Assembly: GCF_003667345.1 (NCBI RefSeq)
Contig: NZ_RCWF01000012.1
Coordinates: 1-64,000 of the forward strand
Direction: 5' to 3'
From: Poseidonibacter antarcticus
Lineage (GTDB): Bacteria; Campylobacterota; Campylobacteria; Campylobacterales; Arcobacteraceae
DNA: 64,000 nt
The position numbers and the translations under genes are program-made. Below, one piece after another: positions 1 through 64,000 of this stretch (positions are counted from its first letter, which is position 1; the number at the start of each line of letters is the position of its first letter). The notes beneath the pieces were generated by a model. The model was not told where the DNA came from, did no database searches, and saw only the letters and a list, made by a program, of their open reading frames with translations.

Positions 1-105
1 GCATCAGCAAAAAAACTATTAAATAGTGGTATTCATCCAAAAATTGTTGCTAAAGATTTAGGTGTTTCATTGGCTACGCTTTATCGGTGGATTCCTGCTG
101 GGTGA
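1..105 (+). CDS. Serine recombinase, C-terminal fragment (cut by window edge)
   Basis: The open frame enters from the left edge and stops at TGA 103-105. The 34 visible residues include SGIHPKIVAKDLGVSLATLY, a helix-turn-helix typical of the C-terminal DNA-binding domain of Tn3-type resolvases and Hin/Pin-type invertases. The catalytic domain would lie to the left of the window. The intact recombinase at 12036-12596 ends in a comparable HTH, but the two are not identical. It may be a complete gene or a fragment; only its end is visible. Confidence 0.7.
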   Translation, partial: ASAKKLLNSGIHPKIVAKDLGVSLATLYRWIPAG

Positions 106-170
106 GATTAAAAAATATCAAAAAATTTTAAAAACTGTTATAATATAAACTACATAAAAAAGGATTTTAG

Positions 171-827
171 TTGGATGAACTAGAAAAAGTAGCAATAGAT
201 TATCTTAATAAAAATAAAAAAAAGTTTTTAAGTGAATATACAAACAAAGTAAAACCCTTAGCTGAAAAAATAGCAATATTTACAGCTGGGATGAGTGGTG
301 TTGGTAAAACAGAATTAGGTATTTTTTTTAAAGAAAATAATTCTGGTATTCTTCATATTGATACAGATAATATTAGAGAATTTTTTAAACCTGTTGGTTA
401 TGATGGTCAGAATTCAAATTCTTTCCAGAAAGTTGCAAGTAGAGGTTTTAATGAACTTTTTAACTATGCTTTAAAACAAAAATATTCTATTATTTTGGAT
501 TCTAATCTCTCTAATATTAACTTAGCTACTCAAAATATTGAAAGATTATTAAAAAGAGGCTACAATGTTGATATATATTATCTCTATAATTATCCCAAAG
601 TTTGTTTTGAATATGCAACAAGAAGAGAAGTAGTAACTCATAGAAAAGTTCCTAAAGAAGTATTCGTTAAAAGCAATATAAATTCTTACAACACAGTTTT
701 AGAGATAAAATCAATATTTAAAGATAGTATTAATTTACATCTTATAGACAAAAGAGATGACTCTTTCTATAAAGATATTGATAATAATTTTATAAAAGAT
801 AAAATAGGAGAAGATTTTGAATCTTAA
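171..827 (+). CDS. Zeta-toxin-like P-loop kinase
   Basis: 218 residues with a Walker A motif GMSGVGKTEL near residues 40-49, an acidic HIDTDNIREFF segment near residue 65, and an Arg/Lys-rich stretch RREVVTHRKVP near residue 150. This layout fits zeta/PezT-type kinases, which phosphorylate UDP-N-acetylglucosamine, although other small P-loop kinases share it. The start is TTG at 171, 6 nt after AGGA; there is no in-frame ATG nearby. The next gene overlaps by 11 nt. In classical epsilon-zeta and PezAT pairs the antitoxin comes first; here the only partner is downstream. Toxicity is inferred. Confidence 0.65.
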   Translation: MDELEKVAIDYLNKNKKKFLSEYTNKVKPLAEKIAIFTAGMSGVGKTELGIFFKENNSGILHIDTDNIREFFKPVGYDGQNSNSFQKVASRGFNELFNYALKQKYSIILDSNLSNINLATQNIERLLKRGYNVDIYYLYNYPKVCFEYATRREVVTHRKVPKEVFVKSNINSYNTVLEIKSIFKDSINLHLIDKRDDSFYKDIDNNFIKDKIGEDFES

Positions 828-1029
828 TGATCAAACTATGAAAGCCGCACTTAATAGAATAAATCAATTACAAAATGAAGTAATTGAAAAATCAAAAGCT
901 ATTGATGGTGCAGAAGATTTTGTAAAACAAAAAATAAAACTCTATGAAGAAGATGAAAAAATAAGAGCAATGTCTAAAAAAATTCATATGCAAGAAAAAC
1001 AAATTACAGATAATTTTTTCAAAAGCTAG
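817..1029 (+). CDS. Small coiled-coil protein, possible partner of the zeta-like kinase
   Basis: 70 residues, highly charged (Lys/Glu/Gln-rich), predicted by eye to be almost entirely helical with heptad-like spacing. It starts at TTG 817 inside the end of the kinase gene, with AGGAG at 806-810 as ribosome binding site, so the two are probably translationally coupled. I recognise no domain. The coupling to a zeta-like kinase makes an antitoxin or regulatory subunit plausible, but the sequence does not resemble epsilon or PezA. Confidence 0.55.
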   Translation: MNLNDQTMKAALNRINQLQNEVIEKSKAIDGAEDFVKQKIKLYEEDEKIRAMSKKIHMQEKQITDNFFKS

Positions 1030-1032
1030 GTG

Positions 1033-1110
1033 AACCTCTAAATTTAGAGGTTGTGGGACTTATTGTTTATTTTAACTTAGAATAGCTTTGTATTCTATGT
1101 CCTAAAAAGT
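1033..1110 (+). repeat. 20-bp palindrome plus module B of the intergenic repeat
   Basis: AACCTCTAAATTTAGAGGTT at 1033-1052 is a perfect palindrome 3 nt after the preceding stop. It runs straight into GGTTGTGGGACTTATTG and an AACTTAGAATA...TATTCTA hairpin, matching module B of the dispersed repeat seen near 25,070 and 27,650. Confidence 0.6.
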
Positions 1111-1246
1111 GTAACCAGATCAATTTGAATATATAGAGATTTTTTATAATAGGAAGCGAAGACATTCCTATAATAATTACTTGTCACCAAGTAAATTTGA
1201 GGAGAAAATGTTACAAATCGAAATGGCTGCATAGATAATTATTCTA

Positions 1247-1486
1247 TTGTCCTGTTTAGGGTTGCTATATCATAAAGATGATATTAAAAGACATAAAAAA
1301 GAGCACCAAGATTTTATTGATAAAGTTAATGGTCTTTATCAAAAAATAAAGAATGATAAATCAATAAAAAATAACTATGGTATTGAAATGATGACAGAAT
1401 TATTTAACTTTCTAAGGGAATGGATAGTACACCATATTATGGTTACAGATAAAAACCTTTTATTGAAAAATAATAAAGTGGTTTAA
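1247..1486 (+). pseudogene. Bacteriohemerythrin C-terminal fragment
   Basis: 79 residues with RHKKEHQDFIDKVN and LREWIVHHIMVTDKNL, matching the last two iron-ligand segments of the hemerythrin four-helix bundle (HxxxH, then HH...D). The first helix with its HxxF motif, roughly 50 residues of the usual 130, is missing, so oxygen binding is unlikely. The only possible start is TTG 1247 without a clear ribosome binding site. It lies between two repeat pieces, which suggests truncation by rearrangement. Confidence 0.65.
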
Positions 1487-1496
1487 TAATGTTCTA

Positions 1497-1640
1497 AATA
1501 CTCTATGCAGTCTCTTCCTCAACTTTTTACTTTTGGAACACGAAGCACTCATATTAGTTTTCCGTGTTCCTCAAAGTGTTCAAAAAGTAAAAACTACAAA
1601 GTTCCGCAAGACTTAAGGGATTATGGAACAAAAAAAGTGA
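1497..1640 (+). repeat. Degenerate module A of the intergenic repeat; rest of the 1487-1959 gap
   Basis: GCAGTCTCTTCCTCAAC followed by ACTTTTGGAACAC reproduces the left arm of module A; the right arm is rearranged. Further scraps appear at about 1735-1760 and at 1868-1890 (GACATAAAATTCTGAATACT, as at the start of other copies). I see no gene in 1487-1959. Confidence 0.55.
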
Positions 1641-1959
1641 GCTTTTAAATTATATATTTAAAGCTTCTTCCAATTTTCCCTCAAAAAATATAACCAATTG
1701 AGAAAGTTTTAAACTAGTTCCAAATAGGCATTGTCCACTTTTTACTTGCATTTGGAAAAGTACCTTTTGTTTTAGTAATTTCTCTGAAGTCTCTATGGAC
1801 TGATTCTATCAATTCTGGAATCTTATTTTATTAGTTCAAATACCTTGTCCATATCATATCTATTTGACATAAAATTCTGAATACTCCCTTCAAGAAGAGG
1901 AGTTATTTTATATTCTTTTTTTTCTCTTTAAATAGAAGTTCACTTAAGTGTACATATAA

Positions 1960-3195
1960 TTACTTCTCTAATTTATTCATTTCTCTTAGAATTTTATCTC
2001 TTCTCTCATCACTTATATTTAGCTTCGCACAATAATCTACAAATCTATTTGAAAATGTTTTTACCATTGAATCAATTATTATATCAATTACTTCTTCTTT
2101 ATGACCGAATAGTTCGCATACTTTTAATATATCAGCTCTTTTAATATTTTTTCTCTTACCATTTAATGATAATTGATGAGAACTAGTATATCCTGAACCA
2201 TTACTATAAGTTAAATCATAAACTGGAGAATTTACCCAATTGCCATGCTCATCCATTAAGAAACTAAAGTTCTTTGCATGATCATCTTGATTTCTACTTA
2301 TTATATTAAATATCATATGCATTATTGCTAATTGTATTTGCTCTTCACTATTAGTAACTGCTTGTACTGTTCTTAAATAATCTTCATATGAGAATATACC
2401 TGGTTTATTAAAATCTATATGTGCTATTCCACATAATGAGTGAAGATGAACTTTCTTTTGTCCTAATCTATCAAACCTTTTTACTGCTAGATGGTTATAT
2501 TCTCTGTCTTTAAATAGTTCAACTTCAGATACATTCAATCCACAAGTTTTTGCAATCTTCATATAAATATACTCTATTCTTGTATACTCTTCTGCTTTTC
2601 TATTATCATTAGTACCATCAAATTTAAAGATATAATGTTCAAAATCTTTCTTTATAATTTCTCGTCCTGACCTAATCTCTCCAGTTTTTTTATTCCATGC
2701 AATAATAGCTTTAGATCTCGCACCACCTGCAGAAGATCCTGATTCCATTAGTTCTGGTATTACATGTTTAGCAGTTCCATTAATTACTTCTCTTGCAGCA
2801 TCAACAAGTTCTCTAATCTCAAGTGCTACTTTAATCTCTTCTGTTTCTTCACTTGGTATATATTCTAATGCTCCCATTGAATTTACACCTACATAAGCTA
2901 ACTTTTGAAGTAATGATAATTCATTTCTTTCAACACCTTTATCTGCAAAGTATTGTTCAATAATTGCATTACCAAACTTATCTGGTAAAGAGTCATGAAA
3001 TACTCCTGCTAATCCACCAAAATAAGTATCATCACTATTATGATAAATACCAGTAGTTGATTTCTTTAGTTTTATTGGAGATATTTCTAAATTGTTTTTT
3101 AAAAAATCATCATCATATTCAAAGCTAATATTCTTGTTCTTATCTTCTGCTAAATACCCTAATGTCTCTCCATATATTTTTACTTCTAATTCCAT
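1960..3195 (-). CDS. hipA: HipA-type serine/threonine kinase toxin
   Basis: 411 residues, full length for the family. The N-terminal domain has YFGGLAGVFHDSLPDKFGN near residue 58. A Gly/Ser-rich nucleotide loop (SGSSAGGARSKA) is near residue 152, an ATP-binding Lys lies in HLAVKRFDR, the catalytic segment is QDDHAKNFSFL near residue 303, and the metal-binding Asp lies in PVYDLTYS. HipA kinases phosphorylate glutamyl-tRNA synthetase or other targets and induce dormancy when not bound by HipB. All key motifs are present, so it is probably active. It follows hipB with a 3-nt gap. Confidence 0.9.
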   Translation of the reverse strand: MELEVKIYGETLGYLAEDKNKNISFEYDDDFLKNNLEISPIKLKKSTTGIYHNSDDTYFGGLAGVFHDSLPDKFGNAIIEQYFADKGVERNELSLLQKLAYVGVNSMGALEYIPSEETEEIKVALEIRELVDAAREVINGTAKHVIPELMESGSSAGGARSKAIIAWNKKTGEIRSGREIIKKDFEHYIFKFDGTNDNRKAEEYTRIEYIYMKIAKTCGLNVSEVELFKDREYNHLAVKRFDRLGQKKVHLHSLCGIAHIDFNKPGIFSYEDYLRTVQAVTNSEEQIQLAIMHMIFNIISRNQDDHAKNFSFLMDEHGNWVNSPVYDLTYSNGSGYTSSHQLSLNGKRKNIKRADILKVCELFGHKEEVIDIIIDSMVKTFSNRFVDYCAKLNISDERRDKILREMNKLEK

Positions 3196-3198
3196 TTA

Positions 3199-3588
3199 TT
3201 ACTCTTTTTTTGCTTTTGCTATTATTGCTTGAAATGGACTCATTCCTTGAAATGTATCATTCTTATTACTAGCAACTACTTTTGGTTCTGAACTAGCTCT
3301 TACTCTTACTTTTTTATTGAGTCTATTAGATTTGATTTGTACTTTTGGAGAGAACTCTGGTTCTTTTAGAAAATTATCTATTTCTGTTATCCTTCCTAAT
3401 CCCATTAATATTCTTATGAAATTATCAAAAGTACCCTTCCCTTCATGCTCAAATTTTTTATATGTACTAAGTGCCATTCCTGTTTTTTTTGCCATTAAAG
3501 ATTGAGTAATATTTTGTCTAAGTCTTTCACTTTTAATTCTTTTTGCTATAATATCTTCAATTTCTCTAGATGTTTTAAATTCCAACAT
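3199..3588 (-). CDS. hipB: HipB-type antitoxin / Xre-family autorepressor
   Basis: 129 residues. Residues about 13-60 form an Xre-type HTH (RLRQNITQSLMAKKTGMALS, with FEHEGKGTFDNFIRIL after it). The C-terminal half is basic and extended (RLNKKVRVRASSEPK), longer than in E. coli HipB, where the tail contacts and inhibits HipA. It is the first gene of the hipBA operon and faces three palindromic operator candidates immediately upstream, as expected for autoregulation by a HipBA complex. Confidence 0.85.
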   Translation of the reverse strand: MLEFKTSREIEDIIAKRIKSERLRQNITQSLMAKKTGMALSTYKKFEHEGKGTFDNFIRILMGLGRITEIDNFLKEPEFSPKVQIKSNRLNKKVRVRASSEPKVVASNKNDTFQGMSPFQAIIAKAKKE

Positions 3589-3600
3589 ATATATTCCTTA

Positions 3601-3756
3601 ATAGTTATATATACAACTATAAAATATATTTAATTAAGCTTATAGTTGTATTTATAACTTTTATATGATTAATTATACCATCAATTTTTAATAATTAGAT
3701 TAGCGGCTATTATAATCTTTAATTAAACCTAATATCTATATATACAACTATTAGGT
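3601..3756. promoter_or_regulatory. hipBA operator region with three related palindromes
   Basis: ATAGTTATATATACAACTAT at 3601-3620 is palindromic apart from one base pair. ATAGTTGTATTTATAACT follows at 3642-3659. A third site at 3727-3756 has ACCTAATA/TATTAGGT arms around TATATATACAAC. The common core is AGTTRTATATAYAACT. The first lies 13 nt upstream of the hipB start. Cooperative HipB binding to multiple operators is known in E. coli; assigning these sites to HipB is inference from position and symmetry. Confidence 0.6.
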
Positions 3757-3845
3757 TAATATTGTAAGTTAAAATTTATTTGGAGTATTCTGTAAAGAAA
3801 GAAATTCATATACAAATCCATACTTTCTAGTAAACCTCGAAGCAC

Positions 3846-3950
3846 TTATTTATCTTCTTTAAATATATTTGGTGTTATAGAGCTTCTTATTTTTTGTTTC
3901 TCTTCAAATTTAACAGGTGATAAATTTCCTGAATAACTATGACTTTTTTA
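3846..3950 (-). pseudogene. IS3-family transposase (OrfB) C-terminal remnant
   Basis: On the minus strand the frame ending at TAA 3846-3848 reads HSYSGNLSPVKFEEKQK followed by about 15 residues. This is the characteristic end of IS3-family OrfB (RPHSYLGNLSPVEFE). No catalytic DDE region is found beside it. It is a dead fragment in the 3589-4215 gap, which holds nothing else except the hipBA operators. Confidence 0.6.
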
Positions 3951-4215
3951 GCTTGCTTTTAACAAAGACTGTAAGAAACATATTGTGAACCTCTTGACAT
4001 AAAAGAAGGTTGACAAAATATCATATTATCAAACTCTCATTATGATATATCGAAAGTTAAAATATTTAATTTTATCAATAAAGTGAATATTTAAAAAAAT
4101 ATCACTATCAACTATAAATTAATATGTATATTAATATAATACTTTAAAAGAATTATAATTTATATAAAAGATAAAACAAAGCATAATAAAGAAATAAACA
4201 GGAGAATATACATTT

Positions 4216-4871
4216 ATGGAATTAGAAGAATCAAAAGCTCAAGCAATTAATGAAAATGGAATTTATAAGATTGTTATGAGAGAATTTACAAAAAATGATG
4301 TAAAGAATACACATAGTATTGATGATACTGTGCTAGCACTTCAAGATTATGGAATATCAATTATATAAGAGTACTTTTTAAAGAGTATATACATGAGATA
4401 AATATTAATAGTGATTTATCTGGAAAAGACACAAAAGAAAATACTATTTTTAATGTAGTATTAAAAGCAGTAGAACAAGTAAAAGCCACTAAAAAGAGTG
4501 ATGCTGATAAAGTATTAGTACTTTTAAATAATGAAGTATCAAGATTTTATATAAAATCTGTAATAACAGAATATTTACAATTAAAAGATACTAATGAATA
4601 CACAACAAGAGATGATGCTTTTTATTTTATAGGAGAAAATGAATATACTTATGATTGTTTAGAAAATGTTTTAATTTGCTTTGAAAAATATGGTATTGAT
4701 AATTTTATGAGTTTAGCAACTGCAATTAAAAATGATAATGAAAATGGTTCAAGAATAGAATTGATTTTAGATGAAGAAGAACCTCGTTTAATAGTTCCTA
4801 AAGATGATGAAACTGCAATCAAAGAGATATTTAGAGAATTAGAATTTACTATGGAATATGACTTAATTTAA
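4216..4871 (+). pseudogene. Frameshifted gene of unknown function
   Basis: An ATG at 4216 behind GGAG (4201-4204) opens a 50-residue frame that stops at TAA 4366-4368. The adjacent frame is open from before this stop to TAA 4869-4871 and encodes about 168 residues with no start codon near its beginning. Joining the frames around 4355-4366 gives one protein of about 217 residues, acidic and helical, with no domain that I recognise. No slippery heptamer is visible, so a mutation or sequencing error is more likely than programmed frameshifting. Confidence 0.5.
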
Positions 4872-4887
4872 TACTCAAAGGATTAAA

Positions 4888-5214
4888 ATGAGTAAAAGAA
4901 TAGATATAAGAGGTGTTATATATAATAGTATTTTACCTCTGAGGTTTATTGAAAATAAAAATACTCATGCTATATGGAAATGTAAATGTTTAAAATGTCA
5001 TAAAGCAGTATATGTTTCATATATTAATATAGTTACTGGGAATACTAAATCATGTGCATCATGTGGACAAAGAAAATTATCTATAGAAGAGGCTAAAGAG
5101 ATTTATAAAAAGAAACAAAACAATATTTCAGTAATAGCCCTAGCAAAAGAATATAATGTAGAAAGAAGTACTATTTATAGAACATTAAAAAATATGAAAG
5201 TGCAAAAGAAATAG
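4888..5214 (+). CDS. Small zinc-ribbon and HTH DNA-binding protein
   Basis: 108 residues. The N-terminal part has WKCKCLKCHK and SCASCGQRK, four paired cysteines likely to bind one zinc, in a context (GNTKSCASCGQ) seen in phage and mobile-element proteins. The C-terminal part (about 65-105) is a resolvase-like helix-turn-helix, ISVIALAKEYNVERSTIYRT. It starts 16 nt after the preceding disrupted gene, behind AAAGGA, so both may form one operon. No catalytic residues are seen; a regulator or recombination accessory protein is likely. Confidence 0.6.
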   Translation: MSKRIDIRGVIYNSILPLRFIENKNTHAIWKCKCLKCHKAVYVSYINIVTGNTKSCASCGQRKLSIEEAKEIYKKKQNNISVIALAKEYNVERSTIYRTLKNMKVQKK

Positions 5215-5284
5215 AATCAATAAAAATTTCCCTTTTCATATTTACTCTAGAATTGTTTTTTATATAGAATAATAAGTCTTTTAA

Positions 5285-5400
5285 AATAAAAAACAATCCT
5301 CGTACAAATATAGAGCAGCTTTTACTAATGGTAAGCTTGTTCTAAAAGGACTTGTAATTTGGAATATACTCAATAAGGTACAGAGACTCTGAAAGAACTA
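5285..5400 (+). repeat. Degenerate copy of module A
   Basis: The segment CAATCCTCGTACAAATATAG also occurs near 27,775 with one change. It is followed by GAGCAGCTTTTACTAATGG, GCTTGTTCTAAAAGGACTTG and a worn version of the module A right arm. Confidence 0.5.
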
Positions 5401-5457
5401 GTTCTGTATAGATAAAAAAGTTGAACATAAGAATATTTTCAAGTTTCAGATGATTTC

Positions 5458-6045
5458 TTATAATTTGTTTATTACCCTATTTTTAATCTCTTCAAAATTT
5501 AAATCTATTCTATTAGTTTCACTTAGATATATAGGCTCTTTTTTTAATTTTATAAAATTTATAATATCATCAACTGAATTTACTTTACTATTAACTTTAG
5601 AAAATAGATTGACTATCTCATCTTTGTGTAATATCTTATTTTCTAAAATAGCTCCAAAATCAAATAAATCTCTTGATTTGTCTCTCATGATTAATGCAAC
5701 TATTTTTAATTTAGCAATTGACTTTAAATCAAGTATTTTTAATTTTGTATTCTCGAAACTGTTAAATGAAGCTTGAGATAATATTTCTTTTTGAATGGGT
5801 CTATTAGCTTGAAAGAATTCTATTTTTACCTTATCTAGTACAAACTTTATCATATACTCATCAGGAAATAATCCAGCCATTCTAAGTGCAGTTACATTTT
5901 CATCTTGAAGTTTTATAGCTTCTAATGCTGAAATAGATGAAATGATTTTTCTATATGGCAAAGTTTTAGAAGATACGATATCTATATCTTCTGATATTCT
6001 ATGACTTAAATAATAAGCCAAAGCTGTACCTCCTACGAAGTACAA
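5458..6045 (-). CDS. AbiEii-family nucleotidyltransferase toxin, start region damaged
   Basis: 195 residues beginning at TTG 6045. FVGGTALAYYLSHRISEDID is the nucleotidyltransferase motif of AbiEii (type IV toxin-antitoxin); the SRDLFDFGAI motif near residue 125 is also typical. AbiEii-type toxins modify tRNA acceptor ends or related targets. The same frame continues upstream for about 18 codons to an ATG followed at once by TAA in the antitoxin's tail, so the original start seems lost. The protein is shorter than the second copy (24162-24917, 251 residues). The antitoxin lies just upstream. Confidence 0.75.
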   Translation of the reverse strand: MYFVGGTALAYYLSHRISEDIDIVSSKTLPYRKIISSISALEAIKLQDENVTALRMAGLFPDEYMIKFVLDKVKIEFFQANRPIQKEILSQASFNSFENTKLKILDLKSIAKLKIVALIMRDKSRDLFDFGAILENKILHKDEIVNLFSKVNSKVNSVDDIINFIKLKKEPIYLSETNRIDLNFEEIKNRVINKL

Positions 6046-6098
6046 CTCATTGTTAAATACTTCATTATCACTTATCTTATCTAATGCTTTTTTTTACA

Positions 6099-6548
6099 TT
6101 AACAGTCATTTATTATACCATTTAGTCTTCTATACATCTCATTTTGATTATACGTACCATTTATAGGTATATCCATACCACTAGTTGATATATATCCCTT
6201 AGAGTAGATCTTTTTATACTTATCTACCAATACATTTTTAACCATATTTTTACCAAACTGTTCACATAATTTTTGGATATCTTGTTCATTCATACTCGAT
6301 AAATAGTTTGAGATGATAGTATAAACATTTTGTTCACTTTGTTCATTTGTTTGCCAAAAAAGATTATGAGAGTAAGCACTAGGATCAAATATTATTATAT
6401 CATCAATATCTACTGCATTTATCTTTTTTTTTGCTTCATCGTATTCTAAGGACTCCAAAAGAGTATATAATCTTTGTCTACTTTTTTTCCAATCCCTAAG
6501 CGTTCTATCTGGTACATCTAATAGTTTACTAATTTGTTGTTGAGTCAT
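6099..6548 (-). CDS. AbiEi-like antitoxin with N-terminal HTH
   Basis: 149 residues. The N-terminus MTQQQISKLLDVPDRTLRDW is a compact HTH, and it resembles the start of the protein at 23648-24169 (MTQVQISKYLDIPFTTLNDW). Both sit directly upstream of an AbiEii-type toxin gene, so they form one antitoxin family within this window. The rest is helical with no recognised motif. It is shorter than classical AbiEi and probably acts as repressor and neutraliser, by analogy. Confidence 0.65.
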   Translation of the reverse strand: MTQQQISKLLDVPDRTLRDWKKSRQRLYTLLESLEYDEAKKKINAVDIDDIIIFDPSAYSHNLFWQTNEQSEQNVYTIISNYLSSMNEQDIQKLCEQFGKNMVKNVLVDKYKKIYSKGYISTSGMDIPINGTYNQNEMYRRLNGIINDC

Positions 6549-6624
6549 AGTTATACCTTTCTAATTTTATTATTATAGGCGAATATCGCCTATTCGTCAA
6601 TATTGAAAGTTCATACTTAGATAA

Positions 6625-6940
6625 ACTAAAGCTTTAACCTGAGATAGGTTTATTAATTAAATTTTTACGAATTGGTTGAAATATCTGAAAGGATAATATG
6701 AAATCATACTCAGATAAGTGAACTTAGACTTACAACATTACTATACGAAAAAAGATAATGAGATTATTGTTTTATTAGATATTGCTAATAAATAAGTGTT
6801 ACAAAGTGGTGCATTTCTGGATTGCACTTGACAATAGAGAAGAATCCAAAAAATATAGGTTGCTGACCTTGTTATTTTAACTTAGATACTTTTAATTATA
6901 AATATCCATTTAGTCGCCTCTCCATCACACATATATATCT
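6625..6940. repeat. Intergenic repeat pieces in opposite orientations (gap 6549-7105)
   Basis: A reversed module B lies near 6690-6730 (AAAGGATAATATGAAATCAT and ACTCAGATAAGTGAACTTAG). A forward module B lies near 6860-6930 (AGGTTGCTGACCTTGTTATT, then TTAACTTAGATACTTTTAAT and CGCCTCTCCATC). Nothing else is recognisable in the gap. Confidence 0.5.
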
Positions 6941-7105
6941 ATTTTTTGACTAGTATAAATAGTTTTTATTAATCGTATTGATTATACTTGTTTAAGATTT
7001 TGATAGATTTAAAATAACTAAATATATTATTCTAAATCTATCAATAGTAAATATAAAACTAAAATTAGGAAACAAGAAAATCTATAGTTAAAATTTCATA
7101 CTTAC

Positions 7106-7375
7106 TTAATCTATGGATACACCATCGAAAAAATCATTCAAATCTACTTCTAAGACATTAGCTATTTTTATTAAATGTTCTATATTGAAATGTTTATCTT
7201 GGATACAAAGCTCTGCATTTGAAATAACACCAACTGCTTTGTGTCCAATCATTAACGATAATTTTAATTGAGAAACACCCTTCTTCTCTCTAGCCTTCTT
7301 AACATTTCGTCCAATTATTTTATAAATATTCTTCATCTCATTTTTTGAAATTGTACAGTTCTTCATTAAATACAT
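7106..7375 (-). CDS. Xre-family transcriptional repressor
   Basis: 89 residues, almost entirely one HTH_3 domain: IGRNVKKAREKKGVSQLKLS then HLIKIANVLEVDLNDFFDG. Met4 (7366) is an alternative start. It is divergent from the 197-residue gene at 7449, and the 73 bp between them carries repeated CTATAGTTAG motifs, so it probably represses both itself and that gene, as phage-like or toxin-antitoxin repressors do. Confidence 0.75.
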   Translation of the reverse strand: MYLMKNCTISKNEMKNIYKIIGRNVKKAREKKGVSQLKLSLMIGHKAVGVISNAELCIQDKHFNIEHLIKIANVLEVDLNDFFDGVSID

Positions 7376-7448
7376 ACCTATAGTTAGTTTATTCTAAGTA
7401 TATTTTGTATAGAATACTTTATCAACTATCTATAGTTAGGGGGAAATA
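7376..7448. promoter_or_regulatory. Shared divergent promoter/operator
   Basis: CTATAGTTAG occurs at 7379-7388 and again at 7431-7440. Between them are TTCTAAGTATATTTTGTATAGAA (imperfect dyad) and ATAGTTGATAAAG-like half-sites on the minus strand. These are good candidates for binding of the adjacent Xre protein; this is inference from position. Confidence 0.45.
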
Positions 7449-8042
7449 ATGGAATTAGTACAATTAAATACAAAAGAAGAATACTTAATAGAATTCAAAG
7501 ATAGACTTTTAGAAACAATAAAAGGAATCAATTCTAATACTAAAGGCTATGAAAAAATCAATACCTTATTAAATGAACTCAATGATGAAATTACTATAAA
7601 TAAAAAAGAAATAAAGGATATTCTTAATGATGATAGTAAGTATATAAATTTCAAAGCAAAGACAGCAGATATATCAAAATTATTTGAAATTAAAAATGCC
7701 TATCAGTTAAACAATATCGATGATACTCTCGATCTTGTATTAGATGATTTTATTGAAATGTTTTTTATATATTCACTCGATGAAGTTGTAGATGTAGTAC
7801 AGAAAAAAGAAATTGAAAGTTATTTAAATGGAACAGAGTTTTATATAGGCAAGAAGAAGGATGATGAAAGTCATATATTAATAGCATATAAAATAGATGA
7901 TTTAGTAATACATGATGAATTAAAATATCTTGATTTAAAAGTTTTTGAAAGATATATTATAAATAATGTAGTTTTCTTATTTTCCCCTAAATTTACACTT
8001 AAAGATATCAATAATATTAAATCTAGTTACACAAATCTTTAA
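7449..8042 (+). CDS. Acidic protein of unknown function controlled by a divergent Xre repressor
   Basis: 197 residues starting at ATG 7449 behind AGGGGGAAATA. It is rich in Asp/Glu/Lys with long predicted helices in the first 70 residues (LNTKEEYLIEFKDRLLETIK) and a mixed alpha/beta C-terminal half. No signal peptide, membrane segment or catalytic motif is visible. Its arrangement next to a small Xre repressor resembles toxin-antitoxin or lysogeny-type control, but I do not recognise the family. Confidence 0.6.
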   Translation: MELVQLNTKEEYLIEFKDRLLETIKGINSNTKGYEKINTLLNELNDEITINKKEIKDILNDDSKYINFKAKTADISKLFEIKNAYQLNNIDDTLDLVLDDFIEMFFIYSLDEVVDVVQKKEIESYLNGTEFYIGKKKDDESHILIAYKIDDLVIHDELKYLDLKVFERYIINNVVFLFSPKFTLKDINNIKSSYTNL

Positions 8043-8069
8043 TCCATCTACAGCAGTTTTTTAATGATA

Positions 8070-8140
8070 AGGAGTATGGAAAGGTAACATGAATTCATAC
8101 TCGGAATTAAAAGATTCTGAGATATCTAAATTATGATCTG
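8070..8140 (-). repeat. Module B of the intergenic repeat, reversed
   Basis: GGAAAGGTAACATGAATTCA followed by TACTCGGAATTAAAAGATTC TGAGAT is the reverse complement of the module B seen at 25,080-25,140 and 30,580-30,640. It lies 30 nt after the stop of the preceding gene. Confidence 0.65.
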
Positions 8141-8168
8141 TCAACACTCGTATAATCATCTAACTCCA

Positions 8169-9095
8169 TCACCCAAACCTTTTCAAATAGATTTCAACAT
8201 TCTCATTTACTTTTATTTTCAGATCATCAGGCTCAATCACACCAACATGAGGAATATATCTTTGAATTGTTGGAATTATCTCCATATAGTCTGTAATTGT
8301 TAATTCGATATCACAAGATTCATCATCATAAACTTTTAAAACTCTTTGGGTTTTGTTTAGTGGTTTGCGTTGGAAATATCGTGACACTTTTGAATCTATA
8401 AATAGTTGAACTATCATAGGTTCATTTTCTGGCTTATAATAGGCACTTATTGCATTATCAAAGGTTTTTATTTTTTCTTCATCAAATGAAAAATGAGTAT
8501 TTAATATTTCTATATTTTTTATAGTATATAAATGAAAAGTTTTTATTTTATTATCTATTGGTTCAAAAACTATTAGATACCAAAATCCTTCAAGGTTTAG
8601 GATTTTTAGAGGATATATCTCTCTATTTTTCTTATTATAAAGGCATTTGATAATTGATTTTGTTTCAACAGCATTTTTAATTTGGATTATTTCATTTTTA
8701 AAGTTATCAATTTTCTCAATAGAATTTGTTTGATAAAGTTTATTAGTTAATTCATCTTCAAATTTTAGAAATAAACTATCTACTTTTAGAGATAAATCTT
8801 CATCACTATATTTATCTTTTGATTTATTTTTAAGTATTGCAATGATTGCTAATTCATCAGAAGAAAACAAAGTTTTTGTTAAAAAGTTGTTTTTTGCTTT
8901 ATAAGTTTTTGAAGAGTAATCATAATAGATTTTATCATCTATAAATAAAGGCAAGATATAATCTTTAAAATCTGTTTGAATGATTTTTTTACTTACTCCT
9001 AATCTTTCAACAAGATTTGGTGTTGATAAATCATAACCTTTATTTAACAGTTCTAATATTATAGATAATCTATTTATTCTAATATCAAAATTCAT
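8169..9095 (-). CDS. WYL-domain transcriptional regulator
   Basis: About 308 residues from ATG 9095; an in-frame TTG at 9173 would add 26 residues, but it lacks a ribosome binding site and the HTH then starts unusually late. Residues about 5-55 (RINRLSIILELLNKGYDLST) form a winged HTH. The middle carries the WYL fold (IYPLKILNLEGFWYLIVFEP then LYTIKNIEIL) and the end a WCX-like dimerisation region. WYL regulators of the CapW/BrxR type sense nucleic acid signals and control phage-defence genes. It follows the FtsZ-C gene on the same strand, so the two are probably co-transcribed. Confidence 0.8.
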   Translation of the reverse strand: MNFDIRINRLSIILELLNKGYDLSTPNLVERLGVSKKIIQTDFKDYILPLFIDDKIYYDYSSKTYKAKNNFLTKTLFSSDELAIIAILKNKSKDKYSDEDLSLKVDSLFLKFEDELTNKLYQTNSIEKIDNFKNEIIQIKNAVETKSIIKCLYNKKNREIYPLKILNLEGFWYLIVFEPIDNKIKTFHLYTIKNIEILNTHFSFDEEKIKTFDNAISAYYKPENEPMIVQLFIDSKVSRYFQRKPLNKTQRVLKVYDDESCDIELTITDYMEIIPTIQRYIPHVGVIEPDDLKIKVNENVEIYLKRFG

Positions 9096-9198
9096 TTTAT
9101 TCTTTAATAATAATTTATTAATTATTATATCTAGAAAATAACTCTTAAATGACTCTTTTTTATTTAAATTCAAGAGGATTTTTAATAATTTAATATTT

Positions 9199-9531
9199 CT
9201 ACACTAATCCTGTAAACAATATTTTACATTTAATGCTATTTTCAACTAAATCTTCATTAATAGCTGTTCCAAAGATTATCTCACAATTGTTATTACAATT
9301 ATCATTTATAAAACCCATAATATCATTTACGATAAATAAAGAACTATTTGGTAAAATCTCAAATTCAACCCAAATACCTTTTGCAGCTTTTAATTCATTA
9401 GAAAATTCATTTTTTAAATCAGTTGTAACATCATCAACATTAAAAATTTTAACATACCCAGCAACTTTTCCTATTTTAGACAAGATTGTTTGTAAATCTT
9501 GTAAGTCAGTATTTATAGTCTCTAAATTCAT
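9199..9531 (-). CDS. Stand-alone FtsZ C-terminal domain protein
   Basis: 110 residues from ATG 9531 behind a strong GGGGAGAATAAA. It aligns along its length with the C-terminal domain of FtsZ, especially Campylobacterota FtsZ. INTDLQDLQTILSKIG matches the T7 loop and following helix (INVDFADIRTVLSxxG) with Asn, Asp and Asp conserved. KAAKGIWVEFEILPNSSLF and EIIFGTAINEDLVENSIK match the later strands. The whole GTPase domain (GGGTGTG loop) and the C-terminal tail that binds FtsA/ZipA are absent. By structure it could insert its T7 loop into a neighbouring FtsZ nucleotide site and cap filaments. That role is inference. It is paired with a WYL regulator. Confidence 0.75.
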   Translation of the reverse strand: MNLETINTDLQDLQTILSKIGKVAGYVKIFNVDDVTTDLKNEFSNELKAAKGIWVEFEILPNSSLFIVNDIMGFINDNCNNNCEIIFGTAINEDLVENSIKCKILFTGLV

Positions 9532-9687
9532 TTTATTCTCCCCTATTGTTTATATAGTGAAATTATAAACTAAGTGAATTACTTAGCTTGGGGATTTGAT
9601 CTTTATTATTAACTTCAAGTATGATTTTATAGTAAATATATAGAGATTTAGTGATGTATTTACTTAATAATTTGTCACTATTAAATA

Positions 9688-9850
9688 GGACATAGAATTT
9701 GAACAGTCGCATCATTAACTTCTCACTTTAAGAGTAGTTTTCACTAATGGAAAGATTATTCCAAAAAGTACAGGTTGTTGATCTTATTATTTTATCTAAG
9801 AATCTTTTAAATTCTAAGTATGAATTAATGTTACCTCTCCAGTAGTTAAT
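9688..9850 (+). repeat. Intergenic repeat, modules A and B
   Basis: ATAGGACATAGAATTTGAAC starts a worn module A. Then AGTAGTTTTCACTAATGGAA, CAGGTTGTTGATCTTATTAT and a clear module B hairpin (CTAAGAATCTTTTAAATTCT then ATGTTACCTCTCC) follow. It fills most of the 9532-9931 gap, which holds no other gene. Confidence 0.7.
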
Positions 9851-9931
9851 AACTCTAATATAGACAGCTTCTAAAATATATCATTGAAGTAATATTTAGA
9901 ATTAAGTTATAATATTATGAGAGGTGTAAAT

Positions 9932-11902
9932 ATGTTAGTACAAAAAATCAAATTTTTATTACCTGTTATTATATTTATATCACTTTTTTCTACATTAAAT
10001 CTTCTTTCAAATTGGTATAAAAATAAGTTACAAATGGAAGAAAATAAAGCCATCATCTCTGAGTTAAAAGCACATTCAACTTCAATAGAAGAGAGTATTA
10101 ATAAACGTTTCCTAATTCTTAACTTACTTAAAAGTTATATTTCACAAAATATTAATGCAGAAAATATAATTGACCAAAATAACATTGAACTTAACAAATA
10201 TGCAAAAACACTATTTAATTCAGTTGAAGGAATTAAAGCTTTACAAGTTTCTCCAAATGGTATTCATGCGTTTACATATCCAATAAAAGGAAATGAAAAA
10301 GCACTCAATAAAAACTTATTTAAGGATAAAAGAGTTGAAGTAATAAAAATGTTAGAAGTAACAATAAACTCTACAAAAATTATTACAAATGCCCCTTATG
10401 AATTAAGGCAAGGTGGTCTGGGGTTAGTAGCAAGACAAAGTATAAGACATAATGGTAAATTTTGGGGTTTTGTTGTTATTGTTTTAGATATGGGTTATAT
10501 TCTTGAAAAAGCTGGTATTACTGAAAATAACAATCACTTAAATATTTCAATATTTCAAGATAAGAGATATATCTTTGGATCTAAAAATATACTAAATAAT
10601 CCTCATCAAAGTATCTCTTTAAAAATAGCAAATCAAAACCTTTCATTATTAGCAAGCAAAAAAGAATCTTTGGATTCAATGACACTCTTACTTATAAATA
10701 TCGCAATTTTTTTCATATCAATATTAAGTTCCTTTATAATTTATATACTCTTAAATAGACAAATTAAACTTGAAAGTGATATTGATAAAACCTTATTGGA
10801 ATTAGAGTATAAAAATAAAGAACTTGAAACTATTATTCAAGAAAATCCTCATCCTATGATTTTACATAAAGAAGGTGGAGAGATTATTATGATTAATAAA
10901 GCATGGACTAAATCTTCTGGATTTATAATAGAAGATATCCCAACAATTGATGATTGGATTAATAGTGTATATGCTAAAGAAAATAAAAGTAATGCAAAAA
11001 AACATGTTGATTCTCTTTATGAAATTACTGAAACTGTAGAAGAAGGTGAGTTTACTTTTTTTAACAAAAATAAAAAGTTATTGACCTGGCAATTTTCTTC
11101 TTCCCCTTTAGGATTAATTAACGGTAAACGTACTGTTATAACATCTGCCATGGATATAACTGAATTAAAAAATAAAGAAAAAATACTTTTCCAACAATCT
11201 AAAATGGCTGCAATAGGAGAAATGCTTAATAATATAGCTCATCAATGGAGACAACCACTTTCAACTATTTCAACTTCAGCTACTGGTGCAAAATTACAAA
11301 AAGAAATGAATTCTTTATCTGATGAAGAATTAAATACATTATTAACTATGATTAATGATTCTGCACAATATCTTTCTAAAACTATTGATGATTTTAGAAG
11401 TTTCTTTAATCCTTCTGATACTAAAACTTCAAGATTCTTGATTTCAGGAGTAATTACTAAAACATTAAATCTTATAACTGCTCAATTTATAGCAAAAGAT
11501 ATAGAAATTGTTAAAAATATTGAAGATATTTCTATAGTTTCCATTGAAAATGAATTTATTCAAGTTCTTGCTAATATACTGAATAATTCAAGAGATGCAC
11601 TACTTACGTTAAAAGGCAAAAAAAGATATATCTTTATTGATGTATACAAAAAGGAAAGTAAACTTCTTCTAGAGATAAAAGATAATGCAGGAGGAATACC
11701 TGTAGATATAATAGATAGCGTATTTGAACCATATTTTACAACAAAGCATTGTTCCCAAGGTACTGGTATTGGATTGTATATGAGTGAAGAAATTGTACGA
11801 ATACATTTAAATGGTAGTCTTACGGTTACTAATTCCGATTATTCTTATAAGGGTGTTGATTATACTGGGGCTAAGTTTACAATTGGAATAAGTATAGATT
11901 AA
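9932..11902 (+). CDS. CHASE/PAS membrane sensor histidine kinase (orphan)
   Basis: About 656 residues. ATG 9932 is preferred over ATG 9917 because AGAGG (9920-9924) lies 7 nt before it. A first membrane helix (residues 3-22) and a second near 250-275 flank a CHASE-like periplasmic domain (GGLGLVARQSIRHNGKFWGF). A PAS domain follows (about 300-415), then HisKA with His437 in NNIAHQWRQPLSTIS and a HATPase with NNSRDALL, DNAGGIP and GTGIGLYMS. No response regulator is adjacent. A decayed paralogue of its kinase end lies at 16465-16737. Confidence 0.85.
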   Translation: MLVQKIKFLLPVIIFISLFSTLNLLSNWYKNKLQMEENKAIISELKAHSTSIEESINKRFLILNLLKSYISQNINAENIIDQNNIELNKYAKTLFNSVEGIKALQVSPNGIHAFTYPIKGNEKALNKNLFKDKRVEVIKMLEVTINSTKIITNAPYELRQGGLGLVARQSIRHNGKFWGFVVIVLDMGYILEKAGITENNNHLNISIFQDKRYIFGSKNILNNPHQSISLKIANQNLSLLASKKESLDSMTLLLINIAIFFISILSSFIIYILLNRQIKLESDIDKTLLELEYKNKELETIIQENPHPMILHKEGGEIIMINKAWTKSSGFIIEDIPTIDDWINSVYAKENKSNAKKHVDSLYEITETVEEGEFTFFNKNKKLLTWQFSSSPLGLINGKRTVITSAMDITELKNKEKILFQQSKMAAIGEMLNNIAHQWRQPLSTISTSATGAKLQKEMNSLSDEELNTLLTMINDSAQYLSKTIDDFRSFFNPSDTKTSRFLISGVITKTLNLITAQFIAKDIEIVKNIEDISIVSIENEFIQVLANILNNSRDALLTLKGKKRYIFIDVYKKESKLLLEIKDNAGGIPVDIIDSVFEPYFTTKHCSQGTGIGLYMSEEIVRIHLNGSLTVTNSDYSYKGVDYTGAKFTIGISID

Positions 11903-11929
11903 TTCTGTAACCGATTTACTTAACCTGAG

Positions 11930-12015
11930 AGTAATCTTTCCTAAACCTCTTATATTTGGAGCAGTTTTTACTACTTGTAAGCTTGCTCCAAAAAGAGTTG
12001 AATTTTAGAACATCT
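11930..12015 (+). repeat. Module A, interrupted by the recombinase gene
   Basis: TCTTTCCTAAACCTCTTATA, TTTGGAGCAGTTTTTACTAC and GCTTGCTCCAAAAAGAGTTG form the hairpin of module A. The element stops in its right arm at about 12015, and the missing continuation (AACAGGTTGTTGAAC) appears at 12675, after the recombinase gene. Confidence 0.65.
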
Positions 12016-12035
12016 TGAAGTAGTTAAATTGACTA

Positions 12036-12596
12036 CTACTTTTTAGCTACATCTTTAATTGCTCTATAGATAGTATTACGTGCTACATGAAAGGACTTAG
12101 ATAACCATTCAACAGACTTTCCTTTTTCATGTTGCAAGTATATAAGTTTTTTCTCTTTAGTACCCAGAATAGCTTTTCTACCAAACTGAACGCCTTTTTT
12201 CTTTGCAGCTTCAATTCCTTCTCTAACACGTTCATTGATTAAATCACGTTCAAATTCTGCAATAGCACCTAACATTGTAAACAACAGTCTACCTGCTGGA
12301 GATGTTGTATCTATATTCTGATGTAATACTTTGAGATGTACATCTTTATTTTGTAAGAATTTTGCAGTATTATGAAGGTCTATTACAGACCTTGCTAATC
12401 TATCAAGTTTTGTAATATAAAGTACATCACCTTCTCTTACAAAGTCCATCATAATCTTAAACTGTTCTCTATCTGATTCATTCTTTCCTGACCTTTTTTC
12501 TGAGAAGATCTTTTTGCAATCAACACTCTTGAGTTGATCAATTTGATTCTCAAGATTTTGACCAGCAGTTGAAACTCTTGCATAACCTACATTCAT
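12036..12596 (-). CDS. Serine recombinase (resolvase/invertase family)
   Basis: 186 residues. The catalytic domain starts NVGYARVSTAGQNLENQ with Ser9 as nucleophile, followed by the LYITKLDRLARSVIDL and GRLLFTMLGAIAEFERDLI signatures. The C-terminal HTH is KGKSVEWLSKSFHVARNTIY. Length and motifs are complete, so it is likely active as a resolvase or invertase that cuts with 2-bp staggers through a Ser-DNA link. It has no transposase partner. It sits inside a copy of the intergenic repeat, with the left part at 11930-12015 and the right part at 12650-12745. Confidence 0.9.
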   Translation of the reverse strand: MNVGYARVSTAGQNLENQIDQLKSVDCKKIFSEKRSGKNESDREQFKIMMDFVREGDVLYITKLDRLARSVIDLHNTAKFLQNKDVHLKVLHQNIDTTSPAGRLLFTMLGAIAEFERDLINERVREGIEAAKKKGVQFGRKAILGTKEKKLIYLQHEKGKSVEWLSKSFHVARNTIYRAIKDVAKK

Positions 12597-12649
12597 AATA
12601 AATCCTTTGTTTTGAACTTATTATTTATCTCATATATTAGAAGAATTGT

Positions 12650-12745
12650 AAAGTAATGTCTATTTCTCTAAAAGAACAGGTTGTTGAACTTATTTATACT
12701 TTTAAATTCTAAGTATAAATTTATATTAGCACTCTAATACAGTTT
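12650..12745 (+). repeat. Right part of the repeat interrupted by the recombinase; gap 12597-12988
   Basis: AACAGGTTGTTGAACTTATT, then TTTAAATTCTAAGTATAAAT and TAGCACTCTAAT, reproduce the end of module A and module B. The remaining 240 bp up to the next gene contain nothing that I recognise. Confidence 0.6.
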
Positions 12746-12988
12746 TAGGTTTAAAAGATATATTTGATATTTATAGTAAGGAAGAGTGAATTTTCAAGAT
12801 TTAAAATTCTATTCAATATTTTAGATAAACCTATTGAAGTTTTTTTAAAATAAATGTTTGGTATGATAGTCATATAAAAGCCTTTGTTATAGTGTTTTGT
12901 GGTAAAAAATTATTACTTAAATTATGGGTTGTTTGTAGAAATTTGCAAGTGACTCTATATTAAAAACAATAAAATCAATGGAGTGTTA

Positions 12989-14650
12989 ATGAAGAAATTA
13001 TTAATTATTTTATTATTAATTATGCCTTCTTTTCTTTTTTCGTCTGCAAATGAATCTAATAAAGTAGATTTATCGAAATTTAAATGGGAATACAGATTAG
13101 GTGATTCACCTTTTGAAAACGATATTCCTTTGTGGACTATTGATTCTCCTAATTCTAAATGGAAAGAAATTATCTACCCAAGCAACCCTTTAGATAGAGG
13201 TGATCTTAAAAATGTATGGTATAGAGTAAAACTGCCTGAGCATCTACCTGCTGATCCCAATCTATATATTTTTAGTATAGATTTTATTGTACAAGTCTAT
13301 TTAAAAAATAAATTAATATATGATTTTGGAGAGTTTGATGAAAATGCTAAAGGAGAGTTTAAAGGCTGGCCTTGGCATATGATTTCACTTCCTTCTTTTA
13401 GTGAAAATGAGTATTTGTATTTTAGAATATATTCAAATTATATTGATATTGGTTTATGGGGTGAAATCTTAATAGATTCAAAAGGTAATATTTATGAAAA
13501 ACTTTTAGAACATGATATACCAAAAATAACTATAGGTTCCATTTCTATATTTGTTGCTGTACTTTTTTTAATATCTTTTTTATCTAGACGTAAAAAAATA
13601 GAGTTGCTTATTTTAGGTTTATTATTTTTAACTCAAGGATTAAATGTATTTTTTTCGGCAAAAATACTAGATATTTTTCTATTTTATCCATTATTAAAGC
13701 AGTATATTTTATTAATTGTATTTTTCTTTTTTCCCATTGGAATGGCTATGTTTATGGATAAAATAATTACCTATAAAGTACCTTTTAATATTATAAAAAG
13801 AATATGGCAATTTCATTTAATATATCTTTTGGGAGCAGTTTTCGGTTCACTTCTTGGTTTTTATAGTATAGCTTCAACATATGAATATTTTGATATTTTT
13901 TATAATTTTATAACATTACCAATATTGACAATATTTATGGTTTATTTCTTTTTTAAAGGAGATAGACAAACTAAAATTGTAACTTTTAGTTTTTTTATCA
14001 TATCGCTTTATTGGGTTTACTCATCTTTAATTGCTCATGGTTTAGTGCAATGGGAAGAGTATCCTAGTGATATTGCTATTTTTATATGCTTATTACTTTT
14101 GACATATTCAATTGTTGATAACTTAAATTATACTAAAGAGTTAGAAGAAGCAAAAGAAGAATTAATAATATTGTCATCGACTGATTATTTAACAAAATTA
14201 AATAATAGAAAAAAAATAGATTCAGTTTTAGAAGAGAATGAAAAAAAATTTAAAAGATATAAAGATGATTTTTCTATAATTTTATTAGATATTGATGATT
14301 TTAAAAAAATAAATGATAAATATGGACATTTATCTGGAGATGAAGTCTTGGTGGGTATTTCAAATATATTAACTGAGTTTACTCGAGAAGTAGATGCTGT
14401 GGGAAGATGGGGTGGTGAAGAATTCATAATTATTTGTCCAAAAACAAATAAAGATGAGGCATTAGTTCTTGCTGAGAAATTAAGAAATAAAATATCAACC
14501 TATGATTTCAAATATTTGGGAAATATAACTGCAAGTTTTGGTATTTCTACATATGTGGAAAACAGTTCATTAAAAGAACTTTTATTAAAAGCAGATAATG
14601 CTATGTATCTTTCTAAATCAAAAGGTAAAAATAGAGTTGAAAGTATCTAG
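12989..14650 (+). CDS. 7TM-type diguanylate cyclase (GGDEF)
   Basis: 553 residues from ATG 12989, with GGAG at 12980-12983 as ribosome binding site; GTG 12983 is less likely. A signal peptide (KKLLIILLLIMPSFLFSS) precedes a periplasmic DISM-like beta domain to about residue 170. Seven membrane helices follow (about 180-380), then a GGDEF domain with SSTDYLTKLNNRKK, DDFKKINDKYGH and the active site GGEEF. The inhibitory I-site Arg-x-x-Asp (REVD) lies five residues before GGEEF. It should make cyclic di-GMP with product inhibition in response to a periplasmic signal. Confidence 0.88.
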   Translation: MKKLLIILLLIMPSFLFSSANESNKVDLSKFKWEYRLGDSPFENDIPLWTIDSPNSKWKEIIYPSNPLDRGDLKNVWYRVKLPEHLPADPNLYIFSIDFIVQVYLKNKLIYDFGEFDENAKGEFKGWPWHMISLPSFSENEYLYFRIYSNYIDIGLWGEILIDSKGNIYEKLLEHDIPKITIGSISIFVAVLFLISFLSRRKKIELLILGLLFLTQGLNVFFSAKILDIFLFYPLLKQYILLIVFFFFPIGMAMFMDKIITYKVPFNIIKRIWQFHLIYLLGAVFGSLLGFYSIASTYEYFDIFYNFITLPILTIFMVYFFFKGDRQTKIVTFSFFIISLYWVYSSLIAHGLVQWEEYPSDIAIFICLLLLTYSIVDNLNYTKELEEAKEELIILSSTDYLTKLNNRKKIDSVLEENEKKFKRYKDDFSIILLDIDDFKKINDKYGHLSGDEVLVGISNILTEFTREVDAVGRWGGEEFIIICPKTNKDEALVLAEKLRNKISTYDFKYLGNITASFGISTYVENSSLKELLLKADNAMYLSKSKGKNRVESI

Positions 14651-14669
14651 TTTTTAAAATTTATTACAC

Positions 14670-14880
14670 TGGAGTGGGAACATAAATTCATACTCAAAAT
14701 TAAAAGATTCTGAAATAAAATAATCTATCATTAAGACATAGGATATAAATTCTGAACACTCTCTTCCAAAACTTCTTAGATTTGGAACAGTTTTTACTAA
14801 CGTATAGCTTGTTCCAAAAAGAGTTGAAATTTGGAGTATGTTTAATACGTACAAGTTATTGAACTTTTGTGAGAGTGTAA
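14670..14880 (+). repeat. Intergenic repeat: reversed module B joined to forward module A
   Basis: GGAGTGGGAACATAAATTCA then ACTCAAAATTAAAAGATTCT is module B reversed. From 14733 a complete forward module A follows (GATATAAATTCTGAACACTC, TTTGGAACAGTTTTTACTAA, GCTTGTTCCAAAAAGAGTTG, AAGTTATTGAAC). An open frame of 66 codons on the minus strand across this stretch is only the repeat read through. Confidence 0.7.
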
Positions 14881-14938
14881 AAAGAAGTTTCTCAACCCTA
14901 ACAATTAAATTTATATGAAAATATAATAGGATTTACAC

Positions 14939-15085
14939 ATGAGTTTGATTAATAACGAAGAATTAAAAAAACAAATAGTAAATGGATCATTTACAGGGCT
15001 TGATGATCTATCCTTGAACCGCTTTTGCATTTGTATTTCCATTTCTTTAATGATTTTATCCTTAATATTTACTTGGTTTTTTTAA
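14939..15085 (+). CDS. Small single-pass membrane protein
   Basis: 48 residues from ATG 14939, with TAGGA at 14926-14930 in ribosome-binding position. The first half is polar (MSLINNEELKKQIVNGSFTG); the last 20 residues form one hydrophobic helix rich in Ile, Leu, Phe and Cys. Such size and layout fit small membrane peptides, including some toxins. There is no family recognition and no antisense RNA evidence, so its status as a gene is moderate. Confidence 0.4.
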   Translation: MSLINNEELKKQIVNGSFTGLDDLSLNRFCICISISLMILSLIFTWFF

Positions 15086-15178
15086 ACTTAATCAGATAGT
15101 TCTGCAATTTGATTCAAATATATTGTAAATATGTTATCATATATACTGCATTAAGATTTACTCTAGGATGGGGTGTAC

Positions 15179-16308
15179 ATGAATACAATCGCAAAAGAAA
15201 ATGCCATACTACAAATTATAAAATATCTACCATCGTCACTTATGGTACTATTAATTATATCGGCAACTACTTATATCTCTATACAACATAATAATGATTT
15301 AAAAATTAAAAAATTAAAAATAGAAAAAGAGTATTTGACTTCAAATAAAGAGCGGATTAAATTACATATTGATGTATTAAATAGATATATCCAACAACAA
15401 CTTAACGATTCTGAGGTACAACTTAAAAAAGAGCTAAATGAAAAAATAAATGTAGCACATAATATAGCTTTAAATATTTATAATAAAAATAAAAATAGAT
15501 TATCAAAAAAAGAGATTATTGAACGTATAAAATATGCGATTGAACCTATGCGATTCGATGAGGGGAGCGGTTATTTTTCTATACACACAATGGATGGAAT
15601 AAATATTTTAAATCCAGCATTTAGGTATTTAAAAGGAACATCAGTACTTAATAGAAAAGATAGTATGGGACACTATCCTGTTCAAGAAGCTATTAAAATA
15701 GCCAAAACTCAAGATAAGGGTTTTTTTACTTGGGATTATTATAAACCAAATGACACATCAAAAATATATAAAAAATTTGGAATCGTAAAAAAGTTTGCAC
15801 CTTATAATCTTATCATCACTACAGCAATTTTTAAAGAGGATTTTAAAAAAAGTTTAAAAAAAGTTTAAAAAAAGAGATGTTAAGACATTTTTCTACACTT
15901 AAATATCTGGATAATGGATACCTTTTTGTAATAGATGAAAATGCGAAAATATTAGTATCACAAACAAAAAAAGAGGATCAAAAATATAATGTAATCCATT
16001 TTGTTCCTAAACTAAAATCATTTATCAACTCTTCACAAAGGAGTACCTATTTAGAGTATTCACATCAAAAAGACTCAAAAATCTATTCAAAAATTTCATA
16101 CCTTTTAAAAGTAGAAAATCTCAACTGGATTATCGCCACAGGATTTAATCTAGATAAATTAAATGTGAACATAGAAAATGAACAACAAGCATTAAAAAAA
16201 ATATATCATGAAAAAATGAATACTATTTTATTTTGGGCTGGTATTTCTACACTTGTTTTTTTAATGCTCTCTATCTTTTTTTCTAGAGTTTTAGAATGTC
16301 AACATTAA
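15179..16308 (+). pseudogene. CACHE-domain membrane sensor, out of frame at an 11-bp repeat and lacking an output domain
   Basis: ATG 15179 behind AGGATGGGG opens a frame with a membrane helix (KYLPSSLMVLLIISATTYIS), a helical stalk and a first CACHE domain (FDEGSGYFSIHTMDGINIL). It stops at about 15868. The second CACHE domain (KYLDNGYLFVIDENAKILV) and second membrane helix lie in another frame up to 16308. The break is three exact copies of an 11-bp unit; with two copies both parts read as one protein of about 372 residues. The product ends right after the second membrane helix, where a repeat begins, so any kinase or chemoreceptor output domain is lost. Confidence 0.7.
15842..15874 (+). 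repeat. Three tandem copies of an 11-bp unit (TTTAAAAAAAG)
   Basis: Units at 15842-15852, 15853-15863 and 15864-15874 are identical. Since 11 is not a multiple of 3, each gain or loss shifts the frame. Two copies restore ...EDFKKSLKKEMLRHFSTL across the two CACHE parts; three give a stop at once. This fits slipped-strand phase variation or a recent duplication. Confidence 0.8.
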
Positions 16309-16311
16309 ATA

Positions 16312-16470
16312 GGACCCAGAATTTTGAGTAGTCTCTTCCTCAAAGTCTTATTTTTGGAGCAGTTATTACTAAGGGGGATCTTGTCCAAAAAGACTTGAAT
16401 TGTTGAACTTGTTATTTTAACTTAGAATCTTTTAATGTTCTAAGTATGAATAAGTGTAGCCGGATCATTC
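16312..16470 (+). repeat. Intergenic repeat, modules A and B
   Basis: GTAGTCTCTTCCTCAAAGTC, TTATTTTTGGAGCAGTTATT and CTTGTCCAAAAAGACTTGAA form module A. GTTGAACTTGTTATTTTAAC and CTTAGAATCTTTTAATGTTC TAAG form module B. It starts 4 nt after the truncated CACHE sensor gene. Confidence 0.7.
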
Positions 16471-16737
16471 TTCCTTTTCAAATATATAAATATCATTAGT
16501 AATATGTAATCGTCCATTTAAATGTTTTTCAACAATTTCTTTACTCATATACAAACCAATACTTGTTCCTCCAAATTTATGTTTTATTATAAAGTATGGT
16601 TCAAAAATTTTATCTATAATATCTTCTTTGATTTCAATTGGAAGTAATACATCTCTTGAATTATTTAGAATATTTATTAAAACTTGGATTAATCCATTTT
16701 GTATTGATGATATTCGGCATTCTTCTATATTTTGCAT
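16465..16737 (-). pseudogene. Histidine kinase HATPase fragment
   Basis: 90 residues: QVLINILNNSRDVLL, DIIDKIFEPYFIIKHKFGGT and SIGLYMSKEIVEKHLNGRL. It is closely related to the last 140 residues of the kinase at 9932-11902, but about 25 residues including the DNAGG nucleotide motif are deleted, and all upstream domains are absent. It cannot be functional as a kinase. The fragment abuts the repeat on one side and the ArsR promoter on the other. Confidence 0.7.
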
Positions 16738-16778
16738 AAAATGCTATAATTCTAGAATAATAAAACTAAGGTAAATAA

Positions 16779-17126
16779 ATGAATGAAGAACTATTAGTAA
16801 AATGTTTAGCACAATTAGGGAATATTACAAGATTAAGAATTTATAGATTATTGATAAAAGCTGGAAAAAAAGGATTAAATGTTGGAACAGTTCAAGAAGA
16901 ATTAAAAATCCCAGCATCTACACTTTCTCATCATATTTCAAAACTTGCTAATCTAGGTTTAGTAACGCAAGTAAGAGAAGGTACAGTATTAAAATGTATT
17001 GCAAACTATGAATTATTAAGTGATGTAATCTTTGAATTAAAAAGTCAATGTTGTGTTGATAGTGACTCTTATGAACAAGATATTGCAGAAGAAAATACTA
17101 AGTGTTCTAATATAATAAAACAATAA
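16779..17126 (+). CDS. ArsR-family repressor, first gene of the metal/sulfur cluster
   Basis: 115 residues. A winged HTH spans about 5-75 (NITRLRIYRLLIKAGKKGLN, IPASTLSHHISKLANLGLV). A Cys-Cys pair (KSQCCVDSD) near residue 90 and a Cys near 110 could sense metal or thiol-reactive compounds. It is followed after 115 bp by an MFS gene whose upstream region has a 12-bp-arm inverted repeat, and its own promoter region (16740-16770) has TTCTAGAA dyads. It probably regulates itself and the downstream genes. Confidence 0.8.
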   Translation: MNEELLVKCLAQLGNITRLRIYRLLIKAGKKGLNVGTVQEELKIPASTLSHHISKLANLGLVTQVREGTVLKCIANYELLSDVIFELKSQCCVDSDSYEQDIAEENTKCSNIIKQ

Positions 17127-17200
17127 TCTATTAAAAAAATCTTTATATTTCTATTATTCTAGAAATATAAAAGTTTATTTTAAGCAAAAAGGTTCTAAAC

Positions 17201-17228
17201 TTCTATTTCGACAATAGTCGAAATAGAA
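17201..17228. promoter_or_regulatory. Perfect inverted repeat, probable ArsR operator
   Basis: TTCTATTTCGAC, a 4-bp spacer (AATA), then GTCGAAATAGAA: perfect 12-bp arms, ending 13 nt before the MFS start codon. A weaker dyad (TATTTCTATTATTCTAGAAA) lies upstream near 17146-17167. Repressor binding here would block the MFS/C-S lyase/CysE operon. The assignment to the adjacent ArsR protein is inference. Confidence 0.65.
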
Positions 17229-17241
17229 ATAAGGGACTTTT

Positions 17242-18444
17242 ATGAATAATACATTTACTAATATTAACAAACTGTCAATTTTTACACTATTACTATTAGC
17301 CATGCTTTCAACAATGTCAAATGTAGCCATTATAACAGCAGTACCATCTTTAAAAGAATATTTTAAAGATGTAGCAAATATAGAATTTTACTCAAGACTA
17401 ATGATAACTTTACCCTCTTTAGCAATTGGACTACTTGCTCCATTTTTAGGGCATTTAATTTTCAAATTTGGTAAAAAAAGATCTTCTGTACTTGCCATAT
17501 TGATATTTGTAATTGCTGGAAGCTCAGGATTATACCTTGATAAAATTGAATTATTATTAGCTTCAAGAGCTTTATTTGGGGTTGCTGTTGCATCATTGAT
17601 GATTGTTGCTACTTCGTTAGTTGGGGATTATTTTCCAGTGCAGATGAGACCTAAATATATGAGTTTACAAAATGCTTTTGCAGCATTTGGAGGAATAATC
17701 TTAGTAACAGGAGGTGGTGCTTTAGCTGATATATCTTAGAGATATACATTTGGTATTTATTTATTAGGTATTTTAATTTTACCATTAGCACTAACACAAA
17801 TAAATGAAATGAAAACAGATGATGCAAGAATAGTAGAAGATTCTAATTCTATATTAAAAGGTAATATTGTTTTTATTTATATATTAGCTTTTTTATATAT
17901 GACTGTTTTCTTTGTAATGCCAACGCAAGTTCCTTTTATGTTAATAAACAAATATGAGGCCTCTGGTCAATTTGCAGGTTTAGTTATCTCAACATTTTTA
18001 TTATCAAATGCATTAGGTGGATTTGTTTTTGCAAAGTTAAAAAAATATCTTTCTCATAGAACTATTTTTCTTATTGGTCTTTTTATTTTTGGAATTGGAT
18101 TTATGAGCTATGGAAGTATTTCAAGTTTAAATCTATTTTTTATACCTGCTCATATTGCAGGACTTGGGGCTGGAATCATGATGACGAATATTACAACTTG
18201 GTTTCTAAAGTTTACTACATCACAAAATAGAGTAAAGAGTTCTGGATATTTTACAAGTTCTCTCTTTTTAGGACAATTTGCCTCTCCAATAATATTTTTT
18301 AATATTACAAAAGAAGTCGGAGTACAGGAATTTTTATTTAATTTGGGGGCTAGTCTAATTATTGTCATGATAATTACGCTTTTAATATTAATTATAAAAC
18401 AAAAAACAAATGATATTAGTTTATTAACTAATAAAAATATATAA
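17242..18444 (+). pseudogene. MFS transporter with an internal amber stop
   Basis: The frame from ATG 17242 to TAA 18442-18444 is about 400 codons, interrupted only by TAG at 17737-17739. The reading frame is identical on both sides: ...GGALADIS, stop, RYTFGIYLLG. MFS relatives commonly have Trp-Arg here (SWRYTF), so TGG to TAG is the likely change. About 12 hydrophobic segments are visible, and FGKKRSSVLAILIF fits the loop between helices 2 and 3. A drug or metal efflux or amino acid export role is possible. Two shorter peptides might still be made, or the gene may be dead. Confidence 0.8.
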
Positions 18445-18455
18445 AAGGATAAAAA

Positions 18456-19646
18456 ATGTTTAATCAAATAGCAGACCACACAAAAGTAAATTTAGTAAAA
18501 AGAGACGAGAATTTCCAGCAGAACTATTTTGGAACAAGAGATTTATTGCCATTTTGGGTAGCAGATATGGATTTTGAAACAACTCAAGAGGTAAAACAAG
18601 CTTTACATGAAAGAGTTGATGCTGGTATTTTTGGATATGAAAAAAGTATTGATGGACTTAAACAATCAATAATTTCTTGGTTTAAAAGAAGACATAATTG
18701 GGAAATGGATAGTAAGTATTTAAGAACAAGTCCAAGTATTATGGCTTCTATTAGTATCTTAATTAACCTATTAACTAAAGAAGACGATGGAGTTTTAGTT
18801 TTAACACCCTCTTTTCCAAAATTTTTACATATTGTTCCAAACAATGATAGAAAACTAATAATAAGTGAATTAAAGCTAGAAAACAATAGATATAAAATTG
18901 ATTTTGAAGATTTTGAGAAAAAAGCAAAAGAATCAAAAGTATTTATTCTATGTAATCCTCATAATCCAGTTGGTAGAGTATGGACGAGGGATGAATTAAA
19001 TAAAATTGGTAAAATTGCTAAAGAAAATGATATGTATATTATTTCTGATGAAATTCATAGTGATATTATCTTTAAAGGGCATTCTTTTGTTCCTTATGGT
19101 TCTATATCAGAAGAACTATCTGAAATGTCTATCTCTTTATTATCACCGGCTAAAACATTTAATTTACCATCAAATAGTAGTAGTTTTTTATATTCCACAA
19201 ATAAAGAAGTTTTAGAGAAATTTGATAAGTATATGATGAATATGTATTTGGATAAAACAAGTGCACTAGAAGCTATTGCAATGCAAACAGCATATAATAC
19301 GGGAGATGAATGGTTAAATTCTCTTTTAGTTCATGTTGAGCAAAGTGTTGATTTTATCGGTGAATATATAAAGAAGAATATTCCACAAATCAAAATGATT
19401 GACTCTGAAGGCATGTATTTAGTATGGCTTGATTTTAGAGAACTGAATGTTGATGAAAAAGAATTTAATCAGCTTTTAGTTGATGAAGGAATTGCATTAA
19501 ATCCTGGTTTTTGGTTTGGAGAGGCTGGTAGTAGTTTTTTAAGAATGAATATTGCAACAACTAAAGATGTGATTGAAGAAGGTTTAGAAAAATTAAGAAA
19601 AGCAGTTAATCTTGTAACTACTAAAGAACCAGCAAGATGTTGTTAA
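18456..19646 (+). CDS. patB: PatB/MalY-type PLP-dependent C-S lyase
   Basis: 396 residues of fold-type I aminotransferase. WVADMDFETTQEV near residue 32, NPHNPVGRVWTRDEL near residue 165, SDEIHSDI near 200 and the PLP lysine in LSPAKTFNLPS near 230 are typical of the MalY/PatB cystathionine beta-lyase group. Enzymes of this group split cystathionine or cysteine to pyruvate, ammonia and a thiol or H2S. The C-terminus PARCC carries a Cys pair, unusual for the family. The cysE stop-start overlap of 10 nt indicates coupled translation. Confidence 0.85.
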   Translation: MFNQIADHTKVNLVKRDENFQQNYFGTRDLLPFWVADMDFETTQEVKQALHERVDAGIFGYEKSIDGLKQSIISWFKRRHNWEMDSKYLRTSPSIMASISILINLLTKEDDGVLVLTPSFPKFLHIVPNNDRKLIISELKLENNRYKIDFEDFEKKAKESKVFILCNPHNPVGRVWTRDELNKIGKIAKENDMYIISDEIHSDIIFKGHSFVPYGSISEELSEMSISLLSPAKTFNLPSNSSSFLYSTNKEVLEKFDKYMMNMYLDKTSALEAIAMQTAYNTGDEWLNSLLVHVEQSVDFIGEYIKKNIPQIKMIDSEGMYLVWLDFRELNVDEKEFNQLLVDEGIALNPGFWFGEAGSSFLRMNIATTKDVIEEGLEKLRKAVNLVTTKEPARCC

Positions 19647-20404
19647 CTAATAAAGAGAATAAACCATTAAGCTTATGGAAACAAATAAAAGAAGACTTTG
19701 GTGTTCCCAAAAAAAATGACCCAGCTTTAAACTCCTCTATTGAGTTATTATTTAATTATCCAGGAGTTTGGGCAATTATTAATCATAGATTTGCAAATAG
19801 ATTTTATAAACGCAATTTTAAATTAACAGCAAGAATCATAATGGGTATATCACAGTTCTTTTGTAAAATGGATATTCACCCAGCAGCGACAATTGGAAGA
19901 AGGGTTTTTATAGACCATGGAATTGGCGTTGTTATTGGAGAAACCACAATTATTGAAGATGATGTTCTTATTTATCAAGGTGTAACTCTTGGAGGAACTA
20001 GTTTAAATAAAGGAAAACGTCATCCAACTATTAAAACAAATTCCGTAATAGGAAGCGGTGCAAAAGTATTAGGAAATATTACCGTAGGTAAAAATAGTAA
20101 GATTGGAGCAAATTCAGTTGTAGTAAGAGATGTACCAGAAAATTCAACAGCAGTTGGAATACCTGCAAAAGTAATCAAGAGAAAAGATAGTAGTGAAAAA
20201 CTAAATCACGCTGACCTGCCTGATTTTAATAAAGAGATGTTTGATTTTTTAATAAAAAAAGTTGCTTTAGTAGAACATTCACTTAAGAAACAAGAATGTA
20301 TTGATTTAGAAAAAGAGAATAATAATTTGGAATCAATCTATAAAAATTTCATCTATGATATGAAAGATTCAAATCAAACTATTGAAAGCAGAAAAGCAAG
20401 CTAA
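19637..20404 (+). CDS. cysE: Serine O-acetyltransferase
   Basis: 255 residues. The N-terminal helical region is followed by a left-handed beta-helix of hexapeptide repeats: IHPAATIGRRVFIDHGIGVV, GETTIIEDDVLIYQGVTLGG and GANSVVVRDVPENSTAVGIP. The catalytic His/Asp context (DHGIGVVIGE) and acetyl-CoA loop (RHPTI) are present. It makes O-acetylserine, the cysteine precursor. The C-terminal extension (about 190-255) is longer than usual and helical. With the C-S lyase it could form a cysteine/sulfide module inside a metal-resistance cluster. Confidence 0.88.
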   Translation: MLLTNKENKPLSLWKQIKEDFGVPKKNDPALNSSIELLFNYPGVWAIINHRFANRFYKRNFKLTARIIMGISQFFCKMDIHPAATIGRRVFIDHGIGVVIGETTIIEDDVLIYQGVTLGGTSLNKGKRHPTIKTNSVIGSGAKVLGNITVGKNSKIGANSVVVRDVPENSTAVGIPAKVIKRKDSSEKLNHADLPDFNKEMFDFLIKKVALVEHSLKKQECIDLEKENNNLESIYKNFIYDMKDSNQTIESRKAS

Positions 20405-20419
20405 GAAATAGAATTATAT

Positions 20420-20461
20420 TTGACAAGTATGATATTCATATGATATAATTATCATATGAAT
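20420..20461 (+). promoter_or_regulatory. Sigma-70 promoter overlapped by a perfect operator dyad
   Basis: TTGACA at 20420-20425 and TATAAT at 20444-20449 are separated by 18 bp. ATTCATATGATA (20434-20445), spacer TAAT, TATCATATGAAT (20450-20461) is a perfect 12-bp inverted repeat covering the -10 element. The ArsR-type repressor encoded two genes later (20693) is the obvious candidate ligand. It drives copZ-arsR-copA. Confidence 0.8.
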
Positions 20462-20484
20462 AATATTACATACTAAGGTTAAAT

Positions 20485-20691
20485 ATGAAAAAAACATTTA
20501 AAGCAAATAATATAGCTTGTTCAAGTTGTGCAAACTTGATAAAAGTCTCATTAGAAGATATTTTTGGAGAGATTGAAGTAAATTTAGAAACAACTCCAAA
20601 AGAAGTTACTGTTGAAATAAAAGATGATACACAAGAAACAGAATTTAAAAAAGAGATGACAGAACTTGGATTTGAAATCATTGAAGCTTAA
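20485..20691 (+). CDS. copZ: Heavy-metal-associated domain protein, CopZ-like chaperone
   Basis: 68 residues forming one HMA domain. The metal loop is NIACSSCAN, with CxxC as in copper chaperones although the usual M/H-T before the first Cys is replaced by Ile-Ala. The remaining strands (EVNLETTPKEVTVEIKDD) and the final ELGFEIIE match the ferredoxin-like fold. It is expected to bind Cu(I) and pass it to the CopA ATPase encoded two genes downstream. Confidence 0.85.
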   Translation: MKKTFKANNIACSSCANLIKVSLEDIFGEIEVNLETTPKEVTVEIKDDTQETEFKKEMTELGFEIIEA

Positions 20692-20692
20692 T

Positions 20693-21049
20693 ATGAATAA
20701 ATCAGAAAAACTAATTCGTTCTTGTTGTGAAGGGGTAAGTTATCTTGGTGATATACAAGATAATTTACCAAATGAAAAGGAACTTTCTGGAATATCAAAT
20801 ATATTTAAGGCATTAGGTGATTCAACTAGAATAAAAATTCTATATGCACTATTAGACTATGAAATTTGTGTAGGTGAAATGGTTAATGTATTAGAATTAG
20901 AGCAATCGTACGTCTCCCATCAATTAAGAGTTTTGAAAAAATATGGAATTGTAGATTTTAAAAAAGATAAAAAGATGTCTTTTTATTACATTAAAGATGA
21001 ATATATAAAAGAATTATTAAAAGTATTACTCAAAGAAAATAAGGAGTAA
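20693..21049 (+). CDS. ArsR/SmtB-family metal-responsive repressor
   Basis: 118 residues from ATG 20693, one nt after the copZ stop; a TTG 27 nt upstream is less likely. The N-terminal Cys pair (SCCEGV) and the recognition region YEICVGEMVNVLELEQSYVS with its Cys resemble CadC/CmtR-type alpha-3 metal sites. LRVLKKYGIVDFKKDKKMSF forms the wing. It likely derepresses copZ-arsR-copA on Cu(I), Cd or similar, through the dyad at 20434-20461. The metal is not determinable from sequence alone. Confidence 0.85.
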   Translation: MNKSEKLIRSCCEGVSYLGDIQDNLPNEKELSGISNIFKALGDSTRIKILYALLDYEICVGEMVNVLELEQSYVSHQLRVLKKYGIVDFKKDKKMSFYYIKDEYIKELLKVLLKENKE

Positions 21050-21051
21050 AA

Positions 21052-23229
21052 ATGACAAAGAAAATAAACCTCAATATCTCAGGAATGACTTGTGTTAACT
21101 GTTCCAATGGTATTGAAAAGTTTTTAAGTAGACAAAAAGGTATTTTAGAAACACATGTAAGTTTTGCTTCTAGTGAGGGTGAGTTTCAAATTGATTCAAA
21201 GCTTTACTCAAAAGAAAAATTAATTTCACAAATTGAAAAACTTGGATACAAAGTTGAAGAAGATACAAAAGCGCTTGAAGCAGAACAAATGAAAAGTTTC
21301 AAAGAATTAAAAAATCTTTTTATTACTTCTATTTCTATTACAATTGCAATTTTTATTTTAGCCTTTTCTAATATTTTTGAAACTCCTTTAAATACATACT
21401 TAATATTTATACTAGCTTCAATTGTACAGTTCTATTGTGGAGCAAGATTTTATAAACTAGCTTATAAAGCAGTTAGAAATAGAAATTATGACATGAATGT
21501 ACTTGTAGCTCTAGGAACTAGTGCTGCATATTTTTATTCTTCTTTTGTGGTCTTCCTCCCTTCACTTTTCCCTGAACATCTAAGGTTTATGTATTTTGAT
21601 GGTGCGGCTGTTATTATAAGTTTTGTAATACTTGGAAGATTTTTAGAAGAAAATTCAAAACAAAAAGCTAGTGATTTTTTAAAAAACCTTATGAAACTTG
21701 CTCCTGAAAATGCAAATTTATTAGATAAAAATCATCAAATAAAAGTAATTCCCGTAAAAGAACTAAAACTAGAAAATAAAGTCTTAGTTAAAACAGGTGA
21801 AAAAATACCAGTAGATGGATTGATTATTGAAGGAAGTGCAGATATAAATACTGCGATGATTACAGGGGAATCTTTACCCGTTTTTAAACAGATGGGAGAC
21901 GAAGTTTTAGCTGGAACTCTGAATACTAATGGTGTCATTACAATACAAGTTATAAAAGAATCATCAGATACAACTTTATCTAAAATAATTACTCTTTTAA
22001 AATCTGCTCAAAGCAAACAAATACCTATAAGTAGATTTGCAGATAAAATTGCAAATATATTTGTACCGTCTGTAATAATCATCTCTATTTTGACTTTTTT
22101 AGTTTGGGGAGTAGTTTTAGGTGATTTCCAAAATGCAATAATTGCAAGTATTTCTGTTCTTATTATCTCTTGTCCTTGTGCTTTGGGATTAGCAACTCCA
22201 ATTGCAATAGTAAGTTCGGTTAGCCGTGGAGCAAAAGAAGGAATATTAATAAAAAATCCTGAAATTCTTGAACAAATAAAAGAGATAGAATATGCAGTAT
22301 TTGATAAAACTGGAACTTTAACAAAAGGTGAAATTTCTGTTTCAAATACAGATATAGATGAAAAATATTTTAAAATAATTGGTTCAATCGAAAAATATAG
22401 TGAACATCCAATTTCTAAAGCTATTGTTTCATTTATAGAAAATAAAAATATATCTTGTAGTAATAAAATTGAAGACATAGATATAATACCTGGTCAAGGA
22501 ATAAAAGTAATAATTGATAATGTAGAATATTTATTAGGAAATAAAAAATTATTAGATGATAATGAAGCCTTGATTTCAAAAGAACATTTGAGTTTTTATG
22601 AACAAGAGTTAAACAAGTCAAATGGAGTTATATTAGTTTCAATTGATAAAAAAACTGTTGGCTCTTTTTCTTTAGAAGATGAACTTAGGGATGATGCAAT
22701 TGAAGTTATAAAAGATTTAAAATCAATGGGGATTAAACCTGTATTATTAACAGGTGATAATAAAATTACAGCTTCTAAAATTGCAAAAAAACTTCAAATA
22801 GATGAAGTTTATGCACAAGTAATACCCACAGAAAAATATGAGGTAATAAAAAGACTTCAAGAAAAATCAAAAGTTATGTTTATAGGAGATGGAATAAATG
22901 ATGCCCCTTCTATAAAACAAGCAAATATTGGAATAACATTAAATTCAGGTTCTGATATAAGTAAAGATGCTGGAGATATTGTTCTTATTAACAATGAACT
23001 AAAATCTGTAATAAAAAGTATTAATTTATCAGTAGAAACTATGAAAATAGTAAAACAAAATCTATTCTGGGCATTTGCTTATAATACAGTAGGTATACCT
23101 ATTGCTGCAGGAGTTTTATTTCCTTTTTTTGGAATTATTCTGACACCAATGTATGCAGGGATTGCTATGAGTTTTAGCTCTGTAACAGTTGTATTAAACT
23201 CGTTAAGATTAAAACTAAAAACTTTATAA
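21052..23229 (+). CDS. copA: P1B-type copper-exporting ATPase
   Basis: 725 residues. It has an N-terminal HMA domain (ISGMTCVNCSNGIEKFL) and the eight-helix P1B topology. The transmembrane metal motif is SCPCALGLATP near residue 373. It also has the phosphatase motif MITGESLP, the phosphorylation motif DKTGTLT near 418, the nucleotide HP motif (SEHPISKAI) and MFIGDGINDAP. The CPC motif and the Asn/Met-Ser pattern of the last helices (YAGIAMSFSSVTVVLNSLRL) fit Cu+/Ag+ export. AAGGAG precedes the start. Confidence 0.93.
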   Translation: MTKKINLNISGMTCVNCSNGIEKFLSRQKGILETHVSFASSEGEFQIDSKLYSKEKLISQIEKLGYKVEEDTKALEAEQMKSFKELKNLFITSISITIAIFILAFSNIFETPLNTYLIFILASIVQFYCGARFYKLAYKAVRNRNYDMNVLVALGTSAAYFYSSFVVFLPSLFPEHLRFMYFDGAAVIISFVILGRFLEENSKQKASDFLKNLMKLAPENANLLDKNHQIKVIPVKELKLENKVLVKTGEKIPVDGLIIEGSADINTAMITGESLPVFKQMGDEVLAGTLNTNGVITIQVIKESSDTTLSKIITLLKSAQSKQIPISRFADKIANIFVPSVIIISILTFLVWGVVLGDFQNAIIASISVLIISCPCALGLATPIAIVSSVSRGAKEGILIKNPEILEQIKEIEYAVFDKTGTLTKGEISVSNTDIDEKYFKIIGSIEKYSEHPISKAIVSFIENKNISCSNKIEDIDIIPGQGIKVIIDNVEYLLGNKKLLDDNEALISKEHLSFYEQELNKSNGVILVSIDKKTVGSFSLEDELRDDAIEVIKDLKSMGIKPVLLTGDNKITASKIAKKLQIDEVYAQVIPTEKYEVIKRLQEKSKVMFIGDGINDAPSIKQANIGITLNSGSDISKDAGDIVLINNELKSVIKSINLSVETMKIVKQNLFWAFAYNTVGIPIAAGVLFPFFGIILTPMYAGIAMSFSSVTVVLNSLRLKLKTL

Positions 23230-23394
23230 GTAAAAAGATATATTAATTGTATCACCTAAAAAAAGATTATGACCCAGTTAAAATATACTGAAAATATAAG
23301 GTATAGATCCCTCGTAATCTTTTTTAAACCCACATTGTTCATGATCATGATCTATTAACGTTAAACAGGAGACAGTATCATATTTTCAATATTT

Positions 23395-23530
23395 TATTAT
23401 ACGAGAATTATGAACAGTCTCTTCCTCAAACTCTTATTTTTGGAACAGTTTTTACTACTTTTGAGCTTGTTCCAAAAAGACTTGAAATTTTGAGCATGTT
23501 CAATAAGTACAGGTTGTTGAACCTATTTTA
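23395..23530 (+). repeat. Intergenic repeat, module A (near-consensus copy); gap 23230-23647
   Basis: Core arms TTTTTGGAACA (23437-23447) and TGTTCCAAAAA (23468-23478) are perfect inverted repeats. The outer arms TATGAACAGTCTCTTCCTCA and TTTTGAGCATGTTCAATA pair imperfectly, and GGTTGTTGAACCTATTTTAA follows. Upstream at 23259-23327 AAAAAAGATTA and TAATCTTTTTT can pair across a 45-bp loop, possibly a copA terminator. Confidence 0.75.
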
Positions 23531-23647
23531 ATAACTCATCTTTTCTTGTACTATCTTCTTTTAACAGATCAGTATAAACTTGAAGTGTCATAGTAATTGA
23601 CAAAATCACGATATTCATATATAATGTAGTTATATAAAGGATAAAAA

Positions 23648-24169
23648 ATGACTCAGGTACAAATTAGTAAATATTTAGATATACCATTTACAACACTTAA
23701 TGATTGGAAAAAAGAGGATAGTAATAGAAACAAACTATATCAGCTTCTTATCAATCTTGATGAAAAAGAAGTGCAAAGTAAACTAAGTAAAAAAACTAAT
23801 CATAGATTCTTTCACATCCTAAACAGAAATATTGATAAAACCTCAAAATTTACAGAATATGATATTAGAAAAGCTTTTGATAAAAAAGATTATCATAAAG
23901 CAACAATTAGAGAACAAAGTATATATGCAAAATTTTTTAAAGAACTTGAAGCAAGTGAGTTAGATGAATTTATCAAAATTTTTAATGTATCAAAAAGAAA
24001 TATAAAAAGTATATATACTTCTTCACCTTTTAGAACTTTAAAAGGTATTGCGAAAACTTGGGATAGCAGATTTAGACTAAAACATATTGATTCAAATATA
24101 GAGAATAAAAAAACTATACCATCTGCTTTACAAAATATTCTAGATAGAAGAAACTTAACTCATGTATGA
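23648..24169 (+). CDS. AbiEi-like antitoxin with N-terminal HTH (second locus)
   Basis: 173 residues. MTQVQISKYLDIPFTTLNDW is an HTH like that of the protein at 6099-6548. The rest is helical and basic, ending 8 nt inside the toxin gene, so translation is coupled. Function as antitoxin and autorepressor is inferred from its position before an AbiEii-type toxin, and from the recurrence of the same pairing in the window. Confidence 0.65.
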   Translation: MTQVQISKYLDIPFTTLNDWKKEDSNRNKLYQLLINLDEKEVQSKLSKKTNHRFFHILNRNIDKTSKFTEYDIRKAFDKKDYHKATIREQSIYAKFFKELEASELDEFIKIFNVSKRNIKSIYTSSPFRTLKGIAKTWDSRFRLKHIDSNIENKKTIPSALQNILDRRNLTHV

Positions 24170-24917
24170 TTTTTCTAAACAAAAAGCTATGCTTGATACA
24201 ATACTTCTACTTTTGGAAGAGAATAACTTAAATAAAGTATCAACACTTGGTGGTGGTACTGCATTGGCTTCTTATTATTGGAATCATAGATACTCAACGG
24301 ATATTGATATTTTTATATATGATGAAGAAGATAAAAAACATCTACTCAAAGAATCTAATTGGAGTGAAGAAGTAAAAACTGCAATGAAAGCAATTGGATA
24401 TGAAGGTAATTTTAGAAGCCATCCTATTTACTCTGAAATAGTTATTGATGAAGATTGTAAGATTCAGATCTTTGATGTTATAAAGAAATCACATAATCCA
24501 TGTCAAAAAGTTAAGCTATGGGGACATGAACTTTTAATTGATACGGTAGAAGAGATTATTGCTAAGAAGATTTATTATAGAGCTGATAAAGGTAATTCAA
24601 GAGATTTATTTGATATTGCAATTGCATTTAACAAAGAGCCTGATATTTTAACAAAAACACTTCTAACAAAAGACAAAGTCATTACTCTTTTTGAAACTGT
24701 ATCAAATATCTTTAATAACCAATCATTAAAAGATTTATACCTAGAAGAGATACAACAAATGAATCCAAATAGTGTGTATAAGTTTTTATCTAATAATACT
24801 ATTGAATATCTGTATGACTTACTTGAAAATATCTGTGGAGCTTATGACATACCTTATGAATTATCAAGTGAAGAGTATATTGAGATAGAAAAATATGTCT
24901 ATACTTCATTAACTTAA
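24162..24917 (+). CDS. AbiEii-family nucleotidyltransferase toxin
   Basis: 251 residues, complete. LGGGTALASYYWNHRYSTDID near residue 27 is the nucleotidyltransferase motif with the metal Asp pair. VEEIIAKKIYYRADKGNSRD then LFDIAIAF near residue 130 is the second AbiEii signature. Toxins of this family act in abortive phage infection or plasmid maintenance. Compared with the copy at 5458-6045 it keeps its N-terminus and a longer C-terminus, so this locus is the likelier to be active. Confidence 0.8.
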   Translation: MYDFSKQKAMLDTILLLLEENNLNKVSTLGGGTALASYYWNHRYSTDIDIFIYDEEDKKHLLKESNWSEEVKTAMKAIGYEGNFRSHPIYSEIVIDEDCKIQIFDVIKKSHNPCQKVKLWGHELLIDTVEEIIAKKIYYRADKGNSRDLFDIAIAFNKEPDILTKTLLTKDKVITLFETVSNIFNNQSLKDLYLEEIQQMNPNSVYKFLSNNTIEYLYDLLENICGAYDIPYELSSEEYIEIEKYVYTSLT

Positions 24918-24949
24918 TAGAGGGTATAATAAAGGTTTCTCTATCAATA

Positions 24950-25140
24950 AGAGATAGGACACAAAATACTGAACAGTCGGGGATGCGGACAAAAAGTTGG
25001 AGCAGTTTTTACAAATGGAAAGCCTGTTACAAAAATAGTTGAATTTTTGAACAAACTCAAAAAGTACAGGTTGTGGGACTTCTTGTTTTATCTCAGAATC
25101 TTTTAAATTCTTAGTATGAATTTTAGTTACCTCTCCACAA
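24950..25140 (+). repeat. Intergenic repeat, modules A and B; gap 24918-25325
   Basis: GATAGGACACAAAATACTGA, GGAGCAGTTTTTACAAATGG and GCCTGTTACAAAAATAGTTG are a diverged module A. CAGGTTGTGGGACTTCTTGT and ATCTCAGAATCTTTTAAATT CTTAGTATG are a good module B. A 27-codon open stub (25154-25234) after it resembles nothing known to me. Confidence 0.7.
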
Positions 25141-25325
25141 TATGTTTAGGAGCTATTAGGTACTTGCAAAATAAAGAAATTATAAATACAGATTTAATAA
25201 ATGATACTACAAAATATGTATCAAAAATTGTATAGTGGATTCATTTGTATTATAATACTAATAGTAAATATTATAAAAAAGAAAATGATGATATATCATT
25301 ATTTAAATATTAAATAGGATAATAA

Positions 25326-26090
25326 ATGCTTAAATTAACAATAGTCATACTCATAACTGCTTGTTTCTTATTTGGAAATGAAAAAATGAAAAGTATTGAG
25401 GAACTAATACCAAACGATAAACAATTAAAAGTAATGATTGAACAAGAACAAGCAGAAAAAGAAAAAGATTCCCTATTTGAAAAGATTATCATACTTGAAC
25501 TTGAAAAATATGGGGAAAATAAATCTTATTTTGAAAATAAGGATAATAGTGAAATTATTCATAAATTACAAAAAAGATATGAAATAAATAAAAATGAACT
25601 TCTTTTTCTAATTTCTTCTTCATTAGAAGACTTTGATTGTCATATTTGTATCCCAAAAATGAATTGGTTTCATTTAAAAGAAGAAAACGATAAATGGACA
25701 ATTCAAAGTAAAATACTTAATAGAGATTTTACTCTAGGTACATGGGGAAGTTTCCCAATTCCTGAGTTAATTAAAATAGGTAAAAATGATATAGCATTTA
25801 AATATATTTTTAGTTATAGTCAAAATGGATATACTGAAACAAAGCTACTAATAGAATCATTTAAAAATGATAAATTCTCAGAAATACTTCAAGAAGATTT
25901 TGCTTTTGATGATACAGGTGTTTATGAAGAGAATGAAGAACATAATAACTGGCAAGGGACTTTATCTATAATTAATAAGAATAAAAAACACTATGATTTA
26001 TTAATTGAAAAAAAAGGACTTAAAGATTTGAAAAAGTTTTATAGTAAACGATTATATGTATTTCAAAATAATAAGTATATTTTAGAATAA
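25326..26090 (+). CDS. Exported protein of unknown function
   Basis: 254 residues from ATG 25326 behind AATAGGATAATA. A short signal peptide (MLKLTIVILITACFLFGNE) has a Cys at position 13, so lipid attachment is conceivable but the lipobox is poor. The mature part is highly charged, with a coiled-coil-like beginning (EQEQAEKEKDSLFEKIIILE), a CHIC pair near residue 100 and a beta-rich second half. I recognise no family. It sits alone between repeat copies with the next gene 24 nt downstream. Confidence 0.6.
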   Translation: MLKLTIVILITACFLFGNEKMKSIEELIPNDKQLKVMIEQEQAEKEKDSLFEKIIILELEKYGENKSYFENKDNSEIIHKLQKRYEINKNELLFLISSSLEDFDCHICIPKMNWFHLKEENDKWTIQSKILNRDFTLGTWGSFPIPELIKIGKNDIAFKYIFSYSQNGYTETKLLIESFKNDKFSEILQEDFAFDDTGVYEENEEHNNWQGTLSIINKNKKHYDLLIEKKGLKDLKKFYSKRLYVFQNNKYILE

Positions 26091-26114
26091 TTAAATTACC
26101 ATATGGAATGATTA

Positions 26115-26537
26115 ATGAGTACAAAATTAAAAGAAGATATAAGGACAAATATGCAAAATACACCAGAACAACATAAAATTATTGCCGAGGTAGAAATTGC
26201 TTGTGCCTTAAATAAAAAGAGTATTAATGATGGTATAAAAAAATATAATGAAAATGGTCTAGAAAATGTTAGCAAAGGAATTAATCGTTATGTTAAAGCA
26301 ACCAGAGCTAGATTGCTTCATGCTAAACCAGGTTATATGAAAGTTGCTGGAACAAATGCAAAAGCTATGTTTAAAGTCTTATTTGAATTAGAAAATGAAA
26401 AATACATATCAAATTTTATATCTGCTCTTGAAGCAGAACAAAAATTAAGAGAAAAACCAAATGGTGAAGTTACTAAAGCTATTAATAGTGCTAAAGAAAC
26501 TTTAACGAAAAGAAAAGAAGCACTTGGAGAGAAATAG
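26115..26537 (+). CDS. Basic helical protein of unknown function
   Basis: 140 residues, Lys-rich and helical throughout, with no signal peptide or membrane segment. Stretches such as GINRYVKATRARLLHAKPGY and SAKETLTKRKEALGEK are strongly basic, which would fit nucleic acid binding, but no named domain is recognised. It begins 24 nt after the preceding exported protein gene and may share its transcript. The start ATG 26115 has only a weak GGAATG upstream. Confidence 0.5.
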   Translation: MSTKLKEDIRTNMQNTPEQHKIIAEVEIACALNKKSINDGIKKYNENGLENVSKGINRYVKATRARLLHAKPGYMKVAGTNAKAMFKVLFELENEKYISNFISALEAEQKLREKPNGEVTKAINSAKETLTKRKEALGEK

Positions 26538-26564
26538 TTTACCCTCCCGAGCAAAACTATTTCT

Positions 26565-26680
26565 CAAGTCAAACGTTCCACAACCTCTTACTTTTGGAGC
26601 AGTTTTTACTAATGAAAAATTTGTTCCAAAAAGACTTGAATTGTTGAACAAACTCCAAGTGGTACAATATAAATACTAAT
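26565..26680 (+). repeat. Intergenic repeat, module A
   Basis: CGTTCCACAACCTCTTACTT, TTGGAGCAGTTTTTACTAAT, TTTGTTCCAAAAAGACTTGA and TTGTTGAACAAACTCC follow the preceding stop by about 30 nt. Confidence 0.7.
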
Positions 26681-26686
26681 TGGAAT

Positions 26687-27313
26687 CTACTTCTTTTTTT
26701 CTTTTATAGAATTTATTACAAATGCTGCAGATATAAAAATTAATCCTAATATGAATATAAAGAAGTAGTAATATCTATCTTCTTTAAATTGGTTAAATTG
26801 CATTTCAAGAATTTCATTTTTTGTAGTTTTTAATAAATAAATTTTATTAGAACTCTTTCGTATAATTAGATAATCATCTTCTTTTAGATCATCAATTGAA
26901 AAATGTTTATTAGTAAATTCTTCTTGTTTATTTTTCATATAATTAATACTACGTATATTTGATTTTTCATATGAATTTACTATTTCATTTTTTTTATTTT
27001 CGTTTTGATAAAAGAAAAAAAGACTAATTAATATTAATGCAAAACCATATGAGATAAGAACTTCACTTATAAAGTGTAGTCTATTTATTGTTAGATATTT
27101 CTTTCTAGTTTCCACATCCTTTTTATCTATTTTAAAATATATAATATAAGCTGCAATAGCACTAGTAATAAAAATAACCGATATAAAAAAATAAAAAAAG
27201 TTGTAGGATTTAGTATATGTAGCATATGTAAATCCAGTAAAAAATACACCACTAATAAGTATAAAGATATCTGCCATGGCTTGTTCTTGTTCTAAGTCTT
27301 TAAAAAGTTTCAT
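26687..27313 (-). CDS. Integral membrane protein of unknown function
   Basis: 208 residues with about five hydrophobic helices: near 12-30, 38-60, 85-105 (EVLISYGFALILISLFFFYQ) and 180-200 (YFFIFILGLIFISAAFVINS). A charged soluble segment of about 70 residues lies between the last two (NKHFSIDDLKEDDYLIIRKS). No catalytic motif is visible. AAGGAGAATATT upstream of ATG 27313 is a good ribosome binding site. It is the only gene of its unit. Confidence 0.6.
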   Translation of the reverse strand: MKLFKDLEQEQAMADIFILISGVFFTGFTYATYTKSYNFFYFFISVIFITSAIAAYIIYFKIDKKDVETRKKYLTINRLHFISEVLISYGFALILISLFFFYQNENKKNEIVNSYEKSNIRSINYMKNKQEEFTNKHFSIDDLKEDDYLIIRKSSNKIYLLKTTKNEILEMQFNQFKEDRYYYFFIFILGLIFISAAFVINSIKEKKK

Positions 27314-27524
27314 TATAAATATTCTCCTTTGTTTTTTTTTGATTATATATAAATTTTAAATATTAATCCTATTTTTTATTAAGAAGTTTTAGAAGTTTTT
27401 TTTGATGGTAGAGCTTCCATCTTTTTAATTAGATGAGAACTCTATAATCAACAAATATAACTTTAATTTCATATATTAGTAATAGAATTAATAGTACCAG
27501 ATAAAAATGATCAGGCTACAGTTT

Positions 27525-27690
27525 ATAGGACAAAAAATTCTGAAGTCAATGGTTCAACAAACTCTAACTTTCGGAACAGTTTTTACTACTTTTGAGCTTG
27601 TTCCAAAAAGACTTGAAATTTGGAGCATGTTCAATAAGTACAGATTGTGGGACTTATTGTTTTATCTCAGAATTAAAAGATTCTGAGATG
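27525..27690 (+). repeat. Intergenic repeat, modules A and B; gap 27314-28016
   Basis: AGGACAAAAAATTCTGAAGT, GGAACAGTTTTTACTACTTT and TGAGCTTGTTCCAAAAAGAC are nearly identical to the copies at 23,440 and 30,500. A module B with a perfect CTCAGAAT/ATTCTGAG hairpin follows. A detached piece (CAATCCTCATACAAATATAG) lies at 27774-27793. AAACTGCTCT at 27709 and AGAGCAGTTT at 27792 can pair over a long loop. No gene is seen. Confidence 0.75.
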
Positions 27691-28067
27691 TAAAAAACAT
27701 AAACTGCTCTTTCAAAAAAAACTACCCTATACTTACCCTAAAACCATTTTCTAGATATAAATAATAAAAATCAATCCTCATACAAATATAGAGCAGTTTT
27801 TAAGATTAAATATTATTACATTCTATTTATCAACTTTAACTAGCAATTAAAATAAAATTTATAATTCTCATATGTACAAAGAAAAAGTACACCACTTTTT
27901 TACATTTAATATTCTATAAATCAGAAAAGACTTTGAGTGAATTGATAATCTATATGCTGTTTGATATATGTCACAACAATTATAAAATAATAATAAAATA
28001 GTTATTATATGATATTATGAGAAAAAATGATATTCTTAGATTATCAAATTTAAATCAAGGAAATAGT

Positions 28068-28760
28068 ATGAGTTTTATAAGTTTTATTTTTTGGCTTGTT
28101 ATCTTTATAGGATTAATGTATTTTATAATTTCACATAAACAAAAAATAGAATGGTTTGACGATTTATTTAATGAACAGACCCCATCAACAACTCAAAAAT
28201 TAAAGCTATTTAGAGGTATAGGCTACTTTTTATTTCTAGTTATGCTTTATTCAATTTTTATCAGCATAGTTAATGGCGAATATACTGATATTATGAAAGC
28301 ATTAACGCCAATAGGTGTTTTAATATCGGCTTTGTTAGCATCATTCTCTGTTATTGCAAATATAGAAAATACAAATGAAAATGCAAAAAAACAAACATAT
28401 TTAGGAAAACTAGAAATAATCTCATTAGAGCTTCATAAAGTTTTTGAGAATATAAATCAAGAAATTATAGAAAAACGAGAACTAGATTCTAGAAGTCTCC
28501 AACATATAAAATTATTATGTACAATTTATACACCAAAATTATTACCTGATTTTGAAAAATTTCAAAATAGAATTGACGATTCACGAAAAAATGTATTTAG
28601 TGATGAGAAAGGTAACATACTAATACCTTCTTCCACTAGTGTAAGAGGACAAGATTATCCAATGTATAAAGAAAATGCAAAATTCGAAGCATCTGTACTA
28701 AAAAATATGTGTTCGAGCTTACAAGCTAAAATCATTACAGAAATGAATCAGTATTTATAA
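28068..28760 (+). CDS. Membrane-anchored protein of unknown function
   Basis: About 230 residues from ATG 28068, with AAGGA at 28055-28059; an upstream in-frame ATG (28017) would add 17 polar residues but lacks a ribosome binding site. Three hydrophobic helices lie in the first 110 residues (FISFIFWLVIFIGLMYFIIS, IGYFLFLVMLYSIFISIV, ALTPIGVLISALLASFSVIA). A cytoplasmic helical domain follows. The layout is reminiscent of putative abortive-infection membrane proteins, but no diagnostic motif is seen. An Mrr-type nuclease gene follows downstream on the same strand. Confidence 0.55.
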   Translation: MSFISFIFWLVIFIGLMYFIISHKQKIEWFDDLFNEQTPSTTQKLKLFRGIGYFLFLVMLYSIFISIVNGEYTDIMKALTPIGVLISALLASFSVIANIENTNENAKKQTYLGKLEIISLELHKVFENINQEIIEKRELDSRSLQHIKLLCTIYTPKLLPDFEKFQNRIDDSRKNVFSDEKGNILIPSSTSVRGQDYPMYKENAKFEASVLKNMCSSLQAKIITEMNQYL

Positions 28761-29003
28761 AGTGAAATACTAATTCAAATCAAAAAATGCAAAATTAATG
28801 TGTCTATTTTTGAATCAAAATTATTCGTGATGAAGAATACGATAAATCAATAGTTGAAGATGTAGAGAATTTTATTAACTTTATAAAAAGTTTAAAAAAT
28901 CAGAAGTAACTTAAGACAGTTTGTTTAACTATAGAATATATAACTTTTAGTTAAGGATTAATGAGTTATATTTGGTTATTAAATTAATAAGAATGGGAAA
29001 TAG

Positions 29004-30284
29004 ATGAAAAATGAATTCGAACTTTTTTTAGAAAATAATTTTAAGAAAAATCCTTTGTGTTCTAGACTAAATAGCATTAGTGGTGGGTATTATTGGAAAT
29101 ATGACTTTCTTCTGTTAGAATTATATAAAAACAAGGAATTTAGGAATAATGATTCTTACATTATAGAATATTTTCTAAGTCATTTTGATTTTTATTGCTA
29201 CCCCGAATTTCCCAAAGAAAAGATTGTTGAAATATTAAAACTATTAATTAAAGAAAAGACAAAATTAGAACTACTGAAAATATTAGATAAACTATATTTT
29301 TCTCAGATAAGAAAGATTCTACTTATTTTTATTGAACAGTTAGATTATAAGTCAATGAAAATTTTAATCAATACAGATGAGAACAGTGTATCAAAGATAA
29401 TAAATATAGTAATTTTAATATTTGAAACTTCTCAAATTTTAAAAGATTATAAAAATTTTGATTTTCAAACAAAGCCTGAATTTACAGAATCAAAACATAT
29501 TTTGAAAAATGATAACTATATTAAATTTAATAAGTATATAGAAAAATTAATTAAGCAAAATAAGCCGATTATGTCACTATATTTATTGAATTATTTTGGT
29601 GGATGTGGTGATAATAACTCTGATTATGATTTAATAATTAATAATTATATTAAAGCTTTTGTTTCATTAGAAAGAATAGATATACTTGCTAAGTATTATG
29701 ATGAATTAGAATTAGCAAATGATAATATAGAATTCTTAGTACTTTTAGCAGAATATTATATAAAAATTAAAGATTCTGATAATGCAACACTAATTATAAA
29801 TAATATTACAAAAATTGAACCAACATATCCATTCATTAAATTGGGGTTAAATGAAATTCAAAAGATATTTATGATTAATAAGTTGACTGCTGATAATATA
29901 GATATAGAAAATATAAATAAATTAACTGGACAAGAATTTGAAATATTATTAATAAACAAATTTAAAGAGTTAGGTTTTAAAACAATAGCTACCCCTATTA
30001 CTGGTGATTATGGTGCAGATATTATTATTGAAACGCAAGATGAAACAAGGTTTATTATCCAATGTAAAAGATTCAAAAGCAAGGTGAATTTAAAAGCTAT
30101 TCAAGAAGTTGTAGGTGCTTTGGCACACTATAATGGTGATTTAGGTATTGTCATTACCAATAGTACTTTTTTAAATAGTGCAATAAAACTAGCTGATAGT
30201 AATGACATTGAATTGTGGGATAATTTTAGATTGATGCAATTTTTATCTAATGATATTTCATTTTCACAAATTGTTGATTCATAG
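29004..30284 (+). CDS. Mrr-type restriction endonuclease-like protein
   Basis: 426 residues. The last 115 residues form an Mrr_cat-type PD-(D/E)xK nuclease: LTGQEFEILLINKFKELGF, then GDYGADIIIETQDETRFIIQ with CKRF, giving the Asp...Gln-x-Lys catalytic arrangement. The first 300 residues are helical with TPR-like pairs (LLAEYYIKIKDSDNATLIIN) and no recognised domain, in place of the winged HTH of E. coli Mrr. Such proteins cut modified or invading DNA. No methyltransferase is nearby, so modification-dependent or signal-dependent cutting is more likely than classical restriction. Confidence 0.75.
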   Translation: MKNEFELFLENNFKKNPLCSRLNSISGGYYWKYDFLLLELYKNKEFRNNDSYIIEYFLSHFDFYCYPEFPKEKIVEILKLLIKEKTKLELLKILDKLYFSQIRKILLIFIEQLDYKSMKILINTDENSVSKIINIVILIFETSQILKDYKNFDFQTKPEFTESKHILKNDNYIKFNKYIEKLIKQNKPIMSLYLLNYFGGCGDNNSDYDLIINNYIKAFVSLERIDILAKYYDELELANDNIEFLVLLAEYYIKIKDSDNATLIINNITKIEPTYPFIKLGLNEIQKIFMINKLTADNIDIENINKLTGQEFEILLINKFKELGFKTIATPITGDYGADIIIETQDETRFIIQCKRFKSKVNLKAIQEVVGALAHYNGDLGIVITNSTFLNSAIKLADSNDIELWDNFRLMQFLSNDISFSQIVDS

Positions 30285-30454
30285 TAAAGATATGTAACTA
30301 TTTGTATTTTGGAATTGTTGAAAAGTTGTGTTTTTCAATCACATTTACTATAATAAGTTAATGTTTTTTTAATTACTAAAAAAAGATAGAAGTAATACCT
30401 ACTAATATGTCATAAATAATTGATACACCAAAACCTGGAGTGGTAATTGAAATT

Positions 30455-30640
30455 AGGACATTAAATTTTGATCAGTCTCTTCCTCAACCTCTTATTTTTG
30501 GAACAGTTTTAACTACTTTTGAGCTTGTTCCAAAAAGACTTGAAATTTGGAGCATGTTCAATAAGTACAGGTTCTTGAACTTCTTGTTTTAACTTATATA
30601 CTTTTAATCACGAGTATGAATTTAAGTTACCTTTCCAACA
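30455..30640 (+). repeat. Intergenic repeat, modules A and B; gap 30285-30705
   Basis: TTAGGACATTAAATTTTGAT, CAGTCTCTTCCTCAACCTCT and the TTTTTGGAACA/TGTTCCAAAAA core form module A. TTCTTGAACTTCTTGTTTTA and GAGTATGAATTTAAGTTACC TTTCC form module B. About 90 bases of the core are almost identical to the copies at 23,400 and 27,540. The 170 bp before it hold nothing recognised. Confidence 0.75.
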
Positions 30641-30702
30641 TCACCTGATTGTTCTATTGCATACCCTACTGTTTTAGCTATAGAAACAGCAGGAATTGCA
30701 TC
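30637..30702 (-). pseudogene. SDR C-terminal scrap
   Basis: On the minus strand VSIAKTVGYAIEQSGDV is open, matching ISIAKAVAYAIEQPDDV in the deleted SDR at 32335-32499. It lies between the dehalogenase stop and the repeat, so a second copy of the SDR end was once here. Confidence 0.5.
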
Positions 30703-30705
30703 TTT

Positions 30706-31608
30706 TTATTTATTTAATATTTTTTTATACCAATCTACAATACCTTCCCCAATTTCGTGTGGATGTGATTCTTGTAGATAATGCTTTCCTTCACCTAAAT
30801 CTACTGCAGTAATATTTTCCCAAGTTTCAGCTATATGCTCACCTAATTCTCGATTAATTATTAGTCCTGGTTCTGCATAAAACAACAACTTAGGAACATC
30901 TGAATTTTTGTGGTATTCAGTATATGAATTAACAATGTCAGTGGTAAATTTTGGAACGCCATCAAACGAAATTTGGCCAGGCCAAACTAATAGTGGTTTA
31001 CGGCTCTTTTCTTCCAAATAAGGAGCTCGGTAATGATCCATTTCTTCTTTAGTTAATTCTCTGCCCGCCATCATAGGTAGCATAGCTTCAATAAAGAAGT
31101 TGTTTTTAACGATCATTTCATGTCCTTCTATTGGGTCACGAAATTTTTTAAATAATGTTTCGGTCTCTTTAGTTGTATTTTTCCAATAAGAAACTTGAGA
31201 CATAGCTTCAAAAAAAACAATCCCTTTTACATTTTCTCTGTGCTGATTGGCATAGTTAAAACCTAAAGCAGAACCCCAATCTTGTATTATAAGAATGATA
31301 TTTTTTAAAGCTAATTTTTCAATAAACGCATCTAAATATGTAATATGGTCTTCAAACGTATAATCTATATCGGGCTTGTCAGACTTACCCATTCCAATAA
31401 GATCTGGAACAACTACTCGACCTAATGGACTTACATGCGGAATGATATTTCTCCATAAATAACTTGAAGTAGGATTTCCGTGTATTAGTAAAAAAGTGTC
31501 TTTTGAATTTTTATCTCCTTCATCTACATAATGCATTTTAGAACCTAATACTTCTTGAAATTTAGATTCAAAAGGAAACGCTGCTGATATTTGTTTGTTG
31601 TTTTTCAT
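30706..31608 (-). CDS. Haloalkane dehalogenase (alpha/beta hydrolase, HLD-II type)
   Basis: 300 residues. LLIHGNPTSSYLWRNIIPHV carries the oxyanion-hole HGNP and the halide-binding Asn. ILIIQDWGSALGFNYA carries the nucleophile Asp followed by the halide-binding Trp. GIVFFEAM provides the Glu of the triad and GEGKHYLQESHP the His. These match DhaA/LinB, and EMDHYRAPYLEEKSRKPLLV is also typical. It should hydrolyse haloalkanes to alcohol and halide in the cytoplasm. It is last in an SDR-alkD-dehalogenase transcript under a probable TetR operator. Confidence 0.85.
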   Translation of the reverse strand: MKNNKQISAAFPFESKFQEVLGSKMHYVDEGDKNSKDTFLLIHGNPTSSYLWRNIIPHVSPLGRVVVPDLIGMGKSDKPDIDYTFEDHITYLDAFIEKLALKNIILIIQDWGSALGFNYANQHRENVKGIVFFEAMSQVSYWKNTTKETETLFKKFRDPIEGHEMIVKNNFFIEAMLPMMAGRELTKEEMDHYRAPYLEEKSRKPLLVWPGQISFDGVPKFTTDIVNSYTEYHKNSDVPKLLFYAEPGLIINRELGEHIAETWENITAVDLGEGKHYLQESHPHEIGEGIVDWYKKILNK

Positions 31609-31613
31609 ATTTT

Positions 31614-32327
31614 TTACCTTTTTAATTTTGAAATTGAATTTTTGCGGTTTAGAAATCTTGCTACTTTTCTAACTTCCTTCAGTTTTTCTCGTTTTGTTTT
31701 ATCCCACTTTTCTGTACCTGCACTATATCCATAAGCACAAATTTTAGTTGCATTTTTAAATAGAAATTCTTCCTGTTCTTTAGGGTATATATTTCCTATT
31801 TCTCTAAGAGTCCAACCCACGCCTTTCTCCACATAATAAGCGTTGTCAGAAATTAAAGGTGCTACCAAATCTATAAGTACCTGGAAAGGCAAATAGTGTT
31901 TTCTCTGTGCGCTATAATAAAGTAAACCCACTATGCTTTGTCTTCTATGCCATGGGTTTTTAGAAGTATTCCATTTTTTATACGTTGGCAAAATTAGTTC
32001 TGCATCATATTCTACTAACTGAGCATATATTTTTGAAATACTATCGCTTGTTTCCCAACGATTAATTTTGTCTTGCCATAATTTAATCGTTGACCAAGAG
32101 GAAAGCATTTTTTCTTTGTTTTTAATATGCTCCTCCAAGAAATACAAACAAAACATTTCTGCTCTATACACTTTTGTGTTCGTCCATATATAACTCCATA
32201 TCTCTAATTGTTCATTAAAAGACATTTGCTTAAAAGAAAAACCTCTTTTAAAAGATTTCCTTTGTAAAGGAACGGTTTCACCTGCTTTAGAAGTGATTTT
32301 TTCTATTTCTTGAAGATAGTTTTTCAT
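31614..32327 (-). CDS. AlkD-like DNA alkylation repair protein
   Basis: 237 residues of HEAT-like helical pairs. NPWHRRQSIVGLLYYSAQRK and DNAYYVEKGVGWTLREIGNI are the signature region of the AlkC/AlkD glycosylase family, with the Trp, Asp and Arg that contact alkylated DNA. It removes N3- and N7-alkylpurines without base flipping. Its stop is 5 nt before the dehalogenase start, so both are co-transcribed: removal of alkylating halides and repair of their damage in one operon. Confidence 0.8.
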   Translation of the reverse strand: MKNYLQEIEKITSKAGETVPLQRKSFKRGFSFKQMSFNEQLEIWSYIWTNTKVYRAEMFCLYFLEEHIKNKEKMLSSWSTIKLWQDKINRWETSDSISKIYAQLVEYDAELILPTYKKWNTSKNPWHRRQSIVGLLYYSAQRKHYLPFQVLIDLVAPLISDNAYYVEKGVGWTLREIGNIYPKEQEEFLFKNATKICAYGYSAGTEKWDKTKREKLKEVRKVARFLNRKNSISKLKR

Positions 32328-32334
32328 TTCTGTT

Positions 32335-32499
32335 CTAAAAATCTTGTACTGTTGGACGAATTACTAATTCATTAATATCTACATCATCTGGTTGCTCGAT
32401 AGCATACGCTACTGCTTTAGCTATAGAAATAGCTGTAGTTTCTCCTAATCCACTACTTCCACCTGTAATTACTACTACTTTACCTTCAACATTTTTCAT
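32335..32499 (-). pseudogene. Short-chain dehydrogenase with large internal deletion
   Basis: 54 codons from ATG 32499 with AAGGAAAAATT upstream. The first 20 residues (EGKVVVITGGSSGLGE) are an SDR Rossmann nucleotide loop. The last 25 (AVAYAIEQPDDVDINELVIR) are the family's C-terminal end. About 190 residues, including the YxxxK active site, are missing, cleanly and in frame. It still stands as the first gene of the TetR-controlled operon, possibly as a translational leader. Confidence 0.75.
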
Positions 32500-32533
32500 A
32501 ATTTTTCCTTTTTGATTATCTATATTTAGAATG

Positions 32534-32581
32534 ATACCACCTGGTACTTTAATATATCCTTAATTAAAATACCATATAGTA
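32534..32581. promoter_or_regulatory. Two probable TetR operators before the SDR/alkD/dehalogenase operon
   Basis: ATACCACCTGGTACTTTAAT starts at 32534 and ATACCATATAGTACTTTAAT at 32569. Both resemble the perfect dyad AGTACCATATGGTACT upstream of the TetR gene (33324-33339), including the following TTTAAT. Shared operators link this operon to that regulator; binding is inferred. Confidence 0.65.
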
Positions 32582-32691
32582 CTTTAATTGTAAGATTTAT
32601 TGTTTATTTAATTTGGAGTTATTTGAATTTTATTGTTTTTAGGTTTTAAAAGAAGAGAAAGAGCTAATCTTTTTCTTCTTTGTGATAGGTT

Positions 32692-33291
32692 TTATTTAAA
32701 GATAGAGAAAGATAAAGTTAGAATTTCTTTCATAGTTTTCACATCATAACCATTAGATATTCTGTTCATTGCCATACTTACTTGGGTATCAATATAATTT
32801 GCTGCCAGCTTTGAGGAGATGTCTTTAGTAAAGTCAGCATTTTCTTTTGATCTTTGAATCCATTTTTCATATGTTTCAACATATTGTTTGTGAATACGCT
32901 CAATTTCTTTTTTAGTTTCATCACCTAAAGGATAATTTGAATCACGCAATTTTATAAATAAACATCCATCATGATTAGTACTTTTAACTGTTAACCTTGA
33001 TACAAACTTATCTAAAGTATCACAGAAGGGAAGATCTTCTATAAATAACTTTTGAACTTCAGTTATTACATTCTTCTCATAATGTTCTAATACAGCTTTT
33101 AATAGGCCATCATCATTTCCAAATTCTCTATAAATCCCAGGCTTAGATACATTTGCCCTTTTACATATCTCATTAAGAGATATTACTTCAATACCTTCTT
33201 CCCAGTATGCTTTCATACTTATATCTAAGATATGCTCTCTATTTAATGTTTTTGGTCGTCCTCTTGAACGTTTACTTTCTTCTATACTCAT
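32692..33291 (-). CDS. TetR-family repressor of the dehalogenase operon
   Basis: 199 residues. The N-terminus is basic (KRSRGRPKTLNREHILDISM) and the HTH is VISLNEICKRANVSKPGIYR, as in TetR proteins of the AcrR type. The C-terminal ligand domain carries CLFIKLRDSNYPLG and a Cys near residue 65 (LPFCDTLDKF). Its own promoter contains a perfect dyad, and two variants precede the SDR/alkD/dehalogenase operon. It is likely inactivated by an electrophile or aldehyde, but the ligand cannot be read from sequence. Confidence 0.8.
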   Translation of the reverse strand: MSIEESKRSRGRPKTLNREHILDISMKAYWEEGIEVISLNEICKRANVSKPGIYREFGNDDGLLKAVLEHYEKNVITEVQKLFIEDLPFCDTLDKFVSRLTVKSTNHDGCLFIKLRDSNYPLGDETKKEIERIHKQYVETYEKWIQRSKENADFTKDISSKLAANYIDTQVSMAMNRISNGYDVKTMKEILTLSFSIFK

Positions 33292-33323
33292 GATATATGC
33301 CTTTTTGAGTTTTATGGTCTTAT

Positions 33324-33339
33324 AGTACCATATGGTACT
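33324..33339. promoter_or_regulatory. Palindromic TetR operator (autoregulation)
   Basis: AGTACCATATGGTACT is a perfect 16-bp palindrome 32 bp upstream of the TetR start codon. Confidence 0.7.
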
Positions 33340-33369
33340 TTAATATTCATTAAGTCAAACTATTTTTTT

Positions 33370-33418
33370 ACTTAAATAGTTTTAAATTCTAAGTATGAAT
33401 TTATGTTACCACTCCATC
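33370..33418 (+). repeat. Module B fragment, near the right limit of the repeat-bearing region
   Basis: AGTTTTAAATTCTAAGTATG AATTTATGTTACCACTCCAT is the right half of module B. It ends 1-2 nt before the stop of the MocA-like gene. The left half is missing. Confidence 0.65.
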
Positions 33419-33419
33419 T

Positions 33420-34001
33420 TTAAGTATTTAAAAAATTAAGATAATCTTTTTTTGTATCTATATCAATAGAATATTTATCTTCTAACAATACAAAATCTAA
33501 AGGATTTTCTTCAAGAAACTTTTTTGCACCTTTATCGCCTTTTAAATTTTCTAACATTTTAAAATATATTTTAGGAAATATTGAGGGAACGGCAAATCTA
33601 TTTTGATATTTTGAACATATAATTAAATTTTTATTTTCTGATGATTTCTTAATCAATTTTTGATAATGATTTAAAGGAATTAAGGGTTGGTCGCATAACA
33701 TAATTAGTACCTTTTCAAATTCAAGGAAGTAAGGTATACAATAAGAGATAGAACTTCCCATCCCTTCTTTATAATTTGAGTTAACCATTATTGATATAGG
33801 GAAATCAATTATTTCATTTTTAATCTCATCATTTTTATGCCCTAATACAACTTTTACGTTAGAGCTTATTTTCAATGCTTTTTTTACAGCTATTTGAATT
33901 AATGTTTCATTCCCTACTTTTAATAACTGTTTAGGTTCTCCTAAACGTGAAGAAGTACCAGCAGCTAAAATAAGTACGGCTAGATTATTAGATTTTTCCA
34001 T
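33420..34001 (-). CDS. MocA-like molybdenum cofactor nucleotidyltransferase
   Basis: 193 residues. AVLILAAGTSSRLGEPKQLL is the nucleotide-binding loop of MobA/MocA-type transferases, and VLIMLCDQPLIPLNHYQ the metal site. MocA adds CMP to molybdopterin for enzymes of the xanthine oxidase family, which fits the operon. The start overlaps the XdhC gene by 14 nt. It is the last gene of the operon and its stop abuts a fragment of the intergenic repeat. Confidence 0.82.
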   Translation of the reverse strand: MEKSNNLAVLILAAGTSSRLGEPKQLLKVGNETLIQIAVKKALKISSNVKVVLGHKNDEIKNEIIDFPISIMVNSNYKEGMGSSISYCIPYFLEFEKVLIMLCDQPLIPLNHYQKLIKKSSENKNLIICSKYQNRFAVPSIFPKIYFKMLENLKGDKGAKKFLEENPLDFVLLEDKYSIDIDTKKDYLNFLNT

Positions 34002-34878
34002 TTTTTCTTGCTTCTATTTGTGCACATATTGATAAAGCTATTGATTGGTGCGTATTACCACCAATATCAAAACCAACTGGAGCAAAATATCTCTTATCAT
34101 CCTGAAGATTAAATTGTTCTCGTTTTTTTTGCATGTTCTTTTTATTTCCTAAGATGCCAATATATTCAACATTTGAATCAAGCAATGCTTCTAAATAGGT
34201 ATCATCGGTATTTGGACAATGACTTAAAATAACTGCGGCATTATATGAACTCAAATCATAGGATAAAATATCTTTAAGATTTTCAAGTTTAATTAAATTA
34301 TCTGCTTCATTTACATACTCTTCTTTAATTTCCCTATCAATAACCGTAGTTTCCCATGCCATTAAATTTGCCATAGAAATCAAAGATGTTACATGAGAAC
34401 CTGAACCAAAAATCAATAAAGAGTATGGCTTTTGAATTGTTTGATAAAATCTTTCATTTTCAAGTTTTGTTTCAATGCTCTCATCAATAATTTCAAAACT
34501 AAAGTCTTTAATCGACCTACTTAAAGTCTTTCCTATATTATCAAGAGAAATACCTAAGGCACCATAATTCTCAGCGTAAAAAAAAGGCTGAATCAAATAT
34601 CTACTAATACCATGGCCTGATTTCTTATCTTTAGGTGTATTTTCAAAATGTAGAGACTCACGTGATTGTAAAACTTCTTTACCAAAAGCATAAATCTTAT
34701 TATGTAAAGAAGGACTTCCTAAGACACCTATAAATTCTTCATTTGAATTTATAAGTATCATATTTCCAGCTTTTGAATAAGTAGATCCAAGTGTTTGAAT
34801 AACACTCGCACCCACAATATCTAAACCTTTTTGTCTACTACTTTCAATAAATTTTAAATACTCTTTATTACAAAACAC
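33988..34878 (-). CDS. XdhC/CoxI-family maturation factor
   Basis: 296 residues from GTG 34878, 4 nt after the molybdopterin subunit. The N-terminal domain has VGASVIQTLGSTYSKAGNMI, and the Rossmann domain has SLLIFGSGSHVTSLISMANL, VILSHCPNTDDTYLEALLDS and YIGILGNKKN with GFDIGGNTHQSIALSICAQI. XdhC proteins insert sulfurated molybdenum cofactor into xanthine-dehydrogenase-type enzymes. The Rossmann loop GSGSH is slightly unlike the usual GAGHV, but overall conservation is good. Confidence 0.85.
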   Translation of the reverse strand: MFCNKEYLKFIESSRQKGLDIVGASVIQTLGSTYSKAGNMILINSNEEFIGVLGSPSLHNKIYAFGKEVLQSRESLHFENTPKDKKSGHGISRYLIQPFFYAENYGALGISLDNIGKTLSRSIKDFSFEIIDESIETKLENERFYQTIQKPYSLLIFGSGSHVTSLISMANLMAWETTVIDREIKEEYVNEADNLIKLENLKDILSYDLSSYNAAVILSHCPNTDDTYLEALLDSNVEYIGILGNKKNMQKKREQFNLQDDKRYFAPVGFDIGGNTHQSIALSICAQIEARKNGKI

Positions 34879-34882
34879 AAGT

Positions 34883-37015
34883 TTATACCATTTTTATTGG
34901 CATTGATGTGTATAGTTTTCCAGTAGCATCAAATATAGCATTTGGAACTGCTGCTAAGATTGGAGGAGTTCCAGGTTCACCAATACCACCAATTTTCTCA
35001 CCAGAATTTATAATGCTTACTTCAATATCAGGAACATCCGAAATTCTTGTTACTGTATAATCATAGAAGTTACTTTGAACTGTTGCACCATCTTTTATAG
35101 TAATCTCACTACTTAAAAGAGTGGCTAAACCAAAGTTAATCCCACTAATCATTTGATTTTCAACATTTTGAGGGTTAAATGCAAATCCACAATCAATAGA
35201 ACACCAAACTTTTTCAACTTTATAGTCATTTTTTGTAACACGTACTTTTGCAATTTGAGCACAGATAGAACCAAATGATTTAACTATGGCTACACCATAA
35301 CCTACATTTTTCTCTATCTTTCTATTTTTCCAATCAGCTTTAGAAGCTACATCATCAAGTAAATTAATAAACCTTTTATCTGTTAACATACTCTTTCTAT
35401 ATTCGATTGGATCTTTTTTAGCTATATGTGCTGCTTGATCAATACTACACTCTAATGTTTGTGCTGATTGGGTATGTCCAACTGATCTCCACCAAAGAAC
35501 AGGAATTGGAGATTCCATAATATATGCTTGCATATCGTGGTTGTCTATACTATAAGGATGATCTACTAAACCTTCTTTTTGTGCTCCATCAACACCATTT
35601 GCATAAGCAAATGCAAAAGGTGAACCTTTAAAAATAGATTGGCTAACAACTTTTGCATCAAATGCAGTAATATCTCCATTATCGTCAAGTGATAATTTAA
35701 CTTTATTTTTATATTTTGGTCTATAACTTCCAAGTTTAATATCATCTTCTCTTGTCCATAAAGTCATGATAGGATAACCCTCATCTTTAGCTACAAAAAG
35801 CCCTTCTAAAACAAAGTCAAGATTAATAGCACCACGTCTTCCAAATGCACCACCTAAAAATGGCGTGTGATAAGTAATATTTTCTGGTTTGGTACCTAAT
35901 ACTTTCATTATTGCACCAAAGGCAAGTGTTTGTGACTGAGCAGTTGACCAAACAGTTGCTTTATTTTTATCATGATGTGCTACAAAATCTAAAGGTTCCA
36001 TTGCAGCATGTGCTAAGAATGGAAAATCATAATCTAGTTCTATAGTATTTTTAGCTTCTTTAAATGCTTTTACACTATCTCCATCTTTTCTCATAGATGC
36101 CCCATCTTTTTCCATGGCTAAAGCATATTCTTTATCCATATCAGAAGTACTTACTTTTGCAAATTCTCCTAAGTCCCATTCAACTGTTATATCTTTCAGT
36201 GCTTCTTTTGCAACAAACCATGTATCCGCAATAACTGCTATTCCTGAGGGTATTTGTTTTACTTTAATTACTCCATCTCTTTTCTCTGCTTTCTTTGCAT
36301 CAAAACTTTTAACTTTTGAGCCAAAAACACTTGGGTGTAAAACTGCTGCGTATTTCATACCTTCAACTCTAACATCTAATCCAAATTCAGCTTTTCCAGT
36401 AACTTTTGCCCAAGCCTCTTTTGGGTGTCTAGAGTGAGCTTTTCCTACAATTTTACAATCTTTTAAATCTTTTATTTTAGGGTCATTTGGAACCTTTATA
36501 GAGGCTAAATCAGCTATTAATTCTCCAAAAGTAAATTCTTCTTTTGTTTTTTTATTGATAACTTTTGAGTTTTTTGTTTCAACATCGTAAGTTCTTACTT
36601 TCCATTTTTTTGAAGCTACTTCTTTTATCATAATATTTAATGCTGCACCAATCTTTCTCATCTCTAATTGTTTTGCCCAAATAGAAGAAGAACCACCTGT
36701 AATCATAAGAGGTCCCCATACGTGATTGTATACAGGAGCTACAGGAGCAGCTTTTATATTTATTTCTTCCCAATCTACATTTAACTCTTCTGCAATACAC
36801 ATAGCTAGTGTTGTATATGTACCTTGTCCCATTTCAACTTGTCCCATAATAAAATTAATTGTATTATCAGAACTAATTTCAACAAAAGAGTTTGGTTGTA
36901 AAACTTTTTCTTTAGCTTTTGCATCAGAGGCTCTAGTTTTAGTTGGAATATAAAATCCAATAACAAAAGCTGAAGCTGCAACTGAACTTGTTTTTAAAAA
37001 TTCTCTTCTTTCCAT
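34883..37015 (-). CDS. Periplasmic molybdopterin-binding subunit (IorB/aldehyde oxidoreductase type)
   Basis: 710 residues. A Tat signal (MERREFLKTSSVAASAFVIG) indicates folded export. IMGQVEMGQGTYTTLAMCIA, GGSSSIWAK, PFLGGAFGRRGAINLDFVLE and the C-terminal KIGGIGEPGTPPILAAVPNA, containing the active-site Glu, are signatures of the xanthine oxidase large subunit in its IorB branch. Substrates in this branch are N-heterocycles or aldehydes; which one is not readable here. It pairs with the Fe-S subunit one nt upstream and with the XdhC and MocA factors downstream. No cytochrome subunit is encoded nearby. Confidence 0.88.
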   Translation of the reverse strand: MERREFLKTSSVAASAFVIGFYIPTKTRASDAKAKEKVLQPNSFVEISSDNTINFIMGQVEMGQGTYTTLAMCIAEELNVDWEEINIKAAPVAPVYNHVWGPLMITGGSSSIWAKQLEMRKIGAALNIMIKEVASKKWKVRTYDVETKNSKVINKKTKEEFTFGELIADLASIKVPNDPKIKDLKDCKIVGKAHSRHPKEAWAKVTGKAEFGLDVRVEGMKYAAVLHPSVFGSKVKSFDAKKAEKRDGVIKVKQIPSGIAVIADTWFVAKEALKDITVEWDLGEFAKVSTSDMDKEYALAMEKDGASMRKDGDSVKAFKEAKNTIELDYDFPFLAHAAMEPLDFVAHHDKNKATVWSTAQSQTLAFGAIMKVLGTKPENITYHTPFLGGAFGRRGAINLDFVLEGLFVAKDEGYPIMTLWTREDDIKLGSYRPKYKNKVKLSLDDNGDITAFDAKVVSQSIFKGSPFAFAYANGVDGAQKEGLVDHPYSIDNHDMQAYIMESPIPVLWWRSVGHTQSAQTLECSIDQAAHIAKKDPIEYRKSMLTDKRFINLLDDVASKADWKNRKIEKNVGYGVAIVKSFGSICAQIAKVRVTKNDYKVEKVWCSIDCGFAFNPQNVENQMISGINFGLATLLSSEITIKDGATVQSNFYDYTVTRISDVPDIEVSIINSGEKIGGIGEPGTPPILAAVPNAIFDATGKLYTSMPIKMV

Positions 37016-37016
37016 C

Positions 37017-37472
37017 TTACACCTCTACTGTTGCAGCTTTAATAGCTGTTTTAATTTTGTTATATGTTCCACATCTACAAATATTACCATTCATTGCTGA
37101 TATGATTTCATCATCACTTGGTTTACTGTTTGCTTTTAAAAGACCTGAAGCATTCATGATTTGTCCTGATTGACAATATCCACATTGAACTACATCTTCT
37201 TGAACCCAGAACTTCTGTAATTTTTGAACTGTTTTATCGCTATTTGTTGCAATTGTTGTAATTTTTTTATTGTTAATCGTGTTAATTGGTGTGATACAAC
37301 TTCTAGTGGCAACGCCATCTACAAGTACTGTACATGCTCCACATTGTCCAACACCACAGCCAAACTTTGTTCCTGTCAAATTTAAATGATCTCTTAAAGC
37401 CCAAAGCAATGGAGTCTCTGGGTTAATAGTTAAATCATAACTTTTTTTATCAATAGTTATTTTTGTAGACAT
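37017..37472 (-). CDS. [2Fe-2S] subunit of the molybdenum hydroxylase (IorA type)
   Basis: 151 residues. GCGVGQCGACTVLVDG gives the plant-type cluster and CGYCQSGQIMNASGLL with GNICRCGTYNKI the second cluster, eight cysteines in all. It passes electrons from the molybdenum subunit to an acceptor. It has no signal peptide and must be co-exported with its Tat-tagged partner. It is the first gene of the operon, and a dyad in the promoter region separates it from a divergent TetR gene. Confidence 0.9.
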   Translation of the reverse strand: MSTKITIDKKSYDLTINPETPLLWALRDHLNLTGTKFGCGVGQCGACTVLVDGVATRSCITPINTINNKKITTIATNSDKTVQKLQKFWVQEDVVQCGYCQSGQIMNASGLLKANSKPSDDEIISAMNGNICRCGTYNKIKTAIKAATVEV

Positions 37473-37541
37473 TTTATTTCCTTGTATTAATACTCTTAAA
37501 CTATACTGATAAGTCTAGTAGAAGAAAGCTTGTGTTTTTAT

Positions 37542-37562
37542 TAAACTACACTACTTAGTTTA
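37542..37562. promoter_or_regulatory. Operator dyad between the molybdenum hydroxylase operon and its TetR gene
   Basis: TAAACTA (37542-37548), a 7-bp spacer, then TAGTTTA (37556-37562). It is the only clear dyad in the 124-bp divergent region and suits a TetR dimer controlling both directions. Confidence 0.5.
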
Positions 37563-37596
37563 GTTATAAATTAGTTCACTTTTGATACAATGATTT

Positions 37597-38205
37597 ATGA
37601 AAAGAAACAGACCCCTTAATCTAGAGAAAAGAAAAGCTATCTTAAAAGCTTCAATACAAGAGTTTTATAAAAATGGATTTGAAGGCTCAAGTATGGATAA
37701 CATATCAAAAGAAGCCAATGTTTCCAAAGCAACTGTATACAATCATTTTAAAAATAAAGAAGAACTATTTTTAGAAATAGCCAATATATTAAAGCTCAGA
37801 ATGGATGAGAGTTTTACATATTCTTACGATAAAAATCAGAATATTGATAACCAACTTATGGATATGGCTAGAAAAGAGTTAGATTTTTTATCCTGCGAAG
37901 AAAATATCACCTTAATACAAATTGTAACCGTTGTAATGATTCAAAAAAATGATGTTGGAGAAAAACTTTTATCTCAAATGAGCGAAAACTGTATGTTAAT
38001 GGCATCACAATGGTTTGAAGAAGCTAAAAAAGATAATAAGTTAGATTTTGAAAGCAGCTCTTTTTTATCAACACAATTTATAGGAATGATAAAATCTTTT
38101 GCTTTTTATCCCCAACTTTATGGCGCACCAATACTGTCTAAAAAAGAAGGTGAAGAAGTAATTAAAGCTGCTGTTCATATGATAACAAGCACTTATGGTA
38201 AATAG
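37597..38205 (+). CDS. TetR-family regulator
   Basis: 202 residues. NLEKRKAILKASIQEFYKNG and SMDNISKEANVSKATVYNHF form a canonical TetR HTH, followed by a helical ligand domain of ordinary length. It is divergent from the molybdenum hydroxylase operon and therefore its probable repressor. The 3' end overlaps a decayed gene on the other strand by a few bases. Confidence 0.82.
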   Translation: MKRNRPLNLEKRKAILKASIQEFYKNGFEGSSMDNISKEANVSKATVYNHFKNKEELFLEIANILKLRMDESFTYSYDKNQNIDNQLMDMARKELDFLSCEENITLIQIVTVVMIQKNDVGEKLLSQMSENCMLMASQWFEEAKKDNKLDFESSSFLSTQFIGMIKSFAFYPQLYGAPILSKKEGEEVIKAAVHMITSTYGK

Positions 38206-38458
38206 TATATTTATTTATAGCTTTGAACTCACATTGGATATTTGGAGCTATCTTATAAAGACCAATTCCAGCACCTTTATCCTGAGTATCTCTCCCAATA
38301 CGTCTAAACTCTATATATCTTTTTTTAATCCCAGCTACATCAAGTTCTTTTATATCAGACATTCTTGATTCTATCTTCTCTTTATCTTGAGTTACTTTTT
38401 TAGAACCAGCAGGTCTAATGTCTTTAAAATGTAAGTCATGTGATTTTGTGTAGTTCAT
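38205..38458 (-). pseudogene. Fragment resembling a SiaB-type/ATP-binding signalling protein
   Basis: About 85 codons. SRMSDIKELDVAGIKKRYIE and RIGRDTQDKGAGIGLYKIA recall the end of SiaB-like (DUF6272) proteins, whose last conserved segment is KGGAGLGL. The first 25 residues do not fit and the start has no ribosome binding site, so it is probably the tail of a truncated gene. The frame formally continues 43 nt into the TetR gene. Confidence 0.4.
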
Positions 38459-38504
38459 TATGTTTTGAGTAAGTTCGACTTAATAGAAGATATGCCACTT
38501 TATA

Positions 38505-38535
38505 TGCCATATCTTACAGGTTGTTGAACAGTTTA
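38505..38535 (+). repeat. Minimal piece of the intergenic repeat
   Basis: CTTACAGGTTGTTGAACAGT matches the junction between modules A and B in the copies at 23,510 and 30,565. Nothing else of the element is present; this is the rightmost trace seen. Confidence 0.45.
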
Positions 38536-38593
38536 TAAATATTTTTATAATTCAACTTTTGAACAATTTATTTATCATTTTTTTTGTAGCTAG

Positions 38594-38650
38594 ATCATCA
38601 ATATTAAATTATAAATCATCAATATTAAATTATAAATCATTAATATAAGA
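38594..38650 (+). repeat. 21-bp direct repeat, two copies and a partial third
   Basis: A unit beginning ATCATCAATATT occurs at 38594-38614 and 38615-38635 exactly, then about 15 diverged bases (38636-38650). It lies 45 nt upstream of the start codon of the exported protein gene, in the likely promoter region. A regulator-binding array or replication slippage are both possible. Confidence 0.7.
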
Positions 38651-38694
38651 TTAATAAAACTAAATTATAATATATAAAAATTTAGGAGATTAAA

Positions 38695-39633
38695 ATGCCA
38701 ACAAAACTACTATTATTAGCATCAATATTGTGTTTAACATGCTCAATTGCTTTTGCTGAATATTCAGGCACAGCACAAATAGCGAAAGGGAAAGCACAAA
38801 TACAAATAAAAAATTTATTCAGCTGTGAAAATGGTCGTTCAAGAGTGTCACCTATTGGCATTCAAACTATTAATGGGAAAGAATTTATAGTACCAGCAGA
38901 AGTTCAATATGAGACAAAAAAATTTGCAAGCGATTTATATAATGAATGTTCAAATATAGAACCTCAGTCTTTAGCTGAAGTTGATTTATCATCTGTACCT
39001 ATTGTGGAAATAGACAAAGATGGAGAAGTTATTACAGGATATATCTTTGCAGATAATTATTTTGAGCTATATATAAATGGTAAATTAGTGGGTGTTGATT
39101 CTGTTCCTTTTACACCTTTTAACTCTAATATTGTTAAATTTAAAGTTAAAAAACCATACGAAATTGCAATTAAAGTTGTTGATTGGGAAGAAAATTCTGG
39201 ATTAGGTAGTGAAAACAATAGAGGGAAACAATTTCATCCAGGTGATGGTGGGTTAATTGCTAGTTTCTCTGATGGTACTACTACAAATTCAAATTGGAAA
39301 GCTCAAACTTTTTATACTTCTCCAATTTATGATTTAAGTTGTGTAGAAGAAAAAGGAAATCAACGTATAACAAAAGATTGTGATGTAAATGGTTCTGATA
39401 AATATGAAGAAACTTATTCACTTCATTGGGATATTCCGTTAGATTGGCAATCAAATGATATATATAAATCTTGGCCAAATGCTGTAGAATATACGGAAGA
39501 TGAAATTGGAGTTAGTAATAAAAAAGCATATATGAATTTTCAAGAACAATTTACAGGTAAAGGTTCTTCTTTTATTTGGTCAAGTAATCTTGTTTTGGAT
39601 AATCTTATATTATTCAAGTATCAAGTTAAATAG
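38695..39633 (+). CDS. Exported beta-rich protein of unknown function
   Basis: 312 residues from ATG 38695 behind TAGGAG. The signal peptide (TKLLLLASILCLTCSIAFAE) has a type I AFA cleavage site. Four cysteines in the mature part (SCENG, ECSN, SCVEE, DCDV) could form disulfides. The region FADNYFELYINGKLVGVDSV then KVKKPYEIAIKVVDWEENSG resembles carbohydrate-binding jelly rolls, where an effector or sugar is bound. I do not recognise the family. It has no operon partner. Confidence 0.65.
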   Translation: MPTKLLLLASILCLTCSIAFAEYSGTAQIAKGKAQIQIKNLFSCENGRSRVSPIGIQTINGKEFIVPAEVQYETKKFASDLYNECSNIEPQSLAEVDLSSVPIVEIDKDGEVITGYIFADNYFELYINGKLVGVDSVPFTPFNSNIVKFKVKKPYEIAIKVVDWEENSGLGSENNRGKQFHPGDGGLIASFSDGTTTNSNWKAQTFYTSPIYDLSCVEEKGNQRITKDCDVNGSDKYEETYSLHWDIPLDWQSNDIYKSWPNAVEYTEDEIGVSNKKAYMNFQEQFTGKGSSFIWSSNLVLDNLILFKYQVK

Positions 39634-39684
39634 TAAAAATTAGGATGTTAATGATGAGTGCAAAAATCACTCATATCTGAACAC

Positions 39685-39728
39685 CGTATCACTTTTAATT
39701 CGAACACTTTAGATAAAAAAGTGATACG
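39685..39728. other. 12-bp-arm hairpin after the exported protein gene
   Basis: CGTATCACTTTT (39685-39696) pairs perfectly with AAAAGTGATACG (39717-39728) around a 20-nt loop. No T-run follows, so it is not a typical intrinsic terminator. It might be an IS end or an operator. Confidence 0.5.
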
Positions 39729-39799
39729 TAAGTTTCAGTTAAGGTTGAGATATTCTCCATATTAAACTACACTTCTAAAAAGAACTTTAGGAGTGATAA

Positions 39800-40295
39800 T
39801 GTATCCAATAATCTTTATGGATGTGCCCTGAAAGAAATGCCCTCATATAATAAAAAATAGCAAAAGATTTAAAATCAGTTTATACATCTATCTCAGAAGA
39901 ACAAACCTTAGAAAACCAAATGAGTTTCATGATATTTAGGGAAATAAATATCCACATATTAAACAATCTTGGTTAAATCATTGGAATAAATTATCAACTT
40001 TTTATAAATATCCAGAAGCTATAAAAAGCTAATTTATACAACAAATCCAATTGAATCATTAAATTCAACAATCAAAAGAAAAACAAAATCTAAAGATTCA
40101 TTTCCTACTATAGATTCAGCATTTAAAGTTTTATATCTATCAATTCAGGAGGTTCAGAATAAATGGAAAAATTCGAAGGTTAGAAATTGGAGTGAGATGT
40201 ACCCTCAACTTTGCATATTTTTCAGCGAAATTATAGAAAAATATAATATTTTGATTTGTATAAAACTCAAACCCCACAAGATTGCCGTGCCATAA
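39800..40295 (+). pseudogene. IS256-family (mutator) transposase remnant
   Basis: Pieces in different frames spell out an IS256 transposase end: YPIIFMDV near 39802, KDLKSVYTSISEEQ near 39867, KYPHIKQSWLNHWNKLSTFY near 39950, then LIYTTNPIESLNSTIKRKTK-like and FKVLYLSIQEVQNKWKNSKV WNWSEMYPQL-like to about 40240. At least three frameshifts and stops, and a missing N-terminal two thirds, make it non-functional. Open reading continues to TAA 40293-40295. It fills the 39634-40437 gap together with the hairpin before it. Confidence 0.75.
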
Positions 40296-40437
40296 CCTCT
40301 AAATTTAGCTTTGACTAAGTTTCGGATTATCAAGTTGGAAAGGTATCGCGAATATTGTTTAAAGTTTATTATATTTAATATATAATTATTGCATAGCCTT
40401 TTGTTAATAACTTGTTTATTCCAGACTTTTTTTAAAC

Positions 40438-42162
40438 TTAATAAAAATAAGGTATGTTTTTTGCTTTAGCTGCAGCTACCCATACTGGTACAAAGGGAAC
40501 AATTTTATCTTGAGAAGGAACTATTATTTCAATAAATGATGCCCCTTGGTGATTAATCGCTTTTTGTAAAATTTCTTCAATTTCGTCTTCTGTTGTAATT
40601 CTATCTACTTCAAAGCCAAAACCTTCAGCTACTTTCCCATAATCAACTGGACCAAACTCTGTTGTCATTGGTTCATCTACATCATCAAGTAAAATAGCTT
40701 CACCTCTAATCCAACCAAAAGTGTCATTTCTAGTCAAAATAACTGTGACATTTTTCTCTGATCTTTTAATAGTTTCCATATCACCTATTACAAATCCAAA
40801 AGAACCATCTCCTGTAAATGAGATGATAGGTGCATTTTCTTTTTCACTTGCATATGAAGCACCAATTGCTGCAGGAACTGAATACCCTAACGCACCCATA
40901 GAATAGTTTGTTAAATATCTTCTTCCTGGTTTATTAAATGTTAATAAAGCAGATGGATAAATAGCACTAACTCCTGGTTCTGCAGTAATTATTGCATTAT
41001 CAGGCATGATTTTATCTAGAGCTTGAGAAAGTTTTACTGGATTAGTAACACCTTCTGGCATTTTAATGTTTGAATTAAAGACAGCATCTAAAGCAGCTTT
41101 TTTAATTGGATTTAAATCTATTTTTGTTCTTTCTAACTTAGGGTAATCACTTTTGATAATTTCTATCATATACTCTAAACTAGCTCTTGCATCACCAACT
41201 AGTGATATTTTTGTAGGAAAATTATTCCCAACATGAGCTTCTGCAATGTCTAAATGAATAAATGTTTTAGATTTTGGATCACCATATAATTTCCAAGCAT
41301 CAGTAGAACAAGAATCTGTATTTGTTCCAATAAAAAATACTGTATCAGCACTTGATACATAGTTATTAGAATATTCCATTCCACCTCTAGCACCAATTAC
41401 TCTTAAAGCTAATGGATGATTTTCTGGAATTGTTCCCTTTCCTGGAGTTGTTGTTCCCACTGGAATTTGTAACAGTTCCGCTAATTCTAAAAGCTCTTCT
41501 GACGCTTTTGAAATTAATCCACCTTGTCCACAAACAATAACTGGGTTTGTTGCTTCTAATAATAATTTAATTGTCTCTCTAATTTTTTTATGATCAGCAA
41601 CTGGTCTATGTGCTGGATAAGAAGAGTATTCTTCTTCCGCATATAAATCATCAATTTCAGCTTCATCATGAAAAATATTAATAGGTACTCTAATATGTAC
41701 AGGGGCTGGTCTTCCTGAAGTTGCAACTCTGAAAGCTCTTCTTAAAAGAAAAGGAATATCTTTAACATTAGTTAAAACAAAAGACTCTTTTGAGATACTT
41801 TCATACAAAGCTGTTTGATCAATTCCCGTTAAACCATGTTTTTTATCTTGGTTAATTGGAATATCAGAAGAAAAATAAATAATTGGAACAGAACTTAAAT
41901 ATGCTTCAGTAATCCCAGGAGTACAGTGAGTAACACCAGGACTTGGAGCTTCTAAAACACAAGGCTTCCCTGTAACTTTTGCATAAGCTTCTGCTGCATA
42001 AGAAGCTGTTCTTTCGTCTCTTGTTAATACATATTTAATATTTGATTCTTCTCTCCAATGTTTATACCATCCAATAGTAGTTTCACCTGGAAGTCCAAAA
42101 ACATGTTCAACACCATGAAGTTCTAACATTCTTAATATAACTTGTGCGCCATTTAATTTCAT
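40438..42162 (-). CDS. Thiamine-diphosphate enzyme, acetolactate-synthase-like
   Basis: 574 residues with the three-domain plan of acetohydroxyacid synthase relatives. GVEHVFGLPGETTIGWYKHW contains the catalytic Glu, PVIVCGQGGLISKASEELLE the central domain, and SFTGDGSFGFVIGDMETIKR with LTRNDTFG the ThDP/Mg site. No regulatory subunit gene is adjacent. It is downstream of the phenol hydroxylase and DODA dioxygenase genes on the same strand, but 405 bp away. Decarboxylation or carboligation of a 2-oxo acid from aromatic breakdown is possible; the substrate is unknown. Confidence 0.75.
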   Translation of the reverse strand: MKLNGAQVILRMLELHGVEHVFGLPGETTIGWYKHWREESNIKYVLTRDERTASYAAEAYAKVTGKPCVLEAPSPGVTHCTPGITEAYLSSVPIIYFSSDIPINQDKKHGLTGIDQTALYESISKESFVLTNVKDIPFLLRRAFRVATSGRPAPVHIRVPINIFHDEAEIDDLYAEEEYSSYPAHRPVADHKKIRETIKLLLEATNPVIVCGQGGLISKASEELLELAELLQIPVGTTTPGKGTIPENHPLALRVIGARGGMEYSNNYVSSADTVFFIGTNTDSCSTDAWKLYGDPKSKTFIHLDIAEAHVGNNFPTKISLVGDARASLEYMIEIIKSDYPKLERTKIDLNPIKKAALDAVFNSNIKMPEGVTNPVKLSQALDKIMPDNAIITAEPGVSAIYPSALLTFNKPGRRYLTNYSMGALGYSVPAAIGASYASEKENAPIISFTGDGSFGFVIGDMETIKRSEKNVTVILTRNDTFGWIRGEAILLDDVDEPMTTEFGPVDYGKVAEGFGFEVDRITTEDEIEEILQKAINHQGASFIEIIVPSQDKIVPFVPVWVAAAKAKNIPYFY

Positions 42163-42567
42163 AATAATTCCTTCTTAAAATTGTTCAATATGTTTAATTG
42201 ATAAGTTTTCTTTTGAAATAGAAATAATTCCAAGAACTTTATTTTCAGATAATGTTTGATCAATCATGTTATATTACATTTTAGTTTCATTAAATTGCTG
42301 TTTTATAAAAAAATAAACATGAAAATTTCCAATGTTTAATATACTAAGAACTTTATCTTTATTTTCTAGAACTGTAATTAAGACTTTCTTTGTCATTAAT
42401 TATTTTATTTCTTTCATATTTTCGCCTTTGATTAATTAAAAATATCTTGAGCACTCTAATATTTATTGTAATCCTTTTTGAATCCAAATATAATATTATT
42501 TAGATTCAAAGTATAAATATGAATAAATCACTTTTTTTAGATTAAAAATAGAATTATTATAATTCTA
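42163..42567 (-). other. Gap with two short open stubs, probably a decayed small gene
   Basis: On the minus strand a 40-codon frame (42274-42396) reads KKVLITVLENKDKVLSILNI. A 30-codon frame (about 42175-42268) reads LSENKVLGIISISKENLSIK. Together they could be the remains of a single small protein of about 85 residues. No ribosome binding site or known motif supports either. The rest is A+T-rich with no feature seen. Confidence 0.3.
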
Positions 42568-43341
42568 TTAATCGTTAAAAAGAATACAATCCATAGCTTG
42601 ATTTCCATACATAAATTCATTATTTAATACTTTAGCTTTTCTACTTTTTGAGGAACCTAAAGTTATAAAAAAAGGTAATAAATGTTCTAAAGTAGGATGA
42701 TTATTATAAACTTCTGGTGCATTTACTAAGTAGTTTGAGAGTGAAGCAGTATCGCCTTCTTCAACTTTTGAAACAATCCAATCTCTAAATTTTTTAGCAT
42801 AAATTTCAACTGGAGCATCTACTTCACGTAGAGAAGCTCTTAAATTATGAGTAAGAGTCCCACTACCAATTACTAATGCTTCATTTCTGAATTCCTGTAA
42901 TACCTCTCCAATATTTATTAATTCTTTTGCACTATAGTAAATTGGTAATGAAATTTGTATAACAGCGATGTTTGCCTCTGGATACATTAAAGATAATGGA
43001 GCCCAAATACCATGATCATATCCTTCATGTTTATCATCTTTTAATATTGAAATATTTCTTTTATTAAACTTTTTTACAATCTCATTAACTTTTCCTAAAT
43101 TATTTTTAATAGGATACTTTTTATCATACAATTTTTTTGGGAAACCATAAAAATCATAAATTATATTTGGATTTGGATTGGTTAAAATTCTTAATTCTTT
43201 TGTTATCCAATGTGCTGAAATTATAATTATGTATTTTGGTCTTTCAAATAATTCTGGTAGCTCTTTCAAAAAAGTTGCTGATTTATATTTACTAAGACAA
43301 AGAGCTGGTGAGCCATGAGATATATATATTGAGGGTAACAT
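42568..43341 (-). CDS. DODA/LigB-type extradiol ring-opening dioxygenase
   Basis: 257 residues. YISHGSPALCL and YIIIISAHWITKELRI carry metal-ligand His residues, followed by IYDFYGFPKKLYDKKYP, EGYDHGIWAPLSLMYPEA and VIGSGTLTHNLR. This is the class III (LigB) fold in the YgiD/4,5-DOPA-dioxygenase branch, cytoplasmic with a single metal. It follows dmpP by 56 nt. Since no DmpB-like catechol 2,3-dioxygenase is in the window, it is the only candidate here for opening the catechol ring. YgiD-type enzymes usually prefer DOPA-like catechols, so this is uncertain. Confidence 0.85.
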   Translation of the reverse strand: MLPSIYISHGSPALCLSKYKSATFLKELPELFERPKYIIIISAHWITKELRILTNPNPNIIYDFYGFPKKLYDKKYPIKNNLGKVNEIVKKFNKRNISILKDDKHEGYDHGIWAPLSLMYPEANIAVIQISLPIYYSAKELINIGEVLQEFRNEALVIGSGTLTHNLRASLREVDAPVEIYAKKFRDWIVSKVEEGDTASLSNYLVNAPEVYNNHPTLEHLLPFFITLGSSKSRKAKVLNNEFMYGNQAMDCILFND

Positions 43342-43397
43342 TTAAATCCTTTTCAAGATGAAAATTTAAAGAATTAAATCTTCATCTTCTTTATATA

Positions 43398-44456
43398 TTA
43401 TATTGACTTAAAAAGTGGACTTCGTATATTATCTTCATGCAAATCTGCCTTTGAAAAAAATTTCTCTGTATGAATATCTTTTTCAAATAATCTACCTTGC
43501 ATAAGTGCTGTAATACAAGCGTCACTCATCATTGGTGGTCCACAAAGATATGCTTTATTACCTGCAAATTGATTATCATATAATTTTTTTGCAACATCAT
43601 TTGTAAAGCCGATTTCTCCTGCCCATTTTTCATTTTTATTATTAGATAAAACAGGAACATACTTGAAGTTTTTATATTTTGTTTCTAAATCTTTAAATAA
43701 ATCAGCATAATAAAGTTCTTCTTCATTTCTTGCCCCATGAAATAATGTGATTGGTAAAGTACATCCATTCTCTAATTCATCTAAAATCATAGATTTTGGG
43801 CTTGAAAGTCCTGAACCTCCAGCAAAGAATATCATTGGTTTTTGAGCACTCTTTTTTACAAAGAATCTTCCAAAAGGACCTGTTATTTTTCTTCTATCTC
43901 CAACTTTTACATTATTATGAATCCATGGTGTTGCTTCACCATCTGGAATAATACCAATATTTAATTCAATAATTTTTCCTGTACTTGGTTGGTTTGCCAA
44001 TGAAAATGCTCGTGGTTCTTTAAAACCAGGAACATGATAGTTAATATATTGTCCAGCTTGAAAATCTAATTCTTCATCAAGTTCTATCCAAAGTCCAAGT
44101 ATTCTAGGTGTTAACATTTCTCTTTTTATAACTGTCCCCATAACATCTTTTACAGGTATTGTTCTTGCATCAACATCGACATCAATATCAGCTTCAATAA
44201 CAACGTCTTCAATTATTGTTGCTGTACAAGCTAAACAATATCCATCCTCTCTCTCGCTTTCCATTAACGCAAAATTTGAGGCATCACCTAAATCAACTTC
44301 ACCTTCTAAAACTTCAACTTTACAAGTGCCACAAAGTCCATGATTACAAGCATGAGGAAGGTAAACTCCTTGACGTAATGCAGCATCAAGAAGGCTTTGC
44401 CCTTCTTGAACATCTACAATATCACCTGTTGGTTCAATTTCTAATTTACAACTCAT
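43398..44456 (-). CDS. dmpP: Phenol hydroxylase reductase component
   Basis: 352 residues. The N-terminal plant-type ferredoxin domain has CNHGLCGTCKVEVLEG and a fourth Cys in CLACT. The FAD domain has FKEPRAFSLAN (RxxS motif) and the NAD domain IFFAGGSGLSSPKSMI and AYLCGPPMMSDACI. It passes electrons from NADH through FAD and [2Fe-2S] to the di-iron oxygenase DmpLNO. One nt separates it from dmpO. Confidence 0.93.
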   Translation of the reverse strand: MSCKLEIEPTGDIVDVQEGQSLLDAALRQGVYLPHACNHGLCGTCKVEVLEGEVDLGDASNFALMESEREDGYCLACTATIIEDVVIEADIDVDVDARTIPVKDVMGTVIKREMLTPRILGLWIELDEELDFQAGQYINYHVPGFKEPRAFSLANQPSTGKIIELNIGIIPDGEATPWIHNNVKVGDRRKITGPFGRFFVKKSAQKPMIFFAGGSGLSSPKSMILDELENGCTLPITLFHGARNEEELYYADLFKDLETKYKNFKYVPVLSNNKNEKWAGEIGFTNDVAKKLYDNQFAGNKAYLCGPPMMSDACITALMQGRLFEKDIHTEKFFSKADLHEDNIRSPLFKSI

Positions 44457-44457
44457 T

Positions 44458-44817
44458 TTATGCTCCTACTCTTCCCGTTAATGAAGGTGTTGTAAATGTT
44501 ATAAAGGACTTATGTCCAACACCATTTTCTTTTAAACTTTTAGAAAAGTCAGGGTTCACAACTTTTCCATCAATTTCCCAAATCACTTCTGTTTTATCAA
44601 AATCTAAGTCAGCAAAATCAGGTTCTATTTTATAAGTTAAAGGAATAATATCTGATATTAAGGCCCCAAAAAGCATATCTGGTGGAAAAGGAAATGCTCT
44701 GGGAGAGCAAACAACTCTATGCCCATACCAATATATGTAAACTAACTGATTTCCATGAAATTTATCTAAACTATCTTTCATTATATTTGGATATTCTCCA
44801 ATTGATTGAATTGCCAT
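44458..44817 (-). CDS. dmpO: Phenol hydroxylase small oxygenase subunit
   Basis: 119 residues. Opening AIQSIGEYPNIMKDSLDKFH and FPFPPDMLFGALISDIIPLT match the DmpO/TomA4 gamma subunit of soluble di-iron phenol hydroxylases. It forms the (LNO)2 oxygenase core. Its place between dmpN and dmpP is the conserved order. Confidence 0.9.
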   Translation of the reverse strand: MAIQSIGEYPNIMKDSLDKFHGNQLVYIYWYGHRVVCSPRAFPFPPDMLFGALISDIIPLTYKIEPDFADLDFDKTEVIWEIDGKVVNPDFSKSLKENGVGHKSFITFTTPSLTGRVGA

Positions 44818-44832
44818 ATCTATTCTCCTTTA

Positions 44833-46347
44833 TTATTTATTTTTTAATTTATTCCACATAGTTTCATCAGGTGAACCTACATAATCCATATTATCTACCC
44901 CATCTTCAAGCTTGTACCATTTTAATACTTCTGGGATTGTAGCACCGCCACAATTTCCTTGGAAAATTTGATGAGGAGGTAACCATGCTTGAATATATTT
45001 TTCAGGTTGCTCTTCAAATATATGTTTACACCCTTTAGAACAAGTATGGAATTTTTGTCCCTTATATTCACTTGTTTCATGAGTATAAACTTCTGGATGT
45101 CCACCCTCAATATCCGTAAATCCTAAAGGAATTTGACAAGTCTGACATACTAAAGGTAATACTTCAGAATAAAATCTTTCACCTTTTTTTTCTAATTCAA
45201 TATATCTTTCAAACATTGGTCTATAATATTTATCAAATGTATCAGGATATTTTTCACTTAACCAGTTCATTTTAGTTTCATCTGGCATCCATGTATGGAA
45301 TGCAGATGCATTAGTATGATTATAAAAAATATTCCATACTTGATGAGATAAGTGTCCTTTTTCTGCAACAATTGTATCAATAAATTCTTGTGGAACTTTA
45401 ATTCCATATTTCTCTAAATCTTTGTATAAAGCCATACAGTTTTGTTCAATATATAATTCAACTGATTCGCCCCATGAAGTTGGAGAATTTGGTAACATAT
45501 AATCCATCATCATAGATACTAAACCTAATAATCGATATCCTCTCCATAACCATTTATCCATCCATTTTTGAACAATTGGTACATTACCAGCATCTTGTTC
45601 TAACATAAATTTAATAGCAGAAAGACCTAATGTCATATGTCTAGCTTCATCACTTTGTGCAGAGAACCCAAATGTTACAGTAGCCATATCGCCATTATAA
45701 GCAGCTCCACTCATAAATGGTACAAATAATAAACTTGTAAGTACAAATTCAAAAGAAAATGAAATAGCAGTTAAATATTCAAAAGGTCCTGCTGTACTTG
45801 CATCATCACCAAATGACTTAGGAACTGATAAATACCAAACTCTATCATGTGCAGTACTATAATCATGAAATCCATCAAAATATTTATTATAATGACTCAT
45901 TGTATGAACTTGAGTTTGGAAGTGTCTTAATTCATCTATGGCCTGCATTTGACAAGCAATTGAAGCACCCTCTCCTTTAAATGCTCTTGCGGCATGAGAG
46001 AATCCTTGAACAACCTTATACTCCAATGGAGTAATACCAGTTATAAATAACTTTAGTGCATTAACATATCTTCCATCAGAAATATTTTTTTGTCCATTAT
46101 TTTGTGCGAAAGCATCAATAATCGAATAAAGTTTTTTATCTTTTTCTGCTTGTAATTTCCAGTATGAATCCATAGTCATTCTAAATGGATCTTCCCAATC
46201 TTCCCAATCATGAATTTTAATACCTTCCATTTCTAAATATGGGAAGACATCTTCTTCTTTTTGATATGTTGGATCCCATCCAAGTCTAGTCATATATTTA
46301 TATGATTCTTTTTTATTTAATCTCTTTTTTCTTTGGTTTGCACTCAT
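44833..46347 (-). CDS. dmpN: Phenol hydroxylase large oxygenase subunit (di-iron)
   Basis: 504 residues, about full length. The two ExxH di-iron ligand motifs are DELRHFQTQVH near residue 143 and SDEARHMTLG near residue 237, with the additional Glu ligands in KGEGASIACQ and FEFVLTSLLF-type helices. LGWDPTYQKEEDVFPYLEME is the conserved N-terminus. A Cys-rich YHS-like end (CQTCQIPLGFTD, FHTCSKGCKHIFEE) binds zinc in the family. It hydroxylates phenol to catechol using O2. Confidence 0.95.
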   Translation of the reverse strand: MSANQRKKRLNKKESYKYMTRLGWDPTYQKEEDVFPYLEMEGIKIHDWEDWEDPFRMTMDSYWKLQAEKDKKLYSIIDAFAQNNGQKNISDGRYVNALKLFITGITPLEYKVVQGFSHAARAFKGEGASIACQMQAIDELRHFQTQVHTMSHYNKYFDGFHDYSTAHDRVWYLSVPKSFGDDASTAGPFEYLTAISFSFEFVLTSLLFVPFMSGAAYNGDMATVTFGFSAQSDEARHMTLGLSAIKFMLEQDAGNVPIVQKWMDKWLWRGYRLLGLVSMMMDYMLPNSPTSWGESVELYIEQNCMALYKDLEKYGIKVPQEFIDTIVAEKGHLSHQVWNIFYNHTNASAFHTWMPDETKMNWLSEKYPDTFDKYYRPMFERYIELEKKGERFYSEVLPLVCQTCQIPLGFTDIEGGHPEVYTHETSEYKGQKFHTCSKGCKHIFEEQPEKYIQAWLPPHQIFQGNCGGATIPEVLKWYKLEDGVDNMDYVGSPDETMWNKLKNK

Positions 46348-46364
46348 AATATTTCCTTTTATTA

Positions 46365-46640
46365 TTAATTATTCCAATAAATTATAAATTCATCATCTGT
46401 TTCATCAATCTGACCACCTATAGATATAAGAACTAATTGTAGTTCTTCAGGATCCCAATCTCTTCCTAATACTTCTGATACAGTTGAAGCTTTTACTGTA
46501 ATACGTTCAGGTCTTTCAATTTGTATCATTGCGGGTTTATTTGTAATTACTACCCCCTCATTATCTTCTCTAATTGCTTCTGCAATTGCTCTTCCATCTT
46601 CTGTAGCTTGAATATTTAATAACGCTATGCTTTCTGACAT
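46365..46640 (-). CDS. dmpM: Phenol hydroxylase effector (coupling) protein
   Basis: 91 residues. ATEDGRAIAEAIREDNEGVV and MIQIERPERITVKA with VSEVLGRDWDPEELQLVLIS match the cofactor-less MmoB/DmpM family, which binds the oxygenase and tunes its active site. Its position between dmpL and dmpN is conserved. Confidence 0.93.
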   Translation of the reverse strand: MSESIALLNIQATEDGRAIAEAIREDNEGVVITNKPAMIQIERPERITVKASTVSEVLGRDWDPEELQLVLISIGGQIDETDDEFIIYWNN

Positions 46641-46669
46641 TTGGTTTCCTTTAATATTTATTTTTTATT

Positions 46670-47662
46670 TTATAAATTCAATCCAGAATTATTCAATCTT
46701 TCAACTAATTCTGTTTTAGAAGAATTAATTAATTCTTCTGAATTATCAGAAAATGAAACCAATGTTTTCATTGAATTCTCCATAATCTCAATATCTTCTT
46801 TTACCCATTGTGTTAATAGTTCCTTATTTTCAGTAGATTCAAGAGCCATTATTTTTATAATATTATTCAGCCATTTAGCTGTTTCTTCATACCATGATGT
46901 AATAAACTCACTCAACATTGGAAGTACCATTTCTTCATGTTCAGCCATATATTTTGAAAATTCATTGATCATTAAAGGGATTACAAAACCATCGAAAACA
47001 ATATTTTGTTTTACAAATAATCTAATTGGATCTTTTACAACTAGAGAATCTTCAACAGCTTTTCTTAATGCTTGCCATTTAGGATCGTTTAACCAAGCAT
47101 CTTTACCTTCATCTAATTTTTTAACATCATTATTTCCTAATAGTAAAATGATTTTAGTTATATGTTGAGCCATCCCTAATCTATCTTCAGCATGAAATAA
47201 ACAAGCCGAAGCCATTGCTGTACCATAAACTCTATCAACAATCGTTAGATTATTCATATTCCCACCATATTCATAATGTCTAAGGGGTGTTAAAAAATCA
47301 AATACTTTTTGTAAATTTTCTTTTTTTATAAAATTAACTAAACCTCGTTTATCAATAAATTCAAGACTTTGATCATTAGCTGCATTTTGTGTAGCTCGAG
47401 TCGACACATAAGACATATAATGAAATTTTCTTGGATCCAATAAATCATACCAATCATTCATTTTTATTTCAGTTCTATTTTTATCATAAATCTCAAACTC
47501 TGGTTCCCATTGTGGTCTATAATGAAAATTCTCTGTTGGTTGTGCATCATACATAGCTTCTTCATATCTTGAAGCTGGTCTATCTTCTCCTAACCTTTTA
47601 GCGACATGATTAAAAGTATGTCTCTTTGGTTCAATTTCAACACTTGCTATATTTAATTCCAT
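46670..47662 (-). CDS. dmpL: Phenol hydroxylase beta oxygenase subunit
   Basis: 330 residues. KRHTFNHVAKRLGEDRPASR, EGTQ-type helices replaced by MNDWYDLLDPRKFHYMSYVS, and LTPLRHYEYGGNMNNL are the conserved parts of the DmpL/TomA1 beta subunit. It has the ferritin-like fold without di-iron ligands and stabilises the DmpN active subunit. Confidence 0.92.
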   Translation of the reverse strand: MELNIASVEIEPKRHTFNHVAKRLGEDRPASRYEEAMYDAQPTENFHYRPQWEPEFEIYDKNRTEIKMNDWYDLLDPRKFHYMSYVSTRATQNAANDQSLEFIDKRGLVNFIKKENLQKVFDFLTPLRHYEYGGNMNNLTIVDRVYGTAMASACLFHAEDRLGMAQHITKIILLLGNNDVKKLDEGKDAWLNDPKWQALRKAVEDSLVVKDPIRLFVKQNIVFDGFVIPLMINEFSKYMAEHEEMVLPMLSEFITSWYEETAKWLNNIIKIMALESTENKELLTQWVKEDIEIMENSMKTLVSFSDNSEELINSSKTELVERLNNSGLNL

Positions 47663-47677
47663 ATTTTCTCCTTAATT

Positions 47678-47911
47678 TTAATTTAATCCGTATTTCCAAT
47701 TTTTGTCATCTATTAATATCTCATCTTCTTGTTCTTTAGTAAAAAAAGATACTCTATTATTTTGACAAAATTCAATAAAAGCTTTGTATGGTAAAAGTAA
47801 TTCAACATTCATTACCGCTTCACCTACTGCAAAATTAAATTCTACAAATCCATCATTTCTTAATTCTATGATTTGTACAAATTTTTTTTGGTCTGGCATT
47901 AATTCATGCAT
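47678..47911 (-). CDS. dmpK: Phenol hydroxylase assembly protein
   Basis: About 77 residues from ATG 47911, with GGGAG 7 nt before it; the in-frame ATG 47938 would add nine residues and lacks a ribosome binding site. KKFVQIIELRNDGFVEFNFA and LLLPYKAFIEFCQNN match DmpK, which helps insert iron into the oxygenase. First gene of the operon, it lies behind a response-regulator-like direct repeat and -10 element. Confidence 0.85.
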   Translation of the reverse strand: MHELMPDQKKFVQIIELRNDGFVEFNFAVGEAVMNVELLLPYKAFIEFCQNNRVSFFTKEQEDEILIDDKNWKYGLN

Positions 47912-47942
47912 ACGTAAACTCCCTTTTAATTTAAACAAGTGA

Positions 47943-47975
47943 ATCTTAAATCAAAAATATCGCTAAATTATCGCA
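47943..47975 (-). promoter_or_regulatory. dmpK promoter with 18-bp direct-repeat activator box
   Basis: Read on the minus strand: TGCGATAATTTAGCGATA (47975 to 47958), 9 bp, then TAAGAT (47948 to 47943) as -10. GCGATA recurs with an 11-bp period. The same box, with the same 9-bp distance, precedes the SDR and porin genes. There is no -35 TTGACA, so activation by a regulator at the box is likely; the neighbouring OmpR-type regulator is the candidate. Confidence 0.75.
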
Positions 47976-48030
47976 ATCTTTTTTTATAGATATAATTTCT
48001 GATATAATTTCCAAATAAGGGGACAAATAC

Positions 48031-49335
48031 ATGATTGAATTATTAAAAAACTTTAAAAATAAAATACTTAATAAAAATAAATTAGCAAAAAGATTCTCTT
48101 TGACTTATGTAATAATTGGAGTCTTAGGAGCAGTATTTCTTGATAAACTAATTAGAATTTTTTTTGAATATAATAGTTTTTCACAGCAAGGACCTTTAAC
48201 TTTTGGTATTTTATTTGTTATATCAACAGCTACAATTCTTTATTTAATGATTAATCATATGCAAAAAGTAATCAAAAGAATAGAAACCTCATACAAAGAG
48301 TTAAAAAGAAAAGATAAGGATAGATTACTTCCTTATGAGTTTGCACTAGATAACTCAGTTGATGCAATTTATTGGTTTACTTTAGATAGTAAATTTGTAT
48401 ATGTAAATAACGCAGCTTGTACTATGCTTGGTTATACGAAAGAAGAAATGCTTAATATGTATTTAGAAGATATGGATCCAACTTTTAATAGAAATACAGC
48501 CCAAAATACAATGCTGCAAATAAAGAATTGTAAAAACTGGTCAATAGAAACAATGCAGAGAAAAAAAGATGGGAATATCATTAATATAGAGGTTTCAGGA
48601 CATGGATTTAGGCATGGAGGAGAAGTTTTTATTTGTGCCTTTGGAAGAGATATTACACCTAGAATTGCATATAGAAAAAAAATTACTGATATGAACCAAA
48701 AGTTACAGAAATCAGTAGATGAAAAAGAAATTCTTCTTAAAGAAATTCATCATAGAGTTAAAAATAATATGGAAATCATTTCATCTTTATTAACAATGCA
48801 ATATAGAAGAGTACACGATGAAGAAATAAAATATATTTTAAAACAAAGTCGTAGTAGAATCAACACTATGGCATTAGTTCATGAATTTTTATACCTAGGA
48901 GAAAATTTAGCTTATATAAATATTGAAGATTATATAGAAAGACTAATTGAAGATATAAGAGAACTTTATATTTCAAACAATACTTATCTAGAAGTAGATT
49001 TAAATATAGATAAACTTATATTTTCTACAAATAGATGTATTCAAGTGGGAATGGTATTACATGAACTTTGTGTAAATTCACTAAAATATGCATTTAATAA
49101 AAATAGAGATAATCTACTTTGTATTCATATAAAAAAATCTACTGAAATGATTCATCTTAAAATTAGAGACAATGGAAAAGGCCTAGATGATATGCACTCA
49201 TTATATAAAACTGATTCTATTGGAATGCAACTAATTCACTCCATTGTAGAAGACCAATTAGATGGGGAAATAAAATTTAAAAATAATAACGGATTAGAGT
49301 GTAATATCTTTTTTCCATTAAAGGAAGAAGAATGA
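48031..49335 (+). CDS. PAS-domain sensor histidine kinase (HisKA_2 type)
   Basis: 434 residues. Two membrane helices near 22-40 and 58-78 with a very short periplasmic loop, a coiled linker, then a PAS domain about 105-215 (DNSVDAIYWFTLDSKFVYVN). EKEILLKEIHHRVKNNMEII near residue 240 is the HisKA_2 phosphoacceptor box. GMVLHELCVNSLKYAFNKNR and IRDNGKGL belong to the HWE/HisKA_2-type ATPase. Since little is periplasmic, the PAS domain probably senses a cytoplasmic or membrane ligand, perhaps an aromatic. The response regulator gene overlaps by 4 nt. Confidence 0.88.
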   Translation: MIELLKNFKNKILNKNKLAKRFSLTYVIIGVLGAVFLDKLIRIFFEYNSFSQQGPLTFGILFVISTATILYLMINHMQKVIKRIETSYKELKRKDKDRLLPYEFALDNSVDAIYWFTLDSKFVYVNNAACTMLGYTKEEMLNMYLEDMDPTFNRNTAQNTMLQIKNCKNWSIETMQRKKDGNIINIEVSGHGFRHGGEVFICAFGRDITPRIAYRKKITDMNQKLQKSVDEKEILLKEIHHRVKNNMEIISSLLTMQYRRVHDEEIKYILKQSRSRINTMALVHEFLYLGENLAYINIEDYIERLIEDIRELYISNNTYLEVDLNIDKLIFSTNRCIQVGMVLHELCVNSLKYAFNKNRDNLLCIHIKKSTEMIHLKIRDNGKGLDDMHSLYKTDSIGMQLIHSIVEDQLDGEIKFKNNNGLECNIFFPLKEEE

Positions 49336-50090
49336 ATAAAACAAAAATTTTAATAGTTGAAGATGAATCTATAATTGCAATGAACTTAAAAGAGACATTA
49401 TTAGAATTGGGATATGAATCTTGTGGAATAGCTCCTAATAGATGTAAGACAATAAAGATTCTTGAAAGAGGTGTTTTACCAGATTTAATATTAATGGATA
49501 TTTATTTAAAAGGTCCCACAACAGGAATTGAGATAGCAAAAGAATTAAAAGTTATACTCCCTCATGTCCCTGTAGTATTTCTTACTGCAAATTCAGAGGT
49601 GGCTACAATAAAAAAAGCTTCAGAAACATTAGCTTATGGTTATATACTAAAACCTTATAAAAAAAGTCATTTACATGCAACAATAGAAGTTGCCCTAGAA
49701 AAATCAAAAAATGACAATAAAAAAAGTAATGAATTAAATGCAATTGAAAATATTAATAAAACTCTTACTCATCAATTAGAAATCACTAGAGAACAAAAAT
49801 CAAGAACAGTCAAATTAAAGTATGGTTATCTATTTGATAAAGAAAAAGAAATTTTGTATTATGGAGATTTACCTATAAAACTAACAAAAAAAGAATCACA
49901 AATTATAAAAATACTTTGTAATAGTGCTGGGTTTTATGTATCTCAAGAACAATTAGAATATGCAATCTGGCAAGATGAACCAGCTGGATATGCAGCATTT
50001 AGATCAATTCTTTTTAGACTAAGAAATAAGTTACATAAAGATCTAATTACAACTCAAAGTAATACAGGTTATAAAATAGAGATTATTTAA
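49332..50090 (+). CDS. OmpR-type response regulator of the phenol cluster
   Basis: 252 residues. The receiver domain has KILIVEDESIIAMNLKETL, the phospho-Asp in DLILMDIYL, Thr in VVFLTAN and Lys in ILKPYKK. After a helical linker (about 130-160) a winged helix follows: LPIKLTKKESQIIKILCNSA and AFRSILFRLRNKL with NTGYKIEII. OmpR-type proteins bind tandem half-sites 10-11 bp apart, exactly the spacing of GCGATA boxes in three promoters of this cluster. It replaces the DmpR/XylR-type activator known from Pseudomonas. Confidence 0.88.
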   Translation: MNKTKILIVEDESIIAMNLKETLLELGYESCGIAPNRCKTIKILERGVLPDLILMDIYLKGPTTGIEIAKELKVILPHVPVVFLTANSEVATIKKASETLAYGYILKPYKKSHLHATIEVALEKSKNDNKKSNELNAIENINKTLTHQLEITREQKSRTVKLKYGYLFDKEKEILYYGDLPIKLTKKESQIIKILCNSAGFYVSQEQLEYAIWQDEPAGYAAFRSILFRLRNKLHKDLITTQSNTGYKIEII

Positions 50091-50247
50091 AAAGATTATT
50101 TTTATTTTTTGCAGAATTTCTTTCTATCTCTTCGAGTTCTTTAAGGAATTCTGCACCTCCTCTTCTAAAAGAAATAAAAATAAATCCAATCATCATACAT
50201 AATAATATACATAAAAAAATACTAATAAAAATATACTCTATAAACAT
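50083..50247 (-). CDS. Small membrane protein, 54 residues
   Basis: ATG 50247 follows a strong AAAAAGGAGTTAAA. One hydrophobic helix (IEYIFISIFLCILLCMMIGF, continuing IFISF) is followed by a positively charged RR and a charged helical tail (FLKELEEIERNSAKNKNN). It converges on the response regulator gene and overlaps its last 8 nt. No family is recognised; the ribosome binding site and coherent topology make it a credible gene. Confidence 0.6.
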   Translation of the reverse strand: MFIEYIFISIFLCILLCMMIGFIFISFRRGGAEFLKELEEIERNSAKNKNNLFK

Positions 50248-50309
50248 TTTAACTCCTTTTTAATTTTGATATCTTAACAAAAACTCTTCGCTTTTTTATC
50301 GTAAAAAAA

Positions 50310-50342
50310 TGCGATAATTTCACGATTTTTTTTCACTATTAT
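50310..50342 (+). promoter_or_regulatory. SDR promoter with the shared 18-bp box
   Basis: TGCGATAATTTCACGATT (50310-50327), 9 bp, then TATTAT (50337-50342). Compared with the dmpK box the second half-site has ACGAT instead of GCGAT. The distance to the -10 is identical. AAGGAG and ATG 50361 follow. Confidence 0.72.
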
Positions 50343-50360
50343 TTTATTAAAGGAGTAATA

Positions 50361-51158
50361 ATGGACTTGAAAATAGAAAATAAAATAGCATTAGTTACAG
50401 GAGCAACACAAGGTATAGGATTTGCAACTGCTAAAAAACTTTGTGAAGAAAAAGCGAATGTAATAATCAATGGAAGAAATAAAGAAAAGTTAGATAATGC
50501 GATAAATAAAATTAAAAAAGATGTCCCCAATGCAAAAATCGCTAGTATTGTAGCTGATTTAAAAGATAATGAAGGTTGTAATTATTTAATATCTAAAATT
50601 CCACATATTGATATTTTAATTAATAATTTAGGAATGTTCGAAGCAAAAAGTTTTGAAGAGATCACAGAAGAAGAATGGCTTCAAATGTTTAACGTAAATG
50701 TAATGAGTGGAGTTAGACTTTCTCAACATTATTTATCAAAAATGCTTGAACAAAACTGGGGAAGAATCATTTTTGTTTCAAGTGAATCTGCACTTAATAT
50801 TCCAAAAGAAATGATTCATTATGGTATGACTAAGACTGCTCAAGTGTCTATAGCTCATGGGATAGCTCAACTTACTCAAGGAACAAATGTAACTTCAAAT
50901 TCTATTATAGTTGGACCTTCAAAATCTGAAGGAGTAATGAAATTTTTGGATGAAATAGGAAAAGAAGAAAATAAAACATTTAAAGAGCTTGAAAAAGAAT
51001 TTTTTGAAATACATAGACCAACTTCACTTACAAAAAGATTCGCAGAAGTTGAAGAGACAGCAAATATGATCGTCTATGCAGCTAGCAGTTTATCTTCTAC
51101 TACAAATGGTGCCATGTTAAGAGCTGACGGTGGAATTATTAATTCTGCATTTAATTAA
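50361..51158 (+). CDS. Short-chain dehydrogenase/reductase
   Basis: 265 residues. IALVTGATQGIGFATAKKLC is the nucleotide loop, INGRNKEKL suggests NADP(H) by its Arg, ILINNLGMFEAKSF is the NNxG motif, and the active site is Ser in VSSESALN with HYGMTKTA giving YxxxK. It sits behind the shared regulatory box with a LeuB-like dehydrogenase 12 nt downstream. A role in side reactions of aromatic breakdown is likely, but no substrate can be named. Confidence 0.82.
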   Translation: MDLKIENKIALVTGATQGIGFATAKKLCEEKANVIINGRNKEKLDNAINKIKKDVPNAKIASIVADLKDNEGCNYLISKIPHIDILINNLGMFEAKSFEEITEEEWLQMFNVNVMSGVRLSQHYLSKMLEQNWGRIIFVSSESALNIPKEMIHYGMTKTAQVSIAHGIAQLTQGTNVTSNSIIVGPSKSEGVMKFLDEIGKEENKTFKELEKEFFEIHRPTSLTKRFAEVEETANMIVYAASSLSSTTNGAMLRADGGIINSAFN

Positions 51159-51170
51159 AAAGGTAAATTA

Positions 51171-52235
51171 ATGAAAAAATATATTATCTCTATTATTAAA
51201 GGTGATGGAATTGGTCCAGAAATTGTGAATGAAGCTATAAAAGTTCTAAATACTGTTTCTAAAACTTGTGGTTTTTCTTTAGAATATAAAGAGTATTTAA
51301 TGGGAGGAATTGCAATTGATAAAACAGGTATTCCTTTACCTAATAAAACAGTAAAAGGAGTATTAAATTCAGATGCTTGTTTATTAGGCGCAATTGGTGG
51401 AGAGAAATGGGATAATTTACCAAATGAATTAAAGCCTGAACGTGGTCTTCTTAAATTTAGAGAAGAGATGGATGTTTATGCTAACTTACGACCTGTACTT
51501 ATTTATGATGAATTAGTAAATGCTTCAACATTAAAGCCTGAAGTAATTGAAGGTGTTGACATTATGATTGTACGTGAACTTCTTGGATGTATTTATTTTG
51601 GACAACCAAGAGAAAATGATGGAACAAAAGCATTTAATACAATGGCTTACACTAAACCAGAGATTATAAGAATTGGTAAAAAAGCATTTGAATTAGCTAT
51701 GGAAAGAGATAAAAGACTTTGCTCTGTTGATAAGGCAAATGTACTTGAGGTTTCTCAATTATGGAGAAGTACTATGGAAGAATTATCGTTAGACTATCCA
51801 GAAGTTAAACTCTCACATATGTACGTTGATAATGCTGCAATGCAACTTGTAAGAAATCCAAAACAGTTTGATGTAATAGTTACAGGAAATATATTTGGAG
51901 ATATTCTATCTGATACTGCATCTATGGTTGTGGGTTCTATTGGACTTCTTCCCTCTGCTTCAATAGGTAATAAAATAGCTGTATATGAACCAATTCATGG
52001 ATCAGCTCCTGATATTGCAGGGATGGGAATTGCCAACCCAATTGCAACTATTGAATCTGCTGGAATGATGTTGAGATATTCTCTTGGAGAAATTGAAGCT
52101 GCCAATAAAATAAATTATGCAATAAAAAAAGCCCTAAAAGACGGATACAGAACAAAAGATTTAGCAGCATTTGATGCTAAAAAAGTTGTTTCTACTTCAG
52201 AAATGGGCGATATTATTTCTAATAATACGAAATAA
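51171..52235 (+). CDS. LeuB-like beta-decarboxylating dehydrogenase
   Basis: 354 residues of the isocitrate/isopropylmalate dehydrogenase family. [40 protein letters not shown] and [16 protein letters not shown] are as in LeuB, as are [20 protein letters not shown] and the NAD-binding [18 protein letters not shown]. LeuC, LeuD and LeuA are not nearby, and it is co-oriented with an SDR in a phenol-regulated transcript. It may act on a 3-substituted malate or tartrate-like acid rather than in leucine synthesis. Confidence 0.8.
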
Positions 52236-52242
52236 ATGAAAA

Positions 52243-52275
52243 AGCGATAAAACTGCGATTCCATTTAACTATATT
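52243..52275 (+). promoter_or_regulatory. Porin promoter with the shared 18-bp box
   Basis: AGCGATAAAACTGCGATT (52243-52260), 9 bp, then TATATT (52270-52275). GCGAT recurs with an 11-bp period as in the dmpK and SDR promoters, and the 9-bp distance is the same. It begins 8 nt after the LeuB-like stop codon. Confidence 0.75.
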
Positions 52276-52325
52276 TTTATTTGAAATCATAGAGATATCA
52301 TTAAATTAAACACAAGGAAAAAAAT

Positions 52326-53507
52326 ATGAGAAAAATCATAAATCTAGGTTTACTTACATCTGCAATAATTATAACACCATTATCTGCAGATACTATTTCT
52401 GAAGCATTTACAAATGGAAAAATAAAAGGTGAAATTAAAGCACTATATTCAAATTCCAATTTTTTAGGAAATGCTCAGTCAGATGATATAGGAGCAATTG
52501 GTGGTAATTTAAATTTTGTTACAGGTGATTATTATGGATTTAAAACAGGTGTCACATTTCAAACATCATCAATCTTTACTGAAGATAATAATAATTCAGT
52601 ATTCAAGAATGATGTTGATGCATCAGGAGCAGTATTATCTGAAGCATACATAGATTATACAATCTCTAATACCAACTTTAAAATAGGTAGACAATATATT
52701 TATACTCCATTAGTAAGTACAGCATTAGATGGTAAATCTTCTGAATCTGTTTTAAAAGATTCTTTCGAAGCATATATTTTAACAAATACTGATATTCCTA
52801 ATACTACTATAGTTGCTGGATATATAAGTAAGTATCAAGCTAAAACAGATGGATTTGGAGATACAAGTGATTTTAATAAATTTCAAGATGGTGCATATAC
52901 TATATATGCAAAAAATACATCAATTGAAAATTTAACATTACAAGCACAATATTTAAATGAAAAGGGACAAACATCAGCTTCAGATAAGGATGCTTTATAT
53001 TTTCAAGCAGATTATAATCTTTCAGGGCATAATCTATCTGTTCAATATATAAATACAACAGATAAAACAGCAGGTGAAGGACTAGAAGATGGAGAAATTT
53101 TTGGATTAAAAGCAACTGGACCTATAGGTATTGGAAAATTAGGATATATTGTTTCATATAACACAAATACAAAAGATGGAGCAGTTTATAGTGGTGCAGG
53201 AGCAGGTACTACTGATACAGCATTTACTTCAATTCCAGTTAATGGAGGTGGTGTTCCAACGCGTGCTAATACAGATACTTTAGTGGGTGGAATTATTATT
53301 CCAATTTCAACTGTAACAGGGATTGCTTATGCAGGACATTCAGCTAGAGATGCAGGACTTGGGGATGTAACAGCAATGGGTGCAATAGCAATTTATCCAA
53401 TTAATAAAGACTTTTTATTAAAAGCAAAATATGAACACGTAGAAACTGAAAATATATTTAATAAAGATACTGATGTATCTAGAATATATTTATCTTATAA
53501 ATTCTAA
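52326..53507 (+). CDS. OprD-like outer membrane porin
   Basis: 393 residues from ATG 52326 behind ACAAGGAAAAAA. A signal peptide (INLGLLTSAIIITPLSA, cleaved at SA/D) precedes EAFTNGKIKGEIKALYSNSN, typical of the OprD-like porins of Campylobacterota. Alternating beta strands run to a C-terminal aromatic (ISRIYLSYKF), as needed for outer membrane assembly. Its promoter shares the cluster's regulatory box, which suggests uptake of phenol or related aromatics. Confidence 0.85.
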   Translation: MRKIINLGLLTSAIIITPLSADTISEAFTNGKIKGEIKALYSNSNFLGNAQSDDIGAIGGNLNFVTGDYYGFKTGVTFQTSSIFTEDNNNSVFKNDVDASGAVLSEAYIDYTISNTNFKIGRQYIYTPLVSTALDGKSSESVLKDSFEAYILTNTDIPNTTIVAGYISKYQAKTDGFGDTSDFNKFQDGAYTIYAKNTSIENLTLQAQYLNEKGQTSASDKDALYFQADYNLSGHNLSVQYINTTDKTAGEGLEDGEIFGLKATGPIGIGKLGYIVSYNTNTKDGAVYSGAGAGTTDTAFTSIPVNGGGVPTRANTDTLVGGIIIPISTVTGIAYAGHSARDAGLGDVTAMGAIAIYPINKDFLLKAKYEHVETENIFNKDTDVSRIYLSYKF

Positions 53508-53520
53508 AAAATCGAAACTT

Positions 53521-53558
53521 GTGCTCTTACTAATTTTTAAAGAAAAGAGCACTTTTTT
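53521..53558 (+). terminator. Intrinsic terminator after the porin gene
   Basis: GTGCTCTT (53521-53528) pairs with AAGAGCAC (53545-53552), followed by six T residues (53553-53558). Confidence 0.85.
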
Positions 53559-53665
53559 CATTTTTTCTGGAAAATTTAAATATAATCATTTTACTTTTTA
53601 TTATAAAAGACCTCAGAATGAAAATCACAATTTATATTTACCATTATAAAATTAGATTTTTTAAA

Positions 53666-54673
53666 TCAATAAGCTCTAACATAATTTTTATTTATAAAAT
53701 CAATATTCTCATATTTCTTAGCATTATTAACAACCCAATATGGATTTCTTAATAATTCTCTTCCTAAAAGGACATAATCCGTATCACCTCTAATTAATGT
53801 ATGTTTAGCCATTTCATAAGTATTTATCATACCTACAGCTGATGTACTAATTTCTGCTTTTTCTTTTATTGCTTTTGCATATTCTATTTGGTATCCAGGA
53901 TAAATTGCATTAGTATAATTTGTAGAATTTCCACCAGTACTAACATCAATTACATCCACATCAAGTTTTTTTAATTCTTTACACAATTTAATACAATCAT
54001 CAAGAGTGAATCCTGTCTCTTCATAATCAACAGCTGATAACCTTACAAAGACAACACCTTTGTAAAACTTTCTAGCTTCCTTTACTACTTCAAGTAAAAA
54101 TCTATTTCTATTTTCAAAACTACCACCATAAATATCATCTCTTTTATTTGAAAAAGGTGATAACATCTGGTTAATAAAATAACCGTGTGCAGCATGAATT
54201 TCTATCATATCAAAGCCTGCTTCTATTGATCTTTTAATAGCCTCTAAAAACTCATTTCTAATATCAATAATATCTTGGGTGCTAAGTTTTTTAGGTGTTT
54301 TATATTTTTCACTAAACTTAAGTTGGCTAGGAGCTAAAGGTTCATCGCAATCTTCTGCTTTTCTCCCAGCATGTGCAATTTGAATACCAATTTTTGCATC
54401 ATATGAGTGAACTCTAGTAATTAAATTTTTAAACTCTTTTACCTGTTTATCATTCCAAATACCTAAATCCTTATTACTTATTCTTCCCTCTGGTGAAATT
54501 GCTGTAGCTTCAGTAATAATAAGTCCTACTCCACCTACAGCTCTTGTAATATAATGTTCAATATGAAAAGGTGCAACTATACCATCTTCTTTAGCGCTAT
54601 ACATACACATAGGTGCCATAATAACTCTATTTTTAAGTTCTAAATCTCTAATTTTATTTTTCTTAAATAACAT
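53666..54673 (-). CDS. Old Yellow Enzyme family NAD(P)H:flavin oxidoreductase (YqjM type)
   Basis: 335 residues forming an FMN TIM barrel. LKNRVIMAPMCMYSAKEDG contains the Cys typical of YqjM-like OYEs, QIAHAGRKA is the FMN/substrate segment, and IEIHAAHGYFINQMLSPFSN carries the His-x-x-His pair. DYVLLGRELLRNPYW completes the FMN site. It reduces activated C=C bonds, for example in enones. Last gene of the meta-cleavage operon, 24 nt after the transporter; a role with unsaturated ring-cleavage products is inferred. Confidence 0.85.
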   Translation of the reverse strand: MLFKKNKIRDLELKNRVIMAPMCMYSAKEDGIVAPFHIEHYITRAVGGVGLIITEATAISPEGRISNKDLGIWNDKQVKEFKNLITRVHSYDAKIGIQIAHAGRKAEDCDEPLAPSQLKFSEKYKTPKKLSTQDIIDIRNEFLEAIKRSIEAGFDMIEIHAAHGYFINQMLSPFSNKRDDIYGGSFENRNRFLLEVVKEARKFYKGVVFVRLSAVDYEETGFTLDDCIKLCKELKKLDVDVIDVSTGGNSTNYTNAIYPGYQIEYAKAIKEKAEISTSAVGMINTYEMAKHTLIRGDTDYVLLGRELLRNPYWVVNNAKKYENIDFINKNYVRAY

Positions 54674-54697
54674 GCTATTCCTTTTTTTAATTTTATT

Positions 54698-55571
54698 TTA
54701 TAATAAAAAATATAACACAGCAGGAATTGATACAATACTAAATAATGTTCCCACTGCAACAATAGAAGCTACGACACTAGAATCATGACCATATTGTTCT
54801 GCCATAATTGCATTAACAACAGCAGGAGGTAAGCTACCAAAAAGAATAAGTAAACTAATTTGCATTGGCGTATAATCAAAAATTGATATTACACCTAAGG
54901 CTATTAAAATTCCAGATAGAGGGCAAAGTATAGCTCCAATTAGTCCTATTTTCCAATGAGTAAAATCTACAAAAGTTAGTCTTACACCCAAAGCAAATAA
55001 AACAAGAGGAATAGATACTTGGGATAACATTTGAGTAGGTGTCAAAAGTATTGCAGGTAAATGTAGATTAAAATAATTAAAAAGTAAGCCAAAAATTGTT
55101 GCAATTATAACAGGACTTTTAAATAAATTAAGAAGCTTTGCTTCTCCCCCCATACATCATAACAGCAATTGTGAATTGTCCTATTACTTGCACTAAAGAT
55201 AAAGCAACCATCATTGCCATAGCCTCTTCTCCAAATGCAAATAATGCTAAGGGAAGTCCTAAATTTATGGAATTAGAAAACATCATTGAAGGTAAAAAAG
55301 TACGAGGATTTATATCCAATAATTTACTAACTGGATAAAGTATAAGTCCCGAACCAAGTATCACAATCAAGGCGCCTATAGAAAAAGTTCCTAAAACTGT
55401 TATTGAAGGTAACTTCTCACTTATTGCATAAAAAACTAATATTGGAATAAAAAAATCCATATTAATTTTATTTGTTACATCCATATTTATCTTTGTTTTT
55501 TTAGCGTAGAAATATCCTAGAAGTGCAATTATTAATACGGGAAATATGATTTCTACTATTTTTAATATCAT
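54698..55571 (-). pseudogene. AEC-family transporter, split by a frameshift at a G6 run
   Basis: Two frames, 55571-55128 and 55153-54698, together give about 290 residues with ten hydrophobic helices: KIVEIIFPVLIIALLGYFYA at the start and FGSLPPAVVNAIMAEQYGHD near the end, the signature of auxin efflux carrier-type permeases. They overlap at GGGGGG (minus strand, plus-strand C6 at 55146-55151). With five G the frame reads MMYGGEAKLLNLFKSPV throughout. The gene may be dead, phase-variable or hit by a sequencing error. It would transport an organic acid. Confidence 0.8.
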
Positions 55572-55576
55572 TTATT

Positions 55577-56518
55577 TTATCTTACTTTTGAATATGTATA
55601 CTCAAGTAGTGTAGAAATAGTTTTCGTATAGGGAGCATCTAAACTTTGTTCTTCTAAATTTTGTATAACAACTCCACAAATTTCATCTAATTCCAACTCT
55701 CTATTATGTTCCACATCAACTAACATAGAAGGTTTTATAGAATCGAATTTTGAGATTAATGCATACATTTCCTCAACATCTTTTTGTGATATTTTAATAT
55801 TTTTATTCATCGCTGCTTTTGCAGTTTCATTCATTAATCCATAAACTATTTTAGATAATTTTGGATTATGCATAATTACTCCAGTTTCTTCTCTTAACAA
55901 TGCGCAAATAGCATTAACTCCATTATTTATAATTAATTTCTTCCATAATTCTAAATTTATATTTTCTGATAATATAGTTGGAATTTGAGCATTATTAAAA
56001 ATATTCTTTATTTCTTCTAGAAAAAGTTCATTATATTTTGTCTTAGAAATTGGCCCTAGAATTGTTTCAGCATTCCCCGTTGCAGTTACAACAGCAGGAC
56101 GAACAATGTGTGCACCTATTTTTCTAGTAAGTCCTGCAATTATATATTCATCGTTTAATTTTTTGGCCAAAATTTCCTCATTATCTACACCATTTTGTAG
56201 TGATATGATATAAGGATGTTTTTTTGTGTTTCCAAGCCAATTAAATAAATCATCAGATAATATTTTAGTTGAAGTTGATTTTGTAGTTATTAAAATAGCA
56301 TCAAATAAAGAAGTCTTCATTTTTTTTATTTCTTCAATTGAATGAGAAGAAACATTATCAAAAAATTCAAATTCTGGATGCTGTAACTTCAACTTGTTTT
56401 GTTGCAAAGCTTCTAAGTGCTTTCCTCTTGCAACAAAAGTTACATTATGTCCTGCTTTAATTAACCTTGTTCCAAAATAAGAACCTATACCGCCAGCACC
56501 CAAAATTAAAAAATTCAT
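55577..56518 (-). CDS. 2-dehydropantoate 2-reductase family protein
   Basis: 313 residues. FLILGAGGIGSYFGTRLIKA is the NADP loop (with Arg in ARGKHLEAL), SLQNGVDNEEIL and LELWKKLIINNGVNAICALL contain the catalytic Lys and substrate Asn. ApbA/PanE-type proteins reduce 2-oxo acids to 2-hydroxy acids. Inside a meta-cleavage operon, reduction of a 2-oxo acid intermediate is more plausible than pantothenate synthesis, but that is inference. Confidence 0.8.
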   Translation of the reverse strand: MNFLILGAGGIGSYFGTRLIKAGHNVTFVARGKHLEALQQNKLKLQHPEFEFFDNVSSHSIEEIKKMKTSLFDAILITTKSTSTKILSDDLFNWLGNTKKHPYIISLQNGVDNEEILAKKLNDEYIIAGLTRKIGAHIVRPAVVTATGNAETILGPISKTKYNELFLEEIKNIFNNAQIPTILSENINLELWKKLIINNGVNAICALLREETGVIMHNPKLSKIVYGLMNETAKAAMNKNIKISQKDVEEMYALISKFDSIKPSMLVDVEHNRELELDEICGVVIQNLEEQSLDAPYTKTISTLLEYTYSKVR

Positions 56519-56554
56519 ACCTATCCTTCACATAATTAATTAACGATTATAATA

Positions 56555-57379
56555 TTAACTTTCTTCACTAAAAAAATTCATTAACAGAGTATTAAATCTT
56601 TTATTATGTTCAATTTGTGTCCAATGTCCACATTCACCAAAGATATGGAGTTGTGATTTCTTTATTAATTGATTTAATCTTATCGAATTTTGAACAGGAA
56701 TAACTTTATCTTCTCTACCATGTATAATCAAAGTTTCTTTGTCAATTTTTTTAATATCGTTTTCATCACTTTCCATTGAATCAACACCATCTTGTCTTGG
56801 AGCTTTAAACATAGAAGAAAATGATTCTTGAAAACCTGGTCTTATACTTGCTTCATATCTCATCTTTGCTAAATCATCTGTAACTATACTTCTGTCATTT
56901 GCAAAAATATCTAATAATTCTTTCATATTTTCTATACTTGGTGTATATCCCCATGCTTTGTCTAAACCATAAGTTAGGTCAAAGTAAACACCAACAGCAC
57001 CCATTAAAACAATTTTATTAAATCTTTCAGGATATTTAATTACTAAAGCTAATGCCAATGCACCACCAAAAGAATTTCCTACAAGATTAATTTTTTCAAT
57101 TCCTAAAGCATCCATTAAATCAATAGTCTGAGCAACCCAAGTATCCATATCATATGAAATTCCTTCAGGTCTATCTGAATAACCAAACCCAACCATATCA
57201 GGTGCTATTACTCTAAATTTTTCTGCTAATGCTGGCATACATAATCGCCAGTTTGCAAAAGCTGATACTCCTGGACCTGAACCATGAATAAACATAATTG
57301 GTTCACCTTCACCCAAGTCATGATAATTTGTATTAAAATTACCTGTTTTTATTCTATTTGCTATTTCTGGATTAGACAT
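56555..57379 (-). CDS. dmpD: 2-hydroxymuconic semialdehyde hydrolase
   Basis: 274 residues. FIHGSGPGVSAFANWRLCMP provides the oxyanion hole, NLVGNSFGGALALALV the nucleophile Ser, LIIHGREDKVIPVQN the Asp and FGECGHWTQIEHNKRF the His. These are as in DmpD/XylF, which hydrolyse the ring-cleavage product of (methyl)catechols to 2-oxopent-4-enoate and formate or acetate. It gives the cluster the hydrolytic branch besides the dmpC/I/H branch. Confidence 0.88.
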   Translation of the reverse strand: MSNPEIANRIKTGNFNTNYHDLGEGEPIMFIHGSGPGVSAFANWRLCMPALAEKFRVIAPDMVGFGYSDRPEGISYDMDTWVAQTIDLMDALGIEKINLVGNSFGGALALALVIKYPERFNKIVLMGAVGVYFDLTYGLDKAWGYTPSIENMKELLDIFANDRSIVTDDLAKMRYEASIRPGFQESFSSMFKAPRQDGVDSMESDENDIKKIDKETLIIHGREDKVIPVQNSIRLNQLIKKSQLHIFGECGHWTQIEHNKRFNTLLMNFFSEES

Positions 57380-57403
57380 TTTTTTCCTTTATATTTTATT
57401 TCT

Positions 57404-58417
57404 TTAATCATTTAAATTAAATTCTTTAGCCAATAATTCATAAGATTTAATTCTATCTTCAAAAGAATATGTTACATTTACAATCATAATTTCATCAACA
57501 CCATATTCTATTGCTAGTTTCTCTAATTTCTCTTTACACTCTTTTGGTGTTCCTAAAATCATTGAATCTAGTGTTTCATGAAAATATGCCTTATCTTCAA
57601 AACTAAGTTCTTCATATAATTCTTTTACTTTATTTGAACTATATAATCCATCTCTTTTAGTATGCCTAAAAGCTTGAACCTTCCAATAAGTATGAGTACT
57701 AGCTATTTCAATCGCTTCATCTCTTGTTTCAGCACAAATACAAGCAACAGCTAACATAGCTTTAGGTTTTTTAAAATTCTTAGATGGAATAAAATTATTT
57801 TTATAAAAATCCATTATTTGTGTTGGTCTATCATGAGTTCCAATAAATAGTGCCAAACAAAAACCAGCCCCTAATTCTCCAGCTAAAACACTACTTCCAT
57901 TACTTGAACCTAGTAAATATACAGGCGTAGAATCAACTCCTTTAGGAGATAAACTAACTCCATGAAAATAGTCATCTTCTGGTATTTCATCATCTAAATA
58001 ATTTATTAATTCATAAGCTTTTTGAGTATAATCTGCATTATTCGCATTATGTAAAGCGCGTGCTGCTAAAAAATTAGCTCCACTAGCCCTTCCTATTCCT
58101 AAATCAATCCTATTATTATGCAAAGCACTTAAAGTATTAAAAGTTTCTGCAACTTTAAATGAACTATAATGATTTAACATAACTCCACCACTTCCAACTC
58201 TTATTTTAGAAGTTGCATTAGCAACAGAACTAATCATTATCTCAGGACATGAGCTTGCATATCCAGGTGTATCATGATGTTCAGCACACCAATATCTATA
58301 ATAACCCCATTTCTCACAATTTTTTGCAAGTTCTATAGTGTCAAATAAACCTTCTTTAGCTTCTTTATTATCATGAATTGGAGATTGGTCAAGAACGCTT
58401 AATCTTATTGAGGACAT
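57404..58417 (-). CDS. Luciferase-like (LLM class) flavin-dependent oxidoreductase
   Basis: 337 residues. RLSVLDQSPIHDNKEAKEGL, RYWCAEHHDTPGYASSCPEI and RVGSGGVMLNHYSSFKVAET with RIDLGIGRASGAN are signatures of the MsnO8/YhbW-like LLM group that uses FMNH2 or F420-like cofactors. This family is not part of the textbook dmp pathway, and its insertion between dmpI and dmpD (6 and 24 nt spacings) suggests a role in the same transcript. Substrate unknown. Confidence 0.82.
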   Translation of the reverse strand: MSSIRLSVLDQSPIHDNKEAKEGLFDTIELAKNCEKWGYYRYWCAEHHDTPGYASSCPEIMISSVANATSKIRVGSGGVMLNHYSSFKVAETFNTLSALHNNRIDLGIGRASGANFLAARALHNANNADYTQKAYELINYLDDEIPEDDYFHGVSLSPKGVDSTPVYLLGSSNGSSVLAGELGAGFCLALFIGTHDRPTQIMDFYKNNFIPSKNFKKPKAMLAVACICAETRDEAIEIASTHTYWKVQAFRHTKRDGLYSSNKVKELYEELSFEDKAYFHETLDSMILGTPKECKEKLEKLAIEYGVDEIMIVNVTYSFEDRIKSYELLAKEFNLND

Positions 58418-58423
58418 AGTTTT

Positions 58424-58615
58424 CTATCTTCCCATCTTTTTGACACTTTGTCCAGCTATTCCAAAATGTTGTTTTGGCATTTCATTTAATATTACTCTAA
58501 TTGTTGGAATAGGAGCATCTATTGCTTCATGAATAGCTTGAGTAACTTTTGCTATAAGCTCTTCTTTTTTCTCATCAGATCTTCCTTCAACTATATTTAT
58601 TGTTGCAATTGGCAT
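58424..58615 (-). CDS. dmpI: 4-oxalocrotonate tautomerase
   Basis: 63 residues. After removal of Met the N-terminal Pro is the catalytic base (PIATINIVEGRSDEKKEELI), and the Arg residues near positions 11 and 39 (TIRVILNE) match the family. It converts 2-hydroxymuconate to 4-oxalocrotonate. AAGGAAATAAA is its ribosome binding site. Confidence 0.9.
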   Translation of the reverse strand: MPIATINIVEGRSDEKKEELIAKVTQAIHEAIDAPIPTIRVILNEMPKQHFGIAGQSVKKMGR

Positions 58616-58677
58616 TTTATTTCCTTAAGATAGCCCCTATTTCTAGAGACTTTTTTATAATTTATTTAGAATAAATC

Positions 58678-59466
58678 TTAAATAAATTTCATAGATAATG
58701 TACCTAAATCTTGGAATTTAACTGTAACATTATCACCTTTTTTTACACTCATAGCAGCTGTCATTGCACCTGATAGAATATATGAACCTGCTTTTAAAGT
58801 TTCACCTCGTTCAGCCATCATATTTGCAAGCATTGCAATAGAAGTTGCAGGATGTCCTAAAACAGCAGCTCCAGCTCCTAATTGAACAATTTCTCCATTT
58901 ATTTCCATAACTACACCAAGTGTTTTAAGATCAAGATCTTTAATATTTTTCATTCTTCCACCAGTAACATATCTTGAAGATGAAGAATTATCTGCGATTA
59001 CTGATTTTAAATCAAATTTAAAATCTTTGTATCTTGAATCAATAATTTCAACTGCAGGCATTACAAAATCTGTTGCAGCTAAAACATCACCAATATGACA
59101 GCCAGGTCCTGATAAATCATCTTTTAAAACAAAAGCTATTTCAGCTTCTACTTTTGGATGAATAAGTTCATCAATTTTAATTTCAGCTCCATCACCAAAG
59201 CTAAAGTAATCAGCTAAATAACCATAACAAGGATTAGGAACACCCATTTGTTTCATTTTAGCTTGAGAAGTAAGACCCATTTTCATACCAACAATTTTAT
59301 GTCCTCTTTTCTCTTTTGCAGCTCGTGCAGTCCATTGAATGTCATACGCATCTTCATATGTCATTTCAGGATAATCATCAGTTATTTTAGTAATTTCTTT
59401 TGCATTTAATTCAGCATCTTCACAATGCTTTGCTAGTTTTTCAATTGTTACTTTATCTAATGCCAT
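58678..59466 (-). CDS. dmpH: 4-oxalocrotonate decarboxylase
   Basis: 262 residues from ATG 59466, which shares its A with the dmpG stop (TAATG); an upstream start is not needed. HKIVGMKMGLTSQAKMKQMG and PKVEAEIAFVLKDDLSGPG with PAVEIIDSRYKDFKF match DmpH. It decarboxylates 4-oxalocrotonate to 2-oxopent-4-enoate in complex with the hydratase DmpE, which it resembles in sequence. Confidence 0.9.
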   Translation of the reverse strand: MALDKVTIEKLAKHCEDAELNAKEITKITDDYPEMTYEDAYDIQWTARAAKEKRGHKIVGMKMGLTSQAKMKQMGVPNPCYGYLADYFSFGDGAEIKIDELIHPKVEAEIAFVLKDDLSGPGCHIGDVLAATDFVMPAVEIIDSRYKDFKFDLKSVIADNSSSSRYVTGGRMKNIKDLDLKTLGVVMEINGEIVQLGAGAAVLGHPATSIAMLANMMAERGETLKAGSYILSGAMTAAMSVKKGDNVTVKFQDLGTLSMKFI

Positions 59467-60494
59467 TATATTAATCCTTTTGCTCTTGCCATTTCCATAG
59501 CACAATCATCAATCATATCTTCTTGACCACCAATCATACCTCTACGTCCAAGTTCAACTAACAATGTTCTTGCATCAATTCCATATTTAGCTTCTGCTCT
59601 TCTTGCAAAAAGTAAAAATGAAGAATAAACACCTGCATATCCCAAAGTTAAAGAATCTCTTGAAATTCTTGTAGGTTTTCCCATAATAGGAAGTGCTATA
59701 TCTTCAGCAGCATCCTCAATCATATCTAAGTCAACTCCAGTTTCAACACCCATTCTATTACAAACAGCTACTAAAACTTCTGTTGCAGTATTTCCAGAAC
59801 CTGCTCCAAATCCTGCTAAGCTTGCATCAATTCTAGTTGCCCCTGCTTCTATTGCAGCCAATGAATTAGATACACCCATAGACATATTATTATGACCATG
59901 GAATCCAATCTCAATTTCATTTCCAAACTCTTTTTTAAGAGCTTTAATTCTTGCACTTACCATATCAGGAAGTAAATAACCTGCTGAATCAGTTGCATAA
60001 ATACAATTAGCTCCATAAGAAACCATTTTTCTAGCTTCTTCTACTATTCTTTTTTCATCAACCATGTGTGCCATCATTAAAAAACCAACAGTATCAAGTT
60101 TCATTTTTACTGCTGCTTTTATATGTTGTGCTGAACAATCAGCTTCAGTACAATGTGTTGCAACTCTAACTGTTGTAATTCCATGTTCTACAGCACGTTC
60201 TAAATCTTTTACTATTCCAATTCCAGGAAGTAAAAGTGCTGAAATCTTAGCTTGAGTCATATTTGGAACAACTGCATCTAACCACTCTTCATCTGTATGT
60301 AAGCCATATCCATAATTTAATGAACTTCCACCAAGACCATCTCCATGAGTTACTTCAATCATAGGAACGCCAGCTTTATCCATTGCAGTTGACATTGCAG
60401 TCATTTGATCAAGTGTAAACTGATGTCTAACTGAATGCATTCCATCTCTTAAAGACATATCATGTATTGTAATTTTTTTACCTTTTAAATCCAT
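59466..60494 (-). CDS. dmpG: 4-hydroxy-2-oxovalerate aldolase
   Basis: 342 residues. [20 protein letters not shown] is the HMGL-like start with the catalytic Arg-Asp pair, [20 protein letters not shown] the metal His-x-His, and [20 protein letters not shown] the C-terminal signature. It cleaves 4-hydroxy-2-oxovalerate to pyruvate and acetaldehyde, channelled to DmpF. The 2-nt spacing to dmpF supports their complex. Confidence 0.95.
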
Positions 60495-60496
60495 CT

Positions 60497-61384
60497 TTAA
60501 ACTCCTGCTTTAATTTTTTCAGCCATTTGTTCTGCAATATTAGTAGCAGCTGCTGTTATAATGTCAAGGTTACCTGCATATTTTGGTAAATAATCACCTA
60601 AACCTTCAACCTCTAACCAAATTGAAATTTTATTTCCATCAAAAACTGGTCCATTTTTAAGTTTATATCCAGGAACGAATTGTTGAACCTCTTTAAGCAT
60701 TTTATGTACAGATTCTGTTATAGCTTCTTCATCTGGCGCTTCACTAGTTTGACAATGAATTGTATCTCTCATCATAAGTGGTGGCTCAGCAGGGTTTAGA
60801 ATAATAATTGCCTTACCTTTCTTAGCACCCCCTACAACTTCAATTCCAAGTTTTGTAGTTTCTGTAAACTCATCAATATTTGCTCTAGTTCCTGGTCCTG
60901 CCGATTTTGATGCAGCTGTTGCAATAATCTCTGCATATTCGACTTCTTGAACTCTTGAAACTGCAGCAATCATAGGAATAGTAGCTTGACCACCACAAGT
61001 TACCATATTCACATTTTGAGCATCTTTTTCTAATAACTCTTCCATATTAACAGATGGCACACAAAATGGTCCAATAGCAGCTGGTGTTAAATCAATAACT
61101 TTTACTCCAAGTTCAGCTAATTTTCTATTATTTTCTCCATGAACATATGCTGAAGTTGCATCAAATGCAATTTTTACACCATCTTCTTTTATAAAAGGTA
61201 ATAATCCATCAACTCCCTCATAAGTAGTTTTCATTCCTGCTTCTTCAGCTTTTTTTAATCCATCAGAATCAGGATCAATTCCTACCATCCATAGTGGATT
61301 TAAAATTTCACTTCTTTGTAATTTAAACATTAAATCTGTTCCAATATTCCCAGATCCAATTAATGCACAATTTATTTTTTCCAT
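60497..61384 (-). CDS. dmpF: Acylating acetaldehyde dehydrogenase
   Basis: 295 residues. [20 protein letters not shown] is the NAD loop, [20 protein letters not shown] contains the catalytic Cys, and [18 protein letters not shown] is conserved. It converts acetaldehyde and CoA to acetyl-CoA in a channelling complex with DmpG. Confidence 0.95.
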
Positions 61385-61396
61385 CTGTAATCCTTT

Positions 61397-62191
61397 TTAT
61401 ACAAATCTACAAGAAGCAGAACCAATTCCACCAATATTTATAGTCATATTATCACCTGCTTTGATAGTTACCATTGCGCATAAAGCACCTGACAATATAA
61501 CCTCTCCAGCTTTTAATCCAACACCAAATTCACCTAATTTATTCGCAAGCCAAACAACAGCATTTACAGGACTCCCAAGTGCTGCTGCACCTGCTCCTGT
61601 ATGTAATAATTCACCATTGCATTCTAAAGTAATTCCACAAGTTGTTAAATCTACATCTCTTGGATCAACTGCATTTCCACCAAATACAATATATCCACAA
61701 GAAGCGTTATCGGCAACTGTATCTTGAATTTTTATTTTCCAATCATTAATTCTTGAATCAACAATTTCAAAACAAGGCATTACAAATTTTGTTGCTTTTA
61801 AAACGTCAGCAGTTGTAACTCCTGGACCTTGTAAATCCTCTTTTAAAACAAAAGCTATTTCACCTTCAGCTTTTGGCTGAATCATTTCATCACTTACATT
61901 AATTTCATCTCCATCAGAATAAATCATGTCAGATAAAAGGTAACCAAAGTCTGGTTGATGAACACCTAACATATCCATTACAACTTTTGATGTTACACCT
62001 ATTTTTTTACCAATTATTTTTGATCCATCATCTTTCATTCTTCTTGCTAAAAGATGATGCTGAATTGCATATGCATCTTCAATTGTTGAATCAGTTTCTC
62101 TTGAAGAAATTGGTTCAATTGAATAATTGCCTTTTAAAGCTTCATATAATTCATTTCCATATTTTTCTATTTTTTCATTTGTCATTGCCAT
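61397..62191 (-). CDS. dmpE: 2-oxopent-4-enoate hydratase
   Basis: 264 residues from ATG 62191, with AAGGA 7 nt before; a TTG 15 nt upstream is unlikely. KIIGKKIGVTSKVVMDMLGV, HQPDFGYLLSDMIYSDG and IVDSRINDWKIKIQDTVADN are nearly as in DmpE. It adds water to 2-oxopent-4-enoate to give 4-hydroxy-2-oxovalerate. It resembles DmpH, but the IGKKIG and HQPDFGYL segments identify it as the hydratase. Confidence 0.92.
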   Translation of the reverse strand: MAMTNEKIEKYGNELYEALKGNYSIEPISSRETDSTIEDAYAIQHHLLARRMKDDGSKIIGKKIGVTSKVVMDMLGVHQPDFGYLLSDMIYSDGDEINVSDEMIQPKAEGEIAFVLKEDLQGPGVTTADVLKATKFVMPCFEIVDSRINDWKIKIQDTVADNASCGYIVFGGNAVDPRDVDLTTCGITLECNGELLHTGAGAAALGSPVNAVVWLANKLGEFGVGLKAGEVILSGALCAMVTIKAGDNMTINIGGIGSASCRFV

Positions 62192-62209
62192 AAAATTATC
62201 CTTCAATCA

Positions 62210-63667
62210 TTACATTTTTATACAAACATTTTTAAGTTCTGTGTAGAATTCAAGTGAATGATGTCCACCTTCTCTACCAATTCCTGAGCCTTTCATTCCA
62301 CCAAATGGTGTTCTTAAATCTCTTAAGAACCATGAATTAACCCATACAATCCCTGTATCAATTTGTGATGCAACTCTATGAGCTCTATCTAAATTTTCTG
62401 TAAATATTGTAGAAGCCAATCCATATTTTGTATCATTCGCCATTTTTATAACTTCGTCTTCTGTATCAAAAGGAGCAATATGACAACAAGGTCCAAATAC
62501 TTCTTCTTTTACAACAGTTGCAGTTTCAGGAAGTCCTGTCCAAATAGTAGGTTCAACAAAGAATCCATTTGCTAATTTACCATCCATTTTAGGAGCACCT
62601 CCACCTAAAATAACATTTGCACCCTCTTTTTTTGCAATATTATAAAAATCTAAAACTTTATCTCTATGCACAGCACTTACAACAGGTCCCATATCAACAG
62701 ATTCATCATTTTGAACACCAACTTTTAATTTAGAACCAGCTTCTTTTAATCTATTTACAAATTCATCAAAAATTGGTCTTTCTACATAAACTCTTTCAGT
62801 TCCTAAACAAACTTGTCCTGAGTTTGCAAATACTGATCTTGCTGTCTCAGAAATTGCTTTTTCCATGTCACAATCTGCAAAAATAATAGCTGGATTTTTT
62901 CCACCTAATTCTAAGGAAACATCTCTAACTCCTTTAGAACAAGCATCCATAATCATTTCACCTGTTTTTGTCTCACCTGTAAATGTGATTGCATCAATAT
63001 CTTTATGAGCAGTAATTAAATTTCCAGTAATTGAACCTTTTCCTTGAACAACATTATAAGCCCCAGCTGGAACTCCAACTTTACTCATAACCTCACCTAA
63101 AAGAGATGTTGTAGTTGGAGTTACTTGAGATGGTTTTACTACAACTGTATTTCCACAAGCCATAGCAGGACCAACTTTCCATGTCATAAGTAATAAAGGT
63201 AAATTCCAAGGAGAAATAACTCCAATTACACCTTTAGGTTTTCTCATAGAATAATTAAGCATTTTTTTACCATCAGGAGTATCAGATCTATAAGCTTCAT
63301 CTGCAACACTTTTCATCGTATCCGCAAATACTTTGAAATTTGCAGCTCCCCTTGGAATATCAATATGTCTAGCAATTGAGTATGGTTTTCCTGTATCTAA
63401 ACATTCTGCTTCTAAAAAATCATCAAATCTTCTATCTATCTCATTTGCTATTTCATACATCATAGCTATTCTATCATTTAGCTTCATTTGACCCCACTCA
63501 CCTGTAAGAGCAGCCTTCGCAGCTGCTATTGCAGCATTTACTTCAGGCTCTCTCCCTAAAGCTACTTTAGAAATAAGTTCAGCAGTTGCTGGGTTATAAT
63601 TATCAAAAAACTCACCACATTGTGAGTCCATAAATTTTCCATTAATATAGTGTTGTACTTTTTTCAT
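62210..63667 (-). CDS. dmpC: 2-hydroxymuconic semialdehyde dehydrogenase
   Basis: 485 residues of the aldehyde dehydrogenase superfamily. VISPWNLPLLLMTWKVGPAM, the active-site Glu in LELGGKNPAIIFAD and the Cys in NSGQVCLGTERVYVE are complete; GFFVEPTIWTGLPETATVVK is also conserved. It oxidises 2-hydroxymuconic semialdehyde to 2-hydroxymuconate with NAD. The start shares one nt with the stop of the HbpS-like gene. Confidence 0.93.
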   Translation of the reverse strand: MKKVQHYINGKFMDSQCGEFFDNYNPATAELISKVALGREPEVNAAIAAAKAALTGEWGQMKLNDRIAMMYEIANEIDRRFDDFLEAECLDTGKPYSIARHIDIPRGAANFKVFADTMKSVADEAYRSDTPDGKKMLNYSMRKPKGVIGVISPWNLPLLLMTWKVGPAMACGNTVVVKPSQVTPTTTSLLGEVMSKVGVPAGAYNVVQGKGSITGNLITAHKDIDAITFTGETKTGEMIMDACSKGVRDVSLELGGKNPAIIFADCDMEKAISETARSVFANSGQVCLGTERVYVERPIFDEFVNRLKEAGSKLKVGVQNDESVDMGPVVSAVHRDKVLDFYNIAKKEGANVILGGGAPKMDGKLANGFFVEPTIWTGLPETATVVKEEVFGPCCHIAPFDTEDEVIKMANDTKYGLASTIFTENLDRAHRVASQIDTGIVWVNSWFLRDLRTPFGGMKGSGIGREGGHHSLEFYTELKNVCIKM

Positions 63668-64000
63668 TATTTTAATCCTATCTTTTCAATCGCATATTTT
63701 GCACAAATAATATCTTCATCTTCTGTTCCACCTGAAACACCAATAGCTCCAATTTTTACATCATCATCAAAAATTACAAGACCTCCACCAAAAGGTATTA
63801 ATCTATCTCTATTAGAAAATCCTTGTTCTAAATGAGGATTCTCTTTAAAGATTTCTATCCATTGATTTGATGGAAATCCAAAACTAGCACTAGTATAAGC
63901 TTTATCTTTTGCAATATTAATTGAATGTATAAAAGAATCTTCCATTCTTAAAAATGCCATTTCTAAACCTTTATTATCAACAACACTTACATTTATGGCA
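63667..64000 (-). CDS. GlcG/HbpS-family protein, 5' end beyond the window
   Basis: At least 111 residues; the frame stays open to the right edge. AINVSVVDNKGLEMAFLRME and KDKAYTSASFGFPSNQ with IPFGGGLVIFDDDVKIGAIG and VSGGTEDEDIICAKYAIEKI are as in GlcG/HbpS (DUF336), small haem- or cobalamin-binding proteins often found in aromatic catabolism operons. The Met at 63960 is internal. More operon genes presumably lie to the right. Confidence 0.85.
   Translation of the reverse strand, partial: AINVSVVDNKGLEMAFLRMEDSFIHSINIAKDKAYTSASFGFPSNQWIEIFKENPHLEQGFSNRDRLIPFGGGLVIFDDDVKIGAIGVSGGTEDEDIICAKYAIEKIGLK

Follow-up and report, generated by a model that had tools for sequence, protein, structure and literature searches.

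The window analysed here, which is the whole stretch of bases 1-64,000 of a 77,523-base contig (C12) of Poseidonibacter antarcticus, encodes phenol hydroxylase and the downstream enzymes of catechol meta cleavage, and the question it raises is which enzyme opens the catechol ring in between. The gene behind the phenol hydroxylase reductase encodes a class III dioxygenase of the YgiD type, unrelated to the canonical catechol 2,3-dioxygenase DmpB. The original prediction was that this enzyme opens catechol in place of DmpB, or alternatively that dmpB follows beyond the right end of the window. I have therefore read the contig past base 64,000, where features are given in the same contig numbering, and compared the locus with 104 genomes of the family Arcobacteraceae, among them that of the window.

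Results

All pathway genes in the window lie on the minus strand, and the predicted set, phenol hydroxylase together with the downstream meta-cleavage enzymes, was indeed recovered. The hydroxylase is encoded by a dmpK-like subunit gene (47678..47938, assigned by position and by its homologue in the Arcobacter cloacae plasmid pACLO), dmpL (46670..47662), dmpM for the effector protein (46365..46640), dmpN for the large subunit (44833..46347), dmpO for the P4 subunit (44458..44817, assigned by gene order and an annotated homologue in pACLO) and dmpP for the reductase (43398..44456). A sensor kinase and a response regulator (48031..50090, plus strand) diverge from this operon, and they are conserved beside it, also in pACLO and in the genomes G099 and G034. 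Adjoining these regulators, here and in pACLO, are an SDR gene and a leuB-like gene (50361-52235), which are unusual partners for a phenol cluster. An auxin-efflux-type carrier at 54698-55571 (minus strand) is found in two overlapping frames that break at a run of six Gs, and this may reflect a frameshift, a sequencing error or a slipping tract. The second part of the pathway consists of a dmpD-like hydrolase gene (56555..57379), dmpI for a 4-oxalocrotonate tautomerase-like protein of 63 aa (58424..58615, which escaped the first listing of open reading frames with its larger size limit), dmpH (58678..59505), dmpG, dmpF and dmpE (59466..62206), and dmpC for 2-hydroxymuconic semialdehyde dehydrogenase (62210..63667, TIGR03216).

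The next gene, for an HbpS-like protein, is cut by the window edge (63667..64000, minus strand, with the gene start at contig position 64095), and directly upstream of it, overlapping it by one base, is dmpB (64095-65039, minus strand), preceded in turn by a dmpQ-like ferredoxin gene (65062-65370, minus strand). The alternative that dmpB is located beyond 64,000 is hereby borne out. The encoded DmpB scores 400 bits against the catechol 2,3-dioxygenase profile TIGR03211, above the equivalog cut-off of 320.2, its best match among solved structures is a catechol 2,3-dioxygenase (E 1e-121), and the class I residues H150, H201, H214/H215, H247, Y256 and E266 are present as judged by motif. That dmpB is absent was correct for the window, but not for the organism: the window ends 95 bp before the gene, and its absence is an effect of the window edge. 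The other glyoxalase-family matches are short, with frames of only 160 and 163 aa, and make poor candidates for a further enzyme of the DmpB type. Ortho cleavage was considered and rejected, as the genome shows no match to the intradiol dioxygenase family (PF00775). Further to the right of the dmp cluster (66583-72951, or L091 584-6952) I found genes for a DnaB-like helicase, a Rep3-type initiator, and ParB-like and ParA-like proteins, and contig C12 is therefore probably part of a plasmid, like pACLO in A. cloacae; the two contig ends show no exact overlap that would close a circle.

The dioxygenase gene behind dmpP (42568..43341, minus strand; LigB hereafter) follows on the same strand, 56 bp downstream of the dmpP stop codon. 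Its product of 257 aa matches the Pfam LigB family (PF02900) with 87.5 bits (E 1.1e-24; curated cut-off 26.3), in agreement with the predicted class III affiliation, and shows no match to TIGR03211 or the vicinal-oxygen-chelate family. Its best NCBIfam match is PRK10628, the 4,5-DOPA-extradiol-dioxygenase, and as the 140.6 bits stay below the equivalog cut-off of 233, the protein is related to, but outside, the strict E. coli-type equivalog. A search of solved structures gave four matches, headed by BvDOD (8in2, E 5e-36) and YgiD (2pw6). The AlphaFold model, built from an alignment of 30 sequences (pLDDT 96.4), has the class III fold: it aligns with BvDOD over 254 residues at 1.6 A (Z 37.4), with MjDOD (9j2l) at Z 36.0, with YgiD over 239 residues at Z 30.5 and with LigAB at Z 22.8. 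The active site of BvDOD consists of the metal-binding histidines H15, H53 and H229 and the catalytic histidines H119 and H175 (PMC11926856). All five have counterparts in LigB, where H9, H44 and H220 are the predicted metal ligands and H110 and H165 the predicted catalytic residues, and all are invariant across the alignment of 30. The pocket residues of BvDOD are not kept: T17 is replaced by S11, D254 by M244, and Y260 is unaligned. From the profile match, the fold shared with BvDOD and YgiD and the invariant mapped histidines it follows that this is a real gene with a full-length product, which, as far as sequence and model tell, is probably an active enzyme.

In the 56 bp between dmpP and LigB (43342..43397, minus strand) a 15-bp hairpin without a U-run is predicted. 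Hairpins of 11-15 bp are predicted before each of the three operon-linked LigB genes (in the window and in the corresponding gaps of L092 and L093), with shuffle z-scores from -2.7 to -5.0, and several clusters without LigB have a terminator-like hairpin with a U-run after dmpP. As judged by folding, the hairpin before the linked LigB genes may lower the expression of the distal gene.

Of the 104 genomes in the family sample, 24 encode DmpN, and DmpB is found in precisely these. LigB relatives are present in 59 of the 104, though only three of the 24 dmp genomes have LigB behind dmpP (G000, which is the genome of the window, G034 and G099), and DmpB is encoded in all three. In G099 the genes form one run, dmpKLMNOP-LigB-QB. 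The dmpN gene of G034 (L093 15825-17340) seems to contain an in-frame TAA early on. A TauE/SafE gene lies near dmpP in 10 clusters, including that of G034, where it comes after LigB; in five clusters dmpQ is the next gene, and in the rest the slot is taken by other genes. In six of the 24 no LigB match turned up (G041, G042, G059, G065, G067 and G096, the last being an incomplete assembly, 86%). A tie between the mere presence of LigB and the dmp operon was considered and rejected, as 18 of 24 genomes with the operon against 41 of 80 without it is not significant (Fisher p = 0.059) and is confounded by kinship. Among the best 80 named loci elsewhere, only L121 has LigB in a dmp operon, and this may be the same locus as that of G099. 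A scan of genome contigs with a single protein as query gave no match.

In the tree the LigB proteins of the three dmp operons group together as a single clade (support 99/98); in this tree a start-codon rule shortened the rows of G099 to 139 residues and of G087, another row, to 241. The clade spans three species of two genera, and its other members are about 71% identical to the protein of the window over the full length, which lends the group further support. At all 27 other LigB loci fetched from the family, a MarR gene, a YceI gene or both lie beside LigB. The genome of the window also has such a chromosomal paralogue (C5:96932, with YceI and MarR neighbours by Pfam), which is 36% identical to the LigB in the phenol operon. 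This MarR-YceI-LigB group is conserved across the Arcobacteraceae (for instance in L008 3833-5694 and its relatives), I found no paper describing it in a literature search, and a few loci in named genomes beyond this family likewise have YceI-like genes near LigB.

Discussion

On balance I consider it probable that an ordinary DmpB opens catechol in this organism, and that LigB is an accessory paralogue recruited behind dmpP, probably for diphenols that DmpB handles badly. In the proposed scheme phenol would be converted to catechol by DmpKLMNOP, catechol would be opened by the DmpB encoded just beyond the window, and DmpC, D, E, F, G, H and I would complete the meta pathway. In the dmp system, DmpQ keeps DmpB active. 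The LigB paralogue would have been recruited to its place after dmpP, in the simplest case by a single event within the Arcobacteraceae, and its product, presumably Fe(II)-dependent and using O2, would open other diphenols, most likely substituted or side-product catechols, or quinols and catechols that would otherwise oxidise to quinones. By cleaving poor substrates of DmpB it could protect or broaden the pathway; this protective role, like its substrate and its co-expression with dmpP, I infer, while the gene, its fold and active-site residues, the presence of DmpB and the single clade of linked copies are read from the sequence. In E. coli, hydroquinone induces ygiD via YhaJ, and the regulon has been proposed to serve quinol degradation (PMC5031710). 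The suggestion of a quinol-directed, detoxifying role for LigB is carried over from this regulation by analogy. The accessory reading is weakened by the hairpin between dmpP and LigB, by the restriction of the association to three genomes and by the differences from the pocket residues of BvDOD.

A more specific version, that in a few Arcobacteraceae the YgiD-type enzyme has become a dedicated part of the operon for phenol meta cleavage, acting on substituted catechols or quinols beyond the reach of DmpB, I put forward tentatively, at slightly less than an even chance. If true, one operon system would hold two unrelated ring-cleaving enzymes. For YgiD-like proteins of bacteria no physiological substrate has been firmly established, and a phenol operon with a known diphenol product could offer a concrete set of substrates for them.

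It is unlikely that LigB instead duplicates the function of DmpB, as a redundant catechol 2,3-dioxygenase working on catechol itself alongside it. Its gene directly follows those of the catechol-producing enzyme, its active site is intact, and the structures matching its fold are those of class III enzymes which open catechol-type or aminophenol rings; however, every family genome with the operon has DmpB, 21 of these 24 do without a linked LigB, and close structural relatives have been characterised on L-DOPA (PMC11926856). Rather improbable, too, is a neutral relocation, in which LigB would keep the general function of its chromosomal, MarR/YceI-adjoining relatives. The paralogue in the same genome and the variable content of the slot behind dmpP fit such a move, but the linked copies have been kept as a single clade in three species and two genera although they are only 71% identical, a pattern that favours their having been retained together with the operon. 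That LigB replaces DmpB is almost certainly wrong, as a canonical dmpB directly upstream of the HbpS-like gene is one of the two findings named beforehand as speaking against this substitution, which is left without support once the contig is read past 64,000, and in pACLO this pathway includes a gene annotated as catechol 2,3-dioxygenase. This disposes of a false lead, since the pathway can do without an unusual catechol dioxygenase. LigB is best read as an accessory paralogue, its family and its ordinary operon both being known already; what remains is the smaller question of what keeps a YgiD-type enzyme in three related phenol operons.

Comparison with known systems

In the literature searched, no paper dealt with the phenol hydroxylase of Arcobacter, and the closest counterparts of the cluster are the dmp operon of the type found in Pseudomonas sp. 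CF600 and pACLO. The window contig has the dmpKLMNOP, Q, B, C, E, F, G, H, I and D set in common with them, and beside its cluster pACLO likewise carries sensor kinase, response regulator, SDR and leuB genes of the kinds found here. It differs in the extra LigB behind dmpP, where pACLO has TauE/SafE, and in that roughly 21 kb separate the Q-B block from the P-LigB block; in pACLO the catechol 2,3-dioxygenase is annotated in the same cluster. With the YgiD/plant DODA family (BvDOD, MjDOD and YgiD) the protein shares the fold over its whole length and the three metal-binding and two catalytic histidines. However, it is only 24-31% identical to these enzymes, has methionine for D254 of the L-DOPA pocket, and is encoded in a phenol operon. 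The chromosomal LigB proteins of the Arcobacteraceae belong to the same family and keep the active-site histidines, whereas they differ from the operon-linked copies in clade and in gene context.
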